38,821 bases of DNA from the NCBI GenBank assembly GCA_028718565.1, contig JAQULO010000013.1, forward strand, positions 1-38,821, given 5' to 3'. The stretch is from Syntrophales bacterium (GTDB taxonomy: Bacteria > Desulfobacterota > Syntrophia > Syntrophales > UBA2210). The stretch's first letter is position 1, and every line of letters starts with the position of its first letter. A program made the position numbers and the translations under genes. The notes below the pieces were generated by a model, which was given only the letters and a program-made list of their open reading frames with translations, was not told the origin of the DNA and made no database searches. This document shows, piece after piece, positions 1 to 38,821 of the stretch.

Positions 1-60
1 AAGCGTATGGGGTTCGGGAAGCACCTTCTGTTTTTCCCTGCCCGACGAAAGGGACATTGC

Positions 61-432
61 ATGAAAGGAAAAATCCTTGTAATCGAAGACAACGAGCGGA
101 ATCTGTATCTTGTCAGGTTCATTCTTGAGCGGAATGGCTATGAAGTCTTCGCCGCGCCGGATGGGCAATCGGGAATCGAAATGGTAACTTCGCTCAAACC
201 CGACGTGATCCTCCTTGATATCCAACTACCGGGAATGGACGGTTACGCCGTCGCCCGCAACTTACGGAAGAATCCGGACCTCGCAGACATCCCCATCGTC
301 GCGGTGACCTCCTACGCCATGCCCGGCGATCGGGGAAAGGTAATGGAGGCTGGCTGCAACGGATATATAGAAAAACCGATCGATCCTGACACTTTCATAA
401 CACAAGTTGAACAACACCTCCCGCACGGATGA
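61..432 (+). CDS. Single-domain response regulator (receiver)
   Basis: ORF 7..432; the likely start is ATG at 61 (MKGKILVIEDNERN). Receiver signatures: acidic pair ED, phosphoacceptor in PDVILLDIQLPGMDGY, conserved T/S (VAVTSYA) and K (IEKPID). Confidence 0.9.
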   Translation: MKGKILVIEDNERNLYLVRFILERNGYEVFAAPDGQSGIEMVTSLKPDVILLDIQLPGMDGYAVARNLRKNPDLADIPIVAVTSYAMPGDRGKVMEAGCNGYIEKPIDPDTFITQVEQHLPHG

Positions 433-445
433 AAGGAGAGTGATA

Positions 446-2296
446 ATGATAACAAGAGTTTTGATTGTTGACGATAACAGCACCAGTCTGTACATGCTGG
501 AAAGCCTGCTGAAGGGATACGGCATGGAAGTGACCGCAGCGGAAAACGGCAAGGATGCCTTGGAAAAAGCCCGGCTCAACCCTCCGGACCTGATCGTCAC
601 CGATATTCTGATGCCGGTGATGGACGGCTACGCCTTGTGCCGCCAGTGGAAATCGGATGAAACCCTGAAACCTATACCCCTGGTATTTTACACCGCCACG
701 TATACCGAACCGAAAGACGAGGCCTTCGCGCTGAGCCTCGGGGCCGACCGATTCATTCTCAAGCCCCAGGAACCGGATATTTTTATGAATATGTTAAAAG
801 AGGTGTTTGAAGAAGGCTATTCGACGCGGCAGGCGGCGACCAAGCCCCTCGGGGAGGAGATGGAGTTCTTCAGGCGGCACAACGAAATCCTCTTTAACAA
901 GCTTGAAAAGAAGATGCTGGATCTGGAAACTGCCAATCAGAGGCTCAGGGCGTCGGAGGAGCGGTATCGGCTGAGTTTCGAATATGCAACGGATGTTATC
1001 TGTACGGTCGGCGCCGACCTCATTATTTCCACCATGTCTCCGAGCATTCAAAGGCTAATGGGGCTCAAACCCCAAGATTTCATCGGCCGCCCCGTTTCCG
1101 ACTTGAAAAAGTTCCTTGCGCCGAAATCGTTCGAGCAAATTATGGTCAACATACATCGAATTTTACAGGGCGAAATCATCCCGTCGGCGACATATGAGTT
1201 TCTCACAGAGAAAGGAACCGCGGTATACAGCGAAATCAGCGGATCCCCGATTACACGCGACGGCAAGATCGTCGGCATGATTTCCGTCGCCCGCGACGTC
1301 ACCGAACGGATGCGGACGGATGCGGCGTTGCAGGAAAGCGAGTTGCTTTTCAGGAAAGTGTTTGAAGACCATGCAGCGGTTAAGCTGATCATCGATCCGG
1401 ATACCGGGAATATCATCGATGTCAACAAAGCAGCGGTAGTTTTCTATGGGTGGTCAAGTGAACAACTCAAACAGATGAAGATTCAAGAGATCAACACACT
1501 TGCGCCTGAAGAGGTCAAAAAAGAAATGGAAAAGGTCAGGGCTGAAAAAAGAATCCATTTCGAATTCCGCCACAGGCGGGCCGATGGTTCCGTTCGGGAT
1601 GTGGATGTGTTCAGCAGCAAGATCAAAGTAAATAAAAAAGATCTCCTCCATTCCATTGTTTACGACATCACTGCCCGCAAACAGGCGGAAGAAAAACTCA
1701 AAGATACCCTTGAGAGTCTCAGGAAGGCGGTGGAAACGACCATCCAGGTCATGGTGTCCACTGTGGAGACACGAGATCCCTATACCGCCGGCCACCAGTT
1801 CCGGTCCGCGGACCTGGCCCGCGCCATTGCCACGGAGATAGGATTGCCCCAGGAGAAAACCGATGGCATCTTCATGGCGGGTTCCATCCATGACATCGGG
1901 AAACTATCCATCCCTGCAGAGATATTGTCCAAGCCGGCAAAACTGACGAACACTGAGTTTTCCCTGATCAAGGAACACCCCCTGAAGGGGTGTGAGATAC
2001 TGAAAAACGTGGAGTCGCCATGGCCCCTGGCGGAGATCGTCTATGAGCACCACGAGCGAATGAATGGTTCCGGCTATCCACGAAATCTGAAGGGGAATAA
2101 GATCCTTATAGAGGCCCGCATCCTCGCCGTTGCCGACGTGGTGGAAGCCATGGCCTCCCACCGGCCTTACCGTCCCGCCCGTGGAGTAGATGCGGCACTG
2201 GATGAGATTGCCAGGAATAGAGATATTCTCTATGACCCGGAGGTTGTGGACGCCTGCCTGCGGCTTTTTCATGAAAAGGGATATAAATTTCAATGA
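446..2296 (+). CDS. Response regulator with REC, two PAS-like domains and a C-terminal HD-GYP domain (putative c-di-GMP phosphodiesterase)
   Basis: Start ATG at 446 (MITRVLIVDDNS). Receiver PDLIVTDILMPVMDGY; PAS/PAC-like GMISVARDVTER and HSIVYDITARKQAEEKL; HD-GYP motifs HDIGKLSIP and YEHHERMNGSGYP. Confidence 0.92.
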   Translation: MITRVLIVDDNSTSLYMLESLLKGYGMEVTAAENGKDALEKARLNPPDLIVTDILMPVMDGYALCRQWKSDETLKPIPLVFYTATYTEPKDEAFALSLGADRFILKPQEPDIFMNMLKEVFEEGYSTRQAATKPLGEEMEFFRRHNEILFNKLEKKMLDLETANQRLRASEERYRLSFEYATDVICTVGADLIISTMSPSIQRLMGLKPQDFIGRPVSDLKKFLAPKSFEQIMVNIHRILQGEIIPSATYEFLTEKGTAVYSEISGSPITRDGKIVGMISVARDVTERMRTDAALQESELLFRKVFEDHAAVKLIIDPDTGNIIDVNKAAVVFYGWSSEQLKQMKIQEINTLAPEEVKKEMEKVRAEKRIHFEFRHRRADGSVRDVDVFSSKIKVNKKDLLHSIVYDITARKQAEEKLKDTLESLRKAVETTIQVMVSTVETRDPYTAGHQFRSADLARAIATEIGLPQEKTDGIFMAGSIHDIGKLSIPAEILSKPAKLTNTEFSLIKEHPLKGCEILKNVESPWPLAEIVYEHHERMNGSGYPRNLKGNKILIEARILAVADVVEAMASHRPYRPARGVDAALDEIARNRDILYDPEVVDACLRLFHEKGYKFQ

Positions 2297-2582
2297 TACC
2301 TTCATGCGTCATCAACCTTAATCCTCTATTATCCGGGGGACGACAAATGAAGGAGGGGGATAAGACAAAGTTAAAACAGTCCATTCTGAGCGCCGAGGTT
2401 TCCTACGGTAAGAACGTCATCTGATAAGAAATTCCCTTTTCATGAGTCAAGGATGAAGGGGCCAAACGGATAAGTTCTAAGTGTTCCTACTCTGGTCGCC
2501 ATCTTGTTATCACGACAACGGTCAAACGGTGTGCTGGCCCTTTGTTCATGATACCTTTGATAAGAGAAAGTTCAAATAATTC

Positions 2583-2611
2583 TTGACATTATCTCCATGA
2601 CTACCATACAG
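2583..2611 (+). promoter_or_regulatory. Possible sigma70-like promoter for the secreted-protein gene
   Basis: TTGACA at 2583-2588 with a weak A/T-rich -10 candidate (CATACA/ATACAG) 16-17 nt downstream; AAAGGAGG ribosome-binding site directly before ATG 2685. Confidence 0.3.
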
Positions 2612-2684
2612 TTTTTTCAAAGATTCACTTTTGTATGTATGCCGATACCAGCAGACAGCAGAACCTTGAAAGGAGGAATATCCC

Positions 2685-4001
2685 ATGATTGAGTCGAGGC
2701 GTCATCGTGTATTTCTTTTTGTGCTGATAACCCTGTTCCTTCCCGTCTGTGCGTGGGGAGCGGTTGTCCCCGCAGCGGTCGTCGCCAAGGTCGGAGATAT
2801 CCATCCGGGTGCCGGCGGCGATCCCATTTCCACCATCAATTTGGCATTTACAAACGGGCAGGGTCAGCTGGGTTTTATCGGGTCCGTAATGCGAACCACC
2901 GGCTCGGACGCCTTCGTCTGGTACAACAGCGGCTTCGTGTGGTTCAACAGCAATAATGCGTTATTGACTGGCGCAGAATACGACATGGGGATCGGCAACG
3001 ACGGACACTACATCTACAGTCCCTCGTACGGTGGGAATGACGCTGTCTGGACGCACGACGGGCTCCTGCTGGCGAAGGGTGCATCCAGCCCGGGGATGGC
3101 CGACAAGTGGGTGACGTTCAACAGCCGCCCTTCCATGCTCCCCGACGGCACGGCCTACTGGGTTGCCGGCTGGACCGGTGTTGAAGGTACATCTACTTCC
3201 GAGGGCCGCGTGCTCTACCGCAGCGCCGATACGGCAACCCCGGTCATCACGACGGTCTTCAAGTCGGGGGATCAGATCGGAGGGGTTACCCTTGACGCTC
3301 CTAATGGGATTGGCTTTGATTATATGGTTTCAGACAACGACCTCCACCACATCCACGCCCTTCTGATGGAAACCGATGACGTCACCGTCACCACCTCGAA
3401 CGACGGATTTATCTATATGGACGGCACCCTGGTGGCCCGCGAAGCGAGCCCGGCCTCCGGCGGCACGGGAGGAGAAAACTGGGACAACTTTGACAAGGTC
3501 GGCATCAGCAACATCGGCAACTATCTCTTTTCCGGGGACACGGACGGCGACATCACTACGGACGAATTTATCGCTTACAACGGCACGATCAGCCTGCGCG
3601 AGGGCCAGACGGTGGATAGTATCGAGCTTGCCACCCCCGCTACCGTGCAGGGCTTGGCAATCAACAACAGAAACCAGGCCGTTCACCTGTGGACGGTCGG
3701 GGACGGTGGAAAGCACCTCTTCTTTGCACGAAACACCGCCAACCTGGCCGGGTCCGTTAGGGTGCTTTCCACCGGTGACATGATCGATGTGAACGGTGAT
3801 GGCGTCCGAGATTACACCGTAACCGATTTTCTGTCGAACACCGGCGGGATGCGTTACGGCGCCTGGCTTGCCGAAGATGGCAACTTTTTCGTGGATGTAG
3901 ACATTGACGACGGCGGCGGCGCCGTGGAGGCGATTATCCGCATATCGCTGCCCTTTAATCCCGGCAATCCGGCTCTACCCCTGCTTCTGCTCGGAGATTA
4001 A
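2685..4001 (+). CDS. Secreted protein of unknown function with beta-rich repeats
   Basis: Strong RBS; N-terminal signal peptide (RRHRVFLFVLITLFLPVCAWGA); repeated Gly/Asp/Asn-rich segments including DTDGDITTDEF and DVNGDGVRDY, which look like Ca-binding loops. Confidence 0.75.
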   Translation: MIESRRHRVFLFVLITLFLPVCAWGAVVPAAVVAKVGDIHPGAGGDPISTINLAFTNGQGQLGFIGSVMRTTGSDAFVWYNSGFVWFNSNNALLTGAEYDMGIGNDGHYIYSPSYGGNDAVWTHDGLLLAKGASSPGMADKWVTFNSRPSMLPDGTAYWVAGWTGVEGTSTSEGRVLYRSADTATPVITTVFKSGDQIGGVTLDAPNGIGFDYMVSDNDLHHIHALLMETDDVTVTTSNDGFIYMDGTLVAREASPASGGTGGENWDNFDKVGISNIGNYLFSGDTDGDITTDEFIAYNGTISLREGQTVDSIELATPATVQGLAINNRNQAVHLWTVGDGGKHLFFARNTANLAGSVRVLSTGDMIDVNGDGVRDYTVTDFLSNTGGMRYGAWLAEDGNFFVDVDIDDGGGAVEAIIRISLPFNPGNPALPLLLLGD

Positions 4002-4271
4002 CTTTTTTCTTTCGCAGGTAAGCTGAAAAAAGAGGACGAGTAACACGGGACGAGCCTTTGATCTACTCGTGATTTCCACTACCCTCTGTTCTGCGGTCAT
4101 GTATTCTTCTTGTCTTTTTTATAAGAACTTTCTTTTCGTGGGGTGAAGTATTGGAACCGCGGTCTTGTATGTCGAGGCAATCTTGACCGAATAATCTGGC
4201 CGTTGGTTAGTTCTGCTGTGAAATCAAGCATTTTCTTAAAGGAGGACGCTTGCTGACTTCAGAAGGAAGTT

Positions 4272-4374
4272 ACAAATACGATCTGATCCCACAAACCCCA
4301 GACTCAAGAACCTGCACCTTCATCCCGCATTCAATGGTCTGCCCCGATCAGCTTACGTGAAGACTCGTATTTGT
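4272..4374. repeat. Small MITE-like element or long inverted repeat
   Basis: Perfect 10-bp inverted ends ACAAATACGA (4272-4281) and TCGTATTTGT (4365-4374). The internal segment TCATCCCGCATTCAATGG.CTG.CCCGATC recurs at about 6173-6201. Confidence 0.5.
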
Positions 4375-4404
4375 TGTTACTAAGGCTGATCTTGATCAAA
4401 TATC

Positions 4405-4440
4405 AATAAAAATATCCCCATGATATTACTCATGGGGATA
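4405..4440 (-). terminator. Intrinsic terminator for the minus-strand SPFH gene
   Basis: Perfect 11-bp stem TATCCCCATGA/TCATGGGGATA with a 6-nt loop, followed on the minus strand by TTTTTAT. Confidence 0.8.
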
Positions 4441-4457
4441 GTATTGATGAGGTCATC

Positions 4458-5375
4458 TTATTTGGTTTCCCGCACCGTGGCCATGGCAGTGGCAATAAGA
4501 CCGGCAACGTCAGCAACGTTACTGGGCATGATAACCGTGTTTGTCGTTTTAGCAAGGTTGCCGAACTGCACAATGTACTGCTCCGCCAGTCGCATATTGA
4601 GAGCTTCGATTCCACCGTCATCCTTGATAGCGGCGGCCACCTTGCTAATCCCCTCGCCTGTCGCCTTAGCGATCAGCTCAATACGTTTTGCATCGGCTTC
4701 GGCCACAAGTGTGACTTGCGCCGCCTTGCCTTGGGCCTCGTTGATCTGCTTCTGCTTTTCGCCTTCAGATTGATTGATCATGCTCTGCCGTAAACCTTCG
4801 GACGTGGCAATGTTGGCCCGTTTCTGGCGCTCGGCTGTCATCTGGGCCTCCATGGCCTCTTTCACCGACACGGGCGGTGTAATGTCCTTGATCTCATAGC
4901 GGAGCACTTTCACGCCCCACGAAAGTGCGGCCTGGTCAATGGCGTCGATCACTTCCGTGTTGATTTTTTCCCGCTCCTCGAAGGTTTTATCGAGGTCGAT
5001 CTTGCCAATAGCTGAACGCAGGGTTGTTTGAGCCAGTTGCGAGGCCGCCCGGAGGTAATTGTCGATGCCGTAGGCGGCCTTTTTCGCGTCTTGAACCTCA
5101 AGGTAAATGAGACCATCCACCTCAACACTCACATTGTCTTTGGTGATGCAAATCTGAGCGGGGATATCCATCACCTGCTCCTTGAGACTGAATTTGTATG
5201 CGGCACGATCCATAAAGGGGATCAGAATATGAAAGCCGGCATCGAGGGCGCGATGAAACTTTCCCAGGCGCTCAACGATGACAGAACTTTTTTGAGGGAC
5301 AATGATGGCGCCTTTGAAGAGCACCACAACGACAAATACGGCAATGGCGATCAGTGCAACGAGCGTCGTAGTCAT
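4458..5375 (-). CDS. SPFH/band-7 domain protein (stomatin/paraslipin type)
   Basis: Single N-terminal TM, then VPQKSSVIVERLGKFHRALDAGFHILIPFMDR...VDGLIYLEVQDAKKAAYGIDNY...MEAQMTAERQKRA, characteristic of bacterial stomatin-like proteins. Confidence 0.93.
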   Translation of the reverse strand: MTTTLVALIAIAVFVVVVLFKGAIIVPQKSSVIVERLGKFHRALDAGFHILIPFMDRAAYKFSLKEQVMDIPAQICITKDNVSVEVDGLIYLEVQDAKKAAYGIDNYLRAASQLAQTTLRSAIGKIDLDKTFEEREKINTEVIDAIDQAALSWGVKVLRYEIKDITPPVSVKEAMEAQMTAERQKRANIATSEGLRQSMINQSEGEKQKQINEAQGKAAQVTLVAEADAKRIELIAKATGEGISKVAAAIKDDGGIEALNMRLAEQYIVQFGNLAKTTNTVIMPSNVADVAGLIATAMATVRETK

Positions 5376-5482
5376 AAATAATAATCCTCCTTGTTGTGTG
5401 TTTAGATGGTTCAGATTCAGGTGCAGCCACCCCCCCCCCCGCGGGGTGAAGACATATGAGCTTTATCCCTCAGAGCGTTATT

Positions 5483-5953
5483 TTAAATACGCGAGACACC
5501 TTTAATCTTGAGGCAAGATCGATTGGCTTTGTCCACACCTATGATTTCAGCATCAGATCCGGCAGGAATTCGATCTTCCGAGACTGCGTCCCACATGGTT
5601 CCGCGAAAACGCACCCGCCCTATATGTCCAGCCTCCAGATCCTGGTCGAGAGCTATACGCGCTCCCAAGAAGACATTTTCCATATCCTCGGTCTCCTGGC
5701 CTTCGCTACGTCCGACAAAGACGCTCATGGCCACTTTCCTCAATGTCATCAGAGACGCGACTGATACTATTACAAAAACGGCCACTTGCGCTGAATAGGC
5801 GTCTGGGGAGAATAACGCAACGACTGAGGCGCCCCAACACCCCAATCCAAAAAAGATTATCACAAAACCGGGAATTGCAAGCTCGGCGAGCATGACGGCG
5901 ATACCTGCCACGAACCAGACGAGCCAAGGCGAAAACGTAAGGTCCATCCGCAC
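5483..5953 (-). CDS. NfeD-like membrane protein
   Basis: TM-rich N-terminus (WFVAGIAVMLAELAIPGFVIIFFGLGCWGASVVALF) and a C-terminal OB-like domain (GRVRFRGTMWDAVSEDRIPAGSDAEIIGVD). Located directly upstream of the SPFH gene, the usual NfeD-stomatin pair. Confidence 0.9.
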   Translation of the reverse strand: MRMDLTFSPWLVWFVAGIAVMLAELAIPGFVIIFFGLGCWGASVVALFSPDAYSAQVAVFVIVSVASLMTLRKVAMSVFVGRSEGQETEDMENVFLGARIALDQDLEAGHIGRVRFRGTMWDAVSEDRIPAGSDAEIIGVDKANRSCLKIKGVSRI

Positions 5954-6172
5954 CCCCTTTTGTTCGGGATATAAGAATAACTGTTGATAAAATGTTGATT
6001 TTTGACGACAGCAGTATAAGAAGGGCGGACCTATAAGTCAAGGTAATGTTGGCTATGAAATATGGAGGTAGCTTAACAACTCATCGATGTGCCGAAGGTG
6101 TCATTTTTTTGAAAAATCGCTCCCCCTTCGCATGTTGCATGAGCGAAACAAAATATCAGGGAGTAGCATCTT

Positions 6173-6230
6173 TCATCCCGCATTCAATGGCCTGGCCCGA
6201 TCCGCCACCCTGAAGCTTTGTATTTGAGCT
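6173..6230. repeat. Second, partial copy of the 4272-4374 repeat
   Basis: TCATCCCGCATTCAATGGCCTGGCCCGATC...CTGAAG..TTGTATTTG matches TCATCCCGCATTCAATGGTCTGCCCCGATC...GTGAAG..CGTATTTG at about 4320-4374. Confidence 0.5.
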
Positions 6231-6574
6231 GAGATTTTGAGAAAATGCGTTTATGTTGCAGCTTTCTCTCCGGACTACGCAAGTGAGATCAAGAAAAAGA
6301 TGAACATTGCCGGTCATCAACGCCACCGGCAAACAAACGTTGTGGTATACCGTCGGATCTGTTGTTCTCCTCGGTAGCACCTGTTCGTTGAGGATCAGGA
6401 ATTTGTAGACACAGATGTGAAAAAAAAGTTAAGAACTCACCTGTCCGAACAAAAATGCGCCTCGGCTTTTTGGGGGTCCGCCCTCGTTCCGGTGCTTCGT
6501 CGAACGGAAATGTATGAGTAGGCCTCGACGGCTGTATTTTCGATTTTAAAGAAACAAAGTTGGAATTTGTCTCA

Positions 6575-8392
6575 ATGACCGGCAACCCACTTAAAAGTCT
6601 TAAAGATATCTTCGGGTACGAAACCTATCGGCCCCGGCAGCAGGAGATTATCGAGGGCCTCATCCAGGGCGAGGATGCCTTTGTCCTCATGCCGACGGGA
6701 GGCGGAAAATCTCTGTGTTACCAGATCCCGGCCCTCCATCGCCCGGGTGTCGGGATTGTCGTTTCCCCCCTCATCTCCCTGATGAAGGACCAGGTCGATG
6801 CGCTCCAGGCCTGCGGGGTGAAGGCGGCCTTTTACAATTCATCCCTGAAGGGCACCGAGGCCCGCCGCGTTCTGGCGATGCTCCATGCTGGAAAACTGGA
6901 CCTCCTCTATATCGCTCCGGAAAGATTGATCGGCGAGGATTTTATCCAGCGCCTCAAGGATATCCCCATCTCCCTTTTCGCGATTGACGAGGCCCACTGT
7001 ATTTCCCAATGGGGCCATGATTTCCGGCCCGAATACAGCCAGCTTGGCCGCCTGCGCAAGGTCTTCCCCACGATACCGATGATTGCCCTGACGGCGACGG
7101 CCGAATCCCACACCCGCCAGGACATCCTTGACCGGCTCCACCTCAGGCAGGCCCGGTGTTATATCGCAAGCTTCGACCGCCCCAATATCCGCTACACCGT
7201 TCTCGACAAGACCAAGCCCTTTCCGCAGCTCACGGACTTTCTGAAAAACCGCACGGGCGAGCCCGGTATCGTGTACTGTCTGAGCCGCAAACGCGTGGAC
7301 AGCCTGGCCTTAAAACTGAAGGAGGCTGGTTTCAATGCTGCGCCCTATCATGCAGGCCTGTCTGCGGCAGTGAGACAGAAGGTGCAGGAAGATTTTCTGC
7401 GGGACGATGTCCTGATTATGGTCGCGACTGTGGCCTTCGGCATGGGGATCGATAAATCCAACATCCGGTTCGTTGTCCATTACGACATCCCGAAAAACAT
7501 TGAAAGCTACTACCAGGAAACGGGTCGCGCCGGCCGCGACGGCCTGGCGGCGGAGGCCCTGCTTCTCTTCGGGTACGGCGATATCGCCATTGCCCGGAGT
7601 CTGATCGAAAATACGCACAATCAAGAGCGGAAGCGGATCGAGCTTCATAAACTGAATGCCATGGTTGCCTTCGCCGAGGCCTCAAGCTGCCGCCGCCGGA
7701 TACTCCTTGGCTATTTCGATGAACGGATGGAGGCGGACTGCGGCAACTGCGACACCTGCCTTCACCCGCCGGAAATGATCGATGTGACGGAAGATGCCCG
7801 GAAGGCCCTGTCCTGTGTCTACCGGGTGGGCCAGCGTTTCGGCATGGGCCATGTGATCGATGTGCTGCGCGGCTCCAAAAAGGAGCGAATCATGCAACTG
7901 GGGCACGACAGCCTTTCCACTTACGGGATCGGCGCCGACAAGGGCCAGGAGTACTGGGGCGGGCTTCTCCACAATCTCGTCTACGGGGGCTTTCTGCGGC
8001 AGGATGTGGGCAATTATTCGGTCCTCACTCTGACCGATGCGGCCTGGCCGGTCATGCGAGGGGAACAGACCCTGACCATGGCGGCGCCGCGGGTAAAGCC
8101 GGTCGGCGCAACAAAATCGACTCGCCGCAAGAACGGCGATACGGATTACGAGGAGGAACTCTTCAGCAGGCTCCGGACCCTGCGGAAAGCGATGGCAGAT
8201 GCAGCCGGGGTACCGCCGTTTGTCATATTCAGCGATAAATCACTGGTCGGGATGGCCGCCGCGCTGCCCACGGATGACGAGGCATTTCTGAACATCCATG
8301 GCGTCGGGACCCATAAGCTCGAACGCTACGGGGCGAAATTTCTTGCTGAGATACGTCGTTATCTGCAAGACAGGGAAGGACGGAAAGCATAG
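6575..8392 (+). CDS. recQ: ATP-dependent DNA helicase RecQ
   Basis: Motifs FVLMPTGGGKSLCYQIPA, DEAHCISQWGHDFRPEY, ALTATA, ATVAFGMGIDKSNIRFVVHYDIPKNIESYYQETGRAGRDG; zinc-binding CGNCDTC; C-terminal HRDC-like region. ORF 6560..8392; the exact start (6560 or an internal codon near MTGNPL) is uncertain. Confidence 0.95.
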   Translation: MTGNPLKSLKDIFGYETYRPRQQEIIEGLIQGEDAFVLMPTGGGKSLCYQIPALHRPGVGIVVSPLISLMKDQVDALQACGVKAAFYNSSLKGTEARRVLAMLHAGKLDLLYIAPERLIGEDFIQRLKDIPISLFAIDEAHCISQWGHDFRPEYSQLGRLRKVFPTIPMIALTATAESHTRQDILDRLHLRQARCYIASFDRPNIRYTVLDKTKPFPQLTDFLKNRTGEPGIVYCLSRKRVDSLALKLKEAGFNAAPYHAGLSAAVRQKVQEDFLRDDVLIMVATVAFGMGIDKSNIRFVVHYDIPKNIESYYQETGRAGRDGLAAEALLLFGYGDIAIARSLIENTHNQERKRIELHKLNAMVAFAEASSCRRRILLGYFDERMEADCGNCDTCLHPPEMIDVTEDARKALSCVYRVGQRFGMGHVIDVLRGSKKERIMQLGHDSLSTYGIGADKGQEYWGGLLHNLVYGGFLRQDVGNYSVLTLTDAAWPVMRGEQTLTMAAPRVKPVGATKSTRRKNGDTDYEEELFSRLRTLRKAMADAAGVPPFVIFSDKSLVGMAAALPTDDEAFLNIHGVGTHKLERYGAKFLAEIRRYLQDREGRKA

Positions 8393-8452
8393 AAAGAACG
8401 GTCATCATGGATATGGTTGCCGGGGTAATAAATACTTAGGGAGGTACATGTA

Positions 8453-8659
8453 ATGATCGAAAATCGCTTGGTGGACATCGAGATGAAACTTTCCTATCAG
8501 GAGGAAACCATCCGAGAATTAAACGGCGTGGTCTGCGAACAGCAAAAGCGGATCGACCACTTGGAGTCGGTCTATAAGCTTTTTGCGAGCCGGGTCAAGG
8601 ACCTGTCGGATGCCATCGGGGGGAAACCCCCCATAGATGAGAAACCTCCTCACTACTAG
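8453..8659 (+). CDS. slyX: SlyX family protein
   Basis: Short coiled-coil protein MIENRLVDIEMKLSYQEETIRELNGVVCEQQKRIDHLE...; the Pro-rich C-terminus ending PPHY is typical of SlyX. Confidence 0.85.
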   Translation: MIENRLVDIEMKLSYQEETIRELNGVVCEQQKRIDHLESVYKLFASRVKDLSDAIGGKPPIDEKPPHY

Positions 8660-8695
8660 TGAGATCTCGTGGGTACCACGTTCAAAGGAAACACA

Positions 8696-9313
8696 ATGCC
8701 GGACAATGACAACAACATTCCTACTGGCAAGGATACGGTTTGCTATGAAGCCTTCGGCAACCTCTACCTCAACATAACAAACCGGTGCAGCGCCAGTTGT
8801 GTATTCTGCATACGGGAAACCTGTGACGGGGTTTACGGTTACGACCTCCGCCTTTCAAGGGAACCTTCGGAAGAAGAGATAATCAGAGCGTTCGAAGGTC
8901 TCAAACTGACTGAATACAAAGAAGTCGTTTTTACCGGCTTTGGTGAACCCACATGCAGATTTGATACGGTGCTCCGCTTAACGGAGTGGCTGCACAAAAG
9001 GGGAATGTCTGTCAGGCTGGACACCAACGGCCACGCAGCACGCATGTACCCGGGCAGGGACGTTGTCGCGGAACTGAAAACGGCAGGCCTCGATGCGGTA
9101 TCCGTGAGCCTCAATGCCGAATCGGAAGAAAAATATAACCGGTTGTGTAAACCCGCCTTCGAAGGGTCCTACCAGGCACTTCTCGATTTCACAAAAAAGG
9201 CCGTCACGGCCGGCATCCGGGCCCGCATGACCGTTGTCGGCCAGCAGGGTATCGACATCGAGGAATGTGAAAGAATAGCAACCGGGCTTGGGGCTTCCTT
9301 CAAGGTACGGTAA
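8696..9313 (+). CDS. Radical SAM protein resembling the TatD-linked family
   Basis: YLNITNRCSASCVFCIRE (CxxxCxxC), VVFTGFGEPT, VRLDTNGHA, LDAVSVSLNAES. Likely start ATG at 8696 (MPDNDNN). Confidence 0.85.
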   Translation: MPDNDNNIPTGKDTVCYEAFGNLYLNITNRCSASCVFCIRETCDGVYGYDLRLSREPSEEEIIRAFEGLKLTEYKEVVFTGFGEPTCRFDTVLRLTEWLHKRGMSVRLDTNGHAARMYPGRDVVAELKTAGLDAVSVSLNAESEEKYNRLCKPAFEGSYQALLDFTKKAVTAGIRARMTVVGQQGIDIEECERIATGLGASFKVR

Positions 9314-9320
9314 TAAGCAT

Positions 9321-10760
9321 TCAATGATCCGGCCCTTGTTGCGGTTCAAAGGCCCGTTTTGCTCCCAGAAAAGACGGCAGATGTCTGATCAGGTGCCAGA
9401 GGCTCCAGCGATGCTGCCATATCCTTTTCCCGAATCTTTTACGCCAGACCGGATCAGAGTAGAAACGCTTCACATGGGTATTGTAGAGATAATCGAGCCT
9501 TTCTTTTGAGGCGATCCCTTTCGGAATGAAAACGAAATTGAGACAGTTCATCCGCCGCCAGTCCTCATGAAAGTTCCCTTCCTCACGGATGGTTGACCAT
9601 ACGGGTGCTCCGGGAAAGGGGGTAAACTTGGCCATGTTCATATCGTCAAGTCCCAGAGAGAGGACGTAATCGCTCGTCTTTTGGATCGATTCTTCCGTCT
9701 CCCCCGGCAATCCCATCATGAACAACCCCTTGACCCGCAGACCGCACGACTTGATTCGTGCAACCGTGTCCTGAACCTCTTCCAGGCTGACCCCGGATTT
9801 GTGCCTCTCCAGCAACGCCGGATCAGCCGACTCAATCCCGACGGAGACCATCAGGCAGCCTGCATCCCGGAGCATTGTGAGGAGTTCATCGTCAGCATAG
9901 CCGACGCGGACCGCGCAGTTGAATTGGATGCCCAGCGGTTTGGCAGACAAGAGCCGGCACAGTTCGGCAATGCGGGATCTCTCCAAGGTAAAGAGGTCGT
10001 CATAGATGTTGATGTGCCGGACTCCGAAGCGTTTCCGGAGATGACTCATGTGTTCGTAAATGTAGTCGGGGCTGTTGAACCGAAAGGATCGTTTAAAGAC
10101 GGAACGATCGCAGTAGGAGCACTGGTAAGGACAGCCTCGGCTGGTGTTCATCGTGGCACCGGGTGTGCGGATATAGCTGAAGAGCGGCAGGGTATAGCCT
10201 TCCGGAAAACCCTTCAGTCCCTCGTAATCCGGGAAGGGAAGCAGGTCCATATCGAGGAGCGTCCTCCGGGGTGGATTGACAATGACCTCATCGCCGTTGC
10301 GTCTGATCAATCCTTCAATTGTGGCAGGTTCTTTTCCCGAAGCCAATTCAGAGAGGGTCACCTCCCCCTCGCCGGGACAGAGATAGTCGATGCCGGGAAA
10401 GCCCGCCATCAGGGACGCTCCCTTGGCGGAGACGTGAACCCCGCCAAAGACAGTCTTGATCGCGGGATCGACTTCCTTGATCCGGACCGCCATGTCGTGA
10501 CCGTCCAGGAAGCTGGAGGTCGTCGTCGAGAAACCAACCAGTTCCGGATCGGAGTGCAGAACGATCTTTACGTTTTCTTCGACCCCCTGCGGCGCGTAAG
10601 GGCCAAGGCAATCGTGCAGGACAACGACATGACCATCGCGCTTCAGATAGCCTGCAATCGAGAGGAGCCCGAGAGGAGCCATCCTGTTGGCCGTCGCCGT
10701 AATATCTTTCTTTCCGGGGATCCAGTTCGATCCGGCGGGATGGACCAGGGTTATCCTCAT
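9321..10760 (-). CDS. B12-binding-domain radical SAM protein
   Basis: N-terminal Rossmann-like domain (MRITLVHPAGSNW...DPELVGFSTTTSSF...KTVFGGVHVSAKG); radical SAM motif TSRGCPYQCSYC; BchE/HpnP-like architecture. Confidence 0.9.
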   Translation of the reverse strand: MRITLVHPAGSNWIPGKKDITATANRMAPLGLLSIAGYLKRDGHVVVLHDCLGPYAPQGVEENVKIVLHSDPELVGFSTTTSSFLDGHDMAVRIKEVDPAIKTVFGGVHVSAKGASLMAGFPGIDYLCPGEGEVTLSELASGKEPATIEGLIRRNGDEVIVNPPRRTLLDMDLLPFPDYEGLKGFPEGYTLPLFSYIRTPGATMNTSRGCPYQCSYCDRSVFKRSFRFNSPDYIYEHMSHLRKRFGVRHINIYDDLFTLERSRIAELCRLLSAKPLGIQFNCAVRVGYADDELLTMLRDAGCLMVSVGIESADPALLERHKSGVSLEEVQDTVARIKSCGLRVKGLFMMGLPGETEESIQKTSDYVLSLGLDDMNMAKFTPFPGAPVWSTIREEGNFHEDWRRMNCLNFVFIPKGIASKERLDYLYNTHVKRFYSDPVWRKRFGKRIWQHRWSLWHLIRHLPSFLGAKRAFEPQQGPDH

Positions 10761-10776
10761 AAATTTTTTGCAGGCC

Positions 10777-11499
10777 TTATTTGTTTTTTATAAAGGGTCG
10801 GACGCAAATCCTTCGAAAAATCAAACGGCTGAAGGTAGCGCTGTTACGCATGAAATCGACAAAGCCCCGATAGTGGGAGACCCGCTCCCCTTCAGGCTGA
10901 TACGTCACCCGGACAGGCGCTTCCATAACGGTAATACCCTGCCCTCTCGCCTCCGCCAGGATTTCCACCTCAAACTGGAAGCGCCTGGCCTTGACCCGCA
11001 GTTTCAAGCTCTCCGGCAGCGGGTAGAGTCTGAAGCCGCTTTGCGAATCCGCAATGTCAGGCCCACCCGAGGCCCGCACCCAGAAGTTCGAGAAGCCTCG
11101 CCCGAAGCGACTTTTCCACGGCACATGGCAGTGATCCATTCCTTCTCTTCGCCCGACGACAATCGGCCTCTTGCCCGGAGGGACGGCCTTGATGAAATTC
11201 CAGGCGTCTGCCGGGTCGTGCTGTCCGTCGGCGTCGATAGTGACGGCCCAGTCCACCGAGGGCGCGGCTGCGGCAAAACCGGTCAAGATCGCGGCCCCCT
11301 TTCCAAGATTGTCGTCATGACGGATCACGGTCACGGATGGGATATCATTGATCCGGTCATAAGTCCCATCGGTCGAGCCGTCGTCGATGACGAAGAGGGG
11401 TGCACCGATCTTAAGGGCCTCGGCAATGACCTCTGCTATCTTCCCTTCATGATTATAAACGGGAATCACGATCGCCACACGGCTGATGTCTATATTCAT
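10777..11499 (-). CDS. Family 2 glycosyltransferase
   Basis: VAIVIPVYNHEGKIAEVI, VIDDGSTDGT, TIDADGQHDP (DxD-like), SGFRLYP. Confidence 0.93.
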   Translation of the reverse strand: MNIDISRVAIVIPVYNHEGKIAEVIAEALKIGAPLFVIDDGSTDGTYDRINDIPSVTVIRHDDNLGKGAAILTGFAAAAPSVDWAVTIDADGQHDPADAWNFIKAVPPGKRPIVVGRREGMDHCHVPWKSRFGRGFSNFWVRASGGPDIADSQSGFRLYPLPESLKLRVKARRFQFEVEILAEARGQGITVMEAPVRVTYQPEGERVSHYRGFVDFMRNSATFSRLIFRRICVRPFIKNK

Positions 11500-11508
11500 C
11501 GCGTTTTC

Positions 11509-13227
11509 CTAATCGGCAAAGAAGGCCATCCCCCAAGTCCCCGGCCCTGTATGCACACCCGTCGTCAACGAAAGCGGGGTGACTGCAATCTCCGCCAGGG
11601 GGTATCGTTTTTCAATTTCGGGGCGAACGGACTGCCTCACCCAGTCGCCGTTGTCCGTATATTCCAGCCAAATGGCTGACCGTGAATCCTTCGGCAGAAC
11701 CTCGCCGAGTTTGTCAAGGGCAAAGGTGATTTGATCCTGCCGGTTCCTGACCATGCCGACCTTTTGGGCACCATCGGCTTGAGGGCTGATGACCGGCTTC
11801 ATGTGCAGCAGATCACCGACAAAGGCCCCCGTTTTTGAAAGTCGTCCGCCGACGGCCAGATAGTGCAATCTGTCCACGAAAAGATATTCATGACAGCGCG
11901 CAACCGCCTTTTCTGCAAAAGCAATGACCTCGTCCGGGTCGGTTGTCCGGCGGGAAAATTCAGCCGTCATCGCGGCCAGAAGTCCCAGCCGTCCCGCGGC
12001 GCACCCGGTATCGACGACTGTAAGTGCGTTTTCAGGATCATGGTCGGCCTTCCACTGTAGGGCCGTCTGGTAATTTCCGGTGTAAACCGATCCCACACAG
12101 AGATAGAGAACTTTGCCGTAGAGGCTGAGCGCCCCCTGATACGCCTGATGCCGTTCCCGGACGGAGGACTGGGAGGTCGAAGCGGGGGTCCTTTTTTTCA
12201 TGGCGCCATAAAGGGTTCCGGGGGTAAGGCAACTTTCCGGCAGAGAGGTATCCCCCAGGGAGATGTAGCTGTCGAGAAGGGTTATCTCGAACTGTCGTGC
12301 CACATCGCGCGTGAGCGAGCCCGCCGCGTCGGTCATCACATGAATCGCCTGCGCTCCTTGCGAATCCCGAAAGGTGGCCATCTGCGCGCTCAAATCATCT
12401 TCGGACCAGCGGACAACATCCCCGAACTTTTCCAGAGACCGTCGCGCCTCCGCCCGGTCGGGCGTATGGAGGTGCACCTTGACATAAGCGCCTTTTCTGA
12501 TGACCACGAGACTCTCCCCGATTTCTGCGAGGGAGGCCATTTCTGCTTCCAATGTCTCTCCCGGCGACAGAACCATATCCACGCAGTACCCAGGTTCCGG
12601 CGCAACGGCGGCCTCTGCGCCATGCAGATGGAGTTGATCTCCGAAGAGAGCAGCGACAGGACAGAAAGTTTCGGCGTTGCCGATCAGGGAGTTGAAAAAT
12701 CCGTCAAAAAAGAGAAGCATTCCCAGTGCCCCGGCATCGACAACCCCCGCCTCCTTCAGGCGTGGTTGCCGCTCCGGTGTTTCCCGCACAACACTTACCA
12801 GATGCGCCATGATCCCTTCAACCCACGCTGTGTCCGCGGCGGCAGGAGCCTCGCAAACAACTTCCGCGAGCCCATCGAAAAAGGTCAGCATCGTCCCCGG
12901 CTGTGGATCTCCGACCGCTCGCCATGCCTGATCCCGTCCCTTTTGAATCGCCGCGGGGAACTTCTCCGGGGTATTCGCACGGATGAAGGCGTCGAAGAAT
13001 CGGGCCGCGATATTGCCGGCATTCCCCCGCGCCGAAAAGAGCAGATCTTCGGCGACGTCTTCACTGTTCGTATCAATCCGGCGCAACGGCGCCAGGCTGA
13101 TGATGAGATTGCGCCCCGTATCACCGTCGGGAACAGGAAATACATTGATGCGGTCCAGAAGACCCGACCAGGCCGTCACCCGCTCGACACCGTCAACAAG
13201 GGCTCTGCGAAAATTCGGGGCTGTCAT
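11509..13227 (-). CDS. DAK2/DhaL-like and DegV domain fusion (FakA-FakB-like putative fatty-acyl kinase/carrier)
   Basis: DhaL/FakA motifs INVFPVPDGDTGRNLIISL and SARGNAGNIAARF; C-terminal DegV motifs IHVMTDAAGSLTRDVARQF and TSQSSV. Start assigned at 13227, where ATG overlaps the thioesterase stop by one base (TGATG); the listed ORF runs upstream to 13326. Confidence 0.85.
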   Translation of the reverse strand: MTAPNFRRALVDGVERVTAWSGLLDRINVFPVPDGDTGRNLIISLAPLRRIDTNSEDVAEDLLFSARGNAGNIAARFFDAFIRANTPEKFPAAIQKGRDQAWRAVGDPQPGTMLTFFDGLAEVVCEAPAAADTAWVEGIMAHLVSVVRETPERQPRLKEAGVVDAGALGMLLFFDGFFNSLIGNAETFCPVAALFGDQLHLHGAEAAVAPEPGYCVDMVLSPGETLEAEMASLAEIGESLVVIRKGAYVKVHLHTPDRAEARRSLEKFGDVVRWSEDDLSAQMATFRDSQGAQAIHVMTDAAGSLTRDVARQFEITLLDSYISLGDTSLPESCLTPGTLYGAMKKRTPASTSQSSVRERHQAYQGALSLYGKVLYLCVGSVYTGNYQTALQWKADHDPENALTVVDTGCAAGRLGLLAAMTAEFSRRTTDPDEVIAFAEKAVARCHEYLFVDRLHYLAVGGRLSKTGAFVGDLLHMKPVISPQADGAQKVGMVRNRQDQITFALDKLGEVLPKDSRSAIWLEYTDNGDWVRQSVRPEIEKRYPLAEIAVTPLSLTTGVHTGPGTWGMAFFAD

Positions 13228-13646
13228 CAAAACTCCAGGGCCGTGCGTATTTCTTCCGGGATTGAGAAGAGCATTTCCATCCCCGGCGCTTTCACTGCGA
13301 CCTGCTCCGTTCTGCCGCGCGTGCATTTTTTGCCGTCTTTTTTCAACCTGATTTCAAAGTCGAAAACGAGTTTCGTCTTCGCTTCCACCAGCGTAGCCTT
13401 GCAGATGAATTCATCCCCATAACGCAGGGGAAAGATGTGTTTCGAGGATGTCCGGATGATCGGGAAGAGGCATTGCGTTTTATTGTAGTACTCGTTGAGG
13501 TCGATACCACGGCGGGCAAGGAGCCCTCTCCTACAGTCCTCATAATAATTGAAATAATTGCCGTGCCATACGATCTGCATGGGATCGAGTTCGTAAAAGG
13601 CTACCCGGCGCTCCGTTTCAAAACTCAAAAGTTGTTTGTCGCTCAT
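13227..13646 (-). CDS. Hot-dog acyl-CoA thioesterase (4HBT/YbgC-like)
   Basis: RRVAFYELDPMQIVWHGNYFNYYEDCRRGLL matches the 4HBT active-site signature. Confidence 0.88.
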   Translation of the reverse strand: MSDKQLLSFETERRVAFYELDPMQIVWHGNYFNYYEDCRRGLLARRGIDLNEYYNKTQCLFPIIRTSSKHIFPLRYGDEFICKATLVEAKTKLVFDFEIRLKKDGKKCTRGRTEQVAVKAPGMEMLFSIPEEIRTALEF

Positions 13647-13663
13647 GACAGAACCCTTTCCAC

Positions 13664-15211
13664 CTATCTTACTGCCGGTTTAAAGACATCCGTTTTGGCG
13701 ATCACCTCAGCGATGTTTTCGATATCCCGGTCCATGGGCCGATCTTCAATGACCCCATCGGCAGTGACACGAATGTTTTTGATCACATCCGACAGCGCCG
13801 GGCGGGCCTGAAAGTCCTTACGCAGCTCACACCCCTGCGCGGCCGTCAGGAGGTGAATGGCGACAATCCGCTCCACGAGGGTACAGATCCGCTGGGCATC
13901 CCGCGCGGCGATGGTGCCGAGGCTGACCTTGTCCTGGTTGTGCGACTCGCAGGATCTGGAGAATGAGGCTGCCGGCATCGTTCCTTTCAGGGCCTCGGCG
14001 CACAGGGCCGTCGCCGTAATGGACATGGCCTTGAAGCCGTGGTTCAACAGAAATCGATCCCCCGCGGCGCCGACCAGATCGGCCGGGAGACCCCGATTGG
14101 TCTGAGGGTTTACCAACAGAATGATCTGACGGTCGGAGATGTCGGCAATCGCTGCCAGGGCGCACTTGAGCGCATCCATCGCAAAGGCGATATGCCCGCC
14201 GTAAAAATTGCCGCTCATGAAAGGCTTCCCCGTCTCGGGATCAAAGATCGGATTGTCATTCGAGCTGTTGGCTTCCGTCTCGACCCACACCCTGATCCAG
14301 GCAAGGGCATCATAGAGGACCCCGGCAATCTGCGGGGTGCAGCGTATGGAGTAAGGGTCCTGCAGGGAATCGGGGGAGTGCTCTTCCATCTCGGACGAGG
14401 AGTGTTTTGTCGCCAGGAGATCCCGCAGGCGTTTGGCGACATGGATTTGTCCGGCGAAGGGTTTCACCTCGCCGATTAGGGGATGAAAATGATGAACCTT
14501 CCCTTTGAAGGCATGGACACTCAGGGCGGCGGCGCACATAAAGGCGTCAAGAATCCTCTCCGCCCGGTCCACCACCATGACGGCAATCCCCGTCATGGTC
14601 GATGTTCCGTTGATCATCGACAGGGGCTCTTTCGGTTCGAAACGATAGGGGGAGAGTTTGGCTGCCTGCAGCGCCTTCAGCGCTGGCATCCTCTTACCCC
14701 GGTACAAGACCTCCCGTTCCCCCGCCAGGCAGGCGGCGACGTACGACATGGGGGTGAGATCGCCGGAGGCGCCGACGGAGCCCTCGGACGGGACCGCCGG
14801 GGTAATGCCGAGATTTAGAAAGGCCTCGAGCTGCTTTAACAGCGCCATCGATACGGCAGAATACCCCATCGCCAGGCAAATCATCCGGCAAAGCATGGCG
14901 GCACGCGTTTCTGCTACGCCGATGAGATCGCCCGTTCCGCAACCGTGGAAGGCAATCGGGCTCACGACATGCTTTGAGGCGGCCTTCACGGATATCCGCT
15001 TTCCGCATGATTTGCCGTATCCGGTGTTGGCTCCGTACACGGCGACACCATTCTGCATGGCGTCCGTCAGCATGGCCCGCGCCCCTTCAATTCTCCGGAT
15101 GAAGCTTTCATCCGCGCTCAACCGTACCGCCGCCTTTCCTTCAGAGACGGCAACAATCTGCTCAAGGGTCACGGGGCCTTCTCCAACAACAACCGCTTTC
15201 TTCTTAATCAT
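13664..15211 (-). CDS. MIO-dependent aromatic amino acid ammonia-lyase (HAL/PAL/TAL family)
   Basis: MIO triad in EGSVGASGDLTPMSY; VYGANTGYGKS; LQDPYSIRCTPQ; NSSNDNPIFDPETGKPFMSGNFYGG; QGCELRKDF near the C-terminus. Confidence 0.93.
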   Translation of the reverse strand: MIKKKAVVVGEGPVTLEQIVAVSEGKAAVRLSADESFIRRIEGARAMLTDAMQNGVAVYGANTGYGKSCGKRISVKAASKHVVSPIAFHGCGTGDLIGVAETRAAMLCRMICLAMGYSAVSMALLKQLEAFLNLGITPAVPSEGSVGASGDLTPMSYVAACLAGEREVLYRGKRMPALKALQAAKLSPYRFEPKEPLSMINGTSTMTGIAVMVVDRAERILDAFMCAAALSVHAFKGKVHHFHPLIGEVKPFAGQIHVAKRLRDLLATKHSSSEMEEHSPDSLQDPYSIRCTPQIAGVLYDALAWIRVWVETEANSSNDNPIFDPETGKPFMSGNFYGGHIAFAMDALKCALAAIADISDRQIILLVNPQTNRGLPADLVGAAGDRFLLNHGFKAMSITATALCAEALKGTMPAASFSRSCESHNQDKVSLGTIAARDAQRICTLVERIVAIHLLTAAQGCELRKDFQARPALSDVIKNIRVTADGVIEDRPMDRDIENIAEVIAKTDVFKPAVR

Positions 15212-16478
15212 TTTTCGTAATTCCTTCTTTTCCGAATGTATGGGATATCAGATCCCGCCTGCGATGGCGGAATGTGTTATCGGCCTTTTCTTTTACGATG
15301 ACCTTTTTGAGGAGTTTGAACATTTTATAGTTCTGAGGCTCCTCTTTATAAAAGGCATTCCATGCCTCATGGTACAGTTCCTGAAGTCTTTGAGGAGTCA
15401 TATGTTTCGGCTGAAAGATCACCCGGTCGCAGGTATAGTCGTTCCAATCGTAAGACATGATGCGGCCTTCCCGATGGAGATCCTCAAAGGCCCGGGTATG
15501 GGGGAATGGGGTCAGAACGGTAAATTCCGCGAGGTCGAGTTCGACCTCCAGGAGAAAATCGATCAACCTCTTGATGTCGTCTTCCGTCTGATGGTCCAAC
15601 CCCAGCAGGATAGTCCCCTCGACGCCGATGCCGTGGTCGTGATAGCGTCTGATTCGGTTGCGGATGGTGTCGGATGTATCGAAGATGGCCTGATAGACAT
15701 ACCAGGCCCCTGCCTGGGCGGCCAGATCGAGGACCTCGTCATCATCCTCGATGGGATGGCAGCACCATTTCTTTTTCAGGGGAATCATCTCCCGGAAGAG
15801 TCCCAGTTCCCACGCCTTGTTCTGAGCCAGTGAATTGTCGACGAGAAAGAGCCGGTTGTTGTCGATCCCGGCCATTTCTTCGATCACGCGGTCATAGGGG
15901 CGAGGCCTGAAGGATCGACCTCCCAGGAAACTGACGCAACAGGGATAGCAACTGAAGCGGCCTCCCCGTGAGGCATGGATGAGATCGACCATCTGCATTC
16001 CTTTGTGGTAGTAAAGCTCACGCGTCAAGATTGAGCGTCGCGCCGGCCCGAGCGACTCAATGGGGGGAAAATCGAGGAGGTAGTCATAGCGTTGTTGCAG
16101 GCGACCTTTTTTGAAATCGTCGATCACGCCGTCCATGCGCCCCTCCGCCTCGCCAAGGAAGACGGAATCGGCATGCAGCATTGTCTCTTCATCGTGCAAC
16201 ATCGTAGCAATACCGCCAAAAATGACCTTGATCCCGCGAGCCCTGAACCGGTCGGCGATCTCCCAGCCTCTTTTGATCTGGCTTGTCAGCATCATGGAAA
16301 TACCGACCAGGTCTGGGGAGTCTTCAAAATCAATGGGGACAAGGTTTTCGTCGACAAAATCAACATCAACTTCTTCGGGAAGGGTTGCCGCAAAAACGAC
16401 CGGTCCGTGGGGGGGTAAATGAAACTCCGTCTGCCCCTCGAGTTTGCACCATTTCGGATAGATCAATTTTAATTTCAT
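15204..16478 (-). CDS. B12-binding-domain radical SAM-like protein with a non-canonical Cys motif
   Basis: N-terminal B12-binding-like domain (DSPDLVGISMMLTSQIKRG...KVIFGGIATML); HASRGGRFSCYPCCVSFLGG aligns with the TSRGCxxxCxxC motif but has Gly at the first Cys. Overlaps the lyase start by 8 bp. Confidence 0.85.
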   Translation of the reverse strand: MKLKLIYPKWCKLEGQTEFHLPPHGPVVFAATLPEEVDVDFVDENLVPIDFEDSPDLVGISMMLTSQIKRGWEIADRFRARGIKVIFGGIATMLHDEETMLHADSVFLGEAEGRMDGVIDDFKKGRLQQRYDYLLDFPPIESLGPARRSILTRELYYHKGMQMVDLIHASRGGRFSCYPCCVSFLGGRSFRPRPYDRVIEEMAGIDNNRLFLVDNSLAQNKAWELGLFREMIPLKKKWCCHPIEDDDEVLDLAAQAGAWYVYQAIFDTSDTIRNRIRRYHDHGIGVEGTILLGLDHQTEDDIKRLIDFLLEVELDLAEFTVLTPFPHTRAFEDLHREGRIMSYDWNDYTCDRVIFQPKHMTPQRLQELYHEAWNAFYKEEPQNYKMFKLLKKVIVKEKADNTFRHRRRDLISHTFGKEGITKND

Positions 16479-16488
16479 GGCGTCCTTT

Positions 16489-17211
16489 TCAATCGGTTTG
16501 ACCCGGTGACGGTTGCTGCTGCAAATCTCCGGCGGATATGGGTTCAGCGCTGATCAACGTCAGGCGGAGCGAATAATCCACTGCGGTATAACCGGTCAGT
16601 TCCACCACGCCCGGCATCCCGCTTTGAACGGCGGAGGCCCTGACCTTGCGACGAGTTTTGTGATTTGCGCCGTAGGCCGTGATCTCCCAGCCGTCACCCC
16701 GACGGGCAACCACATCGATTATCCCGCCTTGCCGGTCGTCGTACCGGCAGACGGCGGCACCGTCTTCGAGGGTGCCGGTCTCCAGAAGACGTCCCTCGGG
16801 CGCAAGAAAAATGAGACGGATATCCTCCATCATGTTGTCCGCAAACCGAGGCGTATCGAAGGGCGGCACCGCCCGCTCCACGTGCACCTCTTTTCCGCCT
16901 CCGGCCTCAAAAAGGACAAAGCCTTCCAGGGTAAGGAGCGCACTGTGTGTTCTCCGCGCCCGGGGATCGAACAGGGTGATGCCCAAAAGGGTCTCCGGCG
17001 TCCGTCCGGCAACGGTTGCCTCCAGCGAATGAATCAATCGATAGGGGCGGTTAAGGAAGGGCTGCTCGCATCGCCGCACATTGTCCTGTGCGCCCGTCGT
17101 ATCCGAAGGAGGGATAACGGGAAGCCGGCCGCACGCGCTCAAAAGGACTGCCAACGCCATCCCCCCCAGCCATAACAGAGAGGTCTGTCGGATTATACGG
17201 AGGCTCTTCAT
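16489..17211 (-). CDS. DUF3261-like outer-membrane lipoprotein
   Basis: Lipoprotein signal MALAVLLSACGRLPVIPP (lipobox LSAC). Position next to LolA and general character match the DUF3261 lipoproteins of aryl polyene clusters. Confidence 0.7.
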   Translation of the reverse strand: MKSLRIIRQTSLLWLGGMALAVLLSACGRLPVIPPSDTTGAQDNVRRCEQPFLNRPYRLIHSLEATVAGRTPETLLGITLFDPRARRTHSALLTLEGFVLFEAGGGKEVHVERAVPPFDTPRFADNMMEDIRLIFLAPEGRLLETGTLEDGAAVCRYDDRQGGIIDVVARRGDGWEITAYGANHKTRRKVRASAVQSGMPGVVELTGYTAVDYSLRLTLISAEPISAGDLQQQPSPGQTD

Positions 17212-17861
17212 TCCACTTCCCGGAATATTGATTCAGGGATCTTTCCATTGACCCGGATATCGCTGAATTCAAAGAGGGTGTAGTTCCCTTCACTCTCTAC
17301 GATCTTCACGGATCGCAAAATGCCCGGTCTGTCGGGCGCCGGCGCGATCACGATGCGTTCGATCATCGCAGCAAGCCCCTCTTCCTTCGGCGTCATGATA
17401 ATCTGCGGGTCTTCCCCCCCCTTCAACACCGCCGAAAAATACGGATTGGTTGTAAATCGGCCCTTGCTCCATTGACCGATCTCCTTGAGGATAACCTGCA
17501 TGGATTGAAGCGAGTCGCTGGTAGTTTCGATGAGTCCTGTGCTCCCCTGTGTATACCGCCTGATCCCCTGGCCGCTCGTCAGGAGGATGCTCTTGACCGG
17601 AGACGAGTACTCCCACCGGATTGCATCGGGGGCCTGAAAATAGAAGCGCCCCTGGGAAACCAGGGGGGTGGTCAGGATCTTCATGTGTTTCGACTGGGTA
17701 AACCCGGCATTCAGCGAAGAGACCTTCGCCGATTCCCTCTGAATATCCTCCCAGCTGTTAGTCCAGTTCTCCGCCCATGCGGGCATAGATAAGCACATAA
17801 AAAACGTGAAGATGAGACAGAGAACGCTTGAGATACCGCTCTTTTTTTTCATGAAATCCAT
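17208..17861 (-). CDS. LolA-like outer-membrane lipoprotein carrier protein
   Basis: Signal peptide (KKKSGISSVLCLIFTFFMCLSMPAWA), then NAGFTQSKHMKILTTPLVSQGRFYFQAPDAIRWEYSSPVKSILL, typical of LolA-like proteins. Start at 17861 or 17852; the listed ORF extends to 17945. Confidence 0.88.
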   Translation of the reverse strand: MDFMKKKSGISSVLCLIFTFFMCLSMPAWAENWTNSWEDIQRESAKVSSLNAGFTQSKHMKILTTPLVSQGRFYFQAPDAIRWEYSSPVKSILLTSGQGIRRYTQGSTGLIETTSDSLQSMQVILKEIGQWSKGRFTTNPYFSAVLKGGEDPQIIMTPKEEGLAAMIERIVIAPAPDRPGILRSVKIVESEGNYTLFEFSDIRVNGKIPESIFREVE

Positions 17862-17928
17862 TACCAGCCGGAAGCCGCCGGCAAACAATACGAAGATACA
17901 ATTCTTAAAATGAAAGACAATCGCTTTT

Positions 17929-18657
17929 TCAGAACATCCCACCATTGACCGATATTACCTGCCCCGTAACGTATGACGCGTCATCGGAACAGAGGAATCG
18001 GACAACCTTGGCGACCTCTTCCGGACGTCCGATCCGCGCCATGGGAATGAGCTCCTTGATCTTTACGATGGGCGCGCCCTCGATCATATCGGTATCGATG
18101 AGCCCGGGCGCAACCACATTCACCCGTAATCCCAGACGCGCAACCTCGGAGGCAAGGGAGCGACTGGCGCCGATCAGACCCGCTTTAGCTGCCGCATAAT
18201 TGGCTTGGCCTCTGTTACCCATGAGGGCGGATACGGAGGCGATGGAAACAATCGACCCTTTACGCCTCCGGACCATCGCCTTGACCGCCGGTTTGGTCAT
18301 ATTATAAAAACCTTTCAGGGTCGTTTGAATCACCGAGTCCCAATCTTTCTCCGGCATCATCATGAAGAGGCCGTCGGCATTGATTCCTGCGTTATTGACC
18401 AGAACTGAGAGGCCTTTGTATTGTGCGACGATCCCTTCCATCGCCTCTGCGGCTGCCTTCGAATCGGCCACATCGAAGCAAAGCTTCTCCGCCTGCCCCC
18501 CCTTGGAGCGGATCATACTCAGGGTTTCCTCGGCTGCCGCCTCATTGGACTTGTAGGTGATCAGAACCCCGTAGCCGACAGCGGCGAGATCAACGGCAAT
18601 GGCTCGTCCGATGCCGCGGCTGCCCCCCGTTACAATGGCAATCTGCATGTCATTCAT
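17929..18657 (-). CDS. 3-oxoacyl-[ACP] reductase, SDR family (FabG-like)
   Basis: AIVTGGSRGIGRAIA, NNAGINADGLF, SIVSIASVSALMGNRGQANYAAAKAGL (Ser-Tyr-Lys), VAPGLIDTDM, YVTGQVISVNGGMF. Confidence 0.95.
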   Translation of the reverse strand: MNDMQIAIVTGGSRGIGRAIAVDLAAVGYGVLITYKSNEAAAEETLSMIRSKGGQAEKLCFDVADSKAAAEAMEGIVAQYKGLSVLVNNAGINADGLFMMMPEKDWDSVIQTTLKGFYNMTKPAVKAMVRRRKGSIVSIASVSALMGNRGQANYAAAKAGLIGASRSLASEVARLGLRVNVVAPGLIDTDMIEGAPIVKIKELIPMARIGRPEEVAKVVRFLCSDDASYVTGQVISVNGGMF

Positions 18658-18677
18658 GATGCTTTAGACTCCTGTAA

Positions 18678-19124
18678 TCAGGCCGTTTCCTCAGATTCGC
18701 GAAGCACCTGGATTTCCACTCGGCACAGCATGTCATCGCCTGCCTGGACCTCTCCGGCTATCACGTTGTATTGATCGATATGGTAAAGGCTCCTCACGGT
18801 TGTCCGGAGGATTGTATCCACCGGAATCCGGTCGCAAAAAAAGTCGGCGTTTTTGACGCCGACCATCCATCCCCGCCGGTCGGTGGCGCTTCGTCCCCCT
18901 TCGGTTTTTCCGCTGATGTAAACCGCCGAGGTCTGCGCCACAACCTCAATGAGAACAATGGGGTCGACAAACAAATCCCGGCACAGAGGCCATTGATCAG
19001 AGACACGAGCCCTTGTAACGGCCTTATCGTCATCGATGTCCAGAACCTCATCGATCAGCTTCATCCGGCCGCGATGCGGAATGAGTTCTTCTATATCCAT
19101 ACAACACGGCGTCTGCAAAATCAA
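18678..19124 (-). CDS. 3-hydroxyacyl-ACP dehydratase-like hot-dog protein
   Basis: DIEELIPHRGRMKLIDEVLDIDDDKAVTRARVS resembles FabZ/FabA-like proteins; first gene of the minus-strand operon. Confidence 0.8.
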   Translation of the reverse strand: MILQTPCCMDIEELIPHRGRMKLIDEVLDIDDDKAVTRARVSDQWPLCRDLFVDPIVLIEVVAQTSAVYISGKTEGGRSATDRRGWMVGVKNADFFCDRIPVDTILRTTVRSLYHIDQYNVIAGEVQAGDDMLCRVEIQVLRESEETA

Positions 19125-19267
19125 TTTTCCTCCGTCCCGGCTATCTGTGATTTAATATATTCAAAACCACCAAAACATGTTAAGAGACGGTCTACTTAAG
19201 TCAAAATGTTTAAGGATGTCAAGGGAATTATCGGCGCCGCCGTAGGTTGCGGGGCGTCCCAACAGAC

Positions 19268-19283
19268 GCATCGGGCGCGATGC
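19268..19283. promoter_or_regulatory. Inverted repeat in the divergent promoter region (candidate operator)
   Basis: GCATCG-GGCG-CGATGC, a perfect 6-bp inverted repeat just upstream of the GTG start at 19305. Confidence 0.3.
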
Positions 19284-19304
19284 GAAGAATGATGTAATGA
19301 ACTC

Positions 19305-20705
19305 GTGAAAACAATCATTTCAAAGACAAATACCATAAACAACCGGATCGGGTATCAGGATATTCTCTGCCTTCCCCCGGAGGCGCACCGGGATTTTATC
19401 CTGAACGGCTGCACCTATGAAGAGCTCTATCGCCTTGCCGGAGGACTTAGCCGACTCTCCCGAGCCTCCGAATCGGAAGATCCGCTGATCTGCTTATGCA
19501 CCGACGACAAGGCCCTCCTGATGGCGGCCCTGCTGGCCTCCCTGGCTGGCGGGCCCCGACTGGTTCTTCCCCATGCCTTCTCACGCCAGGCTGTTGCTGA
19601 CGTCCATGAAAGCCTGTCCCCTGAATTTTATCTGACGGACAGCACGGAGCAGACCGACGCTCCGGCGGGTTCGAAGATTGTTACTCCGTCATCATTGACC
19701 GGGGACGTCCTGGACCCGGCCTCCATGCGGGACCCGGACGAGCCCTTTCTCATCCTCTTTACGGGCGGATCGACCGGAAACCCCCAAATGTGGCCAAAAA
19801 CGCCCAGGAACATGTTGGCCGAGGCCTGTTTCCAGGTTGATACCCTCGGCATGACCGGAGAGGATATTTTCTTGTCGACCGTACCGCCCAATCACATATA
19901 CGGGCTTCTCTTCTCCGTCCTTGCGCCCTTTATCAGCCGAGCCCGCATTTTGAAAGAGACCTGCGTCTTTCCAAGAGAGATCATTCGAGCCGCGCGCGAT
20001 TTTCAGGCATCCATTCTGGTCAGTGTTCCAGCCCACTACCGGGTCCTTCGGACAGAGGCCCTCAACTGCGGGCATCTCAGGATAGCCCTTTCTTCTGCCG
20101 GGACTTTGGATCGAGAAGACGGTGCTTTTTTTCATGACAAAACGGGGCTCGAAATTACGGAAATCTTCGGTTCGACGGAAACGGGAGGGATCGCGCAACG
20201 ACGCCGCTCCCAGGACGGCGAATCGTGGATTCCTTTGCCCCCTGTTGATTGGAAGATAGATGAAGGGAAATTGTGTGTCCGTTCGGACTTCCTCTCCCCT
20301 GCCCTTCCTCGTGACGGCGAAGGCTTTTTCATGACAGCCGATCGCATCGATGCGGATGGAAACGATCGATTTATCCTCCGGGGGCGGACGGATACGGTCG
20401 TTAAAATCGGTGGAAATCGGGTCGATATGGCGGAAATTCAGGCCAAACTAAAGCAGATTCCAGGGGTTCGTGATGCGTTTGTTGTGTCCCTTCCGGTCGG
20501 GAAGGGGCGCCAAAACGAGCTGGCCGCCGTTGTGGCGACGGACCTTACGGTTGCCCGACTGCGTCGTCAAATCGCCCAAATCTGCGAAGCCTATGCGGTT
20601 CCCAAACGACTGGCGGTCGTCGATGAAATACCGTTAACGCCGGCAGGAAAATACATAAGGTCGAAAATTGACGGGATTCTGCGAAGAGGAACGTCAGTAA
20701 GGTAA
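19305..20705 (+). CDS. AMP-dependent acyl/aryl-CoA or ACP ligase
   Basis: LILFTGGSTGNPQMWPKTPRN (P-loop), EIFGSTETGGIAQR, LRGRTDTVVKIGGNRVDMAEIQ, PLTPAGKYIRSKI. GTG start at 19305. Confidence 0.92.
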   Translation: MKTIISKTNTINNRIGYQDILCLPPEAHRDFILNGCTYEELYRLAGGLSRLSRASESEDPLICLCTDDKALLMAALLASLAGGPRLVLPHAFSRQAVADVHESLSPEFYLTDSTEQTDAPAGSKIVTPSSLTGDVLDPASMRDPDEPFLILFTGGSTGNPQMWPKTPRNMLAEACFQVDTLGMTGEDIFLSTVPPNHIYGLLFSVLAPFISRARILKETCVFPREIIRAARDFQASILVSVPAHYRVLRTEALNCGHLRIALSSAGTLDREDGAFFHDKTGLEITEIFGSTETGGIAQRRRSQDGESWIPLPPVDWKIDEGKLCVRSDFLSPALPRDGEGFFMTADRIDADGNDRFILRGRTDTVVKIGGNRVDMAEIQAKLKQIPGVRDAFVVSLPVGKGRQNELAAVVATDLTVARLRRQIAQICEAYAVPKRLAVVDEIPLTPAGKYIRSKIDGILRRGTSVR

Positions 20706-20824
20706 AAAGATATAATTTTTTAATATCTCTGTTACTGTATCAGCCATCGTCTTATTACGGTGGCCAGCAGCGGGAGCTGCCATCGATCCGCTGAATGGCG
20801 TTGATATGCGTTGCTTTCCTTTTT

Positions 20825-21580
20825 TTATAATTTCATACAACTATCAACCGATTTCCAAAATATGTATTCCCGGATTTGATTGCTTGTCCAATTTCTGTGA
20901 TCCCATGTTTCTCCGCTTAAGTCATCACCCGCATATAGGTATTGCCCGAACTTTACTTTCCTAAACTTGCTTACTGCTATGAAGGCCGAACATTCCATAT
21001 CCACGGCTACACATCCCTCGGATATTCTATCCTTAATCTTATCTTTTGTCTCTCTATACGGCGCATCGGTTGTCCACGTCCTTCCAATAATATAGGGCGT
21101 TCCATCCGCCTTCATTTCGTTTTCAAGAATCTTTATCGTGGTATCATCCATTTCAATAATTCTACCTGCATGCTGATAATGATATGACGTTCCCTCATCT
21201 CTTAAAGCAGATGAGGGAATAATTATCTTGCCCACTTGAATGTTCTTTTTTAATACGCCGGCGCCGCCGCAAGCAACGAATCTTTTAAAGCCATAGGCAA
21301 TAGCCTGTTCAAAAAACAATATTGCAAGAGGAGCTCCCACGCCAGAGCAATATATCCCCACATCCTTTCCCTTATAGGCGATGCTATATAATGGAAAATC
21401 CCCAACATCTCTTGCAAACCCACCTATTTTCTTTCCATTTTTCTCGCGAACAACTTTTTCGACAACTTCCGGGAAAAATGAAATCACACAACAGTCGGCA
21501 CCACCAATGGGTCGCTTATGTTCCGCCGCATTGATCGACGCTGAGGAATTGCTATCAAATTCAGTTAATGGGATGTCCAT
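20825..21580 (-). CDS. Nucleoside phosphorylase (PNP/UDP family)
   Basis: YSIAYKGKDVGIYCSGVGAPLA, ACGGAGVLKKNIQVGKIIIP, VAVDMECSAFIAVSKF, match the PNP_UDP family. Confidence 0.88.
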   Translation of the reverse strand: MDIPLTEFDSNSSASINAAEHKRPIGGADCCVISFFPEVVEKVVREKNGKKIGGFARDVGDFPLYSIAYKGKDVGIYCSGVGAPLAILFFEQAIAYGFKRFVACGGAGVLKKNIQVGKIIIPSSALRDEGTSYHYQHAGRIIEMDDTTIKILENEMKADGTPYIIGRTWTTDAPYRETKDKIKDRISEGCVAVDMECSAFIAVSKFRKVKFGQYLYAGDDLSGETWDHRNWTSNQIREYIFWKSVDSCMKL

Positions 21581-21647
21581 ACTGGTTAATTTTCTTTTTG
21601 TTTTTCATCCGTGTAACGCTGCGGTAACCTGCCGCGCCAGGATAATC

Positions 21648-22386
21648 GGGGACGCCACACCGGTTTTATCAATCCTTCTTTGGTCGCCCACCTTTTTGAG
21701 GAGTCAAGATTCTTGTCAACTTGTTTTCCAACCTCTCGACAAAACTCTTGCTGCCTAAAGGCCGTCCTGTTCGTTCATGCCGTTGTAGCAGCCCGTATTC
21801 CTCGTCGGAAACATCACCGGAAAGAAACTGTCGCCAGTCGCCAACCATCCCCAACAACGGGTTTACCTTCACAAGGTCATCGTTTTCCCCTTTAATGTGC
21901 GCCTCGGCACTGCTCCATGGATATTCTTCAGGAATTGAACTCAAACCAGCCCTGACCGGATTGAGTTCAATATAACGGGTTGCTGTAAGAAGATATTGCT
22001 CATCCATCAAGAAAGATGCAAAGCGCCCCTGCCATAGATGACCTCTCCATTTCTCCCGAAAATTGATGTGCCGCGTATAACGCCGGTGCGCCTCGCCTAT
22101 CGCACGACGAAGGCCATCTTCGGATTCAGGCACGGCAATCAGATGCACATGGTTGGACATCAGGCAGTACGCCCATATTTCGACGCCGCATGTATCGCAC
22201 CATTCGCCCATAAGATGGATATAATACCGGTAATCATCATCGCAGAAAAATGTGTCCTGCCTGCGATTGCCACGCTGGGTTATATGATGGGGATAATGCT
22301 CTGCAACTACTCTCGCGATACGTACCATGGCTGACTTTTATTTCTTTCAATACCCTGTGTCAATAAAAAACTAGTATGGTGTCCCC
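21648..22386. mobile_element. RayT-type Y1 transposase element with inverted-repeat-like ends
   Basis: GGGGACGCCACA (21648-21659) and TATGGTGTCCCC (22375-22386) are imperfect inverted repeats (10 of 12) bracketing the transposase ORF. Confidence 0.5.
21669..22328 (-). CDS. REP-associated tyrosine transposase / Y1 (IS200-like) transposase
   Basis: HHITQRGNRRQDTFFCDDDYRYYIHLM, YCLMSNHVHLIAVPE (HUH), WRGHLWQGRFASFLMDEQYLLTATRYIELNPVRAGL. Confidence 0.92.
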   Translation of the reverse strand: MVRIARVVAEHYPHHITQRGNRRQDTFFCDDDYRYYIHLMGEWCDTCGVEIWAYCLMSNHVHLIAVPESEDGLRRAIGEAHRRYTRHINFREKWRGHLWQGRFASFLMDEQYLLTATRYIELNPVRAGLSSIPEEYPWSSAEAHIKGENDDLVKVNPLLGMVGDWRQFLSGDVSDEEYGLLQRHERTGRPLGSKSFVERLENKLTRILTPQKGGRPKKD

Positions 22387-22539
22387 CGTTTTCCCCCCCG
22401 TTTTCCCGAAGAAGTTCCGACAGAAGAAGTGCCGCTCCTTGACCACTCCGTTCTTTCGTGTTAGGTGCTCCTAGTAATGGACTCCCCTGAGCTTGGTGTT
22501 GATTTTCATGCTTGCCCCCGTTCTGCCCCCGCTTTCCAA

Positions 22540-22572
22540 GGGCATCCCGGTTCGATTCCGGGCTCCGGCACC
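22540..22572 (+). pseudogene. Orphan tRNA 3' end (possibly tRNA-Leu)
   Basis: T-arm CCCGG-TTCGATT-CCGGG followed by CTCCGGC-ACC. No matching 5' acceptor strand (GCCGGAG) or cloverleaf is present upstream. Confidence 0.6.
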
Positions 22573-22602
22573 GGAAACATCAAGGGGGAGGGGTTACGGT
22601 TT

Positions 22603-22625
22603 GTAGGGGCTGCACCCCTTTTTTC
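22603..22625 (+). terminator. Intrinsic terminator
   Basis: AGGGG-CTGCA-CCCCT hairpin followed by TTTTT, directly downstream of the orphan tRNA 3' end. Confidence 0.7.
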
Positions 22626-22673
22626 GTTAATCCACAGATGAAAGGCAGCCCACAGGGTTCCGGGTGATTGATT

Positions 22674-23612
22674 GTGAGTGAGAAGACAGGGATCGACGAG
22701 TTCTATGACCTTGCGGATCGGCACATGCGCGAGGGACGCTACAATGAGGCGATCAGGATATATCTCAAACTGGCTGAGGTACATCCTGAAAATGAATCGA
22801 TCGTCATGTCCCTGGCCTGGGCCTACCGGGACAATGGAAGAGTATCCGATGCCGTCCGCTGTCTGGAGAGCCTCCTGGAAAAGGAGCTGGGGAGACAGAT
22901 TTTCACCGGTTTTGCCTTTGATGAACTGGTGAGGATATACCGGGAAGAAAGCAATCATCCCCGCCTCGTTGCTATCTGTGAGAAGGTGGTTGCCGTTCAG
23001 CCCAATGACGTTTCTCTCCTGACAACCCTCGGAGATGCATATCTGGGGGCGGGGAGGTCGGGCAGGGCCGTCGAGGTCTTTGCGGCGCTCACAGAGATGG
23101 AGCCGGATTCCCCTGCGCTCTTCTGCCGTCTCGGCGACGCTCACATTGCGGCCGAAGATTTCGACAGCGCCGAAGACGCTTACAACAGGGCTATTTTGGT
23201 AGAGCCGTCGGATGCTCCCCGGTTTTACAGCACTCTGGGCAGCGCCCTTTTCCGGGCGGGGCGGTATGAGCGCGCAGAGAAGGCACTGAAGAGGTCGCTG
23301 GAGAGTTGTCCCGATCAGCCCCTCGTCTATTGTAGCCTTGGTGATGCACTCATCAGGCAGGGAAGGCTGGCTGATGCCGGAATAGCGTATGAAGAAGCGG
23401 TCCGTCTCGATCCTGTGTCTACAGGGGGATATTACAACCGTCTGGGAAACATGCTTGCCGGGGAAAACCATCATGACATGGCGATAGGGGCCTTTGAAAA
23501 GGCCGTTGCGGCGGACCCGCGCAACCCCTTCTATTCTCTTAGCCTTGTGAAATCGTACGAGGCGGAAGGTCTTTACGAGAAGGCACAATCGCTGGGGCTT
23601 TTCCCCAGATGA
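22674..23612 (+). CDS. Tetratricopeptide-repeat protein
   Basis: Successive TPR units (YNEAIRIYLKLAEVHPENESIVMSLAWAYRDNGR; LLTTLGDAYLGAGRSGRAVEVFAAL; LFCRLGDAHIAAEDFDSAEDAYNRAI; and so on). Start GTG 22674 or TTG 22668. Confidence 0.88.
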   Translation: MSEKTGIDEFYDLADRHMREGRYNEAIRIYLKLAEVHPENESIVMSLAWAYRDNGRVSDAVRCLESLLEKELGRQIFTGFAFDELVRIYREESNHPRLVAICEKVVAVQPNDVSLLTTLGDAYLGAGRSGRAVEVFAALTEMEPDSPALFCRLGDAHIAAEDFDSAEDAYNRAILVEPSDAPRFYSTLGSALFRAGRYERAEKALKRSLESCPDQPLVYCSLGDALIRQGRLADAGIAYEEAVRLDPVSTGGYYNRLGNMLAGENHHDMAIGAFEKAVAADPRNPFYSLSLVKSYEAEGLYEKAQSLGLFPR

Positions 23613-23638
23613 GACGGCCGGTACCCGCCAACAATTTC

Positions 23639-23668
23639 TTGACAGATACTCTTGATGTGGGATATGAG
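23639..23668 (+). promoter_or_regulatory. Promoter for tRNA-Ala
   Basis: TTGACA (23639-23644), 17-18 nt spacer, ATATGA/TATGAG -10, about 30 nt before the tRNA 5' end. Confidence 0.55.
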
Positions 23669-23698
23669 TCACCCAAAGTTACGAAGGTGTGCCTCAGT

Positions 23699-23774
23699 GG
23701 GGATGTAGCTCAGCTGGGAGAGCGCGGCGTTCGCAATGCCGAGGCCAGGGGTTCGATCCCCCTCATCTCCACCA
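23699..23774 (+). tRNA. tRNA-Ala (anticodon CGC)
   Basis: Full 76-nt cloverleaf: GGGGATG/CATCTCC acceptor with the G3-U70 pair, D-arm GCTCAGCTGGGAGAGC, anticodon loop TTCGCAA, T-arm AGGGGTTCGATCCCCCT, encoded CCA. Confidence 0.95.
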
Positions 23775-23859
23775 TTTTTTAGGGGTAGGCTCTTACACTT
23801 GCCTGTTCCGGTTTCCGGAACACATGGAAAAAGCCATTATACAAAAGTAGGATTGCTCC

Positions 23860-24133
23860 ATGGGTAAGAGCTCTCTTTGGGCTCTGCTTTTGCTGGCGAC
23901 TATTATTGTTGTAGTCGGAATTTATTGTTTTGAGCAAGGCCCGGCATCTGAAAAGGTATACAGCAATGGTATCGGTGCCAACGTTCCCCCTTTCCATCTC
24001 CATATGTCGACAAAGACGGCGTTCCGGACGGGTTTGATATAAAATAGGCCGACTGGATCGCAGAGAAAATAGGTTCCAAGATCAATCACCAGCCGATGGC
24101 CTGGGAAAAATTAAGAGAAAAACACAAGCCTTA
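23860..24133 (+). pseudogene. Decayed small signal-anchored protein with a D-x-D-G motif
   Basis: MGKSSLWALLLLATIIVVVGIYC... continues after an apparent frameshift as VDKDGVPDGFDIK-stop-ADWIAEKIGSKINHQPMAWEKLREKHKP-stop. Confidence 0.45.
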
Positions 24134-24504
24134 ATAGTGTACTATTTTCATACATGACTGTATAGGCATGAGACAAGAACTCCCTTTCATACTTTGCACT
24201 ATAGAAAATCGTGCAATTCTATCGATAATATCGTAACATATTAATAATATAAGTAATTATGTTATAATGTCCTTCGTTATTTTCCAATTTCCGGTGCGCC
24301 TTTTTTATGGCATAGAGCTTGCTCTTCCTACTCCTATTCAGTTAAACTTCACCTTCCTTATAAAGGGGCGACACATTGATCTTGGGGGTAACAAGGAACG
24401 AGGTTTCTTTTGTTTTGACCACACGTTAAAGAGTAGGGTGACCATGATGAAGGTGCAAAAGGTTGCACTGCGCAAGCAATTAAGCGCGAGTTCCTGGCGT
24501 GGCT

Positions 24505-24530
24505 TACCCCGGCCCCGTCGGGGCGGGGTA
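24505..24530. promoter_or_regulatory. Strong GC hairpin upstream of MFS copy 1
   Basis: TACCCC-(G)-GCCCC-GTC-GGGGC-GGGGTA. Confidence 0.5.
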
Positions 24531-24721
24531 CGTTCATTAAGCATATACCGAAAGATTCAAGAAACAAACAGCGAGAATGCTGTGGTTGAGTTCATATCGG
24601 CGACGATTGTGTTGTGCAGGTGGTATTTCGAAAATTCAATTTCAGGAGGTGTTTTTTCGTTCCGGTTGTGGGGGGTAGTATTCAATCGTGGTGGTAGTAT
24701 AAAAAAATAGGGAGGCTTATT

Positions 24722-25966
24722 ATGGAAAAAGGAAAGATTCACAAAGCATGGTTTATGATGGCGGCATGTTTTACCTTGATGGCATCTTTGGGGACGATAA
24801 CCTTATTGTCTTTTTTAACAAGGCCGGTGTCCGAGGCCTTGGGATTCTCAAGGGCTGCGTTTACCACCTATGCCAGTATCGCGGGTCTCATGATTATTGT
24901 GGCCATGCCTTTTTGGAGCAAGATGTTGCCTAAAATCGGCGTCAGGGCTATGGTTGCCATCAGCGGAGGACTTTCCGGCATTGCCTATATATCAATGTCA
25001 TACTTTACTACGCTGATGCCCTTTTATGTTGCCGGTGCTGTTCTCGGCTTTGCTATCCCCGCATGCTCGATGTTGCCTACATCGGTCATTATCACCAATT
25101 GGTTTGTGGAAAAAAAGGGGTTAGCCATGGGAATTGCGATGTCCTTTACGGGTGTGATTGTTGCCGTAACCGCCCCCTTCATTGCCCCATTGATTCAACG
25201 TAGCGGCTGGCAGTCCGCCTACATGGCCATAGGGATAGCAGTGCTGATACTGACGATTCCGGTTGCTATGTTTTTGACAATCCATCCGTCGCAAGTGGGC
25301 TTAAAAGCCTATGGCGCTAAGGACGATGCTCCATCTGCGTCGGCAAGTACATTGCCGGGGGTATCTTCTTCAGTGGCACAAAAGTCAGCCGCATTCTGGC
25401 TTGTTTTAACGGCGATATTCTTGGGAAATGCGGCTGGTGTCGGATTTATTTACCATATCCCTGCCCATTTGGTGGCAAGTAAAGGTTTTAGTCCAGCCGC
25501 GGTAGGGTCATTTATGAGTCTCTGTATGCTTATCCTGATTGGCACCAAAGTAGTTCTAGGTTGGGTGAATGATCGTGTAGGAACGGTCAATGCAAGTCTC
25601 ATTACGATTTTCGGCGGTGCGCTGGCGTTATTCCTGTTTATCTTTATGAAACAAGGCGAAGCCGTGATATCCGTTATAGGAATAAGCTTATTAATTCTGT
25701 ATACTTTTGCGTACGCTTTCTACACCGTCTTCCCACCGCTCATCACGGGAACAATGTTCGGCTTAAAAAACTTTGCTTCCTTATACGGACTGTTGGTGGT
25801 CGCGGCTTCTCTCGGCGTTGCGGCAGGAAATCCTTTGTATGGGATGTCCTTTGATAAAACAGGGTCTTATAATCTGATGCTGTATGTTGGTATCATTTTG
25901 ATGGGCATCACTGCGGTTTTGGTTCCGATTGCAATTAAGTTAAGCGCCAAATTGCCCAGGGATTAA
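24722..25966 (+). CDS. MFS transporter (OFA/monocarboxylate-like), copy 1
   Basis: 12-TM-like hydrophobic protein; FSRAAFTTYASIAGLMIIVAMPFW, GFAIPACSMLPTSVIITNWFVEKKGLAMGIAMSFTGV. Closely similar to 37385..38626. Confidence 0.9.
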   Translation: MEKGKIHKAWFMMAACFTLMASLGTITLLSFLTRPVSEALGFSRAAFTTYASIAGLMIIVAMPFWSKMLPKIGVRAMVAISGGLSGIAYISMSYFTTLMPFYVAGAVLGFAIPACSMLPTSVIITNWFVEKKGLAMGIAMSFTGVIVAVTAPFIAPLIQRSGWQSAYMAIGIAVLILTIPVAMFLTIHPSQVGLKAYGAKDDAPSASASTLPGVSSSVAQKSAAFWLVLTAIFLGNAAGVGFIYHIPAHLVASKGFSPAAVGSFMSLCMLILIGTKVVLGWVNDRVGTVNASLITIFGGALALFLFIFMKQGEAVISVIGISLLILYTFAYAFYTVFPPLITGTMFGLKNFASLYGLLVVAASLGVAAGNPLYGMSFDKTGSYNLMLYVGIILMGITAVLVPIAIKLSAKLPRD

Positions 25967-25979
25967 TGAAGGGGGGATT

Positions 25980-26240
25980 GAGATCAACCAGGCAGAAAAG
26001 TTAAGAGTTGTTCCCGAGATTCCGGGCCATGAGAAACGAGCCGGGAAATACAAGGCCGACGGGCTTTAAGGGCTAGATACATTTGATATGATTTACGGCG
26101 GAATAGTGGAATAATGTCCGGACAAAATGGCCATTATTGACAATTACGAGCGGCTAAAGATCAGGCCGATGCCTTGTCGCCGCTAACTTAAGGCGCCAAG
26201 GCATCGACAGGGGGGATGTAACGTTCCCCCGAATGAACTA
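25980..26240 (+). pseudogene. N-terminal remnant of a third AMP-dependent CoA ligase copy
   Basis: Reads INQAEKLRVVPEIPGHEKRAGKYKADGL*GLDTFDMIYGGIVE*CPDKMAIIDNYERL, then in a shifted frame RRQGIDRGDVTFPRMNY. Parallels MSQTEKSRFVPNVPDYEERAEKYKSAGFWGRETFDVIFDRAAEKYRDKIAVIDDYGQL...RQGIGRGDVVTVQLPNW of the 35380 ligase. Confidence 0.85.
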
Positions 26241-26323
26241 CCTCGCCGCAAGCAGCGGGGTGTCAAACGCACGATCTCATTCGTAACTCCTCAAGCGGCA
26301 GGAAATTAACCCCCAGAGGGATT

Positions 26324-26485
26324 AAAGACAGGGCTCGTGTACTTTGGAAAAAACACAAGACACGATCAGAGGCACGCCGGAGCATCTTCGCATACATCGA
26401 GACATTCTATAATAGGATCAGGGGAAATTCATATTGGGGATATGTTTCTCCTGTTGACTCTGGCAGACTGTCTATGGCAGCTTAA
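26324..26485 (+). mobile_element. IS3-family transposase (OrfB) C-terminal remnant
   Basis: The frame not used by the listed 72-aa ORF reads KDRARVLWKKHKTRSEARRSIFAYIETFYNRIRGNSYWGYVSPVDSGRLSMAA-stop, the typical IS3 OrfB C-terminus. Confidence 0.8.
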
Positions 26486-26612
26486 CCGTGTTCTCTTTTT
26501 CGAGGTAAGATCAAAGTTCCAGGCCTTATACGACGAAACATGGTGTCAGTTGTAGCGGAGGCCGGTGTGAAGCCTTCCTGGTCGCGTGTATTTGGTGTTG
26601 TCGGGAGATACA

Positions 26613-28271
26613 ATGATAAATGAGGAAACCTTAAGACAGCATGTTGCGGCATCTGACTTCCGAAACCTCTCTCAATTCTATAAAGAGTATAAACCTCGTC
26701 TGCTGGAGCTTGTATTGCAGTATTTCATGGTGGAGCCCAGCATCTCAGATCCAACTTTTGATTTTGTACTTAATTCTGAAAAAGGAAAACGGAAGGTCGC
26801 TGCCTATATTGATCTTTTCGGGGAAGCGATTCAGGGACAGGTGGATCTTTTCATCACGGGTCAGCAAAATGCGGGGATTGAAAATGCAAGAGAAGGTTCT
26901 CAAATTGGAGATGCTCTAGGATTTCTCTATACTTTTAAAAAAGCGTTATGGCAATGCATTGTTGAACATAATTCAACAACCAGTGGTGTGGGTAAACGTA
27001 TTGATTTGACAGACTTTCAGATTGTAGATTTCTTGTGCGAGTACGCCGACCAAACCCAGGCAAAATATTTTACGAAAACGGCCAAGGAAATTATCGTCCA
27101 CAATGCAGACAGGCTTGTTAAGCTCCAGAAGTTTACCACCGATATGGTCTACAATTTAAGTGAAGAAAAAGTTTTTTATCTTGCCAGAATGGCAATTATC
27201 GATATTTATAATCTTCAGGGCGAGGTTCTGGTCTTTCAAGACGACAGGAAAATCACCGATAGCTTAAAGACCCTTTCAAACATCCTCCAGGAGGACCTTG
27301 AAACGCTTATTGAGAAAGCTACTCATTTCCAGATAACGCTTGTGGGAGATCATGCCGATAAAATCTTTACCCCCGATGATCAATTAGTGCAGTCCGACAA
27401 ATTCACCCTGAAATTCATTATTAAACCGATTAACGATACCAAGCGTTCCGCACCCCTGGGCGTTTTCATTCTTCACGATAGGGGGCACTATTTTACATTT
27501 ACCAAGTTCGAAAAGTTCCTGCTCGACCAATTGGCATCCTTTGTCGGCGCCGTTACAGCCAATTGCCGAATGACTTCAGAAATAGAAGAAAAGAGAAAAG
27601 AACTGGGCTTGTTGGCGGGACGCCTCATTTCTATACAAGAAGCGGAAAGAAAAAGAATCGCCGCCGTCATGCACGATACAGTCGTACAAACTATGGCGGG
27701 CGTGGGCTATAAGGCGCTTTACTGCCAGCAGCTCATCCACAAACATCCTGATAAACTTGAAAATGAACTGGATCTTCTGATCACCAACATAAACAGTGCC
27801 ATCAAAGAATCTCGCGAAGTCATTAAAAAACTTCGCCCCCCCGTGCTCGATGGCGTGGGGATCATGGCTGCTTTCAATGACCTCCTCAATGAGTTCAAGG
27901 GGGAGAACAATATTGACATTAAATTCACTCATCCGAAGGTCGTTCAGATAGATTCGCACAAGGCAACATCACTATACCGCATTTTGCAAGAGTCATTAGT
28001 AAATATCAAAAAACATTCCGCCGCCACAATGGTCAGCGTCTCAGTGAAATACGTAGACGAAAAAAAGTTAATGATGGAAATTGCGGATAACGGGCGAGGA
28101 CTGCCACTTGCGAGTGACAGAAAAAGTCATAATAAAACAGGAGTCGGGTTGCTGATTATGCGGGAGCGCATCGAGGAACTTCAGGGGAAACTTTACTTAA
28201 CCTCTGAGATAGGAAAGGGATGCAAAATATCGGCTGTCATTCCTCTACAGGATGGTGAAGCAAATGAATAA
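26613..28271 (+). CDS. Cytosolic sensor histidine kinase (HisKA_3/NarX-type)
   Basis: RLISIQEAERKRIAAVMHDTVVQTMAGVGYKALY (H-box), HATPase motifs LYRILQESLVNIKKHSAA, MMEIADNGRGLP, GVGLLIMRERIEELQG. No TM segments. Start ATG 26613 within ORF 26586..28271. Confidence 0.9.
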   Translation: MINEETLRQHVAASDFRNLSQFYKEYKPRLLELVLQYFMVEPSISDPTFDFVLNSEKGKRKVAAYIDLFGEAIQGQVDLFITGQQNAGIENAREGSQIGDALGFLYTFKKALWQCIVEHNSTTSGVGKRIDLTDFQIVDFLCEYADQTQAKYFTKTAKEIIVHNADRLVKLQKFTTDMVYNLSEEKVFYLARMAIIDIYNLQGEVLVFQDDRKITDSLKTLSNILQEDLETLIEKATHFQITLVGDHADKIFTPDDQLVQSDKFTLKFIIKPINDTKRSAPLGVFILHDRGHYFTFTKFEKFLLDQLASFVGAVTANCRMTSEIEEKRKELGLLAGRLISIQEAERKRIAAVMHDTVVQTMAGVGYKALYCQQLIHKHPDKLENELDLLITNINSAIKESREVIKKLRPPVLDGVGIMAAFNDLLNEFKGENNIDIKFTHPKVVQIDSHKATSLYRILQESLVNIKKHSAATMVSVSVKYVDEKKLMMEIADNGRGLPLASDRKSHNKTGVGLLIMRERIEELQGKLYLTSEIGKGCKISAVIPLQDGEANE

Positions 28272-28926
28272 ATACAAAGTCCTTATTGTAGATGATCATG
28301 AAATTGTGAGAGAAGGGTTGAAATCCCTTTTAGGTCTGGAGGACAATATCGAGAGCGTAGGTGAGGCAAGTTCCTGTATGGAATGTCTTACGTTAATGGA
28401 AAATCAGAAATTCGATGTCGTCCTGATGGACATTAAAATGCCGGGCGTAGACGGTATCGAGTCTACCCGACTGGTAAAGGAGAAGTACCCAAAAACTAAG
28501 GTAATTTTGCTGACAAACTATGATGATGAGGCATTTGTGCTTGGAGGCCTCAAGGTAGGAGCGGACGCCTATGTCTTAAAAGATGTGAGAACGGGCGATC
28601 TGGTCAATATTGTGAATAATGTTCTGATGAATAAATTCTATGTTGATCCCGGCATTGCTGGAAAAATCATTGAGCGTTTGAGCGATTCCGTATTTGCAAA
28701 GGCATCTCTTCCCCCAACACGCCCCCATTTTTCTCAGAGAGAACTTCAAATGCTGGAATATCTGGTCAAAGGAATGTCGAACAAAGAAATGGCGAACAAA
28801 GCACATCTTTCTATAGATACCATCAAGGCTCACATCAGAAACATCTACAAAAAAATGGACGTAACAAGCCGGGCCAAAGCCGTCAGGAAGGCTATTGAGG
28901 ATGGCGTTATCTGTTTACCCCGATAG
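28264..28926 (+). CDS. NarL/LuxR-family response regulator
   Basis: KVLIVDDHEIVREGLKSLL, FDVVLMDIKMPGVDGIE, C-terminal LuxR HTH FSQRELQMLEYLVKGMSNKEMANKAHLSIDTIKAHIRNIYKKMDV. ATG overlaps the kinase stop by 8 bp. Confidence 0.95.
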   Translation: MNKYKVLIVDDHEIVREGLKSLLGLEDNIESVGEASSCMECLTLMENQKFDVVLMDIKMPGVDGIESTRLVKEKYPKTKVILLTNYDDEAFVLGGLKVGADAYVLKDVRTGDLVNIVNNVLMNKFYVDPGIAGKIIERLSDSVFAKASLPPTRPHFSQRELQMLEYLVKGMSNKEMANKAHLSIDTIKAHIRNIYKKMDVTSRAKAVRKAIEDGVICLPR

Positions 28927-29025
28927 TCGGCGCATTTTCTCACACCAACGTCTTCTTTGACACTTACAAAAGGCACATCTCACCTTTTAACATTCAATAT
29001 TTCACTACTTCGTGTAATTGAAAAA

Positions 29026-29041
29026 ATCACGAATCCGTGAT
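29026..29041. promoter_or_regulatory. Inverted repeat ATCACG-AATC-CGTGAT (candidate operator)
   Basis: Perfect 6-bp inverted repeat in the gap between the NarL-type regulator gene and the OYE reductase gene. Confidence 0.25.
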
Positions 29042-29186
29042 GTGTTACCCTCGTTACATGGATAGGCGGACCCCTCGCATGCCTGGAGTCGCTGCATCGC
29101 ATGGTTCAAGGGAAACCTCGAGGAATAATTCCGGCCATGACAAGCCAAAAGACCCTGTGCCATTATAAGGGAGAGGAAAATTTGAA

Positions 29187-31076
29187 ATGAAAAACGAATT
29201 AAAGGCATTGTTTAATCCCTTACATATTGGCCCCTTAACGCTTAAGAACAGGCTGGTATTTTCTGCGATGGGGCAGAATGTCAAAAATTGGGCTGAATTT
29301 TTATCCATCAGGGCCAAAGGAGGCGTCGGCCTTGTGATGGTTCCAAGCGGTATGATCATGCGGGATGCGGCTGATCAAATTTTTCATATCCATGCGGACA
29401 AATTTATTCCGGGATTAGCGGAGATTGCACAAGCCTTGCATGCTCACGGAGCGAAGGTCGGGATACAGATCCATCACCAGGGAAGACAGTCGCACTTTCC
29501 GGACACCCCGGTGGCTCCGTCGCCGATACCCTGTCCCGTAACGAGGCGGATGCCCAGAGAACTGACGCGGGATGAAATTCTGAACCTCGTCGAAGAATAT
29601 TCCGATGGGGTCAGACGAGCGCGAGATGCCGGCTTCGATATGGCTGAGATCCATGGCGCTCACGGTTACCTGGTCAACCAGTTCCTGGCGGCCCGCAGCA
29701 ATCAAAGAAGGGACGAATACGGAGGAGATGCCGTCAAAAGAGCCCGGTTTCTGGTTGAAATCATAAGCAGATCTCGTGACAAGGTGGAAAGCTCTTTTCC
29801 GATTTGCTGCCGGATCAATGCGATCGACGGTATCGAGGGCGGGTTGACCATCGAAGACAGCAAGTTGACGGCCCGGCTGGCCGAGCAAGCCGGAGCAAGT
29901 CTGATCAACGTTTCGGGAGGCGTTTACGGCTACCCCATTACGATCCCCTCTCTATATTCGCCTCCGGCGATTTATGCCGAATATGCCGCGCAGATAAAAG
30001 AAGTCATCAAAATACCCGTCTGCGTGGCAGGACATATCGATGATATTCAATCGGCGGATCGGATGGTCAGGGATGGTAAGGTGGATCTCATCGCTCTGGG
30101 GCGCCCATTGTTGACCGATCCCGAATTGCCCAACAAGGCAATGCGCGGAGAACTTCACCGGATTCGGCCTTGCCTGTACTGCAACAACGGTTGCATGGCC
30201 CATCTGGAGGCTCGTTCACTCGCAAGTCCCTGCACCGTTAATCCCTGGGTGGAGCGGGCGGTTCTGACAGACTGTGCCGCGGCGGAAATCGTCAAGAAAG
30301 TCGTAATCGTCGGTGGTGGATTGGCGGGACTCGAGGCTGCCAGAATCGCCTCTTTACGGGGCCATAAAGTAAACCTTTACGAAAAGGAAAATAATCTGGG
30401 GGGACAATGGATACTTGCAGCGGTTCCTCCGTCCAAGGATTCTTTTTTACGCTACCTCAAGTGGTTGATCAGTGAGGTCGAGTTGGCCGGAGTCGAAATC
30501 AGGCTGAACCGAACCTTTGCCGTGCACGACCTTCGTGCGGAAGATCCGGACACGGTCATCCTCGCTACGGGAGCTTTCCCGGCCATCCCCCCTGTACCTG
30601 GAATCGAAAATGCGACAACGGCTTGGAAAGTTTTGCAAGGAAAAGCTCAAGTCGGTGCGAATGTGCTCATTGTAGGAGGAAATGCCACCGGCTTGGAGGT
30701 CGCTCACCTTTTGGCGGTTCAAGGCAAAAGGGTGACGGTCATCGAAATGACTGCCCGATTTGGTGCGGATATGCCGCCCACGGTCCGCTGGCACCTTAGA
30801 AAATTGTTGGATGAACACGGGGTCCGCCTGATGCCGCTGGTCAAATTGAAGGAAATCGGTCCTGATAACGACGTGAGTGTTGAGGCGAAGGATGGTGAAG
30901 AGACATGGTCCGAGTTCAGCGATGTCATTCTGGCCACCGGAGTACGCTCGCGTAATGAACTCAAAGCTTCGCTGGAATCGGTTGCCCGTGAACTATACGT
31001 CATAGGAGATGCCAAACAGCCCAGGAGCGGCCTGGAGGCTATAGCAGAAGGAGCTGAGGTAGGCCTGCTTATCTAA
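29187..31076 (+). CDS. OYE-family FMN / 4Fe-4S / FAD oxidoreductase (2,4-dienoyl-CoA reductase / enoate reductase type)
   Basis: LFNPLHIGPLTLKNRLVFSAMG, GAHGYLVNQFLAARSNQRRDEYGG, cluster ligands CLYCNNGC...C, FAD motif VVIVGGGLAGLEAARIASLRGHKVNLYE, NAD motif VLIVGGNATGLEVA. Confidence 0.93.
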   Translation: MKNELKALFNPLHIGPLTLKNRLVFSAMGQNVKNWAEFLSIRAKGGVGLVMVPSGMIMRDAADQIFHIHADKFIPGLAEIAQALHAHGAKVGIQIHHQGRQSHFPDTPVAPSPIPCPVTRRMPRELTRDEILNLVEEYSDGVRRARDAGFDMAEIHGAHGYLVNQFLAARSNQRRDEYGGDAVKRARFLVEIISRSRDKVESSFPICCRINAIDGIEGGLTIEDSKLTARLAEQAGASLINVSGGVYGYPITIPSLYSPPAIYAEYAAQIKEVIKIPVCVAGHIDDIQSADRMVRDGKVDLIALGRPLLTDPELPNKAMRGELHRIRPCLYCNNGCMAHLEARSLASPCTVNPWVERAVLTDCAAAEIVKKVVIVGGGLAGLEAARIASLRGHKVNLYEKENNLGGQWILAAVPPSKDSFLRYLKWLISEVELAGVEIRLNRTFAVHDLRAEDPDTVILATGAFPAIPPVPGIENATTAWKVLQGKAQVGANVLIVGGNATGLEVAHLLAVQGKRVTVIEMTARFGADMPPTVRWHLRKLLDEHGVRLMPLVKLKEIGPDNDVSVEAKDGEETWSEFSDVILATGVRSRNELKASLESVARELYVIGDAKQPRSGLEAIAEGAEVGLLI

Positions 31077-31111
31077 CAAATATCAATATAATAAAAAAGG
31101 GGGACTTTGAT

Positions 31112-32764
31112 ATGAATCAGACAAAAAACTTAACACCTGTTCCCAACATCCCAAATTATAAAGAACGTGTCAAGAAACACAAAGCCGACGGTCTTTGGAG
31201 GTCAGATACCCTTGACATGATTTTTGATAGATCCGTGGCAAAATTCCCTAACAAGATTGCGATTATCGACGATTACGGGCAGCTAACATACCAACAATTT
31301 AAAGATCAGAGCGATCTTGTCGCCGCCAATTTAAGGAGCCATGGCATCGGCCGAGGAGATGTGGTCACCATTCAACTGCCGAACTGGAAAGAGTTTGCTA
31401 TTGCGGTATATGCCATTTCCAGAATAGGGGCCATTTGCATGCCCATCAGCACAAATTATCGCCTGCACGATGCGGGCAGCATGATACAACGGGCAGGGGC
31501 CAAGGCACTGATCCTCCCAGCCAATTTTCTTAATTTTGATTTTGCCGACATGGCAATCCAGCTCCAGTCGCAAGTAGAATCGCTTGAACATGTCTGGGTA
31601 GTGGGAGAAGGCGACAGGCACGGACTTTCGTCATGGAGCGATTTAATGAAACCTGTGGGCCAGCCCGTTGAAAGGGCTGGAAAACCGGATGATGTCGCTT
31701 TGCTTTTTTATTCTTCGGGTACCACGGGAGTCCCAAAGGGCGTTATGCACTCCCATTCCACCTTCATTCAGTCTTATATACGGTCTTTGACTGCATTAAA
31801 CCAATATAATGATACACTTGTGGGCATAGTGGTAGTGCCGGCTATGCTGTCCTATGGCATCGTCCAAACATCCCTACATCTTCATGTTGGCGGGACAGTC
31901 ATATTGTGTGAACGTTATAAAATTGACCGTATGGTTGAATTGATCCTCCAGTACGGCATCAATCATCTCCCCCTTGTGCCACCACATGTGTTTGACCTTG
32001 TAAAATACGTGGAAGAACATCCGGAAGTGAAGATTGCAACCCTGAAAACCATACTAGCGTCCGGCGCTGCGACGCCGCCGGCATTGCTAAAAAAAGTCCA
32101 TGACTATTTTGGTGCAATGATACAATCAGCATATGGCTTGTCGGAGCATCTCGCCATAACCTGTACGATACCCGATACGCCGATCGAGCTGGTATCCACG
32201 ACGATAGGAGTGCCCATGCATCCTGCGACAGAAATAGACATCCTGGACAACAGCGGGAACAGATGTCCGACAGGAGTAACCGGTGAAATCACGTCACGGG
32301 GTCCGGAACTTTTTCTTGGTTATTATGGACAGCCCGAACTAACCGCCTCCGTTCTTACGCCTGACGGTTGGTTTAGAACCGGAGATCTCGGATTCATCGG
32401 TGATGACGGATATCTGCGCATCGTAGGGCGCAAGAAAGAAATGATCATTCGGGGCGGCTTGAATATCGATCCAAAGGAAATAGAAGAACTGCTTGAAAAA
32501 TATCCGAAGGTGGCACAGGTCGCCATTATCGGTATGCCGGACGAACGGCTGGGTGAAAAAGTCTGTGCCTGCATCATTCCGAAATCCCAGGACCAGGCTC
32601 CAACCATGGAAGAAATCAATTCCTTTCTGCGTGAAAAGGGGCTTTCATCTCAAAAGCTCCCCCAGCAACTGGAAATCATGAAAGAATTCCCCATGACAGC
32701 GACCTTTAAAGTGAGAAAGACCATCATACGGGATGATCTTGTTAAAAAAGTGCAAAACAAATAA
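31112..32764 (+). CDS. AMP-dependent CoA ligase, copy A
   Basis: LLFYSSGTTGVPKGVMHSHST, AYGLSEH, GWFRTGDLGFIGDDGYLRIVGRKKEMIIRGGLNIDPKEIEELL, FKVRKT. Close paralogue of 35380..37029. Confidence 0.94.
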   Translation: MNQTKNLTPVPNIPNYKERVKKHKADGLWRSDTLDMIFDRSVAKFPNKIAIIDDYGQLTYQQFKDQSDLVAANLRSHGIGRGDVVTIQLPNWKEFAIAVYAISRIGAICMPISTNYRLHDAGSMIQRAGAKALILPANFLNFDFADMAIQLQSQVESLEHVWVVGEGDRHGLSSWSDLMKPVGQPVERAGKPDDVALLFYSSGTTGVPKGVMHSHSTFIQSYIRSLTALNQYNDTLVGIVVVPAMLSYGIVQTSLHLHVGGTVILCERYKIDRMVELILQYGINHLPLVPPHVFDLVKYVEEHPEVKIATLKTILASGAATPPALLKKVHDYFGAMIQSAYGLSEHLAITCTIPDTPIELVSTTIGVPMHPATEIDILDNSGNRCPTGVTGEITSRGPELFLGYYGQPELTASVLTPDGWFRTGDLGFIGDDGYLRIVGRKKEMIIRGGLNIDPKEIEELLEKYPKVAQVAIIGMPDERLGEKVCACIIPKSQDQAPTMEEINSFLREKGLSSQKLPQQLEIMKEFPMTATFKVRKTIIRDDLVKKVQNK

Positions 32765-32906
32765 ACGCGAAATGGTCCCAATGTTAAATATTTAGGAAAT
32801 GGCGGTCAAAACGTAACGAAAGTTTTAGCGAAAGGAGAGAAGTAAGTTCATGCAAGTTAAAAGGCCTAACTTAGGCATGAGTTAATGAAACGAGACTAGA
32901 CTGTTT

Positions 32907-32934
32907 TTATGTACTTCGGGTTGGAAGTACATAA
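32907..32934. promoter_or_regulatory. Hairpin in the leader of the acyl-CoA dehydrogenase gene
   Basis: TTATGTACTTC-GGGTTG-GAAGTACATAA: perfect 11-bp stem, no U-tract. Confidence 0.5.
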
Positions 32935-32973
32935 GCATCCCCAAAAAATCAAAATGACGGAGGAAGAAATTAA

Positions 32974-34149
32974 ATGAAGTTCAATACAAAGAATTTTAAA
33001 TTACCGGAGCAGTTGGACAGCTTAAAGGCGGCATTGCCGGAGTTTGTTCAGACAGAGATAGACCCGATAGGAGTAGAAATGAACCGGACACGTCAGTGGT
33101 CGAACAAACTTTTTCCCCTACTGCGTGAGGCGGGTTTGCTCGGGCTTCGTGTGCCCAAGGAATACGGGGGGTACGGATTGACGTATTCGCAGTACTGGCC
33201 CCTAATGGAAGAGCTTGCAAAGACCCACGGAGGGTGCCGCATGCCTGTTCACGGGCAAAATGGCATGTGGGGCATGATACACAATTACGGTACCAAGGAG
33301 CAGAAGAAAAAGTATCTATCAACATGGTTGGAGAAGCAAGTGCCTGTCTTCGCCCTCACCGAGCCGGAAACAGGAACCGGTGTGGATATCAAAATGACAG
33401 CCACAAAACAAGGCGATTATTACATCCTGAACGGTACCAAGTGGCTGATAAGTTTTTCTGATATAGGTACGTTCTTTCATGTGGTCTGTTATACCGGAGA
33501 CAGATCTCTGGGAGCCAAGGGGATAAGCATGATTCTCGTAGATGCGGGGACTCCCGGCATGGAGATAGAAGACCACGGTGAATTTATGGGATGCAGAGCA
33601 AGTGCTCATCACATCGTACGTTTCAAGGACTGCAAGGTGCCGGTGAAAAATCTCTTGGGCCAGGAGGGGCAGGGTCTTGAAGTAGCTCTGAAAGGCTTTC
33701 TCGATCCCAGTCGTCTCAGCATTGCGATAAGTTGCCTGGGTGCCTGTCAGAAGATGCTGGAACTTTCCGTAGCCTTCGCCAAGCAGAGGATAACGTTTGG
33801 AAAACCTATCGCTGACAGGCAGGCCGTGCAGATGATGCTGGCGGATATGGCGGTTGATATTCATGCCCTGCGGACCATGATTGCAGACTGTACCCGCAGG
33901 TATGACGCCGGGGAAAAAGCAGCCGCACAGATATCCATGTGCAAGCTCTTTGGTGTCGAATCAACAAAGCGGGTATCGGATAATGCCCTGTTAATCCATG
34001 GCGGCATTGGCACTTGTTCCGTTTCCATGATTGAGCAGCTTTATCGCGATGTGCGTGAGCTCTGGTTTGAGGAAGGCACTCCCACAGTCCAGCGCACGGT
34101 TATAGGCAGGGATGTTTTGGGCAAAGCAATTCGTTCCGTAGGCAAATAG
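32974..34149 (+). CDS. Acyl-CoA dehydrogenase
   Basis: FALTEPETGTGVDIKMTATKQGDYYILNGTKWLIS, RITFGKPIADRQAVQMMLADMAVD, LLIHGGIGTC..., REVLGKAI-like end. Confidence 0.94.
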   Translation: MKFNTKNFKLPEQLDSLKAALPEFVQTEIDPIGVEMNRTRQWSNKLFPLLREAGLLGLRVPKEYGGYGLTYSQYWPLMEELAKTHGGCRMPVHGQNGMWGMIHNYGTKEQKKKYLSTWLEKQVPVFALTEPETGTGVDIKMTATKQGDYYILNGTKWLISFSDIGTFFHVVCYTGDRSLGAKGISMILVDAGTPGMEIEDHGEFMGCRASAHHIVRFKDCKVPVKNLLGQEGQGLEVALKGFLDPSRLSIAISCLGACQKMLELSVAFAKQRITFGKPIADRQAVQMMLADMAVDIHALRTMIADCTRRYDAGEKAAAQISMCKLFGVESTKRVSDNALLIHGGIGTCSVSMIEQLYRDVRELWFEEGTPTVQRTVIGRDVLGKAIRSVGK

Positions 34150-34298
34150 GTACTAAGCGATTGAAACCAAGCATTTTTCGGGAGGCGGTGAACACTTTCA
34201 ACCGCCACGGGGAGATGATTAACTGGACTGGGAGTTTTTCAGCAGTCTCATAAAGCTGTACGATGCAAGATTGCATAATACGAAAAGGAGGTATCTTC

Positions 34299-35186
34299 AT
34301 GGATAATGTATTAGTGATAGGCGCCGGTTATATGGGCGAAGGGATCACACAGGTGGTAGCCCAGGCAGGCTACAAGGTCTATCTGCAGGATGTGAACCCG
34401 AAGGCCTTGGAACATGCTCTGGCACAAATCAAATGGTCGACCGACAAACTTGCCGGCAAGGGAAAAATCAAGGAGAGCGCTAAGGCTGTGCAGGACCGGA
34501 TTATCCCGGTCAAGGACCTTTCGATAGCGCCCAAATGCCAGTGGGTCATTGAAGTGGTGTACGACGACGAAAAGATGAAGAAGGAACTTTTTCAAAGCCT
34601 GGATGCGGTATGCCCCGTAGAGACTATACTTGCATCCAACACCGGCACCATACCGATCAGCCGGCTTGGATTACTTTCCAAGCATCCTGAACGGATCGTC
34701 GGTTTGCATTTCTTCGGCCCGGTGCCGATGATGCGTCTGGTAGAGGTCATCAAAGCCGATAAGACATCCGATGCCGTTTTCAATAAAACGGTGGAATTCG
34801 CCTATTCCATCGATAAGGACCCGGTTAAAGTCATGCGGGATATCCCCGCATTTGCCCTGAACCGGGTATACGGTTCGGCCATCCACGAGGCTCTCAGGCT
34901 GGTGGAAGAGGGAATTGCTTCGCCCGAGGATATCGATAAGGGAATGCGTCTTGGCTTCGGCTGGAACATTGGGCCCTTCGAAATCGCCGATAACTCCGGC
35001 CTTGATAGCCATATGCGCGGAGGCCAGGCACTCGAGGCTGTCGGCGCCGGCAATATTTCCGGCAACTCGAAACTGATGGAAAAAATGGTAGCGGCCGGCC
35101 GCCTCGGCAGAAAAGTCGGGAAAGGATTTTATGACTATACTCCCGACGGCAAAAAGACCCCCTTTGACGTTACTACTTTGAAATGA
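34299..35186 (+). CDS. 3-hydroxyacyl-CoA dehydrogenase
   Basis: VLVIGAGYMGEGITQVVAQAGYKVYLQDVN, ILASNTGTIPISRL, RIVGLHFFGPVPMMRLVEVI, AFALNRVYGSAIHEALRLVEEGIAS. AAAAGGAGG RBS before ATG 34299. Confidence 0.95.
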   Translation: MDNVLVIGAGYMGEGITQVVAQAGYKVYLQDVNPKALEHALAQIKWSTDKLAGKGKIKESAKAVQDRIIPVKDLSIAPKCQWVIEVVYDDEKMKKELFQSLDAVCPVETILASNTGTIPISRLGLLSKHPERIVGLHFFGPVPMMRLVEVIKADKTSDAVFNKTVEFAYSIDKDPVKVMRDIPAFALNRVYGSAIHEALRLVEEGIASPEDIDKGMRLGFGWNIGPFEIADNSGLDSHMRGGQALEAVGAGNISGNSKLMEKMVAAGRLGRKVGKGFYDYTPDGKKTPFDVTTLK

Positions 35187-35379
35187 GTCAATATCTTGGG
35201 CGGGCGTGTTGTCGAATACCCCTGCCAACAGTAAACAGCTATTAGATGTTGCGATAGGCCCGAGATCAATTTACTAACGACCTCAAAGCCTTAGTGTTAA
35301 GCGGCTGATTTTATGACGACACATAAGCGTTTTGATCTCAGTAGTGATACCAGAACCAAATACGTAAGGAGGGCTTAAG

Positions 35380-37029
35380 ATGAGTCAGACAGAGAAGTCA
35401 AGATTTGTTCCCAACGTTCCGGATTATGAAGAGCGCGCGGAGAAGTACAAGTCTGCCGGTTTTTGGGGACGGGAGACATTTGATGTGATTTTTGACAGAG
35501 CGGCGGAAAAATACCGGGACAAAATTGCGGTCATCGACGACTACGGGCAGTTGACTTATCAACAGCTTAAAAATCAGATCGACACGGTAGCCACCAACTT
35601 AAGCCGCCAGGGCATTGGCCGGGGTGATGTGGTCACCGTTCAGTTGCCGAACTGGAAAGAGTCTCTCGTTGCAATACATGCCGTTTCCAGATTAGGGGCC
35701 GTTTGCATGCCCATCAGCCCGAATTCCCGCCTGCTCGATCTCAGCAGCATGATGCAACGGGCAGGGGCCAAAGCGTTGATCATCGCGGCCAATTTCCTTA
35801 AGTTTGATTTTGCCGACATGGCGGTCAAGCTGAAAGAGCAAGTTAAATCCATTGAACATGTCTGGGTGGTGGGAGAAGGCGACAGGCACGGACTTTCGTC
35901 GTGGAGCGATCTAATGAAGCCTATGGACCAGCCCATTCCGTCGGTCGCAAGGCCGGAGGAAATCTATATGCTTTATTTTTCTTCAGGCACCACAGGAGCC
36001 CCAAAGGGCATTATGCATTCCCATAACACGTGGCTATGGGGACTGCGTATGGCGCCACTCGTGTACAGAATGACTCCCGAGGATGTGGACTTGATCGTAT
36101 TGCCGGTTATGATGACCTATGGGATAGCCCACGCCTGCTCGGCACTGCAAATTGGCGGAAGGGTCATATTATCCGAGCGCTATGTAGTCGATCGCATGGT
36201 TGAATTGATTGTCAAGCACGATGTCACCTTCCTTCCCGTTGCGCCGCCCCATGTGTTTGACCTGATTAAATACGTGGAAAATCATCCGGGAGTGAAGATT
36301 ACAACCATGAGAACCCTGCAGGTGGGAGGAGGGCCTACACCTCCGGAATTATTGAGAAAAGTCAATAGGTATTTTGGAAGCATGGTATTATCCGAATACG
36401 GCATGTCGGAGCAAATCCCGCTGACCGCTACGACTGCCGATACGCCGATCGAACGGGTATCCACCTCCGTGGGATGGCCCAGTTATCCTGCGTCAGAAAT
36501 AAAACTCGTTGATGAAAACGGGAAACTCTGCCCGATAGGCGTACCCGGCGAAATCTTCACACGGGGCCCGGCACTTTTTCTGGGGTATTATGGAGACCCC
36601 GAACAAACCGCCGCCACGTTTACGTCCGACGGCTGGTTTAAGACCGGAGACCTGGGCGTGAACGCTGAAGATGGGTTGTTGAATCTTGTGGGCCGGAAAA
36701 AGGAGATGATCGTTCGGGGCGGTTTGAATATTGATCCCAAGGAAATAGAAGGTCTGCTGACACAACACCCGAAGGTAGGACAGGTTGCCATTATCGGCAT
36801 GCCGGATGAACGAATGGGTGAAAAAGTCTGTGCCTGCATCATTCCGAAATCCCAGGACCAGGCCCCAACCCTGGATGAAATCGTTTCCTTTTTACGTGAA
36901 AAAGGACTTCCATCTCAAAAACTCACCCAACAGCTTGAAATCATGAAAGAATTCCCCATTACCCCGACCTTCAAAGTGAGAAAGACCATCATGCGGGATA
37001 ATATTATTAAAAAAGCGCAAAAAAGATAG
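35380..37029 (+). CDS. AMP-dependent CoA ligase, copy B
   Basis: LYFSSGTTGAPKGIMHSHNT, EYGMSEQIPLT, GWFKTGDLGVNAEDGLLNLVGRKKEMIVRGGLNIDPKEIEGLL. Near full-length paralogue of 31112..32764. Confidence 0.94.
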   Translation: MSQTEKSRFVPNVPDYEERAEKYKSAGFWGRETFDVIFDRAAEKYRDKIAVIDDYGQLTYQQLKNQIDTVATNLSRQGIGRGDVVTVQLPNWKESLVAIHAVSRLGAVCMPISPNSRLLDLSSMMQRAGAKALIIAANFLKFDFADMAVKLKEQVKSIEHVWVVGEGDRHGLSSWSDLMKPMDQPIPSVARPEEIYMLYFSSGTTGAPKGIMHSHNTWLWGLRMAPLVYRMTPEDVDLIVLPVMMTYGIAHACSALQIGGRVILSERYVVDRMVELIVKHDVTFLPVAPPHVFDLIKYVENHPGVKITTMRTLQVGGGPTPPELLRKVNRYFGSMVLSEYGMSEQIPLTATTADTPIERVSTSVGWPSYPASEIKLVDENGKLCPIGVPGEIFTRGPALFLGYYGDPEQTAATFTSDGWFKTGDLGVNAEDGLLNLVGRKKEMIVRGGLNIDPKEIEGLLTQHPKVGQVAIIGMPDERMGEKVCACIIPKSQDQAPTLDEIVSFLREKGLPSQKLTQQLEIMKEFPITPTFKVRKTIMRDNIIKKAQKR

Positions 37030-37164
37030 CGTAAAAAACATTGTAGGAGAAGGTTATGAGCAAGAGGGCGGAAAATAGCATAACGATGATTAGAGGCGCT
37101 GTTTCCGATTTACCATTCGTTATCATTTGCGATGATGGGAGGCCCCGATGAGGCACTGGTGATG

Positions 37165-37200
37165 ATGATATTTTCCGCCTCAAGGGGCGGAAAATATCAT
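37165..37200. promoter_or_regulatory. Long perfect hairpin upstream of MFS copy 2
   Basis: ATGATATTTTCCGCC-TCAAGG-GGCGGAAAATATCAT: 15-bp perfect stem, 6-nt loop. Confidence 0.65.
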
Positions 37201-37202
37201 TG

Positions 37203-37384
37203 GGTATCTACCGAAAAATTCGAGGAGAAAACGGCGAGAATGCTTTGATTGAAGGCATATCGGCGACGATTGTGTTGCGCAAGAGGTGTTTCAATAATTC
37301 AATTTCAGGAGGTGTTTTTCCGTTCCGATCGTAGGGGGTAGTATTCAATCGTGGCGGCAGTATAAAAAATAGGGGAGGCTTATT
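37203..37384 (+). repeat. Duplicated leader of the MFS gene (other copy about 24541-24721)
   Basis: Shared blocks TACCGAAA(G/A)ATTC, CATATCGGCGACGATTGTGTTG, AATTCAATTTCAGGAGGTGTTTTT, GGGGGTAGTATTCAATCGTGG.GG.AGTATAAAAAA, GGAGGCTTATTATGGAAAAAGG. Confidence 0.85.
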
Positions 37385-38626
37385 ATGGAAAAAGGAAAGA
37401 TTCACAAAGCATGGTTTATGATGGCGGCATGTTTTAGTCTGATGGCATCTTTGGGAACGGTAACCTTATTGTCATTCTTAACAAAGCCGGTGTCAGAGGC
37501 ATTAGGTTTCTCAAGGGCTGCTTTTACCACCTATACCAGCATCGCGGGCCTTATGGTTATTGTGGCCATGCCTTTTTGGGGCAAGATACTGCCTAAAATC
37601 GGCATCAGAACTATGGTTGCCGTCAGTGGAGGACTTACCGGCCTTGCATATATATCAATGGCATATTTTACTACGCTGGTGCCTTTTTATATTGCCGGCG
37701 GTGTCCTCGGCTTTGCTATCCCGGCGTGTTCGATGTTGCCTACATCGGTCATACTCACCAATTGGTTTGTGGAAAAAAAGGGATTAGCCATGGGAGTTGC
37801 AATGTCCTTTACGGGTGTGATTGTTGCCGTAACCGCCCCCTTCATTGCCCCATTGATGCAAAGCAGCGGCTGGCAGTCCGTTTATTTAGCCATAGGGATA
37901 GGTGTGCTCATCCTGACGGTTCCGATTTCTATGTTTTTGACCATCCATCCGTCACAGGCGGGTTTAAAAGCATATGGAACCAAAGACGACGATTCATTCG
38001 GGCCGGCGGGCGCATTGCCGGGCGTATCTTCTTCCGTAGCTCAGAAATCAGCAGCCTTTTGGATGATAATAACGGCGATGTTTTTAGGATGTGGGGCTGG
38101 TTCGGGATTTATCTACCATATTCCGGCTCATTTGATGAGTAAGGGCTTAAATCCGGCCCAGGTTGGATCATTCATGAGCCTCTGTATGCTTACCTTGATT
38201 GGTACCAAAGTCCTTTTAGGTTGGGTGAATGATCGTGTGGGAACAGCCAATGCAAGTCTCATTTCAATTGCCGGCGCTGCGCTGGCATTAGTCCTGTTTC
38301 TCTTTATAAAGAAAGGCGACGAGGTTATATCCATCATCGGAATAAGCCTGCTGATCCTGTATACTTTCGCATATGCTTTTTACACCGTTTTTCCACCACT
38401 CATTACAGGGAAAATGTTCGGCTTAAAAAACTTTGCTTCCTTATACGGTCTGTTGGTCGTCGCGGCTTCCGTCGGCGTTGCGGCAGGGAATCCCCTGTAT
38501 GGGATGTCCTTTGACAAAACAGGCTCTTATGATCTGATGTTATATGGTGGTATCGTCATGTTCGGCATCACCGCAGTTTTAGTTCCTGTTGCAATCAAGT
38601 TAAGCTCCAAGTTGCCCAGGGATTAA
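37385..38626 (+). CDS. MFS transporter (OFA/monocarboxylate-like), copy 2
   Basis: Same start MEKGKIHKAWFMMAACF and same C-terminus KLSSKLPRD as copy 1; collinear over the full length. Confidence 0.9.
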   Translation: MEKGKIHKAWFMMAACFSLMASLGTVTLLSFLTKPVSEALGFSRAAFTTYTSIAGLMVIVAMPFWGKILPKIGIRTMVAVSGGLTGLAYISMAYFTTLVPFYIAGGVLGFAIPACSMLPTSVILTNWFVEKKGLAMGVAMSFTGVIVAVTAPFIAPLMQSSGWQSVYLAIGIGVLILTVPISMFLTIHPSQAGLKAYGTKDDDSFGPAGALPGVSSSVAQKSAAFWMIITAMFLGCGAGSGFIYHIPAHLMSKGLNPAQVGSFMSLCMLTLIGTKVLLGWVNDRVGTANASLISIAGAALALVLFLFIKKGDEVISIIGISLLILYTFAYAFYTVFPPLITGKMFGLKNFASLYGLLVVAASVGVAAGNPLYGMSFDKTGSYDLMLYGGIVMFGITAVLVPVAIKLSSKLPRD

Positions 38627-38658
38627 ATTGGTTGAGCAAATTGACCCTCCCACATCAA

Positions 38659-38692
38659 TAAAGGGGGATTGATATTAAGCGGACAGAATTAT
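38659..38692 (+). pseudogene. Truncated ligase start after MFS copy 2
   Basis: AAAGGGGGATTGATATTAAGCGGACAGAATT parallels AAGGGGGGATTGAGATCAACCAGGCAGAAAA, the start of the decayed ligase after MFS copy 1. Confidence 0.4.
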
Positions 38693-38703
38693 TTTTGGTA
38701 CTG

Positions 38704-38820
38704 TCAACTTTTATGTGTAAATTTTTTATAGGCCAATTCTCTGAAGAATGGCAGGTTTTTACGCACTTTTCCTACAGGGTTTGATCTCCAATGTAATTCC
38801 ATCTTTAATGAGATAAAGGC
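38704..38820 (-). mobile_element. IS256-family transposase, C-terminal part (runs off the window edge)
   Basis: The minus strand reads AFISLKMELHWRSNPVGKVRKNLPFFRELAYKKFTHKS-stop, the typical C-terminus of IS256-family transposases. Confidence 0.75.
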
Positions 38821-38821
38821 C

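Follow-up and report, generated by a model that had tools for sequence, protein, structure and literature searches.

It is likely that the operon at positions 9321-20705 of the window (the whole stretch of DNA analysed, 38,821 nucleotides of contig JAQULO010000013.1 from a Syntrophales bacterium, hereafter C13) supplies the starter, reduction, release and export functions of an aryl-polyene pathway split between two contigs in anaerobic Desulfobacterota, of the flexirubin type that combines an aryl polyene with a dialkylresorcinol. This reading was adopted because a second contig, C11, holds a complementary arm and relatives carry both arms on one contig, as read from the assembled sequences. 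The product is probably a pigment-like aryl-polyene lipid destined for the outer membrane. Unlike textbook clusters, the gene set includes a FakA-FakB-like DAK2-DegV fusion and a suite of B12-type and other radical SAM enzymes.

Gene content of the operon

Protein families were assigned with Pfam and NCBIfam models against equivalog cut-offs. Ten minus-strand genes form the operon and one AMP-ligase gene is divergent; all eleven are intact open reading frames (ORFs) lying where the initial annotation had placed them, and the families it named were largely confirmed by domain models.

W1, 9321..10760, minus strand: B12-binding radical SAM protein (domain models; CxxxCxxC at residues 210-217)
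W2, 10777..11499, minus strand: GT2-family glycosyltransferase (domain models)
W3, 11509..13227, minus strand: DAK2-FakA middle-DegV fusion, 572 aa (domain models, motifs, structure matches)
W4, 13227..13646, minus strand: hot-dog thioesterase, 4HBT, YbgC/FadM type (domain models)
W5, 13664..15211, minus strand: MIO aromatic amino-acid ammonia-lyase (domain models; ASG triad, invariant FHGCGTG loop)
W6, 15204..16478, minus strand: B12-type radical SAM protein (sub-threshold B12 match; homologue motif)
W7, 16489..17211, minus strand: DUF3261/ApeN-like lipoprotein (lipobox LSAC; predicted LolA/LolB fold)
W8, 17208..17945, minus strand: LolA-like carrier (LolA 50.9 bits; best NCBIfam match LolA2)
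W9, 17929..18657, minus strand: FabG-type ketoreductase, SDR (domain models; FlxB second-best NCBIfam match)
W10, 18678..19124, minus strand: hot-dog dehydratase, FabZ/ApeP-like (weak, sub-threshold match)
W11, 19305..20705, plus strand: AMP-dependent ligase, divergent (AMP-binding; nearest NCBIfam model 4-coumarate-CoA ligase)

The closest NCBIfam models to the W5 lyase were those of HAL, with no TAL or PAL equivalog matched, and its score against the flexirubin FlxA-type tyrosine ammonia-lyase (291 of 700 bits) fell below the cut-off. Its selectivity loop carries a conserved Phe-His pair, which we take to be unlike the pairs usual in HAL, TAL or PAL. The W9 ketoreductase also scored below the cut-off of its flexirubin counterpart, FlxB (299 of 340 bits), and since neither the FlxA nor the FlxB equivalog cut-off was reached, the locus was filed as flexirubin-like and not as a flexirubin cluster. 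In NCBIfam, W8 scored best against the flexirubin-cluster model LolA2 (99.9 of 125 bits), and its true start is probably internal to the listed ORF. W11, matching 4-coumarate-CoA ligase best (103 of 335 bits), is proposed as the candidate enzyme activating the starter. The designation of W7 as a DUF3261-like lipoprotein drew little from sequence comparison: the DUF3261 model did not match W7, gave one sub-threshold match elsewhere in the genome, and matched three of eight members of the W7 family (best E 0.003). It was instead the predicted fold, for which the best PDB matches were LolA and LolB proteins, that supported the assignment.

A complementary arm on contig C11

No ketosynthase (KS) or ACP gene was found within the window, as the initial annotation had noted, but this holds for the window alone. 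Three intact KSs, a KS-CLF fusion and four ACPs are encoded on C11, with the Cys/His/His triads of the KSs and the DSI(D) serine motifs of the ACPs preserved. Also encoded there are an ApeI-like dehydratase, a phosphopantetheinyl transferase, an MMPL-type exporter (51 bits), acyltransferases, DarB (NF053539, 551.5 bits; cut-off 550) and DarH (NF053550, 477 bits; cut-off 300), and scores for the ApeI-like and FabA dehydratase models exceeded the cut-off. A further ORF, a possible DarA, overlaps the start of DarB; its homologues adjoin DarB in L118-L120 and L122, and no family model matched it. Lyase, ligase, ketoreductase and LolA were not found among the C11 proteins examined.

The aryl polyene (APE) core of KS and KS-CLF pair with ACPs is thus supplied by C11 and not by the window, whilst the AMP-ligase, ketoreductase and ApeI/ApeP dehydratases are all represented, the window dehydratase as a sub-threshold ApeP-like match. 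The Lol and export set comprises LolA (50.9 bits), W7 as a LolB-like protein by fold, and the MMPL exporter of C11. The APE-type accessory set and envelope-directed aryl lipid proposed initially were therefore supported by the C11 arm and by fused clusters in relatives. Of the two sources of KS and ACP then envisaged, remote or housekeeping, the remote one is favoured, in that the C11 set is dedicated and is joined with the window genes in relatives. A pathway free of KS and ACP was rejected, as C11 carries both. That the operon might be a decayed fragment of a canonical KS/ACP cluster elsewhere had been foreseen; such a cluster does exist, but the two halves are complementary, not redundant, and every ORF is intact, hence this reading was also rejected.

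Conservation and distribution of the gene set

Both arms form one cluster of approximately 35-40 kb, with the same sub-orders, in G055, G003 and G023, and L012 also holds both on a single contig. Co-occurrence was assessed in 149 genomes of the order, with genes tallied by tblastn; longest-ORF selection misses genes lying under long antisense ORFs. W6 and the lyase (HAL) were found together in 66 genomes and alone in 7 + 1 (p 6e-33), DAK2-DegV and HAL together in 66 and alone in 8 + 1 (p 5e-32), and KS2 and HAL together in 59 and alone in 12 + 8 (p 2e-20), whilst lyase, W6, DAK2-DegV and KS all occurred in 57 of the 149. Where both genes lay on the same contig, HAL and W6 were no more than 300 bp apart in 59 of 61 genomes, and HAL and DAK2-DegV no more than 700 bp apart in 53 of 58. 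The grouping named in the initial annotation is accordingly conserved, W6 and DAK2-DegV each co-occurring with the lyase (66 of 149 genomes for either pair) and lying close to it, and chance grouping of the window genes is ruled out by conservation over dozens of genomes. In some relatives (G162 and G277) the core is present but the lyase is missing, which leaves room for a different starter, and the resorcinol half is not universal, since DarB was present in just 35 of the 149 genomes.

These genes were absent from all 18 sampled genomes of the same genus or family, which suggests horizontal acquisition of the gene set. An empty-site comparison with G001 around RecQ found that the neighbourhood is not syntenic. 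The assembly is fragmented, with the two arms on separate contigs, and C11 and C13 are likely to come from the same organism. That the operon or C11 is instead a contaminant of the metagenome bin would fit the lack of these genes in related genomes, the somewhat higher GC content of the operon (0.53-0.59, against 0.44-0.52 in the right part of the window) and the contamination reported for the bin (2.3%). This is nonetheless judged very improbable: the RecQ encoded on this contig shares 91% identity with its counterpart in G001, a genome of the same family (though 86-88% with those of two other families), and the presence in one bin of two arms of one pathway is expected of real co-residence.

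Radical SAM proteins

Of the two B12-type radical SAM genes called initially, W1 was upheld. It belongs to the HpnJ/BchE/AprD4 class, yet scored under every equivalog cut-off, and its likely target is the acyl chain or the aryl group; a pathway-type KS was present in 34 of 80 genomic neighbourhoods of W1 relatives. The call for W6 stood less well, in that the Pfam Radical_SAM model gave no match, the B12 match was sub-threshold, and the CxxxCxxC motif has become GxxxCxxC here, with Gly173 (codon GGC at 15960-15962) at the position of the first Cys. All other W6 homologues read retain CxxxCxxC, and the loss is confined to this genome.

The lost Cys, together with the absence of the genes from the 18 genomes of the same genus or family, would be compatible with an operon that is decaying, or no longer functional, in this organism. 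We give this very little credence, given eleven full-length ORFs and an intact C11 arm, and a single substitution in a draft genome can stem from an error in the consensus or from variation between strains.

In the initial annotation, radical SAM enzymes and an acyl-kinase were seen as replacing KS, ACP and MMPL. This was not borne out, as relatives carry them alongside these genes, and they are better regarded as additions.

The DAK2-DegV fusion protein

W3 combines DAK2, FakA middle and DegV domains in a single chain, with the FakA motif DGDTG and the FakB-type motifs TxQxS, GSxxTGNY, GGRLS and HTGPG; both the kinase domain and the acyl-binding domain thus retain catalytic motifs. It matched both FakA and FakB structures, whilst its equivalog scores reached neither cut-off (FakA, 97.3 of 975 bits; FakB1, 70 of 350 bits). 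The listed ORF of 605 aa overlaps the thioesterase gene by 33 codons. The start is most likely at 13227, giving a predicted protein of 572 aa, since alignments with homologues begin at residues 1-9 of this shorter version. The domains and key motifs are common to FakA/FakB of Firmicutes, which differ in that W3 fuses kinase and acyl-binding domains in one chain, inside a polyene cluster.

We propose that W3 is a single-chain fatty-acid-kinase-like protein that would convert the polyene acid, once released, into its acyl phosphate. More broadly, and only tentatively, an oxygen-independent flexirubin-like pathway may be widespread in anaerobes, with a dedicated single-chain DAK2-DegV kinase handing on the finished aryl-polyene acid as acyl phosphate and with B12-radical SAM tailoring of the ring or chain. 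To our knowledge, neither step is known for aryl polyenes. In the accessible part of the literature, no paper linking aryl polyenes with DegV or Fak was found.

The fusion could alternatively serve salvage or quality control, recycling acyl chains that the thioesterase has set free, and not act as a dedicated step in lipid attachment. In Firmicutes, Fak activates fatty acids of external origin so that they can enter phospholipids (PMC9136124 and others), a precedent for such a role. Salvage appears unlikely here, however, as DAK2-DegV is present in 66 of 67 lyase-bearing genomes, nearly always one thioesterase-sized gap from the lyase, and C11 encodes two dedicated acyltransferases and DarH. 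The tie of the kinase to lyase and thioesterase over dozens of genomes points instead to an acyl-phosphate route. In the aryl polyene of E. coli, the membrane anchor is not identified and the joining to it is unsettled (PMC8253772).

Proposed pathway

In the proposed pathway, the MIO lyase would remove the amino group of an aromatic amino acid, leaving an arylacrylate that the ligase would activate for loading onto a C11 ACP. The C11 ketosynthases could then build a conjugated polyene together with the ketoreductase and dehydratase of the window and the ApeI-like dehydratase of C11. The ring or chain of this polyene may be altered without oxygen, for example by C-methylation, by the radical SAM/B12 enzymes of both arms. 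Following release of the polyene acid by the putative thioesterase, DAK2-DegV would bind and phosphorylate it in a Fak-like manner, so that the acyltransferases receive acyl phosphate. The product may be glycosylated or be a dialkylresorcinol ester; the MMPL protein would export it, and LolA together with the LolB-like lipoprotein would take it on to the outer membrane. The radical SAM/B12 and kinase steps are the new ones, and also the least certain.

Comparison with known clusters

Flexirubin clusters include TAL, ligase, LolA, glycosyltransferase, deacetylase and exporter genes (PMC3992019). With those of Chitinophaga and Flavobacterium (flx + darAB), the present set shares the lyase, ligase and type II KS/ACP, and is further alike in its FlxB-like reductase, LolA2-like carrier, polysaccharide deacetylase, glycosyltransferase, acyltransferase, exporter, DarB and DarH. 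It differs in its B12 and other radical SAM proteins, its DAK2-DegV fusion and its anaerobic Desulfobacterota hosts; no paper joining flexirubin with radical SAM was found in the accessible part of the literature. APE clusters, for which thioesterase, LolA, DUF3261 and RND exporter genes are described (PMC8253772), resemble it in E. coli and Xenorhabdus through the thioesterase, ketoreductase, ApeI/ApeP-type dehydratases, LolA, LolB-like lipoprotein, RND/MMPL exporter, acyltransferases, AMP-ligase, KS/CLF and ACPs. The E. coli cluster, however, uses 4-hydroxybenzoate as starter with no lyase route, and neither a radical SAM nor an acyl-kinase is among the genes listed for it.

Clusters of anammox bacteria and Desulfotalea psychrophila encode several KS paralogues, radical SAMs, a phytoene-dehydrogenase-like protein, a polysaccharide deacetylase and a methyltransferase (PMC2649909). 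By description, these 'ladderane' FASII clusters combine KS paralogues with radical SAM and phytoene-dehydrogenase-like genes much as the present one does; by contrast, the cut-off of TIGR04072 (ladderane B12-radical SAM) was not reached here, either by window proteins (84.8 and 40.5 of 360) or by a C11 protein (104.9 of 360), and ladderane membership was rejected on these scores. The likeness does lend something to a different product, namely a non-pigment polyunsaturated or modified membrane acyl chain (a polyunsaturated hydrocarbon or ladderane-like lipid) with the radical SAMs and a CrtD-like flavoprotein as the main chemists, as do the C31:8 and C31:9 hydrocarbons among the lipids reported with those clusters (PMC2649909) and the missing lyase in some relatives. 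Such a product seems improbable, since the lyase adjoins W6 and the pair is kept in 66 of 149 genomes, W11 is nearest to 4-coumarate ligases, C11 carries DarB and DarH, and the TIGR04072 scores lie far under the cut-off. Read as a split aryl-polyene pathway, the cluster would place pigment-type lipids in an oxygen-free context, that of syntrophic and sulfate-reducing lineages, and radical-SAM-rich KS clusters previously discussed alongside ladderanes could likewise be read in terms of aromatic polyenes.

Composition of the window operon and of its complementary locus

The window (bases 1-38821 of contig 13) belongs to a draft genome of 2.53 Mb in 153 contigs, with a completeness of 98% and contamination of 2.3%. 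Domain searches upheld the gene list of the initial annotation, with corrections to the DAK2-DegV start, to W6 (the second radical SAM protein, whose cysteine motif is altered) and to the DUF3261 assignment, for which sequence support was weak. The latter was strengthened by a predicted LolA/LolB-like fold, as the AlphaFold model of the candidate lipoprotein (pLDDT 79) had LolA and LolB proteins as its top PDB matches. A ketosynthase (KS) search of the genome located a KS group on another contig, C11.

Features of the window operon and of the C11 pathway locus
Window 9321-19124, minus strand: ten genes
Window 19305-20705, divergent: ligase gene
C11 865-29867: pathway locus, which contains
MMPL-methyltransferase fusion
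two LPLAT-type acyltransferases
DarA-position gene, DarB and DarH
ABC transporter; PPTase
three KSs; KS-CLF fusion; ACPs
thioesterase; ApeI-like dehydratase; polysaccharide deacetylase
CrtD-like flavoprotein
four radical SAM proteins, two of them B12-type

The C11 KSs retain Cys-His-His, and the serine motif is retained in both ACPs inspected, a genome scan having counted four ACPs on this contig. Genes for a lyase, ligase, ketoreductase or LolA were not found among the C11 proteins examined, and these are the functions supplied by the window.

Linkage of the two halves in other genomes

The window operon and the C11 locus belong together. Among the neighbourhoods of window-type genes in public genomes, one (L012) carried on a single contig nine operon genes, the ligase, the B12 radical SAM protein W1, a flavoprotein, a PPTase and an acyltransferase, along with KS1, ACP1, KS2, KS3 and one C11-type radical SAM. 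In three further genomes (G055, G003 and G023) the set occupied one stretch of ~35-40 kb, with sub-orders matching both halves seen here.

In a set of 149 genomes from the order, the lyase was present in 67, W6 in 73, DAK2-DegV in 74 and KS2 in 71, with all four together in 57. Pairwise Fisher p values ranged from 2e-20 to 2e-33, though shared ancestry means that these overstate independence; the linkage is clear from its spread over ~20 genera and its patchy absence. The lyase lay within 300 bp of W6 in 59 of 61 testable genomes, and within 700 bp of DAK2-DegV in 53 of 58, mostly at ~440 bp, the length of the thioesterase gene.

At phylum level, W6 was present in 34 of the 297 genomes covered. 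Genomes G162 (L167-L168) and G277 (L174-L175) encoded W6 and the KS core, and no ammonia-lyase was found near these clusters, hence the starter unit may vary by lineage. Another recurrent cluster (L046, L047, L054, L060-L063, L071-L075, L079-L081, L085 and L088), hosted by Smithella and Syntrophaceae genomes, was ordered LPLAT, one or two DarH, ABC transporter, ACP, KS fusion and, last, a W1 relative.

Proposed pathway

The lyase would yield an arylacrylate, which the ligase would activate for extension by the C11 KSs and ACPs, the conjugated chain arising through the reductase and dehydratase encoded in the window, plus the dehydratase from C11. The thioesterase would then free the polyene acid. 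The two halves of the Firmicute fatty acid kinase form a single polypeptide in DAK2-DegV, with both the kinase motif DGDTG and the acyl-binding motifs of DegV conserved; this protein may produce a polyene acyl phosphate for use by the acyltransferases. An outer-membrane destination, like that proposed for the E. coli aryl polyene (PMC8253772), is indicated by the MMPL exporter together with LolA and the LolB-like lipoprotein. The presence of DarB and DarH is suggestive of esterification with a dialkylresorcinol, as happens in flexirubin (PMC3992019), a reading qualified by the occurrence of DarB in only 35 of the 149 genomes.

The radical SAM enzymes come on top of this scheme; going by the B12-radical SAM class, one may guess at C-methylation or oxygen-free oxidation. 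In W6, the codon at window 15960-15962 is GGC (Gly173), at the position of the first cluster cysteine, which was kept in every other homologue read. The glycine means either an impaired W6 in this genome or an error in the draft sequence at codon 173.

The pathway type is already known. A related gene mixture was described in 2009 from anammox bacteria and Desulfotalea (PMC2649909), the likeness lying in gene content as described. The literature searched contained no report in which such a pathway is paired with a radical SAM suite and a fused acyl-kinase.

Origin and flanking regions

The lyase, DAK2-DegV, KS2, DarB and a close W6 were absent from all 18 sampled same-genus or same-family genomes. 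That the operon or C11 entered the metagenome bin as contamination appears improbable; RecQ on the window contig shares 91% identity with a same-family genome, although it also reaches 86-88% with two other families. The simplest reading is that this lineage acquired the pathway horizontally.

Eight bases from the operon end lies an operon-unrelated gene for a TatD-associated radical SAM protein (window 8669-9313; TIGR04038 above cut-off). An ORF at window 21669-22328, which by eye resembles a REP-associated tyrosine transposase, adjoins a nucleoside-phosphorylase-like gene immediately to the right of the ligase, where GC content is lower. At the right end of C11, excisionase-like and integrase-like ORFs, recognized by eye (43494-44256; 3494-4256 of the C11 stretch L091), suggest a genomic island.
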